Positions 1 through 57,236 of a stretch of DNA of 57,236 bases are shown here, in pieces (the stretch's first letter is position 1; each line of letters begins with the position of its first letter). Origin of the DNA: an uncultured Schlesneria sp. (GTDB taxonomy: Bacteria > Planctomycetota > Planctomycetia > Planctomycetales > Planctomycetaceae); NCBI GenBank assembly GCA_903858935.1, contig CAIOKO010000254.1, positions 1-57,236 on the forward strand, read 5' to 3'. The notes below the pieces were generated by a model. It searched no databases and was not told the origin of the DNA. It saw only the letters and a program-made list of their open reading frames with translations. Position numbers and translations under genes: made by a program.

Positions 1-3000
1 CCACTGGCGACTGACGTTGACGCCGCAATACCAGTCGTGCTGGTCCCCGTGACATAAATAGTGAAATTCTGGGTCAGGGATAATCCCCCCTGATCGGTGT
101 TCGTTATCGGGACATTTTTATAGACCCCCACCGGCACTGACGCCGCAAGCATCAGATTGCCCTTTCCATCGATAGAAAAGAGAGGGACTGCAGTCGGCCC
201 GTTCAAAAACGTCGGACTTGCAATTGAATAATTAAAAGTCTGTGGCACAAAATTCGAATCCGGGTCGGTGGTTGTCAGCGTCCCCACCATCGTCGCACTG
301 GTCAGATTGGTGGCCACCAGATTGGAGTTGAGCGAGACGGCGGTCGGTCGATGATTGGCAACCACACAGAACGTAAACGAACTGGCTGTCGGGTCATTGT
401 CCTGGATGGTGACCAGCCCTGTCGGCGTTCCTGCGACATTGGCGTTTAGCTGCAACGTCAAGCTGACACTGGCCCCCACCGCAACAGATTGGTTTACCGA
501 AAAGTTATTGATGACACTGAACCCGCTGGGGACCGTTACGGGTTGCAGGACAAGTGGTGCATTCCCCTGGTTTGTGACCGTGAAAACCTGTGATCCTGCT
601 GATCCGGCAGGATCGCTGTTAATGTTGATCGTGCTGGTTCCATTCGTCAGAGTGTTTGCTCCCTGCTGGACCACCAGCACAGGATCGGTCGCTCCGATCG
701 GTCTGACAATCCCCGTGACGTTGAACGTAAACAGACTGGACGTCGTATCACTGTCGGCAATCAGCACAACTCCGCTGAATGCACCGGTCGCCGCGGCGCT
801 CAGCTGCAAGGTGAAGCTGGCACTGGCCCCGATGGCGATCGATTGATTCGGCGTGAAGTTCGTTCCCGTCACAATGGAGAATCCGTCTGGCACCGTCACT
901 GGTTGCACAACGAGCGGCGCATTCCCTGTATTCGTCACGGTGATGACCGCCGTCGCCGGTCTGCCGAACGGTGTCGTTCCGAGGTTGACCGTTCCTATGC
1001 CATTTGCGAGGACCGTCAAACCCTTCTGGGCCACGATCTTCGGAGCAGTGACCGTTCCTCTGACGTTAAACGTAAACGGACTGGCCGCCCTGTCGTTGCA
1101 ACCGATCGTCACAGTGCCCGACGGTGAACCGGTTGCGGTGGCGTTCAGCTGCAGTGTGAACGTGGCACTTGAACCTGGGGCGATCGATTGGCCCGTGGTG
1201 AAGTCGATCCCGGCGACAATCGAGAAACCTGACGGAACTGATACCGACGTCATGGCCAGTGGGATGTTGCCGTTGTTCAATACCGTGATCACTTGTGTGA
1301 CGGGTGTCCCGATAAGTGTGCTTCCCATGTTGACCGTTCCGGACCCGTTGGCCAGGGCTGTGGTCCCCTGCTGGAGCACAATCTTTGGCGAGACCAGCGT
1401 TCCCGTGACGGTGAATGTAAACGGGCTTCCGGTCGAGACATTGTTGGGAATCGTGACCACACCGCTCGACGTTGCCGTCAGATTCGCGTTCAGTTGTAGC
1501 GTAAAGCTAGCGCTTGCGCCCGATGCGATCGATTGATTCGCCGTGAAGTTTGTGCCGGGGACGATCGAGAAGCCGGCTGGCACTGTGACCGGCTGCACAA
1601 TTAAGGCGGTATTGCCGTAATTAGTAACGGTGATTGTTTGTGTAAGCGGCGTTCCAAGATTGGAAGTCCCAAAGTCAACCAGGCCGGTCCCGTTATTGAC
1701 GGCGCCGTCGTAGTCCGAGACCACGATCGAAGGGCCGGTATTCGTGAGATTCAAAAAACCAGTCGCGGTGGACCCGCGATAAACCGCACCCAATGAGAAG
1801 GGCACAATGTACAACGCACGATGTGCATCGTCTGGCTGGATTGTAACGTCCTGGAAATTTGAACTTGCGGATTGCCCCGTAAGACTATTCGAACCGCTGA
1901 CGCCGGTGGTTCCATTAAAAAACGTCAGTGCGCCGAGGTTATTACTGTAACCTGGACTGTTGACGAGATAGTTGCCGTTACTCAGGCCGGTGATCCCGCC
2001 GGAACCCAGTTGATCGTTTGCCGTGATTCCGATCTGGCTGTTCGCTACGGTGACGGAACCTGTTACACCCTTGGTTCCATTTCCAAACGTCACCGCGCCC
2101 GCGTTGGTCACCGCTCCGTTGCGCCAATGGTTACTGTCGACAACGTAGTTGCCGTTGCTCAATGCAGTGACGCCTCCATTACCCACATAATCACCTGATG
2201 TGGACCCAACCAGGCTATTTGAAGGGCTGACAGGTCCTGCGACGCCTGTCGTTCCACTGCCCCAGGTTACGGCACCCGCGTAGGCCAAATCACCGTTGTG
2301 CCAAGTCGTCGTCGCGATGACGTAGTTGCCGTTGCTCAATGCCGTGACGCCTTTTAATCCGACGAAGTCACCAGACGTGAAACCGACCAGGCTATTTGCC
2401 GAACTAACAAGGCCAGTCACACCTGCTGTCCCGCTGCCCCAGGTTACTGCGCCTGCGTTGGAAATCGCCCCGTTATTCCAGGTCCAACTGTCCACAACAT
2501 AGCTGCCATTGCTGAGCGCGGTGACACCCCCCGGGCTGCCCCCCTCCCCCAACACTGTCGTTAAACGTGGATCCGACCAGGCTATTCGCTGCACTCACCA
2601 CACCCTTCACACCTGTCGTCCCGCTGCCCCACGTCACTGCACCTGCATTGGAAATCGCCCCGTTATTCCAGGATGAACTGTCCACAACATAGTTGCCGTT
2701 GCCCAGCGCCGTGATGCCGTCGAAGCCCACCCTGTCACCTGGCGTGGATCCGACAAGACTATTCGCTGAACTCACCGCGCCTGCCACGCCCGTTGTCCCG
2801 CTCCCCCAGGTCACAGCGCCGACCCTCGCGAGCGCACCGTTATTCCAAGATGGAATGGCCACGACATAGTTGCCGTTGCTGAGCGCCGTGACACCTCTGA
2901 GACCCACGTTGTCACCTGGCGATGACCCGACTAAACTATTCGCCGAACTCACCACCCCTTTCACGCCAGTTGTCCCACTGCCCCAAGTCACGGCACCAGC

Positions 3001-6000
3001 GCCGGCAATCAACCCGTTATTCCAATACGAACTCTCCACGACATAGTTGCCGTTACTTAAAGCCGTGACACCCCCATCGCCCACGTTGTCATCTGGAGTG
3101 GACCCGACCAGGCTATTCGCTGAACTCACCACGCCAATCACGCCGTTTGTCCCGCTGCCCCAAGTCACGGCGCCTGCAGATGAAGTCGCGCCGTTATTCC
3201 AAAATGAACTGTCCACGACATAGTTGCCGTTGCTGAGCTTCGTAACACCGTCGGAACCCACAGAGTCACCTGACGTGGACCCGACCAGACTATTTACTGA
3301 ACTCACCACCCCTTTTACGCCGGTTTTCCCGCTGCCCCAGGTCACGGCGCCCACATGAGCAACGGACCCGTTAGTCCAGGAAGGACTGTCTACGACATAG
3401 TTGCCGTTGCTGAGCGCGCTAACACTATACCCAACATTGTCATATTCTGTGGACCCGACCAGACTATTCGCTGAACTCACCTTGCCAGCCACGCCGGTTG
3501 TCCCACTGCCCCACGTTACGGCCCCCGTACCGGCGACAGACCCGTTATTCCAAGATGGACTGTCCACGACTTAGTTGCCGTTGTTCAATGCTGTGACACC
3601 CCCGCCACCCACAGAGTCAGCAGACGTAGACCCGACCAGACTATTCGTTGAACTAATCAGCCCTTTTACGCCCGTTGTCCCGCTCCCCCAAGTGACGGCA
3701 CCCGCACTGGCCATCGACCCATTATTCCAAGACGGACTGCTTACCACATAGTTGCCATAGCTCAATGCCGTGACGATCCCGCCACCGACCGAGTCAGTTG
3801 GCATAGCCCCGACCAGGCTGTTAGCTGCGCTCACAATCCCGTTGACGCCAGTTGCTCCACTGGCCCAGGTGACGGCACCAATGCCTCCATTCCAATTCGG
3901 GCTGTCGATCACAAAATTTCCGTTGGTCAGCGCAGTAATTCCGCTTAAACCATAAACCGTGCCGTATCCGATCTGGTCTCCCGCGTGCGAACCGGTGAGC
4001 GTACTGATCAGCGCGCCTGTTTGTCCGTTGTACAGATACACCGCTCCCGCCCCGGTTCCCGACGAAGTGTTGCCACCCCCCGCATCGTCGTTCACCGCAG
4101 TGATCACGACGTTGCCGTTACTCAACGCAGTGACTGTGGCACCGAATTGGTTTCCCGGTTTGGGATGTGGATCGACAAACTGCAGTGTGGCGTTTTTTGT
4201 TACCGTCCCCGAGACATTGAAACGAAACGGGCTGGCCGATGGGTCATTATCGGCAATCGTGACCACGCCGCTATACGAGCCAGTCGCGATGGCATTGAGT
4301 TGCAGTGTGAATTGGGTACTGGAACCCGCAGGAATCGACTGATTCGGTAAGAAGTTATTCAACACGCTGAATCCGGCCGGAACCGTGACCGGCTGCACGA
4401 TCAGTTGCGTTGTTCCATTATTCGTGACGGTGATCACCTGTGCGAGCGGAGCGCCTACTGTCGTATTACCGAAGCTCAGGGTTCCGTTTCCGTTCGTGAC
4501 CTTACCCAGGCTATCCGTGACGGCAATCGACGGGCCGCTGGTCGTGACAAGTGAGAAGCCGGTCGCAATCGATCCTCGATAGACATGCCCCGATCGATCT
4601 TGCGGAAAATTGGCATAAACAGCACCTGACGAATTGTCCGTAATGATCCCGATGGAGCCTGGATTTTTACTCGCCGACATCCCGATCAGGCTATTCTGAC
4701 CGCTCACGGCACCGCTGATACCTGTCGTCCCGTCCCCAAATGTGACTGCGCCAAGATCTCCATTCCAAAAGGAACTGTTGACGATGTAATTGCCGTTATT
4801 CAACGCCGTGACATCGCCTGTGCCCACCTGATCATTTTTTGTGTTCCCGACCAGGCTGTTGGCTGAATTGACGACTCCCATCACACCGGTTAAACCGTTG
4901 CCGAACGTGACCGCTCCCGCTTTCACGACGGCCCCATTATTCCAATTTGAACTGTCGATCACATAGTTACCGTTGCTGAGCGACGTAACACCATCACGTC
5001 CGACGTTGTCACCTGACGTGGACCCGACCAGGCTATTCGCTGAACTCACCGCGCCGGTCACGCCTGCTGTCCCGCTTCCCCACGTGACGGCACCCGCATT
5101 GGCAATCGACCCGTTATGCCAATACGAACTGTCCACGACATAGTTGCCGTTGCTGAGCGCTGTGACACTATCGAACCCAACAGAGTCATAATCCGCGGAA
5201 CCGACCAGGCTATTGGCATCGCTGACGATCCCAATCACGCCCGTTGTTCCACTACCCCAGGTCACAGCACCAGCGTTGGCGAAAGCACCGTTGCTCCAAT
5301 CCGGACTGTTCACGACATAGTTGCCGTTACTCAATGCCGTGATACCCCCGTTGCCCACGTGGTCACCTGACGTGGACCCGACGAGGCTATTCGCTGAACT
5401 CACTACGCCGTTCACGCCTGTTGTCCCATCGCACAACGTTACAGCACCCACATTGGCAATCGCCGCGTTATGCCAATACGAACTGTCCACGACATAGTTG
5501 CCGTTGCTCAATGCCGTGACACCCCCGTCACCCACGGTGTCACCTGAGATGGACCCGACGAGGCTATTCGCTGAACTCACTACGCCGATCACGCCAGTTG
5601 TCCCGCTACACCAGGTCACGGCGCCCACACCGTAGATCGACCCGTTATTCCAATGCGAACTTGCCACAACATAGTTACCGTTGCTGAGCGCCGTGACACC
5701 ATCGCTCCCAACAGCGTCATACGACGTGGACCCGACCAGGCTATTCGCAGCGCTGATATACCCCGTTACGCCAGTCGTCTCGCTTCCAAACGTTACCGCT
5801 CCGGCATTCATCGCCGAGCCGTTTGCCCAACCGGGGCTATTGACAACGTAGTTGCCGTTGTCCTAAAGCGTCAAAATCCCTTGACTGCCCGCCGCATCGC
5901 CGGACACATTCCCGACCAGACTATTGGTCGCGCTGATGAGTCCCGTGATACCCGCCGTCCCGCTGCTCCACGTGACGGCACCGATCTTGTTGTTCCACGC

Positions 6001-6933
6001 CGGACTGTCGATGACATAATTTCCACGACTTAATGCCGTGATGCCACTGCTTCCCACAGAGTCGCTTTTTGAGCTGCCAATCAGGCTGTTGGTCGCATCA
6101 ACGGCTCCCTTCACCCCCGACGTCCCGCTGCCCCACGTCACAGCGCCAAAATTGTTGTTCCATGCCGGACTGTCGACGACATAGTTGCCATTGCTGAGCG
6201 CCGTGACACCGCTGCTTCCCGTAAAATCATTTTTAGCGATGCCGACCAGGCTATTGGCAGCGCTAACAGTTCCTGTCCCACCAGATGTCCCGTTGCCCCA
6301 CGTCACCGCTCCGAAATTGTTGTTCCATGCCGGACTGTCGACGACATAATTGCCGTTGCTAAGTGCTGTGATGCCGCCACCGTTACTGGTGTCGCCTACA
6401 TGGTCATTTGGCAAAGTTCCTACCAGACTGTTCGCAGCACTCACGCTCCCCGCGACGCCCGAAGTTCCGTTACCCCACGTCACCGCTCCCAGACCGCCAT
6501 TCCATTTTGGGCTGTCGATCACAAAATTGCCGTTGGTCAGCGCCGACACACCACCTGAGCCCAAGTGATCTCCCGGATGCGATCCAGACAGAGTGCTGAT
6601 CAACGCCCCGGTTTGACCGTTGTACAGGTAAACCGCCCCTGCCCCGGAATCGCCGACTGTACTTCCTCCGCCAGAGTCGTCGTTCGGTGCCGTAATCACG
6701 ACGTTACCGTTGGCAACCGGAGTCACCGTTGCGCCGAATTGATTTCCAACTTGAGGGTGCGGGTCAACGAACTCCGATGGCGAGGCGCTCAGCAGTGTTC
6801 GTAACTCGAGCTGTTGGGCAGCCCATGGAATACTTCGCCGAGGCCGCGGCTGCAGCCGGGCCGGAGTCATTGCTAACTGGCGGAACAAAGTCTCAAGAAG
6901 TGACAAGGTAATTCCTTTGGACGATTTCGGCAC
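1..6933 (-). pseudogene. Giant LEPR-XLL repeat surface protein, interrupted, 3' end outside window
   Basis: A single minus-strand frame starts at a GTG (6931-6933) and runs to about 2530, broken by TAG at 5863-5865 and TAA at 3568-3570. A frameshift at about 2530-2555 moves the reading to another frame, which stays open to base 1. The N-terminus carries LELRTLLSA, the planctomycete LEPR-XLL surface-protein signal. Then come a VDPHP-type module, eleven GAVTW repeats, one choice-of-anchor-D-like domain (about 4190-4560), a second VDPHP module, twelve more repeats, four tandem choice-of-anchor-D-like domains (about 355-1750) and a cadherin-like start. The TAA replaces the Tyr codon of the repeat motif NGNYVVD. 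The TAG sits in an otherwise well-kept repeat, and homology continues past all three lesions. The gene is either recently inactivated or carries sequencing errors in a repetitive region. A function as secreted adhesin or surface protein is inferred only from its architecture. Confidence 0.75.
1870..6560 (-). repeat. About 23 tandem coding repeats of roughly 59 codons
   Basis: Inside the giant gene a unit of about 177 bp (59 codons) recurs about 23 times in two arrays, roughly 4690-6560 and 1870-4160. A choice-of-anchor-D block and a second copy of the N-terminal module separate them. Each unit reads as TALSNGNYVVDSPSWNNG, then GAVTWGSGTTGV and SSANSLVGS with short linkers. Shorter units lack the middle NNGS segment. 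The pattern resembles the Pfam repeat of unknown function DUF5650 (from memory, unchecked) and could form beta-propeller-like blades. Near-identity between neighbouring copies at DNA level suggests ongoing recombination. Confidence 0.8.
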
Positions 6934-7092
6934 GAAGTGGAATCGCCATTTTTAAAAAGTGAATGAATTCTCGAGAAGCAGATAAGCATTTGCAAGAACG
7001 ATATTGCCGGTCAGATGGGATTAGCTGGATGAGCCAGCTGGGCAGGATTCGAAGTTATGGAAGAATTCGGGCAACGGCAACGACGAAGTCAA

Positions 7093-7149
7093 TCCAACGA
7101 AACCCCATTTCCCCTGCGGCAGTGGCTAACGGACCTTTGCACCAGCCCG
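7093..7149 (+). repeat. Dispersed palindromic repeat, copy 1
   Basis: This copy reads CGAAACCCCA, a C/G-rich hairpin, then GGCTAACGGACCTTTGCACC. Two more copies exist in the window: an inverted one at 7288-7340 and a direct one at 25457-25510. The shared core is a G/C palindrome followed by AACGG..CT.TTGC.CCAGC. It is too short to code and lies between genes, like a REP-type element. Confidence 0.6.
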
Positions 7150-7287
7150 CACCGCCGTTCATCGATACGTTTTAACGGAATTTCCAAAAAACACTCTGAA
7201 ACGTTAGCCCGATGCGCAAGCGATGGATCATATTCCGGTGAAACCGAAGAGAAGATCCTTCGCTTGTGCGTCGTACTAACGAATAAA

Positions 7288-7340
7288 CCGGGCTAGGGCA
7301 AAGGCCCGTTAACCACCCCCGCAGGGGGGGTGGGGTTGCG
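7288..7340 (-). repeat. Dispersed palindromic repeat, copy 2 (inverted)
   Basis: Read on the minus strand this matches the copy at 7093-7149, giving a large inverted pair about 140 bp apart. The core stem CCACCCCC/GGGGGTGG (about 7311-7332) lies just downstream of the stop of the minus-strand gene ending at 7369. It could therefore also act as a transcript end, although no clear T-run follows it. Confidence 0.6.
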
Positions 7341-7368
7341 CTTTTAATGGAGCTCCGCTCACGCGAAA

Positions 7369-9537
7369 TCAAAATGACGGGACATTCCGGAACCGGGGAT
7401 TGACCCTGGGTGCGCCGAAGTAGTAATTGAACATGACGCGCAACTCACCGTCATAAGCACGATTCACACCCGTCTCGAACGGCAGGACGTAACCGACAGA
7501 CAGGTACTTGTCATTGCCAAACACCGTCGTGGCACCAATCACCCCGTTGAGCTGCGAGATATTCTTCGTCCCTTGGCCGGGGTTTCCGTAGAAACCGCTC
7601 ACCGTGTCTTCGCGTTGCAACGACTGGTTGTAGTGCATTTCGATCGTCGGCGCGAATCCCGTCAGGCCGCGTTCATAGGGATTTGTTGTCTTGTAAATCC
7701 AATAGCCCGTATTCGCACTCAGGTACATGAAATTCGTATCATTCAGCGAACCCGCTCGCGAAAGCCCCGTTGTGGCAGAGGTCACGGTCCACGTCGCAGG
7801 ATTTGGATTGGAACTGTTCAGCACCGGATACACGGCCGCGTTATAAACCGTGTTACCGTTGGTCGCGAAGTCAAGCTGTGCCACCGATTGGGCGAAGAAC
7901 CGGTCGTTTGGCGTATACACCGATCCGAGATACGGCATCAGGTGGACCGCTTCGTTTCGGATCTTGAGAATGTCAATCGAACTCGTCTGAGTATAAGCTC
8001 CGTCAACTGCCTTGATCGAATATCCGTTCACGGAATATTCGGTACTGGCAGCCGTTGGTAATTGAATCCCCAGTCCAGTTGCAATCGACAGTTTCGAATC
8101 AGTGTAGAGCAGGGCTTTCAGGTATGTCGTCTGATTACCGAGCAGGATATTGCTGGTATTTGTCACGCCGGTCAGGTTCACGCTATCGATTGTCGTCGCA
8201 AACGGGACTCGGACTTCTACGGACATTCGCTGGTTGAAGAATGTCTTTTCGAAACCGGGGGTCAGCCGATTGACGTTGATCGCATGCCCATCGACCACAA
8301 TGGCGCTGTTTTGAAAATAGCTGTAGTTAAAAAAGACCCGGTCACGCGGAACAGGACTCGCGTTATCAACAAGTTTCTGAACACCTCCTGCGGCGAGACT
8401 CGGCGAGTACACACTCGTACTCGTATTCGAAGTCAGGACTGAAAGAATAGGAACTTGAGTCGTCGAACTGGCCCCGCCTGTAAAGACGATGGGCTGAGCA
8501 TGGTAGTTTGGCGGTTGCGTGTCGCTGAAAAACGCATAGACCGTATCGACGGCGCTTTGCGTCGTTCCAAATTTTGTAATCGGCGCACCAACGGCAATGA
8601 CGTCATTCAGCGGGTGTCCATTGACGGATGTGGGAGGGGCACTCTGCAAAGTGCCGAGCTGACCTATAAACCCGGGCCCCGTGTTGACTTGAGTACTTGT
8701 GAAGGGAATAAAGTAACCAACCGGATTGGCCGAATTCGGGGGAATGGTGTTGAGCTGGTAGGTTGGCGGTGTCGTTGTGTTGTTGATGCCCGGAACGTTG
8801 GTTCTGTAGACGTAGTTTTCGGTGCCAGCCGCTGGCACAAACGGATTAGACACAGGTCCGCTTGTATTCACGGACCGGAAATAAAGTTGCGCCGGAGTGG
8901 GTGTGCCCGGTGTTGAGACCGACGCGAAGCCGAGTGCAAGAGGTGTTGCACCGGGCGTTTGAGGAGAATTATGGATCGGCGTTCCAGGGACGTTCAGTAC
9001 GTTTCCGCCAGGTGCAAAAAAATCGCCAAAAAATCCCGGGACGTGATTTCTGGACTGCAACTGACCTTGCCCGGCACCAAGCTGCCCGAAACTGGGTGGT
9101 GCGGCCGCTGCTGGTCGCGGGACTGGATTAGCAGCATTTTGTGCCGATGGAGCCGTTGCCGGCGATGGCGTCGAACTGCCTGCTGCGTTGGCCGGCTTCT
9201 TGTCGTCTGTTTTGGGTTTGGTTTCTGTTTGAGATTGACCAGAAGTTGTGTCGCCGTTTGCGGGTGACGATTGTCTCGCGTTTGGATCGGTGATCGGTTT
9301 GGCAGGTGTTTCGCTGGCCGACGACGGTGACGGCTTTGTTGCCGGCAGCGAATCACTTTTTTGATTGTCGGATTGCGAAAAGGCTTCCAGGTTACTGGCT
9401 TGGGCCGACTGAAACGGCAGCCCCAAAAGAATCGCGAGAAAGACGAGCTCGGCGAGAAAACGGAAATGCGATCTGACGGACTTGTCCCGCCAACGCCTCA
9501 TGCGGCGAAGTTGCGTGGATCTCCGCGCAAGATTCAT
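7369..9537 (-). CDS. Secreted outer-membrane-like protein of unknown family
   Basis: This 722-residue protein starts at an ATG preceded by AAGGAA. The N-terminus has an Arg-rich head and a hydrophobic stretch (LAELVFLAILLGL) ending near QAQAS-like residues, which fits an export signal. Residues about 50-150 form a low-complexity Pro/Ser/Thr/Gln linker. The rest is rich in alternating polar and hydrophobic segments with many Tyr, Phe and Asn. It ends in GELRVMFNYYFGAP and closes with Phe, as outer-membrane beta-barrels often do. No enzyme motif is visible. It is probably a cell-envelope barrel or porin-like protein. That role is inferred from composition only, and the family was not recognised. 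It is a single-gene transcript by spacing. Confidence 0.75.
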   Translation of the reverse strand: MNLARRSTQLRRMRRWRDKSVRSHFRFLAELVFLAILLGLPFQSAQASNLEAFSQSDNQKSDSLPATKPSPSSASETPAKPITDPNARQSSPANGDTTSGQSQTETKPKTDDKKPANAAGSSTPSPATAPSAQNAANPVPRPAAAAPPSFGQLGAGQGQLQSRNHVPGFFGDFFAPGGNVLNVPGTPIHNSPQTPGATPLALGFASVSTPGTPTPAQLYFRSVNTSGPVSNPFVPAAGTENYVYRTNVPGINNTTTPPTYQLNTIPPNSANPVGYFIPFTSTQVNTGPGFIGQLGTLQSAPPTSVNGHPLNDVIAVGAPITKFGTTQSAVDTVYAFFSDTQPPNYHAQPIVFTGGASSTTQVPILSVLTSNTSTSVYSPSLAAGGVQKLVDNASPVPRDRVFFNYSYFQNSAIVVDGHAINVNRLTPGFEKTFFNQRMSVEVRVPFATTIDSVNLTGVTNTSNILLGNQTTYLKALLYTDSKLSIATGLGIQLPTAASTEYSVNGYSIKAVDGAYTQTSSIDILKIRNEAVHLMPYLGSVYTPNDRFFAQSVAQLDFATNGNTVYNAAVYPVLNSSNPNPATWTVTSATTGLSRAGSLNDTNFMYLSANTGYWIYKTTNPYERGLTGFAPTIEMHYNQSLQREDTVSGFYGNPGQGTKNISQLNGVIGATTVFGNDKYLSVGYVLPFETGVNRAYDGELRVMFNYYFGAPRVNPRFRNVPSF

Positions 9538-10270
9538 TGCATTTCCTTATGCGTTCAAATCATCGCGATGTTAATCTCGTGATCTTCTTCCAATTGTTCT
9601 CTTGTATCGACGGGGATTCGGATCTAATTCGCGGTCGCTTGCCAGCGCACGAGAATCGTTTCATTCGTTAAACTCGATTTGAGATCAATTCCAGGTGCAC
9701 GGCACTTGTTTCCGGCAGAATGAAATACGTCAACGGGGGCGAACTTTCGTCTTGAAGAGGCCGACGCTGGCAGCGTCGACAGCGATCAGCCAACCGGACG
9801 CCGTTTCCGACCCAGAAGGCTGCTGCCGATTTTGATGGAAGTGGATCATTTCATCAGCACCTTCCAAACGTTAAGAAGCAATTCATTACTTCCTATTGAC
9901 TTCCGCGGTAATATCTATGTATTATTTTTGTCGCTATTTTATTTAATGGAATCGAAAGTTTCAGGAAGGGGAAAACCATGGTCATATGAGATTTCGAGAG
10001 TCGCTTTTGCCGACAAAGAGTCCGTGAGTTCGTGTCTACGCCTCGCCTGGACTTTTTGAAACCAAAACCTGACAACGACGATTGATCTTTGACATCTTGG
10101 AAAACAAATTTAATACGGATCGAGCCGCCATCGTTTTTGGCGGCGAACGATCCGTGGCGGTTCGTTTTTTGGCGGCCGTCAATGGCGGCATTTTTTCGCG
10201 TATTCGCCCTTTGTTGTTTTCGCGATCCTTGTGGTGTGTTCGCTTTACCGGAATTGAAGATGAAGACTGA
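9538..10270. other. Non-coding stretch, AT-rich
   Basis: No convincing gene is present; the short reading frames lack ribosome sites and protein-like composition. A hairpin GCCGCCA/TGGCGGC with a TCGTTTT loop lies at about 10125-10145, inside a stretch where GGCGGC recurs four times within 70 bp. The region separates the barrel-like gene from the tandem repeats at 10.3-11.6 kb. Confidence 0.5.
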
Positions 10271-10294
10271 TCACGAAAATGCGAAACCTCGAAA

Positions 10295-11620
10295 CCGTGA
10301 ACTCAATCGAACTCGGGTGAACTCGGGTAAACTTTTTAACGACAGAAAACGGGGTAGTGATCTCTGAAACCTTATTATTTACAAGGATCGGTCGAAGTCG
10401 CGCGAACTCAGGTGAACTTTTACATCAGATTTCGTGGTGCGTGATGACGGTAGAACGGAAGAGAACGAAGAGTCCGAGGGCGGGCCGAAACTGCAGAAAG
10501 TCGTCATGTGAAAGTCGTGAGTAGAGAAAACAAGAAGAGTCCGAAGGCTTACGCTGCTCGGCTCGCCTGGGAGCAGAGGTGGGATTCGAAGACGGTCGAA
10601 CTGCGACGAACTCGAACGAACTCGGGCGCCGTGAAAAAAGTGACGAAAACCCTATGAATTACGAGGAATGGTCGAAGTTGATCGAACTTGATCGAACTGT
10701 GACACCAAATTTTGCGGTGATTTAATTTCTGCAGGACAGAAGAGAAGATTTTTGAACAGAAGGACACGAAGTTAACGAAGGGAAGAGAATCACAGGAGAA
10801 CTTTGGTCGGTTGTGCGGGGTCGGGAGACCAATCGCACAACTGGGGCATCTGTCGAACTTGATCGAACTGCGACGAACTCGAACCAACTCGGGCGCCGTG
10901 AAAAAAGCGACAAAAACCCTATGAATTACGAGGAATGGTCGAACTTGATCGAACTGTGACACCAAATTTTGCGGTGATTTAATTTCTGCAGGACAGAAGA
11001 GAAGATTTTTGAACAGAAGGACACGAAGTTAACGAAGGGAAGAGAATCACAGGAGAACTTTGGTCGGTTGTGTGGGGTCGGGAGACCAATCACACAACTG
11101 GGGCGTCTGTCGAACTTGATCGAACTGCGACGAACTCGATCGAACTCGAACACTCCCAAAAACCGGGAAAACAATTGCCAAAAGCCCATTATTTACGAGG
11201 AATGGTCGAAGTCGATCGAACTTGATCAAACTGTGACACCCATTCTTGCCGGGAACTCGGTTTGAGCGAAATCCGAGAAAGAATGGTTGAACGGAAGGGT
11301 ACGGGGGCTGACGCACCCAGGCTCGCCTTGACTGTTTTTTTTCGTGTGTTTGGTGTGTTTCGTGGTTCAGATTCTTCTCGTGATTGGGTTGCGGGCGAAG
11401 CCCGCGCAAGGTTGCCTTTTGTTCAAAAGTTTTGCATTTTCGAATGCTTGCACAGGTTTTGTGGTGGGCCTCGAAGACTCGACCGCACTCTGCGGACACA
11501 CCAGATTGAACTTGGTCAACTTGACCAACTTTGCCAACTTGATCAAATTCAACTCTGAAAAAAAGCCTATGTAATACGGAACTTGGTCAACTTTACCAAC
11601 TTAGCCAATATTTTTTCGAT
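10295..11620. repeat. 267-bp intergenic tandem repeats with 9-10-bp CGAACT/CAACT arrays
   Basis: The segment ACGAGGAATGGTCGAA recurs at 10661, 10928 and 11195, exactly 267 bp apart, with a diverged copy at about 10381 and another near 11575. The first two full units are almost identical. Each unit holds one or two arrays in which CGAACT returns every 10 bp. Around 11506-11610 the motif is CAACT every 9-10 bp. Unit 1 has one more decamer than unit 2 in its first array and fewer in its second, so the 267-bp period is kept. The region also holds a C/G hairpin next to the 'GCGGGCGAAGCCCGC' palindrome (about 11390). No cas genes are nearby, and the spacing is wrong for CRISPR. Confidence 0.8.
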
Positions 11621-11704
11621 TGTTTGGTGGGCCTCGAAGACTCGACGCCACCCTACGTCAGATGTCACGAAACCTTGACTGAAACTGCTTTGGAGATTGA
11701 TTCG

Positions 11705-12556
11705 ATGTTACGACTGATGACCGTCTGCTTGACCGTTGGTTTCGCTCACACGATGTTCGCCGCGGAGCCACAATCCGTTCTGCTCTGGCCGAATGGTGCT
11801 CCCGGTTCCGAGGGAAAGACAGCGGACGAAGTGGTCGAGACTACCGGCTCGGGCGAACGGAATATTACCTCAGTTCACAAGCCATCACTGACCCCGTACT
11901 TACCGGAAGTCGACAAGGGGAATGGAGTGGCCATCGTGATCGCTCCCGGCGGTGGACATAGCAAACTTTGCATGGACCATGAAGGACATAATCTGGCTAA
12001 ATGGCTGGCGGAACATGGCGTGGCGGCCTTTATTCTGAAGTATCGACTTTGTCGTGAGAAAGAATCGACCTACACGCTTGAGGGACACGCGGTCGCAGAC
12101 ATGCAGCGCGCGATTCGGCTGGTTCGTAGTCAGGCCAAGGCCTGGCACGTGAATCCTAAACGAGTTGGTGCACTCGGATTTTCAGCGGGTGGGGAACTCG
12201 CGTTTCTCGCCGCGATGCAGGATGGTTCAGGAGATCCCGCTGCAGCGGACGATGTCGAAAAAGAAAGTGCCCGGCCTGATTTTCAATGTCTGATCTATCC
12301 CGGCAAATCCGATCGAATCGCCGTCACCAAAGGAATGCCCCAGGCGTTCATCGTCTGCGGCTACGCTGACCGCAAGGATATCTCGCACGGCATGGCCGAA
12401 GCGTATTTGAAGTTTAAAGAAGCGGGCGTCCCGGCCGAGCTGCATATTTATTCTGCAGCAGGACACGGCTTTGGCGTCCGCACCTCAAACAAAGGGGCAG
12501 CCGCTCGCTGGCCATCACGCCTGGAAGAATGGTTATCTGACAACATCCTGAAATAG
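11705..12556 (+). CDS. Secreted alpha/beta hydrolase (esterase/lipase type)
   Basis: This 283-residue protein starts at an ATG with TTTGGAG nine bases upstream; the longer upstream frame lacks such a site. It has a signal peptide ending near MFAAEP. The fold is the carbohydrate-esterase-like alpha/beta hydrolase. An oxyanion stretch IAPGGGH lies near residue 82, the nucleophile elbow GFSAGGELA near 160, a late Asp region (CGYADR) and a catalytic His in AAGHGFG near 255. Related planctomycete proteins are annotated as acetyl-xylan esterase or BD-FAE-like, and the substrate here is unknown. Only 8 bp separate it from the convergent copper oxidase gene. It sits directly after the tandem-repeat region. 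Confidence 0.85.
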   Translation: MLRLMTVCLTVGFAHTMFAAEPQSVLLWPNGAPGSEGKTADEVVETTGSGERNITSVHKPSLTPYLPEVDKGNGVAIVIAPGGGHSKLCMDHEGHNLAKWLAEHGVAAFILKYRLCREKESTYTLEGHAVADMQRAIRLVRSQAKAWHVNPKRVGALGFSAGGELAFLAAMQDGSGDPAAADDVEKESARPDFQCLIYPGKSDRIAVTKGMPQAFIVCGYADRKDISHGMAEAYLKFKEAGVPAELHIYSAAGHGFGVRTSNKGAAARWPSRLEEWLSDNILK

Positions 12557-12564
12557 CCATCCCG

Positions 12565-14052
12565 TCAGTCTGATCGAATGCGATCCTGCAACATCTTTAG
12601 TAGTGGTGTTTTCATCACTGATTGACGGAAATGAATCTGGTAGCCCTCCATCAATTTTGGCATTTGTGATTCCTCTGCGGCGACCACCTGCAGTGTGATG
12701 CTCCCCATTTCATTGGTCGATTCTTCCCCGAAGCGAACCCGAGCCGGCGGATGGCTCGGGTTACGGGGGTTGTCCGCCGAATTGTCGTACTCGATTCGCG
12801 AGTGCAGCCGAGTTCCTTTCGGCAGCTTGAGATAGTTCGCAAACCGATACTGTTCCTGCCATGCGAAATCCCAGTCAGGTATCGACAGAATCGTTTGGGT
12901 CTGGCCGTCAGGCAACGTCGCCGTCAACTTCATGGACTTGCCGAGGTAATGTGCATGGGCGCCGACACCGAACGCTTCGACGTCAACGGGTAGCTCAAAC
13001 GAGTCTTCGATCACGTATTCCTTTTTGCCTGCTGGGATGTCGATACCTTTAAACGCGCCGAATGCGCCAGGAAGCTGAATTGCCGTGAACCGTCGCCGCG
13101 TCGGTTCTTTGGTGAAATACAAACCGACGGTCGAGGCTTCTTCCTCGACTTTTCCCGAGGGATGAAAGTGGGTGGCCAGGATCAAATCGGAACCGGCAGG
13201 GAGACGAAACGCTAATCCATCTGGTAACGGATGCGGCTGTGCACCCAAGGCCCATCCCCCCAGCGGTCCAAACTTAGGAGATTCGTTCGCCGCTTGATTG
13301 CCGAGCAAGCCCAAGCCTACACCCGGCTGCAGTCGTCGCCCCTGACGACCGGGCCCCGTTTCTGACCCATCCGGCGTGAGAACGGGTGGTCCGCCCCTCA
13401 GACGTGCCATTGCTCCCATGCCCCCTTTAAATCCAGGTTGCTCATCTTCGGCGTCAATCTTGCGAGCCAGGCCAGACGCTTCGAAGAAGAATAACGAGTG
13501 ATGCACGACAGACCGGGCACTTGGCCTGAAGTCGATTGCCGTCACCCAACGTTCTGAATCCAGCTCTAAGGGAATGACAAAGTTACGATAGATATCGGGG
13601 CCATCCGCAGGGACGATAAACGGTTCCTTCATTTTGACAATCAGATCGGGCTCACCCAGACTCCATCCGACAGGAAACTCGGGAAGCGGCGGCAGGTCGG
13701 CAGGGTTCCCCTCGGGCATCCCGTTTTTTATCCAGTCTGTAATGAGTGTCACCTGTTCGTCTTCCAACCGGCGCTCATAACGAAATGCGGCGTCACCGCG
13801 ATCGGCCTTCCAGGGGGGCATCAGCCGTTCGCTGATGACACTTTCAATCAGGTCAGCCCGTTTCTTAACGTCGGCATAGGTCTGAAGTGCAAACGGGGCC
13901 GCTTCACCAGGTCGGTGACAAGATGTGCATTTTTGAAAAATGAGTGGAGCGATGTCCCTGGTGAATGTCGCTTCGGCTAACAATCGTTGGGAACAGGTCG
14001 CCTCGAAGACAATTACCGATATCACTGTCCAGAGTTGGTTTCGTACAGACAT
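12565..14052 (-). CDS. Cytochrome c / copper type II monooxygenase-like protein
   Basis: This 495-residue secreted protein carries a heme c motif CTSCH at residues 42-46 followed by a second domain of the ascorbate-dependent (PHM/DBH) copper monooxygenase type. Candidate copper ligands are His184/185 (SVVHHSLFF), His295/297 (ATHFHPSG) and His366/368 (GAHAHYLG), matching the usual HH, HxH and C-terminal pattern. ATG 14052 has AAGGA eight bases upstream, so it was preferred over GTG 14058. The gene lies only 11 bp after the redoxin stop, so the two are almost surely co-transcribed, with the regulator upstream. It probably acts in the periplasm or paryphoplasm. The oxidised substrate is unknown. 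Confidence 0.85.
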   Translation of the reverse strand: MSVRNQLWTVISVIVFEATCSQRLLAEATFTRDIAPLIFQKCTSCHRPGEAAPFALQTYADVKKRADLIESVISERLMPPWKADRGDAAFRYERRLEDEQVTLITDWIKNGMPEGNPADLPPLPEFPVGWSLGEPDLIVKMKEPFIVPADGPDIYRNFVIPLELDSERWVTAIDFRPSARSVVHHSLFFFEASGLARKIDAEDEQPGFKGGMGAMARLRGGPPVLTPDGSETGPGRQGRRLQPGVGLGLLGNQAANESPKFGPLGGWALGAQPHPLPDGLAFRLPAGSDLILATHFHPSGKVEEEASTVGLYFTKEPTRRRFTAIQLPGAFGAFKGIDIPAGKKEYVIEDSFELPVDVEAFGVGAHAHYLGKSMKLTATLPDGQTQTILSIPDWDFAWQEQYRFANYLKLPKGTRLHSRIEYDNSADNPRNPSHPPARVRFGEESTNEMGSITLQVVAAEESQMPKLMEGYQIHFRQSVMKTPLLKMLQDRIRSD

Positions 14053-14063
14053 GATCACATTCC

Positions 14064-14732
14064 TTATGGAGCGGATTTATTCAGGTCAGGTTTCGCAATA
14101 AAACATCCAATCGACTGCGTGGTTTCGTTCGGAACGGGTTTGCCATTCAGGATCGCGTCGAGTGTATTCCGTAAATCAAGCTCTGTCGCTTTCGGCCTGC
14201 GTTTGCCAAGTCCCGCGTAAAGATTATCAATTCGACCTCGATAAAGTCGTTTCCCATTCGCGTCCAGCACGGCGACTTCCGGTGCGATCGTGACACCGGT
14301 CTGCTGGACCAGTTTCAGCGAAGGATCGCAAATCACCGGACATTCGTAACCGTAATCCTTCGCATGTTTCTTTGCCGCGTCGATTGTCAGATCGGGGTCA
14401 ACATAAACCACAAACGAGGCAATTTTCCGTTGAGAATACTCGGCAGAAACCCGTTTGATCTCGGGGGCGTAAGCATTCGAGATGGGGCAATCGGGTAAAA
14501 CGAAGAACAGGATTATTGCCTTCTGGTCAGGCTGCGACAACGGCGTTTGGAGTCGTCCTTCCAGGTCCGTGAAATGTAATGAGCTTGAAGATGTTTTGAG
14601 CGACGTCGTTTCCAGTGACGATAACGTCCGGCCAGGTTCGACCGGTTCCGTTGCAGCGGCACGAGGCTCTGCGGCAAGTACGGAACAGACAATCAAGCAG
14701 ACAACTGTGACGCAATGGATTTGTGATGACAA
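14064..14732 (-). CDS. Exported redoxin/thioredoxin-like protein
   Basis: This 222-residue protein has a signal peptide and a peroxiredoxin/TlpA-type fold (FFVLPDCPISNAYAPEI). The active-site pair is reduced to Cys82-Pro-Ile-Ser85, so the second cysteine of a CxxC is missing. Pro of the cis-loop is present (TIAPEVAVLD). It starts at TTG 14732, with GAGGAG eight bases upstream; an ATG nearby is in another frame. In many planctomycetes such redoxins are found next to cytochrome c/copper monooxygenase proteins, as here. The regulator gene ends 12 bp upstream, so all three form an operon. Likely role is redox support of the copper enzyme, by inference. Confidence 0.8.
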   Translation of the reverse strand: MSSQIHCVTVVCLIVCSVLAAEPRAAATEPVEPGRTLSSLETTSLKTSSSSLHFTDLEGRLQTPLSQPDQKAIILFFVLPDCPISNAYAPEIKRVSAEYSQRKIASFVVYVDPDLTIDAAKKHAKDYGYECPVICDPSLKLVQQTGVTIAPEVAVLDANGKRLYRGRIDNLYAGLGKRRPKATELDLRNTLDAILNGKPVPNETTQSIGCFIAKPDLNKSAP

Positions 14733-14744
14733 ATTCCATTCTCC

Positions 14745-15479
14745 TCAAGGTTGGTTCCGGTGGCTCAGGAATCGATATCCGGTCCCTCGAACAGACACGA
14801 TATACCGAGGTTGGGCGGGGTCGGGTTCCAGGATCTTTCTCAGGCGTAATACAAAATTGTCGATCGTTCTCGTTGTCACATCAGCGGATTGATCCCAAAC
14901 TTCCTCAAGAATTCGGTGCCTCGAAAGGACCTCACCTTCATGCTCGATAAAGTATTTCAACAACTGCATTTCGAGTGTCGTCAAACTGTACTTCTTTTCG
15001 CCGACATACACTTCAAATGCCTGGAACTCTATGCGCACGTCGCCAAATTGAAAGGTATCGATCTTGGCAACATCCATGACGGGGCTGGTGGAGACGACAT
15101 CGGTTAAAATTGTGCGGTATCGTTCCAGCAGGTTTTTGACACGATTAAGCAATTCGGGCAACGCAAACGGTTTTGTGATATACTGGTCCGTTCCGACATC
15201 GAAGGCATGCATGCGGTCTTCGACCAGCGTCCTTGCACTCAGCACGATGATCGGCACAAGTTTGTTTGTGACACGTATCGCGGTACAGATCTCGTATCCG
15301 CTCATTCCGGGGAGCATCAGATCGAGAATAATCAGATCAATGCGAGGCACGGCCGTCTGAAACAGTTTCATTGCGGTCGGGCCGTCGCCTGCCAGCAGAA
15401 CTTCGTACCCCTCCTGCTCGAAATTGAATTTCAATCCCAGTGCCAGGGCTTCTTCGTCTTCGACGATCAGGATACGCAT
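14745..15479 (-). CDS. OmpR/PhoB-family response regulator
   Basis: This 244-residue two-domain regulator has a receiver domain at residues 1-118 with acidic pocket EDEE, phosphorylatable Asp53 (IILDLMLPG), Ser81 and Lys103 (YITKPF). A winged-helix DNA-binding domain at 145-240 reads LTTLEMQLLKYF, then RTIDNFVLRLRKIL and GTGYRF. ATG 15479 was chosen because GAGG lies nine bases upstream; an ATG two codons earlier is less well placed. No sensor kinase is adjacent. It heads an operon with the redoxin and the copper/heme oxidase, so it may control them and itself. A GAACAA-N3-TTGTTC palindrome upstream is a candidate site. Confidence 0.92.
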   Translation of the reverse strand: MRILIVEDEEALALGLKFNFEQEGYEVLLAGDGPTAMKLFQTAVPRIDLIILDLMLPGMSGYEICTAIRVTNKLVPIIVLSARTLVEDRMHAFDVGTDQYITKPFALPELLNRVKNLLERYRTILTDVVSTSPVMDVAKIDTFQFGDVRIEFQAFEVYVGEKKYSLTTLEMQLLKYFIEHEGEVLSRHRILEEVWDQSADVTTRTIDNFVLRLRKILEPDPAQPRYIVSVRGTGYRFLSHRNQP

Positions 15480-15601
15480 CAACATCCGCCTCAACGAATA
15501 ACAGTCAATTCCAACGATCTGAACTCGATTGATGACGGACCGGTCAAGCCGAGCCAGTTCGTATTGTCTAGAATACAAAAGATCACGGCTGAAACATACA
15601 C

Positions 15602-15616
15602 GAACAACGATTGTTC
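15602..15616. promoter_or_regulatory. Candidate operator palindrome between divergent genes
   Basis: GAACAA-CGA-TTGTTC is a perfect 6-bp inverted repeat in the 235-bp gap between the response regulator (minus) and the secreted protein (plus). Its position before both genes suits regulator binding. No protein is known to bind it. Confidence 0.35.
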
Positions 15617-15635
15617 CATTTCAAAACCGAGCCAA

Positions 15636-15665
15636 TTGACAATTTGTTGAATACTGTATGACAAT
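15636..15665 (+). promoter_or_regulatory. Possible sigma-70-like promoter for the secreted protein gene
   Basis: TTGACA at 15636-15641 is a perfect -35 sequence. A weak -10 (GACAAT, 15660-15665) follows 18 bases later, 49 bp before the start of the next gene. It lies 20 bp beside the palindrome at 15602. Confidence 0.3.
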
Positions 15666-15714
15666 AGCGAAGAGACAGGTGCCTCGCGGGCTGGTCCATA
15701 AATAAGGCAGGATC

Positions 15715-16725
15715 ATGATTCGTTCTCAAATGTTTGTTTTGACCGTGACTGTCATCGGGTTGGCAAACTGGATGCCTGGCGATGTCGCGGCGCAGCAAAT
15801 CTATAGCAGAGGCACTCCCGCCGACTTGCAATATTCTCGAAGTCGCGGGATCGATTCGAATGGCCGAGCCGTCGATGTCGATGGGCGTGTTATCGATCAA
15901 ATCGGTTCAACCGTTGATGACTACGGTCGACGGATCACAAACGTTGGCGTTCCCCGTCAGTACCAGGTGAACGGCTACGCTTCGGGTAGTTACGGAGGGT
16001 ATTATCCCGGTGTTTACAACGGGGTTTCATATACGGACAGCGTTGGAGTTTCCGGCGGCTACTATTCAAACACCAGACCCGTTGGCTCAGCGGTTGTCGT
16101 TGGTGCGAATCCCATCAGTCCTCCGCAAAACGTGATCGTCGGCGGCGTCTATCCGTCGCGGACTATTCTTAATAACGCCACTCGCGGCGGTGTGATCGAA
16201 TATACTCACAATGGCAATGGGTACGTTTATTCGCCGGGAAGTTCGTATCAGACAGTGATCTCGTCCGGTCCTTCGATCTTCCCTGCCATCGCGGTGGTTC
16301 CACCGTCTGAACCTCCTGTGGTGATTGAAACGCGGCGAAACGTCGCGCCTGTTCAGCCTGCTTCGCGGGCAGGGGAAATCAAATTGATGTTCCCCCAGGG
16401 TGCGACCTCCGAATTGTCTTACATGTTGAACGGAACCGTCTATTCAATCAAACCCGGATACGTTCAGACATTTGTCGAAGATCGAATCTGGACGATCGAG
16501 TTTTTGCGGGCCGGTAATCGCAGTCAGCAGATGCGTTATCAGTTGAAGGCGGGAACGTATTTTTTCACCTTCGACGAAACCGGCTGGGACTTGAAACTCG
16601 CGGTGGCCGCAGCAGCAGAATTGCAACCGTCACCCAGCCTTCCTTCCTCGCAAGTCGCTCCGTCGACTCGTGCCATCACTCCAATACCTCCAACGCCAGC
16701 TCCAACGCCATCACCGGATTTATGA
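15715..16725 (+). CDS. Secreted Gly/Tyr-rich protein, unknown family
   Basis: This 336-residue protein starts at an ATG with AAGG seven bases upstream. A signal peptide (MFVLTVTVIGLANW) ends near DVAAQQ. Residues 45-85 repeat a short 'DxxGRxxD' pattern (SNGRAVDVDGRVIDQIG), and 90-170 are rich in Gly, Tyr and Ser. Residues about 220-300 form a compact domain (LMFPQGATSELSYMLNG and RYQLKAGTYFFTFDETGW). The tail is Pro/Thr-rich. No catalytic motif was seen. It looks like a planctomycete envelope or matrix protein; this is inference from composition. It is divergent from the response regulator and may share its control region. Confidence 0.75.
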   Translation: MIRSQMFVLTVTVIGLANWMPGDVAAQQIYSRGTPADLQYSRSRGIDSNGRAVDVDGRVIDQIGSTVDDYGRRITNVGVPRQYQVNGYASGSYGGYYPGVYNGVSYTDSVGVSGGYYSNTRPVGSAVVVGANPISPPQNVIVGGVYPSRTILNNATRGGVIEYTHNGNGYVYSPGSSYQTVISSGPSIFPAIAVVPPSEPPVVIETRRNVAPVQPASRAGEIKLMFPQGATSELSYMLNGTVYSIKPGYVQTFVEDRIWTIEFLRAGNRSQQMRYQLKAGTYFFTFDETGWDLKLAVAAAAELQPSPSLPSSQVAPSTRAITPIPPTPAPTPSPDL

Positions 16726-16934
16726 GTTGCAATCATCTTGTTCTCTCGTGCGAAAATTCGAGGAATTGCTTTAGGAGTAAGGCAATACGAAGCCACTTAT
16801 TTCAGCAAATGGAATTTTTCCGGGCTGTATGAACAGTAACTCAGACAACAATCGATTCGCTTCCAATGTTCGAACCGAGATTTTTCCGACTCAAAAAGCA
16901 TTGAGTTTAACGCCAAGTCCTTGAAAGTAGATTG

Positions 16935-17867
16935 ATGAATCAACCCGTTCAGATGGTCGGTCTTGGCGAACTTCTCTGGGACTGTTTTCCGGATGAACGA
17001 TTACCTGGTGGAGCACCTGCGAATGTCGCTTTCCACGCTCAACAATTGGGCCTCAGTACTGCCGTGGCAACGCGGGTTGGCAAGGACGAATTGGGTGAAG
17101 GGCTTGGGAAATTTCTTTCTGCACAGGGACTCAGCACGGAACTGGTCCAGATCGATCCCAATCACCAGACTGGAACTGTCACCGTCACTCCGAACGATAA
17201 GGCCAATGTGGATTACACGTTCCTTGAGAATTCTGCCTGGGATTTTCTCGAAGCCACTCCTCAATTGCTCGAGGCCGTACATTCGGCCCAGGCCATCTGC
17301 TTCGGAACCCTGGGGCAACGAAAGCCAGTTTCAAGACATACCATCCAACAGTGTCTTCGATCGCTTTCCAGCGAGTGCCTGGTTGTGTATGACGTTAACC
17401 TGCGTCCCCCTTTTTTTGCGAAGGACTGGATCGCAAAGTCGTTGTCACATGCCACGATCGTCAAGCTCAACGACGAAGAGGTCAAAGTTCTGACGAAACT
17501 TTTCGATTTTCGTCCCGAGGATGAAGTTCGATTCGCCAAACGGTTGCTGGACGATTACAAGCAATTGCAGTTAGTCTGCGTAACTCGCGGCAGCCGGGGT
17601 TGCCTGGGGGTGACCTGCGGTGAAGTGATCGAGCTTCGTGGGGTCCCTGTGAAGGTCGTCGACACCGTGGGGGCCGGAGATGCCTTTACTGCTGCAATCA
17701 TTTTTGGACATTTGCAGAAATGGCCGCTGGCTTCGACCCTCGAACTGGCTAATCGGTTTGGTGCACTCGTTGCTGGACGAAGCGGGGCGATGCCTTCTTT
17801 AGGTGTCGAATTGGCGGAGCTCAAATCAAGCCTCGACTGGTCGTTCCGCGACACGATCACATTTTAG
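16935..17867 (+). CDS. PfkB-family sugar kinase, fructokinase-like
   Basis: This 310-residue protein (ATG 16935, preferred to the in-frame TTG just before) has the PfkB/ribokinase fold. Its sugar-binding N-terminus GELLWDCFPDERLPGGAPAN is typical of bacterial fructokinases. The C-terminal signature DTVGAGDAFTAA holds the catalytic Asp near residue 249 and the anion hole GAG. It likely phosphorylates fructose or a related sugar with ATP. The next gene on the same strand is glgC, so a link to sugar storage or sucrose breakdown is plausible, although the 186-bp gap suggests a separate promoter. The ribosome site is weak. Confidence 0.85.
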   Translation: MNQPVQMVGLGELLWDCFPDERLPGGAPANVAFHAQQLGLSTAVATRVGKDELGEGLGKFLSAQGLSTELVQIDPNHQTGTVTVTPNDKANVDYTFLENSAWDFLEATPQLLEAVHSAQAICFGTLGQRKPVSRHTIQQCLRSLSSECLVVYDVNLRPPFFAKDWIAKSLSHATIVKLNDEEVKVLTKLFDFRPEDEVRFAKRLLDDYKQLQLVCVTRGSRGCLGVTCGEVIELRGVPVKVVDTVGAGDAFTAAIIFGHLQKWPLASTLELANRFGALVAGRSGAMPSLGVELAELKSSLDWSFRDTITF

Positions 17868-18053
17868 TGTCAAACCGGGGCTCAAATCCCGTCGGGCTTA
17901 CTCCCGTTTCGTGGACTTAATCGCTATTCTCTAAAAAAAAATGAATCTGGTATCTAGGCTGATCACCATCGGTCTGAGGCCCCACCGTTTGGGGTGGATA
18001 TTGATCGTAAAATCGAAGCCGACGCGACTAGCGACATTGATAAGGGAATTGAC

Positions 18054-19340
18054 ATGCGAAATGTGCTGGCGGTCATTCTGGGTGGAGGTAAGGGAACCCG
18101 GCTGTTTCCGCTTACGGAAGTTCGATCAAAGCCAGCGGTACCGCTGGCGGGAAAGTATCGTCTGATCGACATTCCGATCTCAAACTGCATTAACAGTGGG
18201 ATCAACCGCATCTATTTGTTGACCCAGTTCAATTCAGTCAGCCTGCATGCTCATATTCGGCAAACATACAGCTTCGATCAGTTTGATGGAGGTTTCGTCG
18301 AAATATTGGCGGCCCAGCAGACGATGGAAGGGCATAACTGGTACGAAGGAACGGCAGACGCTGTCCGCAAGAATTTGCGACATTTCGAACAGAATGGCTT
18401 CGACTATGTTTTGATCCTGTCGGGAGACCAGCTGTATCGCATGGACTTCGCCGAGATGCTTGAGACTCACATAGCGTCTGGTGCCGAAGCGACAATCGCC
18501 GCCCTGCCTGTCACTCGGGATGCGGCTCGCGGGTTTGGAATCATGAAAGTCGACGATAGCGGTCGAATCGGAGGGTTTCTCGAAAAGCCCAAAACCGATG
18601 CGGAAATTGATCAACACGTTCGTACTGATCCCGCCTGGATCGATGCGCGTGGAATTAAAAGTCATGGACGCGACTGTCTGGCAAGTATGGGGATCTATCT
18701 CTTTAATTTACAGACGCTGATCGAATTGCTCACGAAATCTGACTATCAGGATTTCGGAAAAGAAGTCTTTCCCATGGCGATCCGGACTCACAAGGTCCAT
18801 GTCCATCTATTTGACGGATATTGGGAGGATATCGGGACCATTCGGTCGTTTTATGAAGCCAACCTTGATTTGACGCTCCCCAATGCCCCCTTCAAACTTG
18901 AAGACGAAAAATCCCCGATTTACACGCATGCACGGTTCCTGCCTCCAAGTCGTTGTGATGGTGTCCACGTTAAACGAAGCTTGATCGCCGATGGTTGTGT
19001 GATCGGTGAAGGGTCAATGGTTGAGAACAGCGTCGTCGGATTGCGTTGCAAGATCGGTGATAATGTCACCATCGCGAACTCGATCCTGATGGGCGCCGAT
19101 AATTACCAGACAGACGCAGACGTTCTGGCGGATAAGCAGGCTGGAATTCCGAATATCGGTGTGGGTGACGGAAGTCTGCTTGACGGTGTCATCGTCGATA
19201 AGAACTGCCGGATTGGTAAAGGCGTCCACATTCGCGGTGGCAACGTGCTGAAAGTTCCGGAAAATACACCGGTCGTCATTCAGGACGGCATCATTGTGAT
19301 CCCCAAAGGCACGATCCTGCCCGATGGCTGGCGATTGTGA
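18054..19340 (+). CDS. glgC: Glucose-1-phosphate adenylyltransferase
   Basis: This 428-residue ADP-glucose pyrophosphorylase makes ADP-glucose from glucose-1-phosphate and ATP for glycogen. The nucleotide loop GGGKGTRLFPLT lies at residues 10-21, followed by SKPAVPLAGKYRLIDIPISN. The catalytic-region motif SGDQLYRMD follows, then the sugar-binding FLEKPK and the C-terminal left-handed beta-helix (VVGLRCKIGDNVTI). Length matches the plant/cyanobacterial-type enzymes of about 430 residues. ATG 18054 has AAGGGA seven bases upstream and begins the conserved core; the longer frame upstream is not supported. rsmE follows 13 bp downstream and is probably co-transcribed. Confidence 0.96.
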   Translation: MRNVLAVILGGGKGTRLFPLTEVRSKPAVPLAGKYRLIDIPISNCINSGINRIYLLTQFNSVSLHAHIRQTYSFDQFDGGFVEILAAQQTMEGHNWYEGTADAVRKNLRHFEQNGFDYVLILSGDQLYRMDFAEMLETHIASGAEATIAALPVTRDAARGFGIMKVDDSGRIGGFLEKPKTDAEIDQHVRTDPAWIDARGIKSHGRDCLASMGIYLFNLQTLIELLTKSDYQDFGKEVFPMAIRTHKVHVHLFDGYWEDIGTIRSFYEANLDLTLPNAPFKLEDEKSPIYTHARFLPPSRCDGVHVKRSLIADGCVIGEGSMVENSVVGLRCKIGDNVTIANSILMGADNYQTDADVLADKQAGIPNIGVGDGSLLDGVIVDKNCRIGKGVHIRGGNVLKVPENTPVVIQDGIIVIPKGTILPDGWRL

Positions 19341-19353
19341 GACCCTCGGTCTG

Positions 19354-20058
19354 ATGTCTCATCGTTTTTATTGTCCACAGCTCGTTGAAGCCGGTTCCGT
19401 CACATTGACGGATTCGGAGGCCCATCACCTCGCACACGTATTGCGGTCGCAGCAAGGCGACATCGTTGAGCTTTTCGACGGCAACGGGCTGGTGGCGACA
19501 TGTCGCATCGCCACCTTACGTAAACGCGACGTCGAACTCGAAGTGCAGTCCGCTCGGCGCGAGAAGCTTCCTCAAAAAGGGCTCACGATTGCGACTGCGG
19601 TCCCTAAGGGCGATCGGTTCGACTGGTTAATCGAAAAGGCGACAGAACTCGGTGTCAGTCAATTGATTCCCCTGACGACGTCACGCAGTGTCGTTGATCC
19701 CCGGACAAGCAAGCTCGATAAATTGCGTCAGACCGTCGTCGCCGCCTGTAAACAATCGGGCCGCAATCATTTGATGGAGATTGGTTCCGTCACGTCATGG
19801 CCCGACTTCATCAGACAATTTGTTCCCGATCACACGGTTTTAATTGCGCATCCTCAAGGCGAATTGCTCGAATCCATCGAGCCGGTTTTGGCAAATCAGG
19901 AAAAAACACTTCTTGTTGCTATCGGGCCAGAAGGAGGTTTTAGTGATGTCGAGATTCAACTCGCGTTGCGAGCCGGAGCTAAAGCCATCCAACTGGGCAG
20001 TAAAATCCTGAGGATCGAGACCGCCGCGATCGGATTAGCGGCCAAATTCCTGCTTTGA
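19354..20058 (+). CDS. rsmE: 16S rRNA m3U1498 methyltransferase
   Basis: This 234-residue SPOUT-class methyltransferase modifies U1498 of 16S rRNA using S-adenosylmethionine. The N-terminal PUA-like part reads EAHHLAHVLRSQQGD. Family motifs include EKATELGVSQLIPL, the cofactor loop GPEGGFSDVE at residues 191-200 and the knot segment LGSKILRIETA near 214-224. ATG 19354 (MSHRFY) begins the conserved start. The upstream in-frame extension overlaps glgC by coding and is not expected. Length is the family's usual (about 240). It follows glgC with a 13-bp gap. Confidence 0.94.
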   Translation: MSHRFYCPQLVEAGSVTLTDSEAHHLAHVLRSQQGDIVELFDGNGLVATCRIATLRKRDVELEVQSARREKLPQKGLTIATAVPKGDRFDWLIEKATELGVSQLIPLTTSRSVVDPRTSKLDKLRQTVVAACKQSGRNHLMEIGSVTSWPDFIRQFVPDHTVLIAHPQGELLESIEPVLANQEKTLLVAIGPEGGFSDVEIQLALRAGAKAIQLGSKILRIETAAIGLAAKFLL

Positions 20059-20438
20059 AACGGGTTCGTCAACGGATTCCGATCGTTGCCGGTTGGGAAA
20101 AAGCGACTATCAGCCAGGAACTGTGACGATTGAAATCAGTGAAAAAAGCGATTGGTTATTGGGTTGGGAAAAGCGTATCAGCCACAGATTCACGAAGATT
20201 TTCACAGATAAATACTAATCCAGCATATTGTCAGTGAAACACTCATCGTATTTTCTCCGGCCTTATCAGTGTGATTCTGCGTGCATCTGTGGCCAAAACG
20301 TTTTTCTCCTTTCAGTTCCAGAAAAATCTTGCGACGTTTCAGCGGAGACCTGTCGCTTGTTCGTTCGCGTGAAATTGTTAAACTTCCTGACCGAACCAAA
20401 GCGTCCGAACGTTTGCCCATCAACTGGACAACGTGCAC
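20059..20438. repeat. Gap with short direct repeat and CACAGAT inverted repeat
   Basis: A GGTTGGGAAAA(A)GCG..TATCAGCCA unit occurs twice, about 70 bp apart (near 20091 and 20163). An inverted repeat of 32-base arms follows, GCCACAGATTCACGAAGATT at 20180-20211 and its imperfect complement at 20263-20294. A related GCCACAGAT..CACAGATAAA copy sits at about 29750-29790. This 'CCACAGAT...CACAGATAA' family is widespread in bacterial intergenic DNA. No gene is seen here. Confidence 0.6.
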
Positions 20439-20512
20439 GGCGAGGTAGCTCAGCTGGTTAGAGCACAGGCTTCATAAGCCTGGGGTCGCGGGTTCAAGTC
20501 CCGCCCTCGCTA
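20439..20512 (+). tRNA. tRNA-Met (CAT), elongator type
   Basis: The cloverleaf is complete: acceptor GGCGAGG/CCTCGCT (one G-T pair at the end), T8 A9, D-stem GCTC/GAGC, anticodon stem CAGGC/GCCTG with loop TTCATAA (CAT), T-stem GCGGG/CCCGC with TTCAAGT, discriminator A. The D-loop and the GGGGTC variable loop match elongator tRNA-Met better than initiator or tRNA-Ile2. CCA is not encoded. Confidence 0.95.
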
Positions 20513-20517
20513 CTGTC

Positions 20518-20544
20518 GAAAACCCTTGTTTTACAGGGGTTTTC
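20518..20544 (+). terminator. Hairpin terminator after tRNA-Met
   Basis: The stem GAAAACCC/GGGTTTTC has an 11-base loop and starts 6 bp after the tRNA. The 3' arm itself carries TTTT and is followed by TTCG, giving a modest U tract. Confidence 0.6.
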
Positions 20545-20808
20545 TTCGTTTAACGGGATGATAATTGTCTCTGGTTTCAACCCGTTGGTTCCGGCCAAAA
20601 CTAGCGGTTTCTGGTGATTTCTGGAACCTTCTGCTGCCCTTTCTGCTACCTGATGTCAAATCGCTTTGAGATTCATGCTGCCGAAGTTGCGATCGCACAG
20701 TAAACGAGTTGGTTCGAGGTTTTAAAAATGTCGCGGCAGGATCTGCCAGGATATTTATTTCTTAACACGCGCGAAAGCGGGAAGAATCTTGAAACCTGAC
20801 GAAACTTG

Positions 20809-22923
20809 TCAGCCGATTTTCCAGCCTTCGAAGCCGACCTCGATTTGATTGACTTGAAGGTAGGCCTCGCCTGCTTTCGCCGAAAACGAAATCGCGCTGC
20901 GGGTCTTTTGTTCGACAATCAATGCGATTCCGATCCCTAATCCGAATGAGAAATTCACTCCTGGGGTTGGTGCCAGTCGCTTCTCGACGGTCACTGTTGG
21001 CAACTGATCCTCGTTACCGTTTTCTCGATATGTCGGCACAAATTCGACGGAAGCCAGTTCCTGACGATGCATGGCTGACTTGGATGCGTGCGAAAATTGA
21101 AAAATCACCAGCCGACATCGGAAGTTCGCCGCGAAAATTCGCTGGAACGTTTCTGCCGATGATCCTCCGCCTGCTACGAATGCCTTGACGGCGAAGTAGC
21201 CGGACTGAGGATCACGAATCTGTTGAGTCAACACGGCGCTGGAATTCGCCGGGATTTGCACGACTTCAGGCCCGCTCGTCCAGACGCCCACGGCCGCAGT
21301 CCGCCGATGGTCTGGGCGATCCTGCAATTGGGCACCAAACCCATTGTTTTCAATGACAACCGGACTTGCTCGCCAACCTTTGGGGCTTGCCGGAGCATCC
21401 AGCGGTTGCAAATGCGTCGTTTCCGAAAAATCAGGATGCAGTAACAGGCCCGACCGATACGGTGGAACAAAAGCGATATCACCTGATGGAGTCGTCCTTG
21501 CGGACGTCGCAGGTTCTTCGCCCAATAGTTTGAACAACGGTTCGGCTTCTGTAATCGAAAGCTCACGCCCCAGGCGGTCTGAAAACGTTGCTTGAGTATT
21601 GATTCCGGCCAGGTGAAAAACGGTTGCCGCCAGATGGCCTGCATCGACAGGATCACTGGCAGGATATCCCCCCTCACGATCACTCGAACCGTAAACCTGA
21701 CCTCCTGAGATCCCTGCTCCAGCAAGCACGCAACTGAAGACTGATCCCCAGTGATCCCGGCCTGCGTTTGCGTTGACGGCCGGTGTCCGACCGAATTCTC
21801 CCACAGCGATCACCAGAGTTTCATCGAGTAAACCTCGATCGGACAAGTCGTCGAGTAACGCGGTGAACCCCACGTCAAATTGCGGTGCCAGGCAATCTTC
21901 CATTCGATCGAAGTTCCGGGCATGAGTATCCCAGACAGGATTGTCGACCCCTCGATCACCCGGCACGCGAGGCCAGTTCACGGTCACAAATCGGACACCC
22001 GCTTCGATCAGTCGCCGTGCTAATAAGACGCTCTGTCCCCACGGATGACGACCATACCTGTCGCGAAGTTTGTCAGACTCCTCTTCCAGACGAAACGCCT
22101 CACGGGCTCCTCCCGTTGACAACAGATCAAGCGCCTGACGCTGAAGCCCGTGTTGAAACTCCACCACGGCGCTGCGGGGCATGCGATCAAACGACTGACC
22201 GAGTGCATCCAACAGTGCTACTCGCTGCCGAATCTGACTGACGGGGACTCGACTGGCATAAAGACCACCCAGCGGCGAATTTGGTTCTGCCGGACGACAT
22301 TCAATCAATTCCGGGCTGAATTGCGGTCCGAGAATCCCGGCAAATTGGCCTGACTCGATATTTCCGCCGTTGCCGATGAACAATTCCGGTAGCGAAACTG
22401 CCGACAAAGCGGGAACTTGTTCACTCGGTCGAAACCGCTTAATGACGGAGGCCATGTTTGGCCAATCACTCGGCAACGCGTTCTCACCGTCTCCCGTCAG
22501 CATTGGGCGACCGGTCAACACCCAATATCCGCTTCCACCGTGGATATTGTTATTCGTAAACATTGACCGGATGACAGCCAGCCGATCAGCTCGTGCTGCC
22601 GTGCGAGGCAACAGTTCACAGAATTGAATACCAGATACGTTTGTGCTGATTGGTTTGAATGGACCACGTATTTCGACGGGAGCCAGCGGCTTCGGATCAA
22701 ACGTTTCGTGCTGCGGCGGACCACCAGACAAGAACAGCATGATCACCTGTTTGGCTCGACCAAACATTCGTGCATTCACTGGTGGTTCTACCGCCGACGC
22801 CCCTTTTGCCTGAGAACCAAGCAGCCCCGGCAGACACGAAGTGAACGCAGCCATACCACCCATCCGCATCAGGTCGCGGCGGTGCAGTCTCGAATCAAAC
22901 TGATCAAAAGGCGGTCGCGGCAC
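20809..22923 (-). CDS. DUF1501 protein with a long C-terminal extension
   Basis: This protein of about 704 residues begins with a Tat-like leader ([14 protein letters not shown]). The DUF1501 domain fills residues about 40-490, with [20 protein letters not shown] near the start, then [19 protein letters not shown] and GVRFVTVNW typical of the family, which is related to alkaline-phosphatase-fold sulfatases. DUF1501 proteins are normally about 430-490 residues. The last roughly 200 residues form an extra domain with no recognised family. GTG 22923 was chosen because GGAGAG lies five bases upstream; a start at 23001 is possible. No DUF1549/1553 partner is adjacent, unlike the DUF1501 gene at 25597. 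It is divergent from ychF. Confidence 0.85.
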
Positions 22924-23146
22924 AGGACTCTCCGAATCACGGAAACCTCTGAAAATAATGTACGATGCGATAGACCCTTTGACCAGCGGAATCGTCCGCA
23001 CGCTGGATTACAAGCCGCACTGCGTGACTTTGGCTCAGCGGTTTGATATCAATCCCGCGTCGAATTACGTTGATTTCGTGGTAATAGTCCCCGAAACAAT
23101 AATTCGAACACTCCTGAAAATTTCTCGCAAAGGTTGTCGCGGTATC

Positions 23147-24235
23147 ATGGAAGCTGGAATCGTCGGTTTACCCAACGTGGGCAAAAGCACTCTGTTCAAC
23201 GCACTCACCATGTCAAAGGCGGCTCAGAGTGCGAATTACCCGTTCTGTACCATCGAACCTAACGAAGGTGTCGTAAGCGTTCCCGACGACCGGTTGCGAC
23301 GAATCAGCCAGTACATCGTCCCGAAAAAACTGGTTCCCGCAGCGCTTAAGCTTGTTGATATCGCCGGGATCGTCAAAGGTGCCAGCGAAGGACAGGGACT
23401 CGGAAATAAATTTCTCACGCACATTCGTGAAGTCGATGCGATCCTGCAGGTCGTTCGCTGTTTCGAAGACCCTGACGTCATCCACGTTTCCGGAACCGTC
23501 AACCCGGTCTCAGACATCGAAACCATCGAAATCGAATTGATGCTGGCAGACATCCAAACCTTGGAAAACTCTCTCTCCAAGGCCGAACGAACCGCCAAAA
23601 GCGGCGACAAAGACGCCAAAATGCGTGTCGAAGTCATCAAGAAATGTCTGGCTCATCTGACAACCGACCAGCCCCTGCGAAAAATGGAGTTCGACGAAAA
23701 CGAATCAAAAGTCGTTGCCAGCTACGGCCTCATGACAGCCAAGCCAATTCTGTACGTCGCCAACGTCGATGAAAACGACCTGGAGGGTAAAGGGAAACTC
23801 GTCCAGCAAGTCCGGGATTTTGCCAGCAAAGTCGGCGCGTCAGTTGTTCCTGTCTGTGCCAAACTCGAAGCCGAAATTGCCGAACTCGACGAAGCCGACC
23901 GAGCCGAAATGCTCGCCGGAGCCGGTCTGGAAGAACCAGCCCTCGCCGTACTCGCTCGGGAAGCCTATCGGGTACTGGGGCTGCAAAGTTATTTCACCGC
24001 CGGTGAGATCGAAGTCCGGGCCTGGACAATCCCCATCGGAGCCACCGCCCCGCAAGCCGCTGGCGTGATCCACACTGACTTCGAAAAAGGGTTTATCCGC
24101 GCCGAAGTCTATACTCTCGCTGACCTGGAAACCTACAAAACCGAAAAAGAAATCCGCTCCGCCGGCAAACTGCGAGTCGAAGGCAAAAGCTACATCATGC
24201 AAGACGGAGACATCTGCCACTTCCTCTTCAACTGA
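23147..24235 (+). CDS. ychF: Ribosome-associated ATPase YchF (Obg family)
   Basis: This 362-residue protein has the G1/P-loop GLPNVGKST at residues 7-15, a G3 DIAG segment, the [10 protein letters not shown]4-like motif and a C-terminal TGS domain ([20 protein letters not shown]). The family prefers ATP over GTP and binds ribosomes. Length equals the usual 363. ATG 23147 begins exactly at the family start ([11 protein letters not shown]); the longer upstream frame is not needed. Divergent from the DUF1501 gene, with a gap of about 220 bp. Confidence 0.95.
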
Positions 24236-24451
24236 TTTTAATGCTCGCGTTCATGAATGGGGCAATGTTCGAAAGCAACCTTCCGCGGGTCACGCGGTAT
24301 TGCCAATTCTCGAGAAAAAAGAGTCGTAACTCGAACATTGGCAGAAATGCCTGCTTACCCGCACTTCAGCCAATCGCATTTTCTTATTAGCGTGAACTAG
24401 TGAAGTTTAGTGTTCAAATCCTCTTAGTTCTTCGTTTTTGCTTCTTGGCTT

Positions 24452-25345
24452 TTAACGAGTGCTTTGTCCAATTGGATGCGTAACCAGAAACTTGGCAATG
24501 AGTGGAATCAGTTCTTCGCTGGCGTCTTCCAGGATGTAATGGCCGCAGTCTGGGTATTGATGCAGTTCTGCATTCGGAAAACGTGCGAGCCATTCTTTCA
24601 GAAAATGCTCGTCGAATACGAAATCTTTGTCGCCCCAGCCGATGAACATCGGGACTGATTTTAAAAGTTCAAGCCGACTACCGACCCTGGTGATCAGATC
24701 GTACCCTCGGTCACCCGGTTTCAACGGAATGTCCTGCACGAATCGATGAACGGCGATTCGATTCGACCACGAATCGTACGGTGCACAATAGGCGTCACCG
24801 ACAGCTTTGGACATTGGGTTTCGAGTCACGCAGGACTTGACTGCTCCGCGACTGAATGCGTTGAAGCCGCGAACGAGGAGGGCTCCTAATGGGCTGCGGG
24901 CGAGTTTCAATTGCCAGGGGACAGGTTTTGTCTTTGGTAGATGGAATGCGCCGGTGTTGAGGACCACCAGTCGTCGAATCCGTTCGGGATGTTCGGTGGC
25001 GTACGCCATGCCGATCATCCCGCCCCAATCGTGGACGACCAGTGTCAGGTTCCCGGTAGCACCGCAGTGATCGAGCCATTTGCCCAAGTCGGCCACTCGA
25101 CGAGCCAGCGAATATTCGTAACGGTCGTCGCCCGGCTTATCGGACAATCCGCAGCCGATGTGATCGGGGACCAGGCAGCGATACCGGTCTCGCAAACTTT
25201 TTACGAGGTTTCGGTAGTAGTACGACCAGTTCGGATTGCCATGCAGCATGACGACGGTGTCGCCCTGCCCTTCATCGAGATAATGCATCCGCAAGCCGTC
25301 GATCTCGGTGAAATGTGATGCGAAGTCGTATCCAGGAAACGTCAC
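24452..25345 (-). CDS. Alpha/beta hydrolase, haloalkane dehalogenase/OleB-like
   Basis: This 297-residue enzyme has HGNPNWS at 35-41, the nucleophile elbow VHDWGGMIG with Asp106, candidate acid Asp239/241 (GWGDKDF) and His269 (CGHYILED). An Asp nucleophile and HGNPxWS are hallmarks of haloalkane dehalogenases. The segments ALLVRGFNAF and PYDSWSNRIAVHRFVQDIPL resemble OleB, the beta-lactone decarboxylase of long-chain olefin synthesis. No oleA, C or D gene is adjacent here. It starts at GTG 25345 with GGCGG nearby. The substrate cannot be named from sequence alone. Confidence 0.85.
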   Translation of the reverse strand: MTFPGYDFASHFTEIDGLRMHYLDEGQGDTVVMLHGNPNWSYYYRNLVKSLRDRYRCLVPDHIGCGLSDKPGDDRYEYSLARRVADLGKWLDHCGATGNLTLVVHDWGGMIGMAYATEHPERIRRLVVLNTGAFHLPKTKPVPWQLKLARSPLGALLVRGFNAFSRGAVKSCVTRNPMSKAVGDAYCAPYDSWSNRIAVHRFVQDIPLKPGDRGYDLITRVGSRLELLKSVPMFIGWGDKDFVFDEHFLKEWLARFPNAELHQYPDCGHYILEDASEELIPLIAKFLVTHPIGQSTR

Positions 25346-25456
25346 GTTGCCGCCAATATTTTGTAGGGATCTGCTAGCCGAGTCTTAAAGTCGGTCTCAA
25401 TGGAAAACGCAGATAATCGCGGCAAACAATCGATTCTTCCAGTCAACACGGGGTAT

Positions 25457-25510
25457 TCCGTCGAAACCCCACCGCTCCCGTGGGGTGGTGAACGGGGCTA
25501 TTGCACCAGC
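25457..25510 (+). repeat. Dispersed palindromic repeat, copy 3
   Basis: CGAAACCCCACC leads into the stem CCCCAC/GTGGGG and then GGTGAACGGGGCTATTGCAC. It shares both core and left flank with the copy at 7093. It sits between the OleB-like gene and the DUF1501 gene, whose 3' end lies 87 bp to the right. Confidence 0.55.
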
Positions 25511-25596
25511 ACGACTACCATTCAACAGGACAATTTACCGCACATTCCCAGGCCAAAAGCGCGTTTACTACCACTGCATAACGGGTTACGGATGTC

Positions 25597-27030
25597 TCAC
25601 GCGAACAGTTTGTGAACGACATTCCCTTCGACATCCGTGAGGCGGAAATCTCGACCGGCGTAACGGTACGTCAGGCGTTCGTGATCAAGGCCGAGCAAAT
25701 GCAGAATCGACGCGTGCAGGTCGTGGATATGAACTTTGTCCTCGGCGGCGTAGAAACCGTAATCGTCCGTAGTTCCGTAATGTAAGCCGGGTTTCGCCCC
25801 CCCTCCTGCAAGCCACATCGTAAAGCCTTCGGGATTGTGATCCCGTCCGTTGGTTCCTTCGACCGTCGGGGTCCGACCGAATTCTCCGCCCCACCAGACC
25901 AGTGTGTCTTCCAGCAGACCGCGCGATTTCAGATCGCAAAGCAGGCCGGCGATCGGCTTATCGACTTCGCGGGCATTTTTCTCGTGTCCATTCTTCAGAT
26001 CGGAATGTTGATCCCATTGCACTTTGCTGTCGCTGTGCGTCACCTGAATGAACCGAACTCCCCGTTCGGCGAAGCGACGAGCCATCAGACACATCCGACC
26101 AAAGTTTGCATTGATCGGATCATCCATCCCGTAGAGTTGTCGTGTGGCAGCAGATTCGTCTGACAGATCCTCAACCAGTGGCATTGCTGTCTGCATGCGA
26201 AAGGCCAGTTCGAATGAATTGATCCGCGCTTCAAGGGATGGATCAGGACCGCTGGCGGCCTGATGTTCCCGGTTCATCGCTTTCAAGCGTTCGAGTTCCA
26301 GTCGCTGTACTGCTTTCGGCAGGTTGGAATTGCTGATGTAACGGATCTTAGCCTGATCCGACGGTATGCTCGCGTTTCCGATGGGCGTCCCTTGATACGC
26401 CGCGGGTAGGAATGCAGAGCCCCAGTTATTGATTCCGCCATGTGCCAGCGTCGGGCAGATCGTGACGAATGCGGGGAGGTTAGCATTATCGGTTCCCAGC
26501 CCGTAGCTGACCCATGACCCGATACTCGGTCGTACGAAGCTGTCGCTGCCTGTGTGCAGCTTGAGGACCGCTCCACCATGAGCCGGATTGGTTCCATGCA
26601 CCGAATGCACAAAACAGATGTCGTCCACATAACGAGCCAGATGCGGAAACAGTTCGCTGACAAATGCACCGCTTTCGCCGTACTGCCGGAATTTCCAGGG
26701 CGATTTCAACAGATTGCCAGTCGGAGCGAACTGAACACGAGGCTTGGCAAAAGGGAGCGGCTTTCCGTCGTCCCGGTCCAGCAGCGGTTTCGGGTCGAAT
26801 GTGTCGAGGTGAGATGGCCCACCCTTCATGAACAGGAAGATAACTCGTTTGGCCTTGGCAACCAGTTGCGGCAGCTTGGGGTCGAGCGGATCAATTCTCG
26901 CTGAATCTGCGCGAGATTCATCGGCCAGCATCGACGCTAATGCCAAAGAACCAAATCCGACGGCAGACCCTTGAAGCATTCTTCGACGCGAGAAGGGAGT
27001 CGGCAAGTTGATGTTTTCGTCATGTGTCAT
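25597..27030 (-). CDS. DUF1501 protein (PSD1 partner)
   Basis: This 477-residue protein has a Tat-like leader (SRRRMLQGSAVGFGSLALAS). Family motifs are VIFLFMKGGPSHLDTFDPKP near residue 60, GVRFIQVTHSD and EFGRTPTVEGTNGRDHNP near 390. The fold is that of alkaline phosphatase/sulfatase, but the true activity is unproven. ATG 27030 has GAGG eight bases upstream. It lies 15 bp after the PSD1 gene and is co-transcribed with it, the usual planctomycete DUF1549/1553-DUF1501 pair, thought to handle electron transfer or polysaccharide-related work outside the cytoplasm. Confidence 0.93.
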   Translation of the reverse strand: MTHDENINLPTPFSRRRMLQGSAVGFGSLALASMLADESRADSARIDPLDPKLPQLVAKAKRVIFLFMKGGPSHLDTFDPKPLLDRDDGKPLPFAKPRVQFAPTGNLLKSPWKFRQYGESGAFVSELFPHLARYVDDICFVHSVHGTNPAHGGAVLKLHTGSDSFVRPSIGSWVSYGLGTDNANLPAFVTICPTLAHGGINNWGSAFLPAAYQGTPIGNASIPSDQAKIRYISNSNLPKAVQRLELERLKAMNREHQAASGPDPSLEARINSFELAFRMQTAMPLVEDLSDESAATRQLYGMDDPINANFGRMCLMARRFAERGVRFIQVTHSDSKVQWDQHSDLKNGHEKNAREVDKPIAGLLCDLKSRGLLEDTLVWWGGEFGRTPTVEGTNGRDHNPEGFTMWLAGGGAKPGLHYGTTDDYGFYAAEDKVHIHDLHASILHLLGLDHERLTYRYAGRDFRLTDVEGNVVHKLFA

Positions 27031-27045
27031 CGTGTTGGCCTCAAC

Positions 27046-29493
27046 TCACTTTACATAAATAAATTCGTTGGAACTGACAATCACGTGACACAAGCTGTTC
27101 CACGATAATTTTTGTTGCTGTTCAGGCGATGCCTGTGTCGAGGAGAACGCCCGCGCGACATCATTCAGGTAGGCCCTGGAAGCGGCGACTTCGTGAGCGG
27201 TTGGTTGGCGTCCATACGCACGCAGATAGGCCAACTCAATCCGTTCGTTGTCAGTTTTTACTTGGTCGTTCCAAATCAGTGCGGCAAAGTTGGCGGTACA
27301 CTGCTCGACGAATTCACTGTTCATCATCATGAGCGCCTGCGGCGCGATAGTCGTTGTCGGGCGGTCGCCATTCGGGACGGCGGCATCAGGATAGTCGAGC
27401 AACTGAAACACGTCGTAGACATTGTTTCGCACGACAGGAAGATAAATTGACCGACGGCTGGAACGATAGTCGGTTAAATCTTTTGATGTGTGATCGAAAA
27501 AATAAGCTCGGTTTTTGACCGTCAGCAGTGATTGACCGAGCGTCCGATCGAGGCTATCACCGACGGCAATCAACGAGTCGCGAATCGCTTCCGCTTCCAG
27601 CCGATGCAGTTCTGCTCGACCGAACAGACGATTCTCAGGATCGGTTTCCATCTGGTTTGAAGTATCTTTACCCAGGTCGCTATCGAGTTGATAAGTACTC
27701 GATTCCATCAACTGGCGATGCAGCCGTTTGATTGACCATCTCTGTCGCATGAATTTCCGTGCAAGACCGTCGAGCAGTTCCGGGTGAGTTGGCTGTTCAC
27801 CCAGTAAACCAAAATTGTCGATGGAACGAACAAGTCCTTTACCGAAATGCCACCGCCAGACTCGATTTACAAACACTCGACTGGTGAGAGGATGATTTGG
27901 ATCGGTCAACCATCTAGCCAGCTCGATGCGTCCACTCTGGTGAGAATCGAATTTCGGTTCCGATTGACCGGATAGGACATGGGGGACCCGACGCGGCACG
28001 ACGTCTCCCAGTTTCAATGGATTCCCACGGATGTGAATGGCGACATCGACCACCGCATCTTCCGTGGCACCCATCGCCGAGGGCATTTCGGGCGCAGTTC
28101 GTTCCAGTTGAACCAATTCGTCGCGAAGTCGTTTGAGTTGCGTCTTTATTTCGTCAGGGTACTTGGACTCCAATTGTGCTGACGTCGCGGGGGCATCACC
28201 AGCCGGCAAGGTCGATTTAACCGACGCATCACCCTTTTCAACCACCCCCTTTATGACATCTTTCAACTGAGCAACATGCGAGTCGTAACTCGCCTTTCGC
28301 GACTGAGCCTCGACCGACGGTAACGGGTTTTCGTACCAGCGAGCGACCTTCTTGAAGTGCTCCATCGTTCGAGTGCTTTTAAAGATACCCGCCAGCCCGT
28401 AATAGTCTGACGTATCGATCGGATCGAACTTATGATCATGACAACGAGCACAGCCCAGCGTCAGACCGAGCATCGCCCGGCCCACCGTATCGATCTGTTC
28501 GTCGATGATGTCCATTTGCATCTTGGTTTCATCTACCTCAGCCAGGACTTTGGGGCCGATCGCCAGGAAGCCTGTAGCAATCAGGTGCCGACTGCGAGTC
28601 TCATCATCGCTGGCCGACAACAAATCGCCAGCAAGTTGTTCGGTGAGAAATTCGTCATACGGCAGATCCTGATTGAGCGACGAGACGACGTAGTCTCGAT
28701 ACCGCCAGGCATTTCCATGTGCAACGTTTTCATCCAGCCCGTTCGAATCGGCATACCGCGCGACGTCCAGCCAATGCCGACCCCAGCGTTCACCGTAACT
28801 CGGCGAAGCCAGTAACCGATCGATCAGTCGCGCGTAGGCATCAGGCCGGTCATCGACGAGGAACTCAACGATCTCATCGGGTGTCGGTGGCAGGCCTGTC
28901 AAATCAAACGTGGCCCGGCGCATCAGCGTTCGTGGATTGGCTCGATCAGTCGGAACGATATTGGCCTGTTCAAGCTTGGCGAGAATGAACTGATCCCAGG
29001 GACCACTGGCCCAAGCTGTGTTTTGCGTCTGGGGAACGGTCGGCTGAATTACGGGCCGAAACGACCAATGATCCGGATCACGGTGCTTTGGCTTGGATGG
29101 ACCTGCGGTATGAGGAAACGGTGCCCCCATCTCGACCCAGCGGACCAGGTCAGCAATCTGTCGCTCGGACAGAGCTTCCTTCGGTGGCATTTTCAATTCG
29201 TCGCCGGTTCGCCGAATCGCTTTAACGATCAAGCTTTCTTCCGGCTTACCGGGGACGATCGCGGGGCCAGTTTCACCACCCTTCAGGATGGCATCGCGAG
29301 TATCCAATCGCAGAGCCCCCCACTGCTTATCCGGCCCATGACAGGTCTGGCATTTCTCAACAAGTAAAGGTCGAATCGACGCCTCAAAGAAACGAAGCTG
29401 TTCAGAAGTCAGACCGTCGTCAGCCGAGGCATTCGTCAGAAAGACGGTGCTCGAGACAATATAGAAAAATCCTATCCAGCAGACTGATCGCAT
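27046..29493 (-). CDS. PSD1 protein: cytochrome c + DUF1549 + DUF1553
   Basis: This 815-residue exported protein starts at ATG 29493 with AGAGG seven bases upstream; the signal peptide is IGFFYIVSSTVFLTNASA. An N-terminal planctomycete cytochrome c-like domain carries the heme motif CQTCH at 48-52. DUF1549 (PSCyt2) begins near residue 150 with DQFILAKLE and LMRRATFDLTGLPPTPDEI. DUF1553 (PSD1) near 530-780 reads ARWLTDPNHPLTSRVFVNRV then WHFGKGLV. The gene's longer upstream frame (to 29658) lacks a signal. It forms an operon with the DUF1501 gene 15 bp downstream. Function in the family is unknown beyond heme binding. Confidence 0.92.
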   Translation of the reverse strand: MRSVCWIGFFYIVSSTVFLTNASADDGLTSEQLRFFEASIRPLLVEKCQTCHGPDKQWGALRLDTRDAILKGGETGPAIVPGKPEESLIVKAIRRTGDELKMPPKEALSERQIADLVRWVEMGAPFPHTAGPSKPKHRDPDHWSFRPVIQPTVPQTQNTAWASGPWDQFILAKLEQANIVPTDRANPRTLMRRATFDLTGLPPTPDEIVEFLVDDRPDAYARLIDRLLASPSYGERWGRHWLDVARYADSNGLDENVAHGNAWRYRDYVVSSLNQDLPYDEFLTEQLAGDLLSASDDETRSRHLIATGFLAIGPKVLAEVDETKMQMDIIDEQIDTVGRAMLGLTLGCARCHDHKFDPIDTSDYYGLAGIFKSTRTMEHFKKVARWYENPLPSVEAQSRKASYDSHVAQLKDVIKGVVEKGDASVKSTLPAGDAPATSAQLESKYPDEIKTQLKRLRDELVQLERTAPEMPSAMGATEDAVVDVAIHIRGNPLKLGDVVPRRVPHVLSGQSEPKFDSHQSGRIELARWLTDPNHPLTSRVFVNRVWRWHFGKGLVRSIDNFGLLGEQPTHPELLDGLARKFMRQRWSIKRLHRQLMESSTYQLDSDLGKDTSNQMETDPENRLFGRAELHRLEAEAIRDSLIAVGDSLDRTLGQSLLTVKNRAYFFDHTSKDLTDYRSSRRSIYLPVVRNNVYDVFQLLDYPDAAVPNGDRPTTTIAPQALMMMNSEFVEQCTANFAALIWNDQVKTDNERIELAYLRAYGRQPTAHEVAASRAYLNDVARAFSSTQASPEQQQKLSWNSLCHVIVSSNEFIYVK

Positions 29494-29795
29494 CTTGAGA
29501 CCTCTGAAACAACCTACCAATCGCATCAGCGAAGCCCGATGATATTCAGATTGTCTAGCGGATGGCCGCGAAACGCAAACAGAGGCGGTGAATGGTGGCC
29601 ACACCCCTTTCGGTAGTCCGAAAACGGGGAAAAGAAAGATTGGAACACTCATCGGCACTAATCTGCGATAATCAGAAAATTCGTTTAACGTCTCCTGAAT
29701 CTTATTCTTGCGATTCGTCAGATTCGTGATCGAAACTCTTTTACGTCTTTTGCGTTTATCTGTGTGTTTCAGTATGGATCTGTGGCTAAGTCTCT

Positions 29796-31079
29796 TTAAT
29801 TGCCTTGGTCAGCCCTCAACGGATCGAAATTGAAATCTTCCATCGGCACAAAACCTAATCGGTCATCGTACGCATAAGACTTTTTCATGGACTCGTCATA
29901 TTTTCGATCACCGTATTTCAGGCCGAGAGTGACCAGTTCGAATTCGGATGCCGCGATGGGCTGATTTAGAGCCTCGGTTTCGATCTTGAGTGTCCGCGCA
30001 TGCGCAAAAGTGCTCTTGGAATCTGTTACGACAGAAATTTGACTGGTCCGCAATTCACAGGGTACGAACTTCTCGCCAATTTCCGTGTAGTTGATGGTCC
30101 GCCAAATATTAGGGGACCCTTTCAGGGTTTGCATGTACCGGGTGACGTTGTAGCCGACCTTTCCATCGAACTGATAGATCGAACTCGTTAGCGTTAGTCC
30201 CGGTTTTCCGTAAACGAGGGTCACGACGGGAGGTTCTTCAGCGGTTGTGTAAAGCCGAGCATATTCTTTACTCAGTGTCTGGTCTCTTTCCGAACCTTCT
30301 CCACGAAGGTTGGCGGCTATTTTTCCTGCAAAACCTGAAAAGAATCTCGATGAAGGACTGCTGAACGAAACGCTGTATTCAGACGCGAAGCATTCGAGCA
30401 GATTGATCAGCGAAGACTGATAGACCGCTTCGCGTGGCGTCATTGCATAAGCGATACGTGCCTTTGGAAAAATTTTGTCCTCAAATCCAGGTTTGGGGAT
30501 GCGTGTCAATAAGCGATCGGGGCTGAATTCCACCACCTGCGCGGCGTCGAAAACAGTGTATGTTTTCGGCGATTGGTAAAATCGGCGGTGCCGATATCCC
30601 GACGCTGGATCCCAAAAATACTCGAAATCGCTCGGCTGTTTCAGGACTCGATATTTCTGATTCTGGTGATCCAAAATGAATTCTGCTGTTCCTTCCCTGA
30701 GGTACCAGTACCCCTCTTTGGCTTGAAGCATTTCCTGAGCCTGGGCAATTTTCTCGTCGGGGAACTGAAATTCCTTGTACTCATCGCTTCCGCGGTTTTG
30801 GGAGGACGCTGGATTATCTCTGTTGGAGTAATAATCAGAATCCCTGTATTCGCATTTCCCCTTCCATGATTGGATGCTCCCCCGATTCCTCGAGACCTGT
30901 TTTGAGATTTGTTCAAGCGTCGAAACCAACTCGTCCCCCGTAATTTCCCGCCCATATTGAGCGACATCGTCCGCCATCACAGGGCATGGAAATCGCTCGC
31001 GTACGAAGAACACCAAAAGGAGAGTCAGAACGTTTCGAATAAGACGTGAATACAAAAGCGTCTCCCCGTGTGAAAGCAC
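29796..31079 (-). CDS. Secreted protein of unknown family, LolA-like composition
   Basis: This protein of up to 427 residues starts with a hydrophobic leader (LIRNVLTLLLVFFV) ending near PVMADD. The middle contains an acidic Ser/Arg/Asn-rich stretch, then EGYWYLREGTAEFILDHQNQ. The pattern of small beta strands resembles outer-membrane lipoprotein carrier-type proteins often seen in planctomycetes, but no domain was recognised. GTG 31079 gives the full frame. TTG 31055 has GGGGAG six bases before it and gives a better leader, so the true start may be there. The downstream gap contains the CACAGAT repeat remnant. Confidence 0.65.
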   Translation of the reverse strand: MLSHGETLLYSRLIRNVLTLLLVFFVRERFPCPVMADDVAQYGREITGDELVSTLEQISKQVSRNRGSIQSWKGKCEYRDSDYYSNRDNPASSQNRGSDEYKEFQFPDEKIAQAQEMLQAKEGYWYLREGTAEFILDHQNQKYRVLKQPSDFEYFWDPASGYRHRRFYQSPKTYTVFDAAQVVEFSPDRLLTRIPKPGFEDKIFPKARIAYAMTPREAVYQSSLINLLECFASEYSVSFSSPSSRFFSGFAGKIAANLRGEGSERDQTLSKEYARLYTTAEEPPVVTLVYGKPGLTLTSSIYQFDGKVGYNVTRYMQTLKGSPNIWRTINYTEIGEKFVPCELRTSQISVVTDSKSTFAHARTLKIETEALNQPIAASEFELVTLGLKYGDRKYDESMKKSYAYDDRLGFVPMEDFNFDPLRADQGN

Positions 31080-31422
31080 GTCACGATGATAATCCTTTGG
31101 AGTGACAAAAAAACAATTTCAAAGGACTGAAAGATGAAATGTTGACAGGCAAATAGTGGCATTTCTGAACTTTTACAGCTTGCAGCCAGCAAAACCACGT
31201 CGACCTAGAACGGCACGACGAGCCTGCCCGATTAATTGCCAACGCTTCTAAAAGCTGTGCCGAAAAGACCACCCGACAATAAAAGGGCGGCCAGCATAGA
31301 ACAAATTCGCGTCGTTAATGCAGCCTAGCTGGGTAATCGCCCAGGACCCCAAGAATCCGCACGACGATTGCAAAAATCTCGAGTGTCCTTTGTTTGCAAA
31401 ACATCGATTTTTGACTGAAGAA
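31080..31422. other. Gene-free gap
   Basis: No gene, RNA structure or clear promoter was recognised. It lies between two minus-strand genes. Confidence 0.4.
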
Positions 31423-32346
31423 CTATGCGGTTTGCTTTAAATTCGAAACTCGCACGATTGCTTGCATTTGGTGGTGTTGGCCTGGCATAAGCTCAACGAA
31501 GGAATCACCGACGTTGCATGTTTCGATGCAGATCATATGCGGCCATTCCTTATCACCGAAGTCAGCCATCGCTTTTGCCTTTTGAATCCATGGATTCCAG
31601 ACAACCGTCGCCATGGAGTTTTCTTTAGCAATCGTGATCTGGCGACGCAGAGCAGGATCTTCCAGATCCACGATGGCGTCCGTATTCAGATAAACTCTGT
31701 CAGTCTCGGAGACGATCGCGATCGCACCGTCTTGTGTCTTCTTTCGCTTATCATCGTTCTTGTCGACGTAGTCGACCCCGTTCAAGCCCTTAACCAGAAC
31801 TGTTTCAATGTTCCCAACCCGGAAGTAGGTATGCAGCGCTTCCTCGAAGCGGAACGACGTTTTTCCCGTGTTCAAGACATCGAGTTCCAGGATCAGTTCG
31901 GGACCGAATGTCGCACGCAGGACCGCGCGAAAATCGGCCGGCCACCATTTCTTCGTGGTATCATCGCTTTCGATGAACATGCCGACGGTTACTGTGTTAC
32001 CAGTCTGTACGACCGATTCCAACTGCCAGGCTGTTGTCCTCGCGAATCCGTGCATCGGCGCATTGACGTCGTCTGCTTTGTTGGAAAACCACGGAAAACA
32101 GACCGGTACACCGCCGCGAATGGGACGACTTTCGTTCCACTGCGATTGTGAGCTGACGAAGAGGACTTCTTCTTCGTCAGCAGGTATCCAGGACGTCACG
32201 TGAGCGCCGTGCAGATAGATCTCACCTTGCGCCGACCGAGAAGTGACTTCCACCTTGGTTAGTCCACCGTGACCTTCTACGATTTTGACGATCTCGGGAA
32301 TTCCGAATCGGTGATTCAGATCTGTGATTTCGAGTGCGTGTTCCAT
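31423..32346 (-). CDS. D-hexose-6-phosphate mutarotase (YeaD-like)
   Basis: This 307-residue aldose-1-epimerase-like enzyme interconverts alpha and beta anomers of hexose-6-phosphate. Motifs are GAHVTSWIPADEEEVLFVS near 45, PIRGGVPVCFPWF near 78, MHGFARTTAW near 100 with catalytic-type His, EEALHTYFRV near 185 and the C-terminal ICIETCNVGD. ATG 32346 has GGAGG seven bases upstream, so the longer frame to 32376 is not used. It appears as a single gene, a common housekeeping position. Close relatives are the E. coli YeaD group (Pfam Aldose_epim). Confidence 0.9.
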   Translation of the reverse strand: MEHALEITDLNHRFGIPEIVKIVEGHGGLTKVEVTSRSAQGEIYLHGAHVTSWIPADEEEVLFVSSQSQWNESRPIRGGVPVCFPWFSNKADDVNAPMHGFARTTAWQLESVVQTGNTVTVGMFIESDDTTKKWWPADFRAVLRATFGPELILELDVLNTGKTSFRFEEALHTYFRVGNIETVLVKGLNGVDYVDKNDDKRKKTQDGAIAIVSETDRVYLNTDAIVDLEDPALRRQITIAKENSMATVVWNPWIQKAKAMADFGDKEWPHMICIETCNVGDSFVELMPGQHHQMQAIVRVSNLKQTA

Positions 32347-32789
32347 GCGATGGCCTCCGTGTGAAACCTTAAACATCTACTGCTATTTTTGCGAGTCTCG
32401 CGACTGCTTGAACTCGAGTGACAGTCAAATCGGCTCCAGGATGGGCTTTCCAGTCTTACGGAGCCGTCTTCTAACTAACTCGTGGTGTAACGATTGCGAT
32501 TGCGATTACGCTTCTTCGACAATTTAAGAAGCCTGCTATGTGATCGAATGGAAGGCTTATGAACCTCCCGTGTCCCGAACAGGGTGTGTTTACTCGCGGC
32601 GAAGCTTGCTTTTGCAAACGCATCTTGCGATACATCACCGATCGCCAAAACATGTCAACGATTCTCTGCAGATCAACAACAGTTACCGTAGCTACGGATA
32701 ACCTTATCTAAGCGGTGTGTACTCACTTTGCAGTCGTAGTGTTTCGGGGTTGTGTGAGTCAAAGACTTTTTTCGAAAAGAGTGTGCTTG
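32347..32789. other. Intergenic region with short GATTGC repeats and hairpin
   Basis: CGATTGCGATTGCGATTACG is a short tandem array. It is followed by CTTCTT..AAGAAG, a 6-bp inverted repeat (near 32510-32530). No gene was recognised in either direction. Confidence 0.4.
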
Positions 32790-33674
32790 ATGGAGAAAGC
32801 GAAAAAAATACATGACGTTTTGCCAGTACTGGCCGCACTTTGCATGGGTGTAATGTTAGGTCAGCTGGACTGGGTCGAGCGTCTGTTCGGTGCGTCAAAT
32901 TCTTCACTTGCCACCGCCAATCCGCTTACACCGCAGATGCGTATCGGAGCCAACCTCTATCTGCAGACATCTGCTGAGTATCAGGCCGCATGCCTGCAAA
33001 CCTACAACTGTGCTTCCAACCGATTGAATCAATTGGTGGAAGCGATTTCCATAACGGGAATGCGGCCCGCAGTCATCATGGATCTCGACGAAACGGTATT
33101 CGATAATTCCTCGTTCCAAACCTATCTCTATCTCTCGGGACAGGACTACACTGATGCGATTTGGGGTAACTACGAAAAGAATTTCGCGAAGGACGTCACT
33201 CTGATTCCTGGGGCAAAGGAGTTCATCGATGACGCATATGCGATGGGTGTTGAAGTTGTGTACGTCTCAAATCGACTAAAGATAAATCAATCATCCACAA
33301 TCGATGCCTTAGAGCGACTCGAAATCGCTGGAACGAAAGTCGCAGATCGGCTGTATTTAAAGGAAGACACGTCGGATAAAAGTGGCCGGCGGGACCGGAT
33401 TGCAGCAAGATACAATGTGCTCATGTTGATTGGCGACAACCTGAGGGACTTTTCAGAGGCATTTGTGAACCCTCAGTTGCCAAATCCTTCCGCAGCTACG
33501 GATCTCTTGGCAGCGATGAATAGTCGTAAACAAGAGGTGGATCGCTCGACCTTTCACTGGGGTCAAAATTGGTTCATTATTCCAAACCCGGTTTACGGTG
33601 AATGGGATCGACTGATCAAGGTTGATCCAATTCCATTAATGCACCCCACGAGTATGCCGATCGGTGGTCAGTAA
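32790..33674 (+). CDS. HAD acid phosphatase (class C / lipoprotein e(P4)-like)
   Basis: This 294-residue protein has an N-terminal hydrophobic helix (VLPVLAALCMGVMLG), consistent with membrane anchoring or export. The HAD catalytic motif DLDETVFDN is at 98-106 (nucleophile Asp98, Asp100), followed by EVVYVSNRL with the phosphate Ser/Thr and the late GDNLRDF motif for Mg binding. Class C acid phosphatases/5'-nucleotidases of this type release phosphate from nucleotides outside the cytoplasm. ATG 32790 has AAAAGAG upstream. The longer frame to 32715 is not supported. A small GGACGC/GCGTCC hairpin lies at 33713-33727 after the stop. Confidence 0.85.
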   Translation: MEKAKKIHDVLPVLAALCMGVMLGQLDWVERLFGASNSSLATANPLTPQMRIGANLYLQTSAEYQAACLQTYNCASNRLNQLVEAISITGMRPAVIMDLDETVFDNSSFQTYLYLSGQDYTDAIWGNYEKNFAKDVTLIPGAKEFIDDAYAMGVEVVYVSNRLKINQSSTIDALERLEIAGTKVADRLYLKEDTSDKSGRRDRIAARYNVLMLIGDNLRDFSEAFVNPQLPNPSAATDLLAAMNSRKQEVDRSTFHWGQNWFIIPNPVYGEWDRLIKVDPIPLMHPTSMPIGGQ

Positions 33675-33765
33675 AGAACGGGCTGCCGGGAAGGATTCCT
33701 CTCAGGAAGGGAGGACGCAGGGCGTCCAACTTGCACTTGGATCACCAATGAATTCGTTTTCTGGT

Positions 33766-34965
33766 CTAGGCAATGGGGTCCACCTTGCTTTTCGGTCGGT
33801 AAGATTTTTTAAAGGATTGAAAATCTTCGGTCGTTTGGTGTGCATAACGAACGGAAGACTTCAATACGGCGTCGAGATTTGCACCCGATGTCCAATTCTC
33901 AAGATCATGACGTTTCTTCAGGGAACTGAATTCGGCACCGCGCAGATGAGACCACGCAACGACTCGTCCGATGATCTTTAGTGCGCGTTCCAGCTTGTCT
34001 ACCTTTTTCCGATAGCGATCGATCTGGCAACGATCTTCATCCGGAACCATCTCGCGAACCCGAAAGGACCTGGCTTGAAATGTCGTAAAATCGAGACCAA
34101 CGGCGTTTTCTCCCTGAAGCTGCCGTTGTGCAACAACAACCCGTTCCGCTTCGGTATTAAAAAAGTCTGGTTGATCGGCATTGCAAAAAATCGAAAGCGG
34201 AGATTTGACCGCCAACTTGATATCTAACATCCTTTCATCGTGCTTCAGCTGGCTTACAATCAGCGAAACAAATCGGTCATTACCGAGACTGCCAATTCCC
34301 GCAATTCGGCCGGTTACATCTAATACGTGGAATCCCTTTGGCTTCGAATATATTTCCACTTCGCCCTTTATCGCAGCCTGACATCGTTTCGAAAGAGAAG
34401 GCCTTTTCAGTGGATCGCGTCGGATCTTGCTTCGACTTTGATTGGTCAACATCTCGATCATACGTTTCCTGTTCGCGACCTTTGAAGAGCCAAGCGCACG
34501 ACTGATCAAATCCCGCCCCGATCCAGCCTGAATTTGGCCACTGGGCGTCGATCCCTGGCTTTGTGCAATGGCACTTCGGTATTCGTCAAGGAAAACCAAC
34601 ACGAGATTCGCCGCAGCGATCGGAGTGAGTTTCCAATCCATCGCAGCGAGAAAGATACTGGATGCGCACCTCACCACATCCAGGCCGCATGGCGCAATCG
34701 ATGCATCATCAAAATCGTTGATTCCGAAACACCAGTTTCCGCTTTCAGTCCGAAACGCGCCAAAGTTCTCGACATGTAGATCACCGCAAATCAAAATTGA
34801 AGGCCCCGGGTCTGGCGGAGACAATTTGTGCCAAGCGTCTAAAAACAAGTGGTTTGTTCCGCGAAAGAACGTGAATGGACTCAGGCTCATGCGATCGAAC
34901 TTCAACTTGAGAAGAGAACGATTTCGCCCAGCGTTAAACTTCTTGACTCTGCTCAATACCGACAT
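33766..34965 (-). CDS. DUF2252 family protein
   Basis: This 399-residue protein matches DUF2252 by SPFTFFRGTNHLFLDAW, ILICGDLHVENFGAF (residues about 60-75) and INDFDDASIAPCGLDVVR (about 84-102). The GDLHxxNFG plus DFDD pattern resembles the catalytic Asp and metal Asp of aminoglycoside/choline-kinase-fold phosphotransferases, so a kinase-like activity is likely but untested. ATG 34965 has GAGG six bases before it; GTG 34977 is an alternative. Convergent with the phosphatase gene at 32790, 91 bp apart. Confidence 0.88.
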   Translation of the reverse strand: MSVLSRVKKFNAGRNRSLLKLKFDRMSLSPFTFFRGTNHLFLDAWHKLSPPDPGPSILICGDLHVENFGAFRTESGNWCFGINDFDDASIAPCGLDVVRCASSIFLAAMDWKLTPIAAANLVLVFLDEYRSAIAQSQGSTPSGQIQAGSGRDLISRALGSSKVANRKRMIEMLTNQSRSKIRRDPLKRPSLSKRCQAAIKGEVEIYSKPKGFHVLDVTGRIAGIGSLGNDRFVSLIVSQLKHDERMLDIKLAVKSPLSIFCNADQPDFFNTEAERVVVAQRQLQGENAVGLDFTTFQARSFRVREMVPDEDRCQIDRYRKKVDKLERALKIIGRVVAWSHLRGAEFSSLKKRHDLENWTSGANLDAVLKSSVRYAHQTTEDFQSFKKSYRPKSKVDPIA

Positions 34966-35262
34966 CTCGATCCTCACTCTTGAAAATTCCGTCCCACCAA
35001 AAGACGTATCATATTATGCCAGATGGGAGCAGACACGCAAAAAACGGAGAACCTCTTCGTTTTCATTCAGCATCGATAAAAATCAAAGCGAAACAGCCCG
35101 GCGGATCGGCTTGCGCCAGCCCGTCGAACTGTGTTTTGAAGGCCATTCGGCTCGTCAATTCCAGCGTCACTTCTTCAATCTCGGCGATGTAGCGACCTGT
35201 GTCTCTGGTCAGAAACAAAAAAAATCACGTCGGACGCGGAGTCACTGAAGCCGCCGACTTTC
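34966..35262. other. Gap before tRNA array, no gene seen
   Basis: Only low-quality frames occur. One frame (34980-35248, plus) is Lys/Arg/Ser-rich and lacks a ribosome site. It precedes the decayed tRNA-like segment starting near 35265. Confidence 0.35.
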
Positions 35263-35264
35263 AG

Positions 35265-35345
35265 GAAGTCGCAACGGCCTGGAATCAAACTCACTGGATG
35301 CGGCTTTCAGACCACCGCTGCACTGCGTGACTCGAACGTGTTTAG
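35265..35345 (-). other. Decayed tRNA-like fragment
   Basis: On the minus strand a D-arm-like GTGCAGCGG and a degraded T-arm TTTGATTCC are seen, and the outer ends pair only in part (GTCACGC against GTTGCGAC). No anticodon stem of five pairs forms. It looks like the last member of the tRNA array and is probably non-functional. Confidence 0.3.
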
Positions 35346-35467
35346 GCTACAGGACCGAATCAAGTCAAGAACGAAGCTCTGGATATTGAACCCAAATGCG
35401 AGATGTTCCCACCGACTTTTTAAAGAAAGGTTCCTCATCCAACTGGATGACTTACATAAACGGTAAA

Positions 35468-35541
35468 CTGCGGGAGTTGGAATCGAACCAACGCCTCCGG
35501 GTTCAGGGCCCGGCATCACTACCAGCAGCAACTATCCCGCA
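35468..35541 (-). tRNA. tRNA-Gln (CTG) with C33
   Basis: Acceptor TGCGGGA/TCCCGCA, T8 A9, D-arm with weak pairs (GTTG/TGAT), anticodon stem CCGGG/CCCGG with loop CCCTGAA (anticodon CTG), T-stem GTTGG/CCAAC with TTCGATT, discriminator G. The loop has C at position 33, where almost all tRNAs have U. It aligns base for base with the tRNA-Gln(TTG) at 35587. Confidence 0.75.
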
Positions 35542-35586
35542 ACGATTGTGGATTGAATGAAACTTCCTTTCTTGAAAAATCATGAA

Positions 35587-35661
35587 ATGCGGGGGCAGGA
35601 ATCGAACCTGCGGACTCGTGGGTCAAAGCCACGGATTTCTACCAGCAGAAACTACCCCGCA
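35587..35661 (-). tRNA. tRNA-Gln (TTG)
   Basis: Acceptor TGCGGGG/CCCCGCA, T8 A9, D-stem GTTT/AAAT, anticodon stem CGTGG/CCACG with loop CTTTGAC (TTG, normal U33), T-stem GCAGG/CCTGC with TTCGATT, discriminator T. It is a paralogue of the neighbour at 35468. Confidence 0.85.
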
Positions 35662-35667
35662 AAGCGA

Positions 35668-35740
35668 GAAGGAAGAGGGCGACTTGAGCCCGCATTGCCG
35701 CCTTATGGGCGCATGTTTTCGCCGCTAGACTACGTGTGAG
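35668..35740 (-). pseudogene. Decayed tRNA, Met/Ile2-like (CAT)
   Basis: On the minus strand TAGTCTAGCGGC gives a D-arm, CCCATAA gives a loop with CAT anticodon and C33, and GCTCAAGT gives a T-loop in which the first T is now C. The acceptor arms do not pair at all and the anticodon stem has two mismatches. Its ATAAGGCGGCA segment matches the Ile(GAT) tRNA at 36601, so they share origin. Confidence 0.5.
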
Positions 35741-35770
35741 ATCAAATTAAAGAATGCAGGATGACCACAC

Positions 35771-35983
35771 ATGTGGCTAATGATTAATTTCATTTCGACT
35801 GGTGCTTTCCTAATCGTGTTGATAGTGATCGAAGTTGTCCGTTCAATCGTTCATCGGCATCGCGAAAAGCGGTATGGAATCGGTGGTGGAACTCAGGATA
35901 TTGCCATGTGGGGGTCGCTGCTGGCGTGCCTGCTGCTCGTTCTTGGTGCCATTTCCAGTGTTCTCTGTTGGTTTGGGTTTTGA
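35771..35983 (+). CDS. Possible small membrane protein
   Basis: This 70-residue frame starts at an ATG with AGGA eight bases upstream. It has two hydrophobic segments, FISTGAFLIVLIVIEVV and WGSLLACLLLVLGAISSVL, separated by a basic loop HRHREKRYG. That layout is typical of small two-helix membrane proteins. It lies inside the tRNA array, on the opposite strand. No family is recognised, and chance cannot be excluded. Confidence 0.4.
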   Translation: MWLMINFISTGAFLIVLIVIEVVRSIVHRHREKRYGIGGGTQDIAMWGSLLACLLLVLGAISSVLCWFGF

Positions 35984-36074
35984 ATTGATCCCATACGCAA
36001 TGGAGCCGTTACTTGCTCAGGTAATCATGGAGTGTGCGGCCACCTACTAATTTGATCCAGTCTTCATCTTTCAA

Positions 36075-36146
36075 TAGGCTTGGGCGAAGTTGAACCTCCA
36101 TCACGATCTTATAAGGAGCCTGCTCTTACCGTTGAGCGACAGACCA
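36075..36146 (-). pseudogene. Degenerate tRNA-Ile (TAT)-like
   Basis: The D-arm GCTC/GAGC is intact, with D-loop AACGGTAA. The loop CTTATAA gives anticodon TAT with normal U33. The acceptor pairs only 5 of 7, the anticodon stem 3 of 5 and the T-stem 4 of 5. It may be a decaying or fast-evolving tRNA-Ile for AUA codons. Confidence 0.5.
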
Positions 36147-36314
36147 GCAGCCGATAGCGTGAGGGTCGTAGTGAGTGACTAGAAAACGGACACTGGTGGT
36201 TCGCCAGAAGCTTCCGCTCCATGATCCCAAGGAACTTTGACGACACTTACAACGTCACGTTCCTCAAGACGGGAAAAGAACGGAAATTCTCTCCGTCTAA
36301 TTTCTCCGATCTAC

Positions 36315-36341
36315 TCTCACTGCGGCGAAGCCGCAGTGAGG
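36315..36341 (-). terminator. UUCG-capped hairpin after tRNA-Lys
   Basis: Read on the minus strand, CTCACTGCGG pairs with CCGCAGTGAG around CTTCGC, a very stable C(UUCG)G-type loop, overlapping the tRNA 3' end. No strong U tract follows, so it is more likely a processing or protective stem than a plain terminator. Confidence 0.5.
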
Positions 36342-36408
36342 TCGTGGGGATTCGAACCCCCGTCGGGCAGATTAAAAATCTGCTGTGCTGCCGTTACACC
36401 ACGACCCC
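36337..36408 (-). tRNA. tRNA-Lys (TTT)
   Basis: Acceptor GGGGTCG/CGACCTC (one G-T), T8 G9, D-stem GTGT/GCAC, anticodon stem GCAGA/TCTGC with loop TTTTTAA (TTT), T-arm GGGGG TTCGAAT CCCCA with a G-A mismatch at the outer pair, discriminator A. It is directly followed by a stem closed by a UUCG loop. Confidence 0.88.
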
Positions 36409-36552
36409 CTATGAGGACGTGGCTCCGTTTGTCTGCGTCTTCTTGTTCCATGGCTTTCTCCTTTTCGAATCGCTCGAAATTGTCGGTTACTATTTGAATC
36501 AACGTCGTCAAGCCACATGTTTCAGCAGCAGCGGCGGCTTTCGTCTGCTGCT

Positions 36553-36600
36553 GAAAAAAAATTGCGAGGAGACTGGAACCCTCCTCTACAAGGCTGACAA
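36553..36600 (-). terminator. tRNA 3'-half remnant acting as terminator-like hairpin
   Basis: Immediately downstream of tRNA-Ile(GAT) the minus strand reads a tRNA-Thr-like 3' half (GCCTTGTAGAGGAGGG). The T-arm then forms the stem GAGGAG/CTCCTC with a GTTCCAGT-type loop, followed by GCAA and eight Ts. The remnant therefore has the shape of an intrinsic terminator. Confidence 0.55.
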
Positions 36601-36671
36601 TCGCTTGGAGTGGAGTTGAACCACTGCTGCCGCCTTATCAGAACGACGTGCTTCCGTTACACCACCAAGCG
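36601..36671 (-). tRNA. tRNA-Ile (GAT)
   Basis: Acceptor CGCTTGG/CCAAGCG is perfect, with T8 G9 and D-stem GTGT/GCAC. The anticodon stem TCGTT/GGCGG holds three G-T pairs and the loop CTGATAA (GAT) has normal U33. The T-stem is AGTGG/CCACT with TTCAACT; discriminator A. The weak anticodon stem is unusual. Confidence 0.8.
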
Positions 36672-36674
36672 GAG

Positions 36675-36746
36675 TCGGGATGGTCAGAATCGAACTGACT
36701 TTCTCGTGTGCCCAAGACACGCGGGCAACCGGTGCCCCTCACCCCG
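36675..36746 (-). tRNA. tRNA-Pro (TGG)
   Basis: Acceptor CGGGGTG/CATCCCG (one G-T), position 8 is A rather than U, D-stem GGGC/GCCC, anticodon stem CGTGT/ACACG with loop CTTGGGC (TGG), T-stem GTCAG/CTGAC with TTCGATT, discriminator A. It starts 3 bp upstream of tRNA-Ile(GAT), so the two form one transcript. Confidence 0.85.
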
Positions 36747-36819
36747 AATGTGTTATTACTGGACCATCAACGACGTCGCCGCCTAAATGCGAGCCTAGTC
36801 CGTTCGCTGATGCTTAAAG

Positions 36820-36890
36820 CGTTTTGTTTTTGACACGGTTTTAAGTTCATTGTCTTTGACGCTGTCTTAAAATCTTTGTCTTGGACAAAA
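36820..36890. repeat. 26-bp direct repeats upstream of the tRNA array
   Basis: TTTTTGACACGGTTTTAAG, TCTTTGACGCTGTCTTAAA and a shorter TCTTGGAC start about 26 bp apart (36827, 36853, 36879). They lie between the terminator at 36886 and the first tRNA, where an array promoter would be. Confidence 0.4.
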
Positions 36891-36922
36891 GAAAAACCCG
36901 GTGTCATTTGTGTGACACCGGG
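36886..36922 (-). terminator. Strong intrinsic terminator (minus strand)
   Basis: A perfect 10-bp stem CCCGGTGTCA/TGACACCGGG with a 6-base loop is followed on the minus strand by TTTTTCTTTT. It ends a minus-strand transcript coming from the right and isolates the tRNA array. Confidence 0.8.
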
Positions 36923-37528
36923 CTTATAAAAGCTTGGGGAGGCTGAAAGCCGATGTCACGTGCGCGGGGGATACGGGGGTTGCGCGCATTGCAAATCTGC
37001 GTTCCCCGGATACTGACAGCGCAACGTCTGGATTACGGATAACAGTCGGACAATGTCCGTCTGAATCGGGGGACGCACGAGTTGTACCGTGACGACGCTC
37101 GCCGGTGCCGTAAACCATTTGGTATCGCTCTGCCTGTAATCGGATATCGACTGTGAAAACATCATGAACCGCGAAGCCTTTGAGGTTGATTCTTCCTGAA
37201 ACGTGTGGGGTCTTCGACGATGTGCTTTATCGCCGTTACGCATTTGACGCCCGAGTTCAGAAAAAGGTTCACGGGAAAACTCTAATAATTGCGAAGACTT
37301 TCTTGGCAAGTCCACGGGATAGAAATCGAGATTTCATGCGAACTTCGAAACGTCAAATTCAAAACCTGCAATTCATATCACCACCGTTTGATGCAGGCAT
37401 TTTTTTTTGCAATTCGTGACGCCTGACCGAGCCATGTCAGATAGAATTCCGAAAGTTCTGCACACAATTGCTTATGCCAGCTGAAAGCCATCAACACGAA
37501 GGCTGAAGGCCTCATTTAGTTACCGTAT
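36923..37528. other. Stretch with a possible short minus-strand gene
   Basis: The terminator at 36886 implies a minus-strand transcript here. The best frame ends at 36956 and includes FTAPASVVTVQLVRPPIQTD and IVRLLSVIQTLRCQYPG, with GC-rich third positions. Its start is unclear (37315 or an ATG near 37163). A second frame (GFAVHDVFTVDIRLQAERYQ) also reads protein-like upstream, so a frameshifted small gene is possible. No family was recognised. Confidence 0.3.
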
Positions 37529-38095
37529 TCAAAGAGCGGATTCTTCGATCGGCGCGACGCGGTACATGGTGCGTGTGATTCGAAAACCAAGGCTGCGATA
37601 AAGTTCCACTGCGGTCACGTTTGAGGCAGTCACTTCGAGAACAACTCGCTTCACTCGGGCACTCAAAAATCCTTCCAGCGATTTCATGACGAGCGCGCGA
37701 CCCAACCCTAATGCTCGATGTTCTGGAACGACTCCAATGTTCTGAATAGATCCCGATTGATCAGCAACACCAATCCCTTGAATTGTTCCGCAATCCTGGG
37801 GAAGCTCCCCTTGTCCGACCCGGCAGACAAGCCATGTTGCAGGACCGAGAAAAGTCTCCTGGCTGGCGATGTCGGACATCAGTCTCAGGCAGCCATAGTA
37901 TTCCCCAAGACAGGAAAACACTTCGGCATCCAGTTCGTCGCGGAAACTCCGGTATTTGGTCAGCGCATGACGTTCGATATCCGACTCATTCCATTCGCGC
38001 CAAATGTAACCTTCAGGCAGTACGGCGGACGCAACCGGCGTTTCGTCCAGTCGGATCTCCATTCGATACCGTTTGAAAAACTGCTGTTCCGTCAT
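37529..38095 (-). CDS. GNAT-family N-acetyltransferase
   Basis: This 188-residue protein has the GNAT core at residues 95-185: IQGIGVADQSGSIQNIGVVP, then the acetyl-CoA loop EHRALGLGRALV (motif A, Q/RxxGxG/A-like), the ASNVTAVELYRSLGF motif B, and MYRV at the end. It would transfer acetyl groups from acetyl-CoA; the target is unknown. ATG 38095 is preferred over the TTG frame start at 38107. It appears as a single gene facing left. Confidence 0.85.
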   Translation of the reverse strand: MTEQQFFKRYRMEIRLDETPVASAVLPEGYIWREWNESDIERHALTKYRSFRDELDAEVFSCLGEYYGCLRLMSDIASQETFLGPATWLVCRVGQGELPQDCGTIQGIGVADQSGSIQNIGVVPEHRALGLGRALVMKSLEGFLSARVKRVVLEVTASNVTAVELYRSLGFRITRTMYRVAPIEESAL

Positions 38096-38488
38096 GTCAT
38101 ACAACAATCAAATCTGTTCCCTGGTAATCCTTCGCTGACAGACGCTTGGAAGAAGACCACGTAGTGCAGGCTTCCCGTCGATACACACACCGTGGAATCA
38201 GAATTCAACTGGAAGTCGACTCTACGGAATTTTGCTCACCGTGGACCAACAAGCTCGAAGCGTCCGTTTGGGCAATATACCTAAGTCAGGCGGGAAAATC
38301 CGCGATCCTGATCTTGTCCATTTTCTCGATCGAGGGTATTCCACCATCGGTTCCGTGCGGCAGTTTCTGCCGAAACGGACTCTCACGATGAAATGTTGTC
38401 GCAAAAATAAGAAGTCAAAGATGGGCAGCGGCCAAATTATACCGACATTTTTCAATTCCGTCCCACGGGTTTCGTTGTCATAAATCCC
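38096..38488. other. Gap before fliOP, no gene seen
   Basis: A short plus frame (38232-38483) has no ribosome site and no family resemblance. No fliN or fliM is present here, so the upstream export genes are elsewhere. Confidence 0.4.
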
Positions 38489-39952
38489 ATGAAAACAAGA
38501 CGTTTCCGTTTACTGACGATGGTCTTTGCGCTCTATCTCGTCGGACATTCTGCGGGGCAGGCCGAAGAGGGATATCCGCCACGGTCGCGCGAAACATCTC
38601 GCAGCTTACCGCTTCCTTCCCGGACGAGTGCAGTCACTCCGAACGCGTCAAATCGTGGAAAAACGATTTCGTCTTCGACTAGTCTCTGGACAACATTCAT
38701 TTCGCTCGGCTTAATCGTCGGAACCATCGTCCTTGTCGGGAGGGGCCTCAAGCGGTATGGACTTCAAGGGACACATGCTCTTCCGATCGATGCACTGGAA
38801 GTACTTGGTCGACGAACGATCGAGCCAAAAATTGCAGTCCATCTTGTCAGATGTGGTTCTCGAATACTTGTCTTGGGAGTCGGCTCCGACGGAGTCCGCA
38901 CGCTCTCTGAGATTGATGATCCAGAAGAAGTCGAGCGGTTGACGAATGCGTGCCGGAGTCCTTCGAAGGAGGATGCCCGAACGTTTCGAAATTCCGCGAC
39001 AAGTACGCCAGCTCAGAAATTGAGTTCGTCTTCAAAAGCGGAACGGGTCTTCATGGCGATCGCGGCGGTGGGGCTTTGTCTGGCGTCAGCTTCGCCTGTT
39101 GATGCTCAATCGAATCGCGTCGCTCAATCGGTAAAGCGTTCTCAAAACGTGAACCAAGTCCGTCCTGCAGTTGCTGAAGAGCATCCACATGAAAATCTTC
39201 CTGCCGGAATCGAACGTGGAATACCTCAGTCATTCGATCCACAAAAGATTGGGTCACCTCAGCAGCTCGGCTTAGGCTTGAAAATGCTGGCCATGATGAC
39301 CATTTTCAGCTTGGCGCCATCGATTCTCATGATGACGACCTGTTTCGTTCGATTCACAGTAGCTCTTGGCTTGCTTCGTCAGGCATTGGGAACGCAACAG
39401 GGTCCTCCCAACCAGGTATTGACGGCGATTTGCATTTTTCTCACGTTTCTGATCATGTCGCCGGTCTGGCAGAAGAGCTATGACGAAGGGATACGCCCCT
39501 ACACCAATCCGGCAGCAGGAGAAACCGCGATCGATGAGGCCACAGCGCTGGCAAAAACGCTTGGCCCGGTTCGAAACTTTATGAGCGAACAAATTGATAA
39601 GGCGAACAACGGAGACGCAGTCTGGATGCTGCTCGATTTTCAGCGACCTGTAACTGGATCAACGTCAATCAGTTCATGGCAAGAACCGCAAAGTTACGAC
39701 GAAGTGCCGTTCACCGTACTTGCACCCGCTTATGTCCTCAGCGAGTTGAAAGTTGGATTTCTGATCGGATTTCAATTGTTTCTTCCTTTTCTCGTGATCG
39801 ACCTTGTCGTCGCCATGATCCTGACCAGCCTCGGTCTGACGATGATGCCCCCTTCGATGGTTTCGCTCCCCTTCAAGCTCTTGTTGTTTGTTCTGATTGA
39901 TGGCTGGTTCCTCACCGTTGGAATGTTGCTTGAAAGCGTCAGGATGGCCTAA
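38489..39952 (+). CDS. fliP: Fused FliO-FliP flagellar export protein
   Basis: This 487-residue protein joins two export-gate components. Residues 1-150 are FliO-like: a signal-like start, a membrane helix at about 66-86 (TFISLGLIVGTIVLVG) and the small beta domain LPIDALEVLGRRTIEPKIAV. Residues 187-206 (RVFMAIAAVGLCLASASPVD) look like the ancestral FliP signal peptide kept inside the fusion. FliP follows at about 260-487, with MTTCFVRFTVALGLLRQALG, GPPNQVLTAICIFLTFLIMSP and DLVVAMILTSLGLTMMPPSM. An internal ATG at 39053 could start a separate FliP. fliQ and fliR follow directly, forming the FliPQR gate set. Confidence 0.93.
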   Translation: MKTRRFRLLTMVFALYLVGHSAGQAEEGYPPRSRETSRSLPLPSRTSAVTPNASNRGKTISSSTSLWTTFISLGLIVGTIVLVGRGLKRYGLQGTHALPIDALEVLGRRTIEPKIAVHLVRCGSRILVLGVGSDGVRTLSEIDDPEEVERLTNACRSPSKEDARTFRNSATSTPAQKLSSSSKAERVFMAIAAVGLCLASASPVDAQSNRVAQSVKRSQNVNQVRPAVAEEHPHENLPAGIERGIPQSFDPQKIGSPQQLGLGLKMLAMMTIFSLAPSILMMTTCFVRFTVALGLLRQALGTQQGPPNQVLTAICIFLTFLIMSPVWQKSYDEGIRPYTNPAAGETAIDEATALAKTLGPVRNFMSEQIDKANNGDAVWMLLDFQRPVTGSTSISSWQEPQSYDEVPFTVLAPAYVLSELKVGFLIGFQLFLPFLVIDLVVAMILTSLGLTMMPPSMVSLPFKLLLFVLIDGWFLTVGMLLESVRMA

Positions 39953-39988
39953 GGCACCGAAATGTGCGTTGAAAGTGTGAGGATGGCG
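39929..39988 (+). repeat. Short duplication carrying the fliQ ribosome site
   Basis: The end of fliP, TTGAAAGCGTCAGGATGGC at 39930-39948, is repeated as TTGAAAGTGTGAGGATGGC at 39969-39987, 39 bp later. The second copy supplies GAGG eight bases ahead of the fliQ start. Confidence 0.6.
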
Positions 39989-39990
39989 GA

Positions 39991-40257
39991 ATGACGGCGG
40001 ACACGGCTGTAGAACTTTGTCGATCGGGAGTCTTGTTGGCGCTCACCATCGGTGGCCCCGTGCTGCTTGCTGCTTTAGCAATCAGCTTAGCGATCGGCCT
40101 GATTCAGGCGATGACACAGTTGCATGACCCTACTCTCGCGTTCGTTCCGAAAATGATTGGTATTTCGCTGGTGGTCCTCTTTTTGCTTCCGTGGGGGCTC
40201 AGTCGAATGGCGGAATATGCCTCAGATTTAATTCGTGAAATTCCCCATCAATTATGA
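39991..40257 (+). CDS. fliQ: Flagellar export gate protein FliQ
   Basis: This 88-residue protein has two membrane helices (GVLLALTIGGPVLLAALAIS and FVPKMIGISLVVLFLLPW). The conserved GLIQAMTQLHDPTLAFVPK, a FliQ signature, lies between them. It forms the gate with FliP and FliR. ATG 39991 has GAGG eight bases before it. It overlaps fliR by 4 bp (ATGA). Confidence 0.97.
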   Translation: MTADTAVELCRSGVLLALTIGGPVLLAALAISLAIGLIQAMTQLHDPTLAFVPKMIGISLVVLFLLPWGLSRMAEYASDLIREIPHQL

Positions 40258-41114
40258 ACGAATTGCTTGATCAACTTGCGGCTGACCCCTGGGGACTGCT
40301 GGTGATTCAGCACCTGGCGAGTGGTGGAATAAAAAGTTGTTTTTTGTTCCTGCTGGTTGCGGCCCGGTTGGTCGGCGTGTTCATAGTGGCACCTGTTGGA
40401 CTTCGAATTCCGGTCCCAGTTACATTGCGGTTCGTGCTGGTGATTCTGCTATCACTGATCGTTGCCCCGACGCTGCTTGATATTGATACTTCCGAACATG
40501 ATGCCGCCGTAAGTCATGTGAATTACACCTCCACGGAAGTTCTTAATGTCCCCGAGACGGCTGAAGACCTCGTGTGCCTCGTCGTCAGCGAAATCAGTCT
40601 CGGTGCATTGCTTGGAATCGGTGTAATTACCGTCTTCAGCGGATTGTGGCTGGGAGGTGATTGGCTCGATCGATCAAGTGGGCTGGGTCTGGGTCGAGTA
40701 TTAAATCCAGACTGGTCAGATGGTGACGCGGCATGTAGCCGTTTGACATCACTGCTGGCGATTGCGACTTTTTTGTTAATAGAACCATTGGGTGGTCAAT
40801 GGCTACTGCTGAGATCGCTGGTCGAATCGTTTGTCTCAATTCCCGTTGGCACTGCGTCGTGGTCGACATCGGTGGATTTGCTGAACGGCCTTGTCCGGCA
40901 TTCGATGATTCTTGGCATTCGAATCGCCATACCTTTCGTTGTCACGATGCTGATGCTCGACATCACACTGGCCTTCGCTGGCCGCAACACGCCAGTCGCG
41001 AACAGTTCCGCTTCAACGACCATTCGAGCGGGAATCGGAATTACGGCGCTCGCGTTAACCCTGACGGCGATTCCTGAAGTCATTGCTGCGACCATGGTCG
41101 CGCTGTTTTTGTGA
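40254..41114 (+). CDS. fliR: Flagellar export gate protein FliR
   Basis: This 286-residue integral membrane protein has about six helices, with FLLVAARLVGVFIVAPVG near the start and ILGIRIAIPFVVTMLMLDIT near 220-240. The motif of FliR family (FxxARxxG..PxxG and DIxLAxxxR) is visible, and ILSLIVAPTLL follows the first segment. It is translationally coupled to fliQ through ATGA. flhB is not seen next to it; the next gene is convergent. Length (about 260-290) matches the family. Confidence 0.94.
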   Translation: MNELLDQLAADPWGLLVIQHLASGGIKSCFLFLLVAARLVGVFIVAPVGLRIPVPVTLRFVLVILLSLIVAPTLLDIDTSEHDAAVSHVNYTSTEVLNVPETAEDLVCLVVSEISLGALLGIGVITVFSGLWLGGDWLDRSSGLGLGRVLNPDWSDGDAACSRLTSLLAIATFLLIEPLGGQWLLLRSLVESFVSIPVGTASWSTSVDLLNGLVRHSMILGIRIAIPFVVTMLMLDITLAFAGRNTPVANSSASTTIRAGIGITALALTLTAIPEVIAATMVALFL

Positions 41115-41132
41115 TCGCACCTCGACGACAAT

Positions 41133-41915
41133 TTAGTTGCGGCGTCCGTCGAACTGTCTAAAAAACTGGATACGGTCGTGTATGTCGACGAGATCATTTG
41201 CCTGCTTCACTGAACAAGTTGCGGGCCCCTTCTCAAAACAACGTATCGCCCGTTTTAAGCAGGCTCGTTCGGCACGATGGCGTTGCAACCGGCCAAATAA
41301 GATTGACATGTTCAACAGATCGTTCCCCATACCACGAAAGTCCTGGACTTCCTGATGACGACGGTAGGCGGAAAACAGTGATATCATCCCTTGTTGAGGA
41401 GACGTGATTTCCGCTTGAATCAGTCCCAACGTGGCGATCAAGTCGCCGTCACGAACTTCGTCAGCGACATCGCCACTCATTTCGATGGCGGCCATCAGCA
41501 GAGATTCGGAAGTTTGGTAAGTCTCGTTCGCCAAAGCATCGTTTGCCATGGCAAGTAGTTCTTCCGCTCCCGCGTCGTCGAGAAACAGGGTGGCTCGCCA
41601 CTGGAATCGGCGAGCCAGTTCAAAATCACCGACCTCGCGGTAAATGGCAGCAAGGTTGTGACACACGACTCCAATTGCCTGCTGGTTATCACCATCCAGG
41701 ATCGGAGTGAAAATCGAAATCGCTTCAAAATATCGTTCTTGCCGGGACAGGCAAACGCCGTAGGCAATTCGACTCGCTGGTGAGGTATCCAGTAAGATTG
41801 CCTGATGAAATAACTCATCGGCTCGCGACCAGTCACGGCATTTCGAAGAACGCTCTGCGTCAATGATGAGTTCTGAGACTCGTTCACTGTCACCATGGGT
41901 GTCGGGTATCTTCAT
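41133..41915 (-). CDS. TPR-type repeat protein
   Basis: This 260-residue protein is all-helical and contains several tetratricopeptide-like units: SRADELFHQAILLDTSPASR, RIAYGVCLSRQERYFEAI, AIYREVGDFELARRFQWRA and MNSILFGRLQRHRAERACLK-like stretches. It lacks a signal peptide and so is cytoplasmic. TPR proteins mediate protein contacts. It overlaps nothing but ends only 18 bp from the fliR stop, convergent. Function is unknown; export-system partner is not implied by strand. Confidence 0.7.
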   Translation of the reverse strand: MKIPDTHGDSERVSELIIDAERSSKCRDWSRADELFHQAILLDTSPASRIAYGVCLSRQERYFEAISIFTPILDGDNQQAIGVVCHNLAAIYREVGDFELARRFQWRATLFLDDAGAEELLAMANDALANETYQTSESLLMAAIEMSGDVADEVRDGDLIATLGLIQAEITSPQQGMISLFSAYRRHQEVQDFRGMGNDLLNMSILFGRLQRHRAERACLKRAIRCFEKGPATCSVKQANDLVDIHDRIQFFRQFDGRRN

Positions 41916-41950
41916 GATTGGCGTGTTTCAAGTCGCGGGACGATTTCATT

Positions 41951-43609
41951 TCAAGTCTGCCACGGATTCCCTTCGACCGTGGCACATCGTTCTTCGACAA
42001 TAATTCGTTCGGGGACCGGCCCCGCATAGACCCAAAGCATCTCCATGGGGCCATTCGATTCATTGATAAAATAATGAACCCGGCCTCGCGGTTGAAGAGC
42101 GGTCTGGCAATCGCTCATCGAATAGCGACGACCTTCCACGACACATGTCGCAGTCCCCGAAATGATGCAGATCGATTCGTCGAAATCATGAACATGAGCG
42201 GGAAGACGGCCGCCTGGTAGAAACAGTCCATAACCACCGCTCATCTCGATTCCAGGCAGCAGCGTCTGATTGAAGCAATCGATAAATTCGGTATTGGGGC
42301 CGGCGGCACTTCGCTTGGCTGTGGCAAATCGGTTAATTCGTTCTGCCCCAGGGACCCCCGTAGAAGTTTCTGGCATCGAACGCCGGGAGTAGAATTTATC
42401 GACCAGTGTCCGGCTTGGAATGTCTGTTGCCATGGCGATGTGTAAGACCGCTTGTTCCGTGTTTGAACCATTTCGAGCGGCATGTGCCAGTTCTGCAGGA
42501 ATCACCGCGTTATCGAGTTTCTTCAATCCGTATGAACGTCCCTCTACATCGATCACGATCGAACCGCTGAGCAGCGTGATGGATTCGGTGAAAATGTGTG
42601 AGTGGTACGGCAGGACGGCACCCGGCGCAAACGTGACGATCCCCGTCGTTAAATGACGAGCGTGATTGTGCTGACCCACGAGACACTCGAAATTGACACC
42701 TCGAGCAATCTCGGCTCGTGGTCCTGTACCAACGGGATTCATTACTTCATCGCGATCTGGACGCATTGATTCGGGTGGTCGCGTCAGAGGCGCCGCATTA
42801 ATCGTTGACGCAGTCGGGACGAAAGATGATTGAATCGCCCGATCACGACCAAGCACCGTCAGCGACGCTCGAATCGATCTGGTGAGTAAACCAGCATCCA
42901 TCCCCAGTCCAATTGCTCGAAAGCCTTGTTTCTGTCGTTCCTTGATGTCGTCGTTGCTCGTCGCCAGAACACCGCAGTGCCGACCGGAACGACGAATGAT
43001 GTCCTTGGCCTGAAGGATCTGTTCGGCAACACCAGGTCCTTCCCATTGTCCTCGAAAACCGGCGCTCGACGACAAGTCCGCCGGCCCGAACCACATCAGT
43101 TCAACACCTTCAACCTGACACATCATCGGTACCTGGCGAATCCCCCGAACGGTCTCGACAATTGGCACCACCAGCACGTTCTCGTTTGCCTCGGCGGTAT
43201 GCTCGACCAGACACTGTCCCCAGCAAGTGGCTCGTTCCCCCCCGATTCCCCTCAATCCGTCTACCGGATATTGCGAGTAACTGACAGCCTGTCTCAGCTG
43301 GTCCGCTGTCTCGATCCAGGGGATAACAATCCCGTCGGCGCCGATGTCGAGCGCTCGTTTGATCAGACCGCCATTCAATTCTGTGATCCGCACAAGAGCC
43401 ACCGTATCGCTGCGGACGGTCGCGCGAATATGTTCGAGTATCTCTTTCCAGTCCAGGTGTCCATGTTCGGCATCGATCACAACCCAATCGAGTCCCAGGC
43501 CGACAGCGATCTCGGTGACGCTCGGAGATTCCAATGTGACCCACAGACCGAAGACTGGAGAATCTTCAGCCAGTTTGCGGCGAAGTTTTTGCAAAGCTGC
43601 CGTTTTCAT
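41951..43609 (-). CDS. Fused HpcH/HpaI-type aldolase and double cupin
   Basis: This 552-residue protein has an HpcH/HpaI aldolase domain (2,4-dihydroxyhept-2-enedioate/citrate-lyase beta type) at residues 1-265: catalytic-type His49 in VVIDAEHGHLDW, metal ligands Glu152 (PIVETVRG) and Asp178 (WFGPADLS). Two cupin domains follow. Cupin 1 has His336, His338, Glu342 and His376 (LPYHSHIFTESI). Cupin 2 has His472, His474, Glu478 and His512 (LPAHVHDFDESI). Each half keeps full metal-site residues. The cupins may act on a sugar-acid or keto-acid linked to the aldolase. Start ATG 43609. It is a single gene on the minus strand. Confidence 0.9.
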   Translation of the reverse strand: MKTAALQKLRRKLAEDSPVFGLWVTLESPSVTEIAVGLGLDWVVIDAEHGHLDWKEILEHIRATVRSDTVALVRITELNGGLIKRALDIGADGIVIPWIETADQLRQAVSYSQYPVDGLRGIGGERATCWGQCLVEHTAEANENVLVVPIVETVRGIRQVPMMCQVEGVELMWFGPADLSSSAGFRGQWEGPGVAEQILQAKDIIRRSGRHCGVLATSNDDIKERQKQGFRAIGLGMDAGLLTRSIRASLTVLGRDRAIQSSFVPTASTINAAPLTRPPESMRPDRDEVMNPVGTGPRAEIARGVNFECLVGQHNHARHLTTGIVTFAPGAVLPYHSHIFTESITLLSGSIVIDVEGRSYGLKKLDNAVIPAELAHAARNGSNTEQAVLHIAMATDIPSRTLVDKFYSRRSMPETSTGVPGAERINRFATAKRSAAGPNTEFIDCFNQTLLPGIEMSGGYGLFLPGGRLPAHVHDFDESICIISGTATCVVEGRRYSMSDCQTALQPRGRVHYFINESNGPMEMLWVYAGPVPERIIVEERCATVEGNPWQT

Positions 43610-43936
43610 CGTTTACTCGCCGGTGCTGAGGCAAGACGAACACCGGCATGAATTGCCGAATTCCGTCCGCTGTTCAAAAAAGTAATTTGTGATCGTATCG
43701 ACCACGAAGTAAGTCACTCAATAGAGTGAAGCAACCCATCTTGCTGAAAACGCAACGATCTCCATAATCAATACGACGGAGTCTAACTCCTGGAGTTTCA
43801 AAAACAGATGTGTCATGTGTTGTTTCTCCGTGTTTGTCAGGCGTAGTGACTCTGAGTGTGTTACACCAACAGAAAAGACGGCTTCCCTCCAGTAGGGAAA
43901 CCGTCACGTGATACGAAGTCCAAGTGAGAATTCATT
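43610..43936. promoter_or_regulatory. Leader region with terminator-like hairpin before the aldolase gene
   Basis: On the minus strand ACGGTTTCCCT pairs with AGGGAAGCCGT (43878-43904) and is followed by CTTTTCTGTT, giving an intrinsic-terminator shape. It lies 270 bp upstream of the aldolase/cupin start with no gene before it, so it may be an attenuator in a long leader. A short minus frame across it (43674-43907) looks like chance. Confidence 0.4.
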
Positions 43937-44281
43937 GTGTCCGGCAGTCATGGCGTCCAACTTGAGGGGAGTCGCTTCTGGGTGAAACACCGACGAAGAG
44001 TGTACGGCCCTTTTGACTACGAATGGACGTCTGACTTCTGCGGTGTCGAAATGCTCTATGATGGCCAGAAATTCGGCGAGTATTGCAGTGTCGACGAAAT
44101 CTTCGCAGATCTGACGCCGTTTCGACTTCCGATGAGTGTCGTTCGCGTAACCAGCATTGTAATGGGATGCGTACTCTACGGCGTATTAAATGGAATGCGA
44201 GAGCCAGAACGAATCCAATTGCTCGCGGAAAGATTGCGAGAGATGGGCTACGAGCAATTCGTGCCGACGCTGAATCAATGA
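43937..44281 (+). CDS. Small conserved-looking protein of unknown function
   Basis: This 114-residue protein starts at GTG 43937 with GTGAG upstream. It begins GVQLEGSRFWVKHRRRVYGP, includes DYEWTSDFCGVEMLYDGQKFG and ends in LLAERLREMGYEQFVPTL. It lacks a signal peptide and membrane helices, though VTSIVMGCVLYGVLNG is mildly hydrophobic. Protein-like composition and clean frame support it; no family was recognised. Divergent from the aldolase/cupin gene. Confidence 0.6.
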   Translation: MSGSHGVQLEGSRFWVKHRRRVYGPFDYEWTSDFCGVEMLYDGQKFGEYCSVDEIFADLTPFRLPMSVVRVTSIVMGCVLYGVLNGMREPERIQLLAERLREMGYEQFVPTLNQ

Positions 44282-44444
44282 CCCCTTTTTCGTCCGATGA
44301 CCGTGCTGACACGTCGCACTGAATGCATTGTTGTCCATTTGCCACATCAATAACGTCGTTTGTTGACGCTGCCGCATCCCTGACCGTATCCTGCGAGATA
44401 CTTCTTACCACAATTACAGGCTCAGTGATTGAGAGCGATGTCTC

Positions 44445-46976
44445 ATGGAATCTTCACCCGTTGGATTCTTCTGTCGTAGCGTCGTCGGGCGGCTCGTCGT
44501 TCTCGCTGCCTGTTTTTTGTTTAGTCCAGCTGTTTCGAACCTGATCGCCGATGAATTATCTTACGATAAGCAAGTTCGTCCATTACTGAAAAAATATTGT
44601 TTCGAATGTCACAGCCAGGAATCGAAACATGGCAACCTGTCCCTTGATCAATTCTCTTCAACCGAGGATGCGGTCAGTGACCGAAAGTTGTGGTGGAAGG
44701 TTTTGAAAAACCTTCGATCAGGTGTGATGCCCCCTGCAGGCGAAGATCGACCGAGCCCTGATGAAATCGAAAAAGTCGCCCATTGGATTAAGTTTCAAGT
44801 TTTTGGAATCGATCCCAGTGATATTGACCCTGGTCGAATCGGAGTACGGCGGCTTAATCGACGCGAATACGACAATACCGTCGACGACTTGATGGGTATT
44901 AATTTCGATGCCTCACTGATCTTACCGGCAGATGACTCCGGATACGGATTTGATAATGTCGGCGATGCTCTCAGCTTTTCTCCGTTATTAATGGAAAAAT
45001 ATTTGCGAGCTGCTCAAGCAATCGTCGACCAGGCAGTCCCCAAGGTGACATGGAACATTCCTCAACAGGAATTCACTGGTCGAGATTTTCGTAGCGATGA
45101 CGGTCAGGACCGAGGGAACAATCTTTCGTCAAAGAAGGCCGTCACAGTGAAACATGTCGCCCGCATCGTCAATGATGGAAAGTACGACTTGCGTGTCGGC
45201 GTGAAGCTGCGAGGCACGTTCGACTTCGACCCTTCGCGCTACACCGTCGTTTTCCGCGTCGATGGCCAGATTCGTACGACTCACGAATATGGTTGGGATG
45301 AAAATAAGCTGCTGAAGTATCATTTCATTGAAGACTGGCAAGCGGGTGAACACGAACTCACATTTGAGTTAACTCCAGTTCCCGCGGTGACGGAAGACGA
45401 TAACAAAGCCGGTGTTGGCCGTGAGTCCACCAGCGCGAGTTTCGAAATTAACTCAGTCCAGATCGCAGGACCACAAGGAACGACAAGCCTTGTTCACCCG
45501 CGCCACTACTCAAGGTTTTTTCCACGTGAAGCACCACCCGCGTCATTCGCCGAACGAAACATCTACGCGACAGAAATTCTTCGAACGTTCGCAACCCAAG
45601 CATTTCGAGGCCACGTCGATCAGACGACGGTCGACCGTCTGGTCAAGCTTGCGGAAATCGTCTACAGACAACCCGATAAAACGTTTGAAGCAGGCGTGGC
45701 TCACGCGATGGTCGCCGTGATGAGTTCGCCTCGGTTTCTGTTTCGGTTAGAGGGAATTGCAACACCCGCCGGTAGCGGTCGATTTCCGGTCGTCGATGAG
45801 TTTTCGCTGGCATCGCGACTTTCATATTTCCTGTGGTCGACGATGCCAGATGAAGAATTGTTTCGATTGGCCGAAGCTGGCGAACTGCGAACAAAACTCT
45901 CGATGCAAGTCCAGCGAATGATGGCGGACGAACGGGCAGCCGAATTTGCCCGTAATTTCGTCGGTCAATGGCTGAGGACTCGTGACGTGACGCAGGTCTC
46001 GATCGATCCGATCGTGGTCCTGGGACATCAGGAAGAATACGAAAAACTACGAGAGCAATTTCGTGGTCGTCGACGACAACCACTCAGCCGCCAACTGACT
46101 CCTGAAGACGAAAAGATTCGAAAACGGTTCGAAGAGTTCCGTCAGATTTCAGATCGATTCAACGACGAAATGAAACAGTCGATGAGACGGGAAACGGAGC
46201 TGTGCTTTGAATATATCGTGAAAGAAGATCGCAGCCTGCTGGATCTATTGGATTGCGATTACACTTTCCTGAACGAAAGACTTGCGTCACTATATGGCGT
46301 AGCTGATGTTCGCGGAAACGAACTTCGGCGTGTCAGACTCCCCGAAGGAAGCCCGCGTGGCGGCGTGTTAACTCACGCATCGATGCTGTTAGTGACATCG
46401 AATCCGACTCGCACTTCGCCGGTAAAACGAGGCTTGTTCATTCTGGACAACATTCTCGGCACGCCCGCTCCGCCGGCTCCAGCAGGGGTGCCTGATCTGG
46501 AAGAAACCGCGAAGAAATTTGCGGGACGCGAACCGCCGCTACGCGAGTTACTCGCCGCACATCGTGAGTCCGCGTTGTGTTCTTCCTGTCATTCCCGCAT
46601 GGACCCGTTGGGAATTGCTCTGGAAAACTTCAATGCCCTGGGGATGTGGCGGGATCAGGAAAAGGACCAACCGATCGACGCCTCTGGTAAATTAATCACA
46701 GGAGAATCGTTTCAGGATGTACGTGATCTGAAAAAGATCTTGCGAGACCGGCACGCGACCGATTTTTACCGCTGCGTTACCGAGAAAATGCTGACGTACG
46801 CCTTGGGACGAGGAATGGAAGAAACCGACGAACAAACGTTGGACCTGATCGTGCAGCGACTTACTGAAAACGACGGACGATTCAGCGCGTTGATTCGGGG
46901 AGTGATTGAATCGGCACCGTTCCAAAAACAACGAAACATCACCAGTGTCGCATCGTCGAAGACGGATGCAAATTGA
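44445..46976 (+). CDS. Cytochrome c / DUF1587-1595-1592-1588-1585 protein
   Basis: This 843-residue exported protein has a leader (RLVVLAACFLFSPAVSN). It then carries a heme motif CFECH at 52-56, DUF1587 (VRRLNRREYDNTVDDLMG, about 130-150) and a carbohydrate-binding-like or DUF1595 middle (FDFDPSRYTVVFRVDGQ). The order continues with DUF1592 (DEFSLASRLSYFLWSTMPD), DUF1588 (LTHASMLLVTSNPTRTSPVK) and DUF1585 (LRDRHATDFYRCVTEKMLTY). This is the planctomycete DUF1592-type family, with a second heme-like CSSCHSRMDP near residue 710. It pairs with the DUF1552 gene 53 bp downstream. The family's substrate is unknown. Confidence 0.92.
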   Translation: MESSPVGFFCRSVVGRLVVLAACFLFSPAVSNLIADELSYDKQVRPLLKKYCFECHSQESKHGNLSLDQFSSTEDAVSDRKLWWKVLKNLRSGVMPPAGEDRPSPDEIEKVAHWIKFQVFGIDPSDIDPGRIGVRRLNRREYDNTVDDLMGINFDASLILPADDSGYGFDNVGDALSFSPLLMEKYLRAAQAIVDQAVPKVTWNIPQQEFTGRDFRSDDGQDRGNNLSSKKAVTVKHVARIVNDGKYDLRVGVKLRGTFDFDPSRYTVVFRVDGQIRTTHEYGWDENKLLKYHFIEDWQAGEHELTFELTPVPAVTEDDNKAGVGRESTSASFEINSVQIAGPQGTTSLVHPRHYSRFFPREAPPASFAERNIYATEILRTFATQAFRGHVDQTTVDRLVKLAEIVYRQPDKTFEAGVAHAMVAVMSSPRFLFRLEGIATPAGSGRFPVVDEFSLASRLSYFLWSTMPDEELFRLAEAGELRTKLSMQVQRMMADERAAEFARNFVGQWLRTRDVTQVSIDPIVVLGHQEEYEKLREQFRGRRRQPLSRQLTPEDEKIRKRFEEFRQISDRFNDEMKQSMRRETELCFEYIVKEDRSLLDLLDCDYTFLNERLASLYGVADVRGNELRRVRLPEGSPRGGVLTHASMLLVTSNPTRTSPVKRGLFILDNILGTPAPPAPAGVPDLEETAKKFAGREPPLRELLAAHRESALCSSCHSRMDPLGIALENFNALGMWRDQEKDQPIDASGKLITGESFQDVRDLKKILRDRHATDFYRCVTEKMLTYALGRGMEETDEQTLDLIVQRLTENDGRFSALIRGVIESAPFQKQRNITSVASSKTDAN

Positions 46977-47029
46977 GATCGCGTAAGAGTCATTTTCGAC
47001 ACAAACAACGATAGACGGGACAGGGACTT

Positions 47030-48433
47030 ATGAGCAGGCCACTTCGGATCTCGCAAAATGCTGTTAACTCGCAGCAACGATCAATGGCGATCAGCCGTCG
47101 TCAGTTTCTGCGCGGCGTCGGTGTGTCGATCGCATTGCCGACGTTGCCTTCGTTGATGTCCCGGCGCGGAATCGCCGAAGAACTATCGAAGCCCGGTACC
47201 GGACCGGCCACGACCGCAACCGGCGCACCACTTCGTATGGCTTTCATGTCGATTCCAAACGGTGTTCAACAGGATCACTGGTTTCCCAGTGATGACTTTA
47301 CGCTCAACGATAGCATGGCTCCGCTGGAAGGACTTAAACAACACTTTCAGGTGATCGGCGGACTGGATCACCAGCACGCCACAGCCGGACGGGACGGCGC
47401 GGGGGATCACGCCCGCGCAAGCGCGACATTCCTGACCGGGGCACGTGCTCGCAAGACTGCCGGCAGCGACATTTATGTCGGTGTTTCGGTGGATCAAGTT
47501 GCCGCCCAGAAGCTTGGGCATCTCACGCGGTTTCCATCGCTGGAACTCTCATCCGATGTCGTTCGCAATTCTGGTAGTTGCGATTCCGGCTATGCCTGTG
47601 CCTATCAGTACAACCTGGCGTGGAGTTCGCCAACGACGCCTGTCAGCCCGGAACCGAATCCGAGACTGGTCTTCGAACGGCTGTTTGGCGCCGGAGACAA
47701 AGTAGACCGTCAGAAGAATTTTGCGATTCGGCAAGAAACCGAGAAGAGCATTTTAGACTTCGTTTTGGAAGAAACCGGTGACGCACGACGACGACTTGGC
47801 AATCAAGATCTGCGTAAGTTTGACGAGTATTTGACCGTTGTCCGGGAAATGGAACAACGACTCAAAGCGGCTGAACGATTCAAAGATCGCCCGGAACCCG
47901 ATGTTCAAACACCGGCAGGTATTCCTTCCGATTTTGCTGAGTACATGCAGTTCATGTACGACATGCTGATCCTGGCCTTTCAGACCGATTCGACTCGAAT
48001 TGGGACGCTACTGCTGGCCTATGATGGCAGCAATAAGACCTATCCACAAATTGGCATCCCGGAAGGGCATCACTACCTGACTCACAATCAGCGGAATCCC
48101 GTGCTGGTGAAAAAGGTCGCCGAAATCGATAAGTACTATCTCAGTTGCTTCGCAAAATTTCTCGAAAGAATGTCAAAGATCGAAGATGTCGACGGAAACT
48201 CGTTATTGCATAACTCGATGATCGTCTATGGGGGAGCGATCGCGGATGGTAATCGCCACACCCACGATAACCTTCCCGTGATTCTGGCCGGACACGCGGG
48301 AGGTGCCTTCACCACCAATCGCTTTTTCAAAGCTCCACGACAGCCGATGTCCAACCTTTTCGTCACGATGCTGAACCAGTTCGGAGTCGAAGCCGACAAG
48401 TTCGGAGATTCAAATGGGCGGCTGGTTTTTTAA
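47030..48433 (+). CDS. DUF1552 protein
   Basis: This 467-residue protein has a Tat-like leader (ISRRQFLRGVGVSIALP). Family motifs include APLRMAFMSIPNGVQQDHWF, GGLDHQHATAGRDGAGDHAR and YLPxL-type segments, with LAGHAGGAF near the end. DUF1552 proteins share the alkaline-phosphatase-like fold of DUF1501 and usually sit beside DUF1592 proteins, as here. ATG 47030 has AGGG upstream. It is the second gene of the pair with 44445-46976. Confidence 0.92.
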   Translation: MSRPLRISQNAVNSQQRSMAISRRQFLRGVGVSIALPTLPSLMSRRGIAEELSKPGTGPATTATGAPLRMAFMSIPNGVQQDHWFPSDDFTLNDSMAPLEGLKQHFQVIGGLDHQHATAGRDGAGDHARASATFLTGARARKTAGSDIYVGVSVDQVAAQKLGHLTRFPSLELSSDVVRNSGSCDSGYACAYQYNLAWSSPTTPVSPEPNPRLVFERLFGAGDKVDRQKNFAIRQETEKSILDFVLEETGDARRRLGNQDLRKFDEYLTVVREMEQRLKAAERFKDRPEPDVQTPAGIPSDFAEYMQFMYDMLILAFQTDSTRIGTLLLAYDGSNKTYPQIGIPEGHHYLTHNQRNPVLVKKVAEIDKYYLSCFAKFLERMSKIEDVDGNSLLHNSMIVYGGAIADGNRHTHDNLPVILAGHAGGAFTTNRFFKAPRQPMSNLFVTMLNQFGVEADKFGDSNGRLVF

Positions 48434-48454
48434 TCGAGTCGTGCCGTAACAGGC

Positions 48455-50290
48455 TTATGTCCGGGGGCCGATCAGGACCAGCGACAGCCGTCGACCATAA
48501 AACCACAGAGGATCGCCAACAGCTGCGATCTGCCAGGCCTGACCCGTATCGGCCGAAACGCGAATGTCTCGCCTTGTCCATTCAAGCACAAGAAATCGTG
48601 ATTGAGGCTTCCGACGTTCTTTGTCCATCGCTTTCGTCAGTCCAATATCCCAGCCTTCCGTGGTCACCAGTTCTGCCCGAGGCCAGCGACTTCGAAGGAT
48701 ATACTTCAGTGCCACAGGGATGGGGTCGCGACTTGAGATCAATGAAATCCGCTGTACTTCGGGCAGCAATTCGAGGCGTGACTTTAAGACCGCCATTCGA
48801 TGCACGTCCTCTGAAACACGGTTCCGTGTATCAAGCCCCGCGGATATGCAACCCAACAGTGAGACATACACGGTGCACCGCAACAAATGACACCATCCCG
48901 CTTCGGTCCATCCATTGTTACTAAAGCTGATCGCGGATGCCAACTTCGGCCCCAACGCCAACAGGATTCCTGTCAGGGCGGCACCAAGCAATCCCAAAAC
49001 GCAAGACATCGTTAGTCTCGAAACAATCAGACCTGCAACGAGAACAATCAATGCCGCTTCAGCCGGAGGAGAGACCTTTCGTTCGATCAGCGAGCCAATC
49101 CCCAGGGCTGCCAGCAAAATCGTTGGCGCCAAAAGCGCAACGTTCCAGACCAAAGTGTTTGTAACGGTCATCGTTCCGGTAATCCCCGCAATCACGCGGC
49201 AAGCGAACAGGCATGACCACCACAACAATAAGTACTCGTAACTCCGACGAGACAATCCGCCTGCTGAATCACGGGATTCCTGCCAGCACCGATGCAAGCC
49301 GACCAATAACCAACCGATCAACATCGCCGATTGAGTCAGCCAATCGCTGTAAGACTGTTGAAGAAGAGGACAGACGTCCGTCCGCCAATCGGTTTCTCCA
49401 GGTTCCAGACACTCCTTGGGAAGACTGGTCCACCAGGCGCGCCAGAATGATCTTCCATGCTGATTGAACATCATCAGTTCCCACCAGCCACCAACCAGGA
49501 GACCAACCACGACGAGAATCAGAATCGACCTTAATGCTGGCGACCCAAGAACCCGCGTATTATTGGTTAACTCACTGATCGACCTGGTTCTCGGAGGGGA
49601 GATCAACCCCAACAGAAAAAAAATCGAAGGTATACTGAACGCAATCGGACCAATCGTCAGCAACGAAACGCCAAACAGAACACCGCTGCCAAAGAGATTC
49701 AACGAGACCAGCGATTGACCTTGCTCCAGATACCGTTGAAAACTGAACATGGATGCAAGCATCAGGCACAGACCGACGGCACAATTCGTCGGGACGATCG
49801 CCGATTCCAGCACTTGAGGATGGCTGCACATGAGCAACCCCGAAATCAGCGCCGTATTCGCACCCCCAATTCGACAGGCACATCGTGTCACGAGCCAGAT
49901 CGCGGTACCTGTGGCAATCAGCGAGATCAGGGATGTTGAGAACGGATGGGATGGTCCGATCAGCCGGACAACAAATCCGTTCAACCAGCCTGCAGCTGGT
50001 GGCTGAAAAATTAAAGGCTGGCCCGTTTCATTGATTCCCGGTTCAAGAATCGATTTGATCGACGTTGAATTAGCGACAGCCAGACTTCGTAACCCCCACA
50101 TGGAATCAAGTTCATTCAGCCCTGGATTGGTCAGCAGCTGGAACGCAGGCAGAATGCAGCAAACTACAATCAACGGAGCAAATGCTGAGACTCGGCTCAG
50201 GGTCGTAAACAATCGGTCTCGCGGTGACGAGACCGCCCGCAAAAGGTCTGCATCATTAAGCAATACCGGATTCGGTATGACCGGTGTCAT
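48455..50290 (-). CDS. Polytopic membrane protein, GT-C glycosyltransferase-like
   Basis: This 611-residue protein has about ten or more membrane helices, for example LIVVCCILPAFQLLTNPGL near the N-terminus and ILVVVGLLVGGWWELMMF in the middle. After helix 1 comes an outer loop NELDSMWGLRSLAV with acidic residues, as in ArnT/PMT-type lipid-linked sugar transferases (GT83). The C-terminal soluble part is about 140 residues (LLPEVQRISLISSRDPIPVA). It probably adds a sugar at the outer face of the membrane. ATG 50290 has GGAG six bases upstream. It faces left, convergent with DUF1552 (21 bp gap). Confidence 0.7.
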   Translation of the reverse strand: MTPVIPNPVLLNDADLLRAVSSPRDRLFTTLSRVSAFAPLIVVCCILPAFQLLTNPGLNELDSMWGLRSLAVANSTSIKSILEPGINETGQPLIFQPPAAGWLNGFVVRLIGPSHPFSTSLISLIATGTAIWLVTRCACRIGGANTALISGLLMCSHPQVLESAIVPTNCAVGLCLMLASMFSFQRYLEQGQSLVSLNLFGSGVLFGVSLLTIGPIAFSIPSIFFLLGLISPPRTRSISELTNNTRVLGSPALRSILILVVVGLLVGGWWELMMFNQHGRSFWRAWWTSLPKECLEPGETDWRTDVCPLLQQSYSDWLTQSAMLIGWLLVGLHRCWQESRDSAGGLSRRSYEYLLLWWSCLFACRVIAGITGTMTVTNTLVWNVALLAPTILLAALGIGSLIERKVSPPAEAALIVLVAGLIVSRLTMSCVLGLLGAALTGILLALGPKLASAISFSNNGWTEAGWCHLLRCTVYVSLLGCISAGLDTRNRVSEDVHRMAVLKSRLELLPEVQRISLISSRDPIPVALKYILRSRWPRAELVTTEGWDIGLTKAMDKERRKPQSRFLVLEWTRRDIRVSADTGQAWQIAAVGDPLWFYGRRLSLVLIGPRT

Positions 50291-50422
50291 ATCGTACTCC
50301 GCTTTAAATCATCACAAACCAGTTGATTAGCGCCAGTCCTATTACCGCAGGATACCGTTGCTCGTGTTCCCGCAGCCCTCCGATCAACTTCTAATGCTTG
50401 CTGCATCGCTTGAAAGCAAGGT

Positions 50423-51409
50423 TCAGAGTGTGGAATTAGCAACAAGTTGCTCTCGTTTCCAGCGGATGATGTCATCCAGAATGGCTCCAAGCGACATCGT
50501 CGGCTTTTTTCCCAGAATTTTTTCCAAACGTGAGACATCCGGAACTCGTCGTCGAACATCTTCGAAATCGTCTCCATAGGCCTCACGATATGGCAGGTAT
50601 TCGATCTTCACCGCAGGATTCACACGCTGAATGATTTCTTCCGCCAATTGCCGGATCGTGACCGGAAAATCACTGCCAATATTGTAGACCGAACCATGTG
50701 CTGCTGGTGTTTCCACAAGGCTGATCACAGCATCGACGACTTCGCGGACGTGTCCGAAACAGCGTACCTGCTGACCGTCATCGTAGACAACGATTGGCCC
50801 ACCCTTGAGCGCCGCATCAACAAATCGCGGAATGACCATCCCGTAATGCCCTACCTGCCTGGGGCCGACGACGTTGAAGAATCGTCCCAGGACGACCGGT
50901 AAGCCGTGTTTGCGGTGGTAAGCCAGCGCAAGAAATTCGTCAATTGCTTTCGAACATCCATAGGCCCAACGCGGTCGCGACGTCGGTCCAAAGACCAGAT
51001 CGTCTTCTTCTGTCCAGCGTTCTTTCGGATTCTTTCCGTAGACTTCGCTGGTTGAAGCAATAAACACCCGTTGATTTCGCTGTACCGCCAACCGCAGCAA
51101 CTCTTCGGTCGGATAGATATTCGTCTGAATCGTTCGAACCGGATCATCTGCGACCAGTTTAACCCCGACCGCCGCAGCCATGTGGTAAACCACGTCAGCG
51201 TGCGCCATGACTTCCGCCAGGATCACTGGATCTGTAATCGATCCCATTCGAATCTTCAGACGCGGATGGTTTTCAATCGGAGCAAGGTTTTCCCGCCGGC
51301 CGGTCGAGAGATCGTCAAGGATTGTCACCTCGTTTCCCATCTCTAGCAGACGCTCAGACAGGTGGCTGCCGATAAATCCTGACCCACCCGTCACCAGACA
51401 ACGTTGCAT
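50423..51409 (-). CDS. NAD-dependent epimerase/dehydratase (extended SDR)
   Basis: This 328-residue protein has the Rossmann motif GGSGFIGSH at 8-16, then STSEVYG (Ser/Thr119-121), the catalytic pair Tyr150 and Lys154 (YGCSK) and the NVVGPRQ segment. It is an extended SDR of the UDP-glucose 4-epimerase/UDP-glucuronate decarboxylase type; which sugar nucleotide it uses is not clear. ATG 51409 has GGGAG seven bases upstream. The membrane glycosyltransferase-like gene starts 132 bp downstream on the same strand, so they may act in one surface-sugar pathway. Confidence 0.9.
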
Positions 51410-51762
51410 GAACCACTCCCACAATACAAATTCAATTCACCCGCCGGATATTTCCAATACATCACGATACCCGAGACGATCTTCCCGTCACAACCGAGTC
51501 GGGTTTTCTGGATTCGCATTCGTTCCATAAATGCAAGTGGCGAGCAATGTCAGACTACGTCAAAATGAGCGTTTCGCGACAAATATCGACAATTATGCCA
51601 GCAGAATTGTCATCGCCGGGATCTTCCGCTCGTTTCGCCCGACGCCGAAGCAGTTTACAACCGGAATAAAGCGGTAGAACCGGTCCAGAACCGCGCAAAA
51701 AACTGCCAACCGGGAATTGGTCGCTTGTGTTAAACCTCATATTCGTTAGACTTTTGGGCCGG
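51410..51762. other. Gap before tRNA-Arg, no gene seen
   Basis: Neither strand shows a supported gene. The gap holds the promoter region of the epimerase and of tRNA-Arg. Confidence 0.4.
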
Positions 51763-51837
<75 letters not shown>

Positions 51838-52011
51838 TTTATGCCACAATGAGTTACATCAAGTGGCTGATTTCTTTCTGAGCCATCTGTACCCGGGTAC
51901 ATCCAGAAAATGTGCCCGGAAACTGGCTTGGTTTGAGGGGATGAGCCACATCTGAGGATGTGCCCTTGTCGGATTTGGCTAAACGGAATGGATTCATCGA
52001 AATCGTTGAAT

Positions 52012-53265
52012 CTACTCTGCCATTTCTTCTTTAGCCCGAGGTTGGATCAGGAACGAACTGAGAACCTCAGCATCCTTTTGTACGTCTCCAGGGGCATAGT
52101 GCTTTCGCGTTGTTTCCCAGGATGAATGTCGCATCACCCTACAAATCACAAGGGGCGGCACACCGGCATTTCGAAGTCGTTCCCCACAGGATCTGCGTAG
52201 GTCGTGAGCGGAAGCATACTTGGCAGGGCTTCCCGTTCTTTCATTGGCTGGTTCCACTTCGATATTTGCTGCTTTTCCAATCCGTGAAATGATTTTGCCA
52301 ACCCAATCGGCGTGAGGTCGTAGTTGAGTGACTTTTCTTCGGACTTTGAATTGAAGTGATAATGGTGTGAACACCCATCCCTTTCGTTTTTCTTTTGGGG
52401 TCTCCAAAAGAAGGCCTTCAAACCAGGGGAGTAGAGGAATGTTCTCTTCGGTGTCATTCTTTTGCATCGCTGCCGGGATTTCCAAAACTGGAAAGGTTCC
52501 GTTTCTCCAAACAGGGCGGATCGTTCCAGATTTTTCCCAAGATACGTGCATCAATTCATCCAACCTCAGGGCCGAAGTCCACAATCCTCTCAGAACATGT
52601 TTCCACGATTCTGCTGCAACGTCACCAACGACTGAGACAGTCGCATTGAGCATCGCTTCGAATTCGTTTTCAGTGATCGGTCTCCCCTTCATGACCTTCA
52701 TTTTTGGAGTCTTAAGCTTCCGAATCTTTGGGGCCACTGGGAGCCAGTCTTGAAGGTGTGCCCAACTCAGTGCAGCCAGGACGCAACCCATATAACCCTT
52801 TACCGTATGGTGGGATCTGGGCTTCTTCCGTCGACTTTGTTCGCCAGCTAAAAGTTTTGCTTGAAGTTGCTGTAAAGCATTTGGATCAGCCATGTCACCA
52901 AGCGTTTTTGGCTTGAGAATACGTTCTGACAGATCCAAGCGGCTTTCCGCATGAAAGGCTGTACTTTCACGAACTGTTGCCAGATGAAGAGTCCGATATT
53001 GCTCTCGAAAATCTGACCAAATCATCTCTGATCCCAGGACTTTTTCTCGTCCTGATGATGTGGAAATTCCCAACAGCAGCTTTGCTTCAAGCTCTGCTTT
53101 TTGTTGTTCAGCTTCGTCTTCATCCCTGGTCCCTGTTGAGATCCGAATCTGCCGCTTTTCAACAGGGCAGTCATACCTCAGTTGGAAGGGACGGTTCGGG
53201 TAACGAACGATCCGAACCTTGGGGATCTTCTTGAGTGGTGAAGAGCGTACGCTACGCTTGGCCAT
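52012..53265 (-). CDS. Tyrosine recombinase/integrase
   Basis: This 417-residue integrase has an N-terminal basic arm, a core-binding domain at about 75-180 and a catalytic domain with Arg234 (SALRLDELMH), His354/Arg357 (HDLRRSC), His380 and Tyr390 (RHSSWETTRKHY). All catalytic positions are present. ATG 53265 has GAGGAA upstream. It lies next to tRNA-Arg, pointing toward it, the standard layout for integrative elements and genomic islands. The next gene upstream is an excisionase-like protein, 51 bp away. Confidence 0.95.
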   Translation of the reverse strand: MAKRSVRSSPLKKIPKVRIVRYPNRPFQLRYDCPVEKRQIRISTGTRDEDEAEQQKAELEAKLLLGISTSSGREKVLGSEMIWSDFREQYRTLHLATVRESTAFHAESRLDLSERILKPKTLGDMADPNALQQLQAKLLAGEQSRRKKPRSHHTVKGYMGCVLAALSWAHLQDWLPVAPKIRKLKTPKMKVMKGRPITENEFEAMLNATVSVVGDVAAESWKHVLRGLWTSALRLDELMHVSWEKSGTIRPVWRNGTFPVLEIPAAMQKNDTEENIPLLPWFEGLLLETPKEKRKGWVFTPLSLQFKVRRKVTQLRPHADWVGKIISRIGKAANIEVEPANERTGSPAKYASAHDLRRSCGERLRNAGVPPLVICRVMRHSSWETTRKHYAPGDVQKDAEVLSSFLIQPRAKEEMAE

Positions 53266-53316
53266 GACCTAGTTCCTCTGCGATCCAGCTTGGGGAAGGC
53301 ACTTGACGAACCAGGG

Positions 53317-53553
53317 TCAGACCGCATCTGAAGCGGACTGTTCGCTTTGATGGGGTTTTGAATTTCGAACGTAATCAATCCAATCACGGCCATGGATGTA
53401 GGCGTGCTTGTGAACGTAATAGACCTTCAGCCCCGCCCTTCGGGCAGACCTGAGGGTGGCCTCACGGATTCCAAGTCTCTGTGTGAAGGCCTTGAGCGTG
53501 TAGAGCTCTTCTGGATTGATTACACCTGAACCGAATTCATTGCTGGTCGTCAT
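53317..53553 (-). CDS. Excisionase-like small DNA-binding protein
   Basis: This 78-residue protein has a MerR/excisionase-type helix-turn-helix: LYTLKAFTQRLGIREATLRS followed by the wing RAGLKVYYVHKHAYIHGRDW. ATG 53553 has GGAAAGG six bases upstream; the frame's earlier start at 53592 is not needed. It is next to the integrase and in the same direction, so it likely controls excision or serves as a recombination directionality factor. Confidence 0.75.
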   Translation of the reverse strand: MTTSNEFGSGVINPEELYTLKAFTQRLGIREATLRSARRAGLKVYYVHKHAYIHGRDWIDYVRNSKPHQSEQSASDAV

Positions 53554-53732
53554 TTTGAACCTTTCCTGCTGGTTTGTGGATCGTGCTTCCACAAGCAGCA
53601 GGAGCCATTCATGACTACCCGCGAGAATTCCGATCTACTCTGTAAGTCCTTTTCAGGAAAAGAGTACTGGAAATCTAAAAAAGATCCGTTTGTTCATTTC
53701 GACCGAAAACTTGAATGTGCAGTTTTTGGAAA

Positions 53733-54845
53733 TCAGTCGAAGTCATTTTCTTCAGAATTCTTGTCTTCAACTGAATTGTCTATTGCTTCTATGTCGTATG
53801 TCTCGTCATCCAGCATCCGCTTAAATCCAGGATTGATTCTTCCACCAACAAAGGCACTGCGGTATTTTTTCATTGCATTCGGCCCAAGGTATTCGATCAT
53901 TCGGCGACGTACCCTTGATAGCAGTGGCTTACCTGATTTGGACATCCATCCCAAACTTTCGGCAATTTGTTCAGCAGTCAAAGGGAAATTTGCCTTTTCT
54001 CCCCTCGTCACTGAATCGTGATGTTGACTAAGAAGCTTCTTCAGGAAGATTACGTCCACATCGACATGACGGCGACCTTTGGGTTTCCACTTCTTCTTAA
54101 TCGAACTCGAGGGTTTGTTTTTCTTAACGTCCTTGTCACTTTGAATTTGCTCTAACATGAACACCAAGACATCGACCGCTGCCAGGGATGCTTCAATAAA
54201 GTTCCCACAAAAAGGCTGACCGTGTAGGTAGGCCCCGATAATGTCTGGGCACCAGGAGCCTTTTTCTGGTTCCGAAAACGTTTCCAGAAACTTTTCAAAT
54301 TGACGGTTGGAATTCCCCTCATGAATCAATATTGGTCGTGGGTTACAGTTTTGCGGCCAAGAAAACTCAGCCCAAGGGACGGAAGTCAGTTCATGAAGTC
54401 GAGACTGAAAATCTACTTCTGCCCGGAGATAAGGAGCATCTATTTCCCAGGCCAGAAAGTAAACAACGCTTACCCACGTTATCAAGTTTTCAGAAGATCC
54501 GGTTCGGATTCGGGGCAAATTGAACTTGGGAAGAAGTCCCTTTGGAATTCCCAGCAACCAGTCATGAATCCCTGAAAGGTCTCGGTTTAACTGACGGCAG
54601 ATGGTCTTGTCACCGTAAAAATAGTGTGCATGGAACTTACAGTCTTCGGTTGGGGTCTCGATTGTTAGGGCCAGCGGCTCTTCCGAATATGCCGCAGCTT
54701 GATTCTTGACAACTTCCTTGATTTCGTTTTCTTCGTAGAACGGTGACATCAAGATCCCGTGGAAAAGTTTCTCCCCCTCATTAAATTGTGGACGGAGTTT
54801 CTCTTTAAGCCGAAGGAACGGTTCCTTCCAGTCGGATTTTGGCAT
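53733..54845 (-). CDS. Unknown element-borne protein with a C-terminal basic helical region
   Basis: This 370-residue protein has no signal peptide or membrane helix. Its N-terminal half mixes acidic and basic helices (SDWKEPFLRLKEKLRPQFNE). The middle is hydrophobic and Trp-rich (ENLITWVSVVYFLAWEIDAP). The C-terminus is Lys/Arg-rich, then FPLTAEQIAESLGWMSK and KPLLSRVRRRMIEYLG, a possible DNA-binding wing. ATG 54845 has GAGGTG nine bases upstream; GTG 54857 is an option. It may be part of the element's replication or defence set, by neighbourhood. No family was recognised. Confidence 0.6.
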   Translation of the reverse strand: MPKSDWKEPFLRLKEKLRPQFNEGEKLFHGILMSPFYEENEIKEVVKNQAAAYSEEPLALTIETPTEDCKFHAHYFYGDKTICRQLNRDLSGIHDWLLGIPKGLLPKFNLPRIRTGSSENLITWVSVVYFLAWEIDAPYLRAEVDFQSRLHELTSVPWAEFSWPQNCNPRPILIHEGNSNRQFEKFLETFSEPEKGSWCPDIIGAYLHGQPFCGNFIEASLAAVDVLVFMLEQIQSDKDVKKNKPSSSIKKKWKPKGRRHVDVDVIFLKKLLSQHHDSVTRGEKANFPLTAEQIAESLGWMSKSGKPLLSRVRRRMIEYLGPNAMKKYRSAFVGGRINPGFKRMLDDETYDIEAIDNSVEDKNSEENDFD

Positions 54846-54918
54846 GACGTGGTTCACCTCTACGCTGTGGTTTACGGGTAGAGCAAAGCATCAGTCTTGC
54901 CGCATTCGCTGCCTGGAA

Positions 54919-55140
54919 TCAGAGGCCGTTCATCAAATCTGACAGGCTCATTCCGAGGGTGTTGGCTATGAGATCGATGTTCCTCAATGCCAGATTTCTC
55001 TCTCCTCGTTCAATCCCACCCATGTACGTTCGGTCCAGACCGCATTCAGCTGCAAACGCTTCCTGGGACAGGCCCCGTGCCTTCCTCAGTTCCCGGACTC
55101 TCTGTCCGAAGCGTTTCAAAATGTCTGCTGCTTTGCCCAT
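54919..55140 (-). CDS. XRE-family regulator (controller-like)
   Basis: This 73-residue protein is a single helix-turn-helix of the Xre type: [20 protein letters not shown], then [20 protein letters not shown]. Such small proteins include the C (controller) proteins of restriction-modification systems. It starts at ATG 55140 (GTG 55146 possible). The nuclease-like gene begins 182 bp away in the opposite direction, so it may repress or time that gene. No methyltransferase is seen here. Confidence 0.8.
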
Positions 55141-55321
55141 GCACAAAGCGTGAGCAGAAGCCGACTTTCAGTCCACGGGCTATGAGTATCACCCGGAGTG
55201 AAGTACGGGTATGATTGATGAAGTTGAAAAACTGGTCGGAAATCATGAAATACCGTGCCCCAGGCTTGTCAGGCCACTCGTCCACAATGGGAGTTTCTTC
55301 ATACTTCCGTGTTTCTGGAGA

Positions 55322-56230
55322 ATGACTTTGTTCCATCGTCAACTTTCACAAGATCTCGTAGATACCTTGTTGAGCTCCCCGTTCTGGCCACAGATTGTCG
55401 CTGACAAAAGACTTCATCCCGAAATTCGAAGGGATAAAGTGACAGTGTACTATTCAGGGTGTGCGATCATGCGGGAATTGAAGCTCCAACAGGGGCAGCT
55501 AAGTTGTTCTGTCAGTCTTCGCCACGTTCCTTTTGCGGCGACTGGTAGCGGTCAGGTTCAGATGACTTTAAACCCTGAACGTGGACTAGAGTTTGATTTG
55601 ACACCGGTTGCAATTCCTCTCGGACTCGGAACAGAAGACGTTTTAGCTGCCTATAAAATGGCGGCTCAGGTTACACCAGAAAAGAAAATGTTGGGAGCCG
55701 TTCTGAACCACAGGGCGAATGAAGGCGTTGTGGTTGATCAGGAAATTGCTTTCGCCGGTGGAGAGAGAAGTGATGACAGGATCGATCTCTGCTATTTCGA
55801 TTCGGATCTAAGGAAGTTGGCCTTTGTTGAAATCAAAAGAGTTGATGACAAGAGGCTTATGTCCTGTGGTGGCGATCCTCCCGAGGTACTGACCCAGTTG
55901 CAGAATTACACCCATCGCTTTGAGAACGAAAGACCCAACATACTTGAGGCCTTCCGCAAGACCATCGAATTAAAACGGAAACTGAATCTCGACGCCCGCG
56001 TATGCCGAATTCCAACCGATGAACCCAAAGAACTCTTGATGCGACCGATTCTGGCAATTGGTGGTTGTACTGAAAAGATTGTTCAAGAAATCCTGAATGC
56101 AGATACTCATTGGAAACCGCTTTTGGACGGACTTCCTCAAGTTGCAGCAGGACTTCACCTCTTTGGGAATAGTGGCTTTACTTTGGGCCTCAGGCCGGGC
56201 AGCCAAACGAAAGTCTGGGGCACCGACTGA
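55322..56230 (+). CDS. PD-(D/E)XK-type nuclease-like protein
   Basis: This protein of about 302 residues ends at 56230. It carries a restriction-endonuclease-like core near residues 135-175 from this start: VVDQEIAFAGGERSDDRIDL with a metal-type Asp155, then LRKLAFVEIKRVDDKR with Glu170 and Lys172. This D-x14-ExK layout is the PD-(D/E)XK signature. The N-terminal half (SVSLRHVPFAATGSGQVQMT) is all-beta. ATG 55322 has GGAG too near; TTG 55328 has better spacing and ATG 55211 extends the frame, so the start is uncertain. It is divergent from the XRE gene and probably an element-borne nuclease. The exact class is unknown. Confidence 0.65.
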   Translation: MTLFHRQLSQDLVDTLLSSPFWPQIVADKRLHPEIRRDKVTVYYSGCAIMRELKLQQGQLSCSVSLRHVPFAATGSGQVQMTLNPERGLEFDLTPVAIPLGLGTEDVLAAYKMAAQVTPEKKMLGAVLNHRANEGVVVDQEIAFAGGERSDDRIDLCYFDSDLRKLAFVEIKRVDDKRLMSCGGDPPEVLTQLQNYTHRFENERPNILEAFRKTIELKRKLNLDARVCRIPTDEPKELLMRPILAIGGCTEKIVQEILNADTHWKPLLDGLPQVAAGLHLFGNSGFTLGLRPGSQTKVWGTD

Positions 56231-56314
56231 TAGATGAAATCCATTGTCCCACTATCGCCGAAGTCTCCGCTTATTGTTGGACTCTGTTGTTCTTCAACTT
56301 CAGAAAGGTCCAAT

Positions 56315-56530
56315 TCATACTTTCTGCCAGAAGTATTCAAATTCTCCGGCACCATCGTGGTTTTTTAGGGAAACTACAGATGGGTTGGCGGGTCTTCTGG
56401 TCATCACAAATGGAAAGATGTTTCGCGAGTTGTTTGGCGGAATGTTGTTTGGCATCTTGAGATTCACGGAAGGTGGATGGTCTTTGACTAGTATTGAAGT
56501 CATCCGTTTGTGATCGGCTTCTGAAGCCAT
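56315..56530 (-). CDS. Possible small gene coupled to the MBL remnant
   Basis: This 71-residue frame begins at an ATG overlapping the stop of the gene at 56530-57099 (TAATG), which is a translational-coupling layout. It reads MASEADHKRMTSILVKDHPP and ends GEFEYFWQKV, with no recognised family. A second frame (56155-56355) overlaps it by 41 bp. Both could be chance; the coupling is the only real support. Confidence 0.3.
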   Translation of the reverse strand: MASEADHKRMTSILVKDHPPSVNLKMPNNIPPNNSRNIFPFVMTRRPANPSVVSLKNHDGAGEFEYFWQKV

Positions 56531-57099
56531 TAGATCTGGAAAGCGTCCCCATCATTCAGCAATTTCACATTTGGAGTGAAGTCTGAAAACTTCTCGGCCT
56601 CAAAAGTGTGGATTGGGATCACCGTTTTTGCCTTGATTGCTCCAACCAAAGTCTTGATGTCATCTGCGTAGATGTGACCGCTCGTATGGACCTCAAATAG
56701 GTCACCGTTTGCTTCAGCGAGTTTTGACTTCGTTATTTGCCATTCCTTTTGTTCCAGGTAGCCAGACCAACGGGAATAAAGGCATCTGCTGCCTGATGGG
56801 AGATTTCCGTCAAAGTCGCTGTCCAACATGGATGGTCTGAAGAGCATCACGTACTTTGATGGATCTGATCGAATTTCCTCGACCTCAATTCTGGCCGGGG
56901 CCATCAAAGACAAAAGTGTTTTCCTCCAAGTCACTTTTTTATGTTCCAAGTAAAACCTTGGAAAGAATACTTTCACTTGCTGTGTTGATTCCGGTCTCGG
57001 GATCGGAATTTCCGATGCAATCAAGTGCATTACAAATGCTGTATAGGCATCAGCGACAAAGACCTTCTCAGACTTCATGGTCGCCCGCAGAAATCCCAC
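56530..57099 (-). pseudogene. RNase-J/MBL-exonuclease-like gene, 5' part removed by an IS element
   Basis: This 189-residue frame (GTG 57099) lacks the N-terminal metallo-beta-lactamase half with its HxHxDH motif. It keeps the beta-CASP-like middle (VFVADAYTAFVMHLIASEIP) and the C-terminal RMMBL motif HTSGHIYADDIKTL with VIPIHTFEAEKF. Full-length relatives are about 360-400 residues, so half is missing. The upstream DNA switches to a transposase end at TA 57100-57101. The frame stays open by chance for seven codons into the IS end and then stops, so the truncation is real at DNA level. Confidence 0.7.
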
Positions 57100-57236
57100 T
57101 AGTGCTTTGTCACAGCTTAATTGTCGGGTAGACCGATTTGAGCTTCATTCGAGCATCGTCGATCTTCATTTGCCAGTCGACACCCTTTTGGGTGTCATTG
57201 ACATCGCTCGACCATGCTTTGGCTTCTCCCTGTAAC
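57100..57236 (-). mobile_element. End of an IS630-type insertion element
   Basis: The element end begins at the TA dinucleotide of a CTAG (57099-57102), the usual IS630 target. The terminal region TAGTGCTTTGTCACAGCTTA lies just after the transposase stop. The rest of the element is outside the window, so the other end and the terminal repeat match are unseen. Confidence 0.6.
57110..57236 (-). CDS. IS630-family transposase, C-terminal end only
   Basis: The last 41 codons are visible and end at TGA 57110-57112. They read EAKAWSSDVNDTQKGVDWQM, then KIDDARMKLKSVYPTIKL. This matches the closing segment of IS630-family DDE transposases (AW..xRN..xxxVxWQFTxxDARxKLKxLYP). The catalytic DDE residues lie outside the window. 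Confidence 0.65.
   Translation of the reverse strand, partial: LQGEAKAWSSDVNDTQKGVDWQMKIDDARMKLKSVYPTIKL

Follow-up and report, generated by a model that had tools for sequence, protein, structure and literature searches.

A shrunken tRNA array in an uncultured Schlesneria and a putative attenuator leader shared by planctomycete backup tRNA arrays

In the attenuators of the trp and his operons, a leader ORF precedes an antiterminator and a terminator that compete with each other, and the stop codon is placed so that a ribosome finishing the leader favors termination. Spare tRNA arrays, for their part, are known in several bacteria, and the timing of their use is mostly unknown. The closest known counterpart of the array analyzed here is the stress-induced trn operon of Anabaena sp. 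PCC 7120, which, according to the main text of the report on it, carries 26 spare tRNAs besides the housekeeping set, is normally silent and is induced by translation-blocking antibiotics (PMC10272220). The genes described there as raised in a trcR mutant include those for an HNH nuclease, the RtcB RNA ligase, a slipin and a GNAT protein (PMC10272220). The tRNA array units of mycobacteria and of their phages and plasmids are dense, with approximately 30 tRNAs; two reports propose an anti-defense role for them and present an HNH nuclease as the most widespread companion gene (PMC5966550, PMC12803027). Finally, phage tRNAs with altered anticodon loops have been proposed to resist host anticodon nucleases (PMC10264068). 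Among the literature titles that we searched, none described a leader-based switch for spare tRNA arrays.

The DNA studied here is a stretch of 57,236 nucleotides (hereafter, the window) from an uncultured Schlesneria sp. (contig CAIOKO010000254.1), and the parts of the array and its leader located below lie on its minus strand. In our reading, its tRNA array probably belongs to a family of planctomycete backup tRNA arrays and has shrunk and partly decayed; judging by their sequences, the arrays of this family would be controlled by ribosome-mediated transcription attenuation and turned on when translation of a leader fails. ARAGORN finds five tRNAs in the window, and these are the same five that a preliminary description had named as a minimum of foldable members. 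They are tRNA-Pro (TGG), the first of the array, at 36674-36746 (48.4 bits with the Rfam tRNA model; 99% identity to each of two sister species, G012 and G011), tRNA-Ile (GAT) at 36601-36671 (54.3 bits; 92% to G012 and 96% to G011), tRNA-Lys (TTT) at 36336-36408 (55.5 bits; 96% to each), tRNA-Gln (TTG) at 35587-35661 (48.9 bits; 100% over 75 nt to G012) and tRNA-Gln (CTG) at 35467-35542 (45.5 bits), which aligns poorly in both sisters (43% and 70%). Chance is ruled out for all five because of these scores of 45.5-55.5 bits.

The remaining members are worn, and here the earlier reading holds in part. A decayed tRNA-Ile (TAT) is indeed present at 36075-36146, with a BLAST identity of 87% to the relatives' array tRNA; it scores 27.3 bits, under the Rfam tRNA cut-off of 29 bits, as compared with 62.0 bits in G012 and 53.5 bits in G011. 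A CAT tRNA remnant likewise lies at approximately 35665-35740, and BLAST against the relatives' array tRNAs gave no match for it. The supposed tRNA-Thr-like 3' half and the last fragment, on the other hand, are better explained as remnants of array tRNA-Ser (TGA) at 35388-35453 (84% BLAST identity to Ser-TGA of locus L070) and of array tRNA-Cys (GCA) at 35281-35332 (79% to Cys-GCA of L152). A further remnant, of array tRNA-Lys (CTT), occupies 35991-36058 (75% to Lys-CTT of L077); it and the Cys-GCA remnant are each identified by a single BLAST match, with E of approximately 1e-5. The difference in Ile-TAT scores and the far fuller arrays of the relatives confirm that members of this array are degrading. 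tRNA array units are dense runs of approximately 20 or more tRNA genes, and the window, with five intact genes plus remnants, contains no such run, whereas relatives do. The anticodons of all five foldable tRNAs are found elsewhere in the genome too, meaning that the array does not hold the sole copies and was correctly taken for an auxiliary set. What is more, among the survivors, the four with an alignment in both sisters show 92-100% identity, as opposed to 71-79% for the spacers, and so selection seems to be still acting on them.

The array is preceded by a leader. An ECF-type promoter-like element (37243-37270) consists of GAACCT at 37270-37265, a 17-nt spacer and a worn second block, TCAAA, at 37247-37243; a search for a sigma-70 promoter in 35000-37600 found none. 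It is followed by a leader ORF of 69 codons plus stop (MMFSQ...YPPRT*) at 36956-37165, homologous to the leader ORFs of other arrays. A longer, 119-codon ORF at 36956-37315 was rejected as a protein gene: it has no Pfam match, and the start that is conserved in the alignment lies 69 codons upstream of the stop. The predicted antiterminator 5' arm, GTGACATCGG at 36950-36959, holds the leader stop TGA (36958-36956) and can pair with 36912-36921. This second stretch, CCGGTGTCAC (36921-36912), is at the same time the 5' arm of a Rho-independent terminator-like hairpin with a U-tract at 36894-36925, 148 nt upstream of the first tRNA, and by sequence the two pairings are mutually exclusive. The covariance model of the leader family matches 36889-36971 with 97.3 bits, the window sequence itself being included in the model. 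A hairpin with a T-run had been noticed here before and does exist; it had been taken for the boundary of the array, which is ruled out by its position 5' of the first tRNA, inside the conserved leader. When 12 array starts were aligned, 11 showed this order (L078 is the single array of the twelve without a leader). The window copy of the promoter lacks RTCT, making this one of 13 leaders without the strict motif, and the peptide end is worn (PPRT). With both elements worn, the window's own leader may no longer switch. A second leader in the same genome precedes a lone auxiliary His-GTG tRNA and an HNH gene.

How tightly is the leader linked to tRNAs? The covariance model identifies 53 non-seed leader loci, counted after excluding R1 matches below 40.7 bits unless re-found with R2 and leaving out the R2 match G120, at a contig end. 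At 50 of these, tRNA genes follow within 245 nt, the first one lying 7-245 nt past the model end (median 50). Of the three exceptions, two sit on contigs that break off 47 and 149 nt past the leader, and the leader of L168 is degenerate. Leader-pattern matches in named genomes number 34, and among five that were scanned, L191, L196 and L217 have tRNAs after the leader, L206 is at a contig end, and L201 (Chitinivibrionales), with no tRNAs following, may be a chance match. The covariance model R2 can serve as a marker for finding such islands.

The two pairings recur across the family. By sequence and fold, a terminator lies between the leader ORF and the first gene. Over 46 aligned leaders, 96% of cells in the antiterminator arms are paired, a value that falls to 21-41% when the arms are slid by 1-3 columns, and in 56 of 62 leaders no more than 5 of 200 shuffles equal the antiterminator duplex, the other six duplexes being not clearly above shuffles. 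This complementarity, in arms that are nearly invariant, points to an antiterminator that would exclude the terminator. In the three leaders whose folds were tried, the energies are -20 to -20.5 kcal/mol for the antiterminator alone and -26.3 to -31.5 kcal/mol for the full leader end, which adopts the terminator fold. That said, the antiterminator covaries no more than column-shuffled controls, and since its arms are nearly invariant, the block could instead be a protein-binding site. The frame that ends at the leader stop is open for at least 50 codons in 56 of 62 leaders, versus 14 and 22 for the other two frames. A promoter motif, GAAC-N17-19-RTCT, positioned 90-350 nt upstream of the leader stop, occurs in 49 of 62 leaders versus 38 of 1253 control windows (3%), the pattern having been tuned on the same sequences; a first, strict pattern had given 34 of 62 leaders versus 18 of 715 control windows, and a spacing of N20-22 proved wrong, with only 1 of 62 leaders matching.

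Taken as an attenuator, the leader would work as follows. The array would be transcribed from the ECF-like promoter through the leader with its small ORF. When the ORF is completed, the antiterminator 5' arm would be hidden under the ribosome that has reached the stop, the terminator would form, and the tRNAs would stay silent. When ribosomes are stalled in the leader or absent from it, the stop-codon stretch would pair with the terminator 5' arm, allowing readthrough into the tRNAs and the embedded genes. Candidate triggers are depletion or cleavage of tRNAs, antibiotics and failed initiation. The transcripts would supply tRNAs for replacement, part of them with a changed position 33 in the anticodon loop, together with translation and RNA-repair proteins at some loci. 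That the leader switches, what triggers it and what the tRNAs do are inferred from this arrangement.

Could the leader ORF instead be a gene, complete with terminator, for a functional small protein, and could the array be transcribed independently or by constitutive leakage past the terminator, so that nothing is switched? We consider this unlikely, even if it is the most serious of the alternatives. The ORF is under constraint (pooled dN/dS of 0.47 over 26 overlapping leader pairs), which fits a small protein as well as a leader used for attenuation, and many Schlesneria leaders encode 53-74 residues with a conserved N-terminus, which is long for a pure sensor; however, when the farthest ATG is taken as the start, some leaders have only 16 or 33 codons. 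The lack of antiterminator covariation would also fit a small-protein gene, whereas the position of the TGA within the antiterminator arm, in all 46 aligned leaders, speaks against it. As to separate transcription, the first detected tRNA lies more than 100 nt past the leader at 12 of 50 loci, and in these, as in the window with its gap of 148 nt, another promoter has room. On the other hand, at 20 of 50 loci the first ARAGORN tRNA starts at most 38 nt from the model end, leaving little room for a separate promoter (in G008, a tRNA-Ile starts 12 nt past the hairpin), and the presence of tRNAs after nearly every leader likewise argues for attenuation.

Considerably less probable is a drug-sensing or arrest-peptide leader, in which Leu-Arg-x-stop would stall ribosomes when one specific ligand is present and would not report translation failure in general. 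The ORF does end in Leu-Arg-x-stop in 51 of 62 leaders, five of which use the synonymous CTC AGG in place of CTG CGC, a conservation that counts for attenuation as well, and RLR, an R-x-R motif of the kind known from macrolide arrest, is present in 10 of 62. Yet PLR is commoner (31 of 62), and, what is more, a ribosome arrested at or near the stop would mask the antiterminator arm and leave the array silent, i.e. the response would have the wrong sign for induction.

Further evidence for the attenuation reading comes from the larger arrays in relatives of the Schlesneria-like host. These hold up to 43 tRNAs (43 in L150, 39 in L156 and L157, 37 in L151 and L189), and large leader-bearing arrays occur in at least three families. 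Two large-array genomes have 71 and 70 tRNA matches, as against 39-47 in five genomes of more than 90% completeness without a strong leader; genome G014, with a leader and six tRNAs, has 47 in total, no more than a leaderless genome. In 66 locus sequences, the same-strand genes within or just after the arrays encode HNH (22), SPFH (9), Ro60 (5), EF-Tu (4), RNA-ligase-like (4) and cyclic-phosphate-processing cREC (2) proteins. HNH was undetected at 17 of 34 loci with at least 10 tRNAs, some of them cut by contig ends. The RNA-ligase match of L067, at 19.1 bits, is under the Pfam cut-off, and a PDB search with two of the ligase-like array proteins found no ligase.

C33 was noted early on in two members of the window array, and both observations stand: Gln-CTG has the loop CCCTGAA, and the CAT remnant has cc[CAT]aa, which is found also in the array Met-CAT of L150 and L154. 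Among 20 array Gln-CTG copies, only those of the window and of L154 carry C33. Altogether it is present in 123 of 866 array tRNAs versus 0 of 45 tRNAs elsewhere in the window's genome. Its conservation within certain array isoacceptors rules out the interpretation of C33 as a mark of decay, and leads to the prediction of anticodon nuclease resistance or altered decoding. Tentatively, and with rather less confidence than in attenuation itself, one can go further and suggest that these loci may be silenced emergency-translation islands: a near-complete second tRNA set with partly nuclease-resistant C33 loops, linked to EF-Tu, RNA-ligase-like, cyclic-phosphate-processing, Ro60 and HNH genes, under an attenuator whose leader ORF would report the collapse of the general tRNA pool and not the lack of one amino acid.

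A phage- or plasmid-derived origin had also been suggested for the array, and it found no support in the phage, plasmid and viral-contig sets. Namely, there was no DNA match in 50,697 phage records or 72,556 plasmid records, and none to the exact leader pattern in a viral contig collection. Neither DNA similarity nor adjoining mobility genes, by which a phage or plasmid cluster would be recognized, turned up in the databases, the flanks or the window neighbors: the flanks of other arrays comprise 94 listed ORFs, and among the 20 proteins tested from these there was no integrase, and the window neighbors that Pfam recognizes are ordinary genes of metabolism and the flagellum. One of the 20 tested flank proteins resembles a restriction methylase. 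In three species, the array adjoins the same GNAT and flagellar genes. A plain-decay reading along the lines of the first one, in which a once phage- or plasmid-borne cluster was captured by the chromosome and is now degrading without function, agrees with the several decayed members and with the worn leader promoter and peptide end, but is most improbable of all, given the conserved survivors among diverged spacers, the shared synteny, the missing phage, plasmid and viral-contig matches and the large leader-bearing arrays of at least three families.

If the reading as emergency-translation islands is true, the leader would be a ribosome-read switch for the replacement of damaged tRNAs, for example after anticodon nuclease attack. 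A leader readable in the sequence makes the timing of array tRNA production directly testable and would connect the arrays with failing translation and damaged RNA. Like the Anabaena trn operon, the planctomycete arrays come with HNH, ligase-like (of a different ligase family), SPFH and GNAT genes, and plasmids of Nostoc and Tolypothrix carry a related HNH gene immediately 5' of a 21-tRNA run. Plasmid relatives of the HNH gene were matched in 101 records, and of 10 regions inspected, two lie beside tRNA runs, both in filamentous cyanobacteria. The control is different, however: the main text on the trn operon describes a promoter-binding repressor, TrcR, and mentions none of 'leader', 'attenuat' and 'terminator' (PMC10272220), whereas in planctomycetes the arrays are preceded by an ECF-like promoter and by a leader made up of an ORF and a terminator. 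The Anabaena type is further marked by the 8-bp site of TrcR. The planctomycete family resembles mycobacterial tRNA array units in its dense arrays and HNH genes, but those units, as described, sit on plasmids and phages besides chromosomes (PMC5966550, PMC12803027); neither main text contains 'leader' or 'Planctomyc', that of PMC5966550 lacks 'terminator', and that of PMC12803027 lacks 'attenuat'. With the phage tRNAs, as presented in PMC10264068, the arrays share replacement tRNAs with anticodon-loop changes; here, unlike there, the genomes are cellular, C33 is conserved in particular isoacceptors, and nuclease resistance is hypothetical. Finally, the leader resembles the trp and his attenuators in having a leader ORF, a predicted choice between antiterminator and terminator, and a similarly placed stop codon, but it would control a tRNA operon and has no run of codons for a single amino acid: one example leader, 16 codons long, specifies 13 different amino acids.

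The terminator at 36886, which the preliminary description had taken as a boundary of the minus-strand tRNA array (35265..36746), leads the array rather than ending it. Namely, it belongs to a leader common to 11 of the 12 regions preceding first tRNAs (locus L078 being without one), which ends with a stop codon within GTGACATCGG and then a terminator hairpin; the 5' arm of this hairpin, CCGGTGTCAC, can base-pair with that same stop-codon stretch. For three leaders, pieces of 53-57 nt take the antiterminator fold at -20 to -20.5 kcal/mol; at their full length of 74-78 nt, the pieces take the terminator fold (-26.3, -28.1 and -31.5 kcal/mol). Over 46 aligned leaders, the antiterminator pairing is present in 96% of cells, as against 21-41% when slid, and in 56 of 62 leaders at most 5 of 200 shuffles gave as good a duplex. 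In a model-fitted alignment of 46 leaders, the terminator helix is paired in 98.6% of cells with no pairs changed on both sides, the antiterminator shows no covariation, and the five pairs with changes on both sides all lie in two small flanking helices. Rfam gave no gathering-level match to the leader.

What is more, the leader predicts tRNA arrays. A first covariance model, built from eleven leaders, matched 70 of 170 family genomes at E <= 0.001, many of them weakly; a second, built from 46 leaders and applied at E <= 1e-6, matched 40 of 170 genomes in the order and 9 of 392 in a phylum sample, five of the latter in two further families. Counted at loci picked by the leader model, and for strong matches only, tRNAs lie downstream in 37 of the 40 fetched non-seed loci of the first model (all those listed at 40.7 bits or more) and in all 13 fetched among the 14 new matches of the second. 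The remaining new match, in genome G120, ends at a contig edge; among the three first-model loci without tRNAs, L179 and L183 leave 47 and 149 nt of contig beyond the leader, and the leader of L168 is degenerate. An exact leader pattern found 34 matches in 84,980 species genomes, 33 of them in planctomycete-titled records, and none in viral contigs. Among the 34 is a Chitinivibrionales contig (L201) with no tRNAs nearby, probably matched by chance. As for genome totals at E <= 1e-5, the two genomes with large arrays (G001 and G116) have 71 and 70 tRNA matches, five without a strong leader (G002, G003, G004, G017 and G019) have 39-47, G014, where the leader is followed by six tRNAs, has 47, and the incomplete genome G006, with a degenerate leader, has 23.

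Upstream of the stop codon lies a small reading frame. From 64 leaders (11 seeds and 53 others), two without the TGAC landmark (L185 and L245) were set aside; in the remaining 62, the frame that leads into the stop stays open over at least 50 codons in 56, the other frames in 14 and 22. Pooled dN/dS, computed without the last five codons over 26 pairs that are not independent, is 0.47, single pairs ranging from 0.19 to 1.09 with one outlier of 4.65 on very few synonymous changes, and the window and its two sister genomes giving 0.63-0.78. The product ends in Leu-Arg-x in 51 of 62 cases and in Pro-Leu-Arg-x in 31, five leaders using CTC AGG versus CTG CGC in most. With the start set at the most distant ATG within 75 codons, most ORFs have between 16 and 74 codons, the 16-codon one, MECISQTNSHPYRLRQ, containing 13 different amino acids. 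Further upstream, 90-350 nt before the stop, GAAC-N17-19-RTCT occurs in 49 of 62 leaders versus 38 of 1253 control windows, the pattern having been tuned on these same leaders and the controls lying downstream. This motif resembles ECF-sigma promoters; its strict form is absent from 13 leaders, those of the window and two sisters included.

How might such a leader act? Once the ORF is finished, a ribosome on the stop codon would mask the antiterminator arm and the terminator would form; were the ribosome absent or stalled earlier, the arm would be free and the array transcribed. Judging from leader anatomy, ribosome-controlled switching of this kind is most likely.

Are the window's tRNAs the genome's only copies for their codons? 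The five foldable tRNAs of the preliminary description (Pro-TGG, Ile-GAT, Lys-TTT, Gln-TTG and Gln-CTG) were recovered where it had placed them and score 45.5-55.5 bits with the Rfam tRNA model; an Ile-TAT-like sixth falls under the cut-off at 27.3 bits. All five anticodons also occur among 45 distinct tRNA sequences from the rest of the genome, a possibly incomplete list (150 of 342 candidates scored) that includes a lone auxiliary His-GTG, and the array is for this reason redundant. The array also contains what is left of a Lys-CTT, a Ser-TGA and a Cys-GCA tRNA, and the CAT-tRNA remnant has the same loop as array Met-CAT genes elsewhere.

Relatives carry larger arrays. Of 15 genus genomes searched at the DNA level, the window's own among them, 11 matched, in part owing to a 72-bp repeat and not to tRNAs; fetched regions of the relatives contain runs of up to 30 tRNAs, and the order in L067 (Ile-GAT, Lys-TTT, Ile-TAT, ... 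Gln-TTG, Gln-CTG, Ser-TGA) agrees with that of the window. In the wider sample, the longest runs of ARAGORN tRNAs are 43 (L150), 39 (L156 and L157) and 37 (L151 and L189). In the sisters (G011 and G012) and the window alike, GNAT and FliO/P-Q-R genes adjoin the array. The four survivors alignable in both sisters are 92-100% identical to them, versus 79% and 71% for the spacers and 86% and 82% for the Ile-TAT copy, so the window array has shrunk by decay, and these four tRNAs look constrained; Gln-CTG aligns poorly (43% and 70%).

Several other elements of the window stand out. The 72-bp repeat (36198-36269), which lies inside the array and forms a hairpin, has the look of a REP or MITE element: at least 46 further matches occur elsewhere in the genome, some as adjacent pairs, and G008, G011 and G012 contain many. 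At 10367-11253 there are direct repeats, 73-213 nt long and at intervals of ~257-534 nt, and similar sequence adjoins the tRNA array of G008 (L075 1846-2144). On the plus strand, opposite the array, a 70-codon ORF (35771-35983) resembles a two-span membrane protein, in a stretch well aligned with both sisters. On the minus strand, a small ORF (MEQEDADKRSHVLI...) at 36451 follows an AAGGAG motif and extends into tRNA-Lys(TTT); both sisters have similar sequence around the start of this ORF.

C33 occurs in 123 of 866 array tRNAs with a three-base anticodon call (870 surveyed); of the 45 tRNAs from the rest of the window's own genome, none has it. It is concentrated in Leu-GAG (17/19), Val-GAC (13/14), Glu-CTC (12/15), Thr-CGT (16/28) and Gly-GCC (13/29), mostly with well-paired stems and in several genera; Gln-CTG, an original case, has it in 2 of 20. 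For phage tRNAs, anticodon-loop changes are proposed to evade anticodon nucleases (PMC10264068).

Searching 66 locus sequences for same-strand homologues, we found HNH nuclease genes in 22 (13 between His-GTG and Trp-CCA), EF-Tu in 4, RNA-ligase-like proteins in 4 (two query sequences), cREC in 2 and, 0.3-1.8 kb past the last detected tRNA, Ro60 in 5 and SPFH in 9. At a second locus of G001 (L165), the leader is followed by Ser-GGA and EF-Tu; in the window's own genome, contig C61 holds a second leader, then the lone His-GTG and an HNH gene. The nuclease part of the array HNH protein (L150 5012-5626 and homologues) is like IscB/Cas9 HNH, below curated cut-offs. Another family, of ~230-270 residues (L157 5421-6113, also in L161, L162, L074, L235, L239 and L241), sits inside arrays before His-GTG, or before Trp-CCA in L161; its members are 30-70% identical to the L157 copy, for which Pfam gave no match.

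Among the open-licence PubMed Central titles listed, none dealt with planctomycete tRNA arrays or with attenuation upstream of any tRNA array. Mycobacterial tRNA arrays are likewise accompanied by HNH genes (PMC5966550). Finally, the Anabaena trn operon is controlled by a repressor (PMC10272220); the leader switch proposed here would yield the same behaviour by different means.
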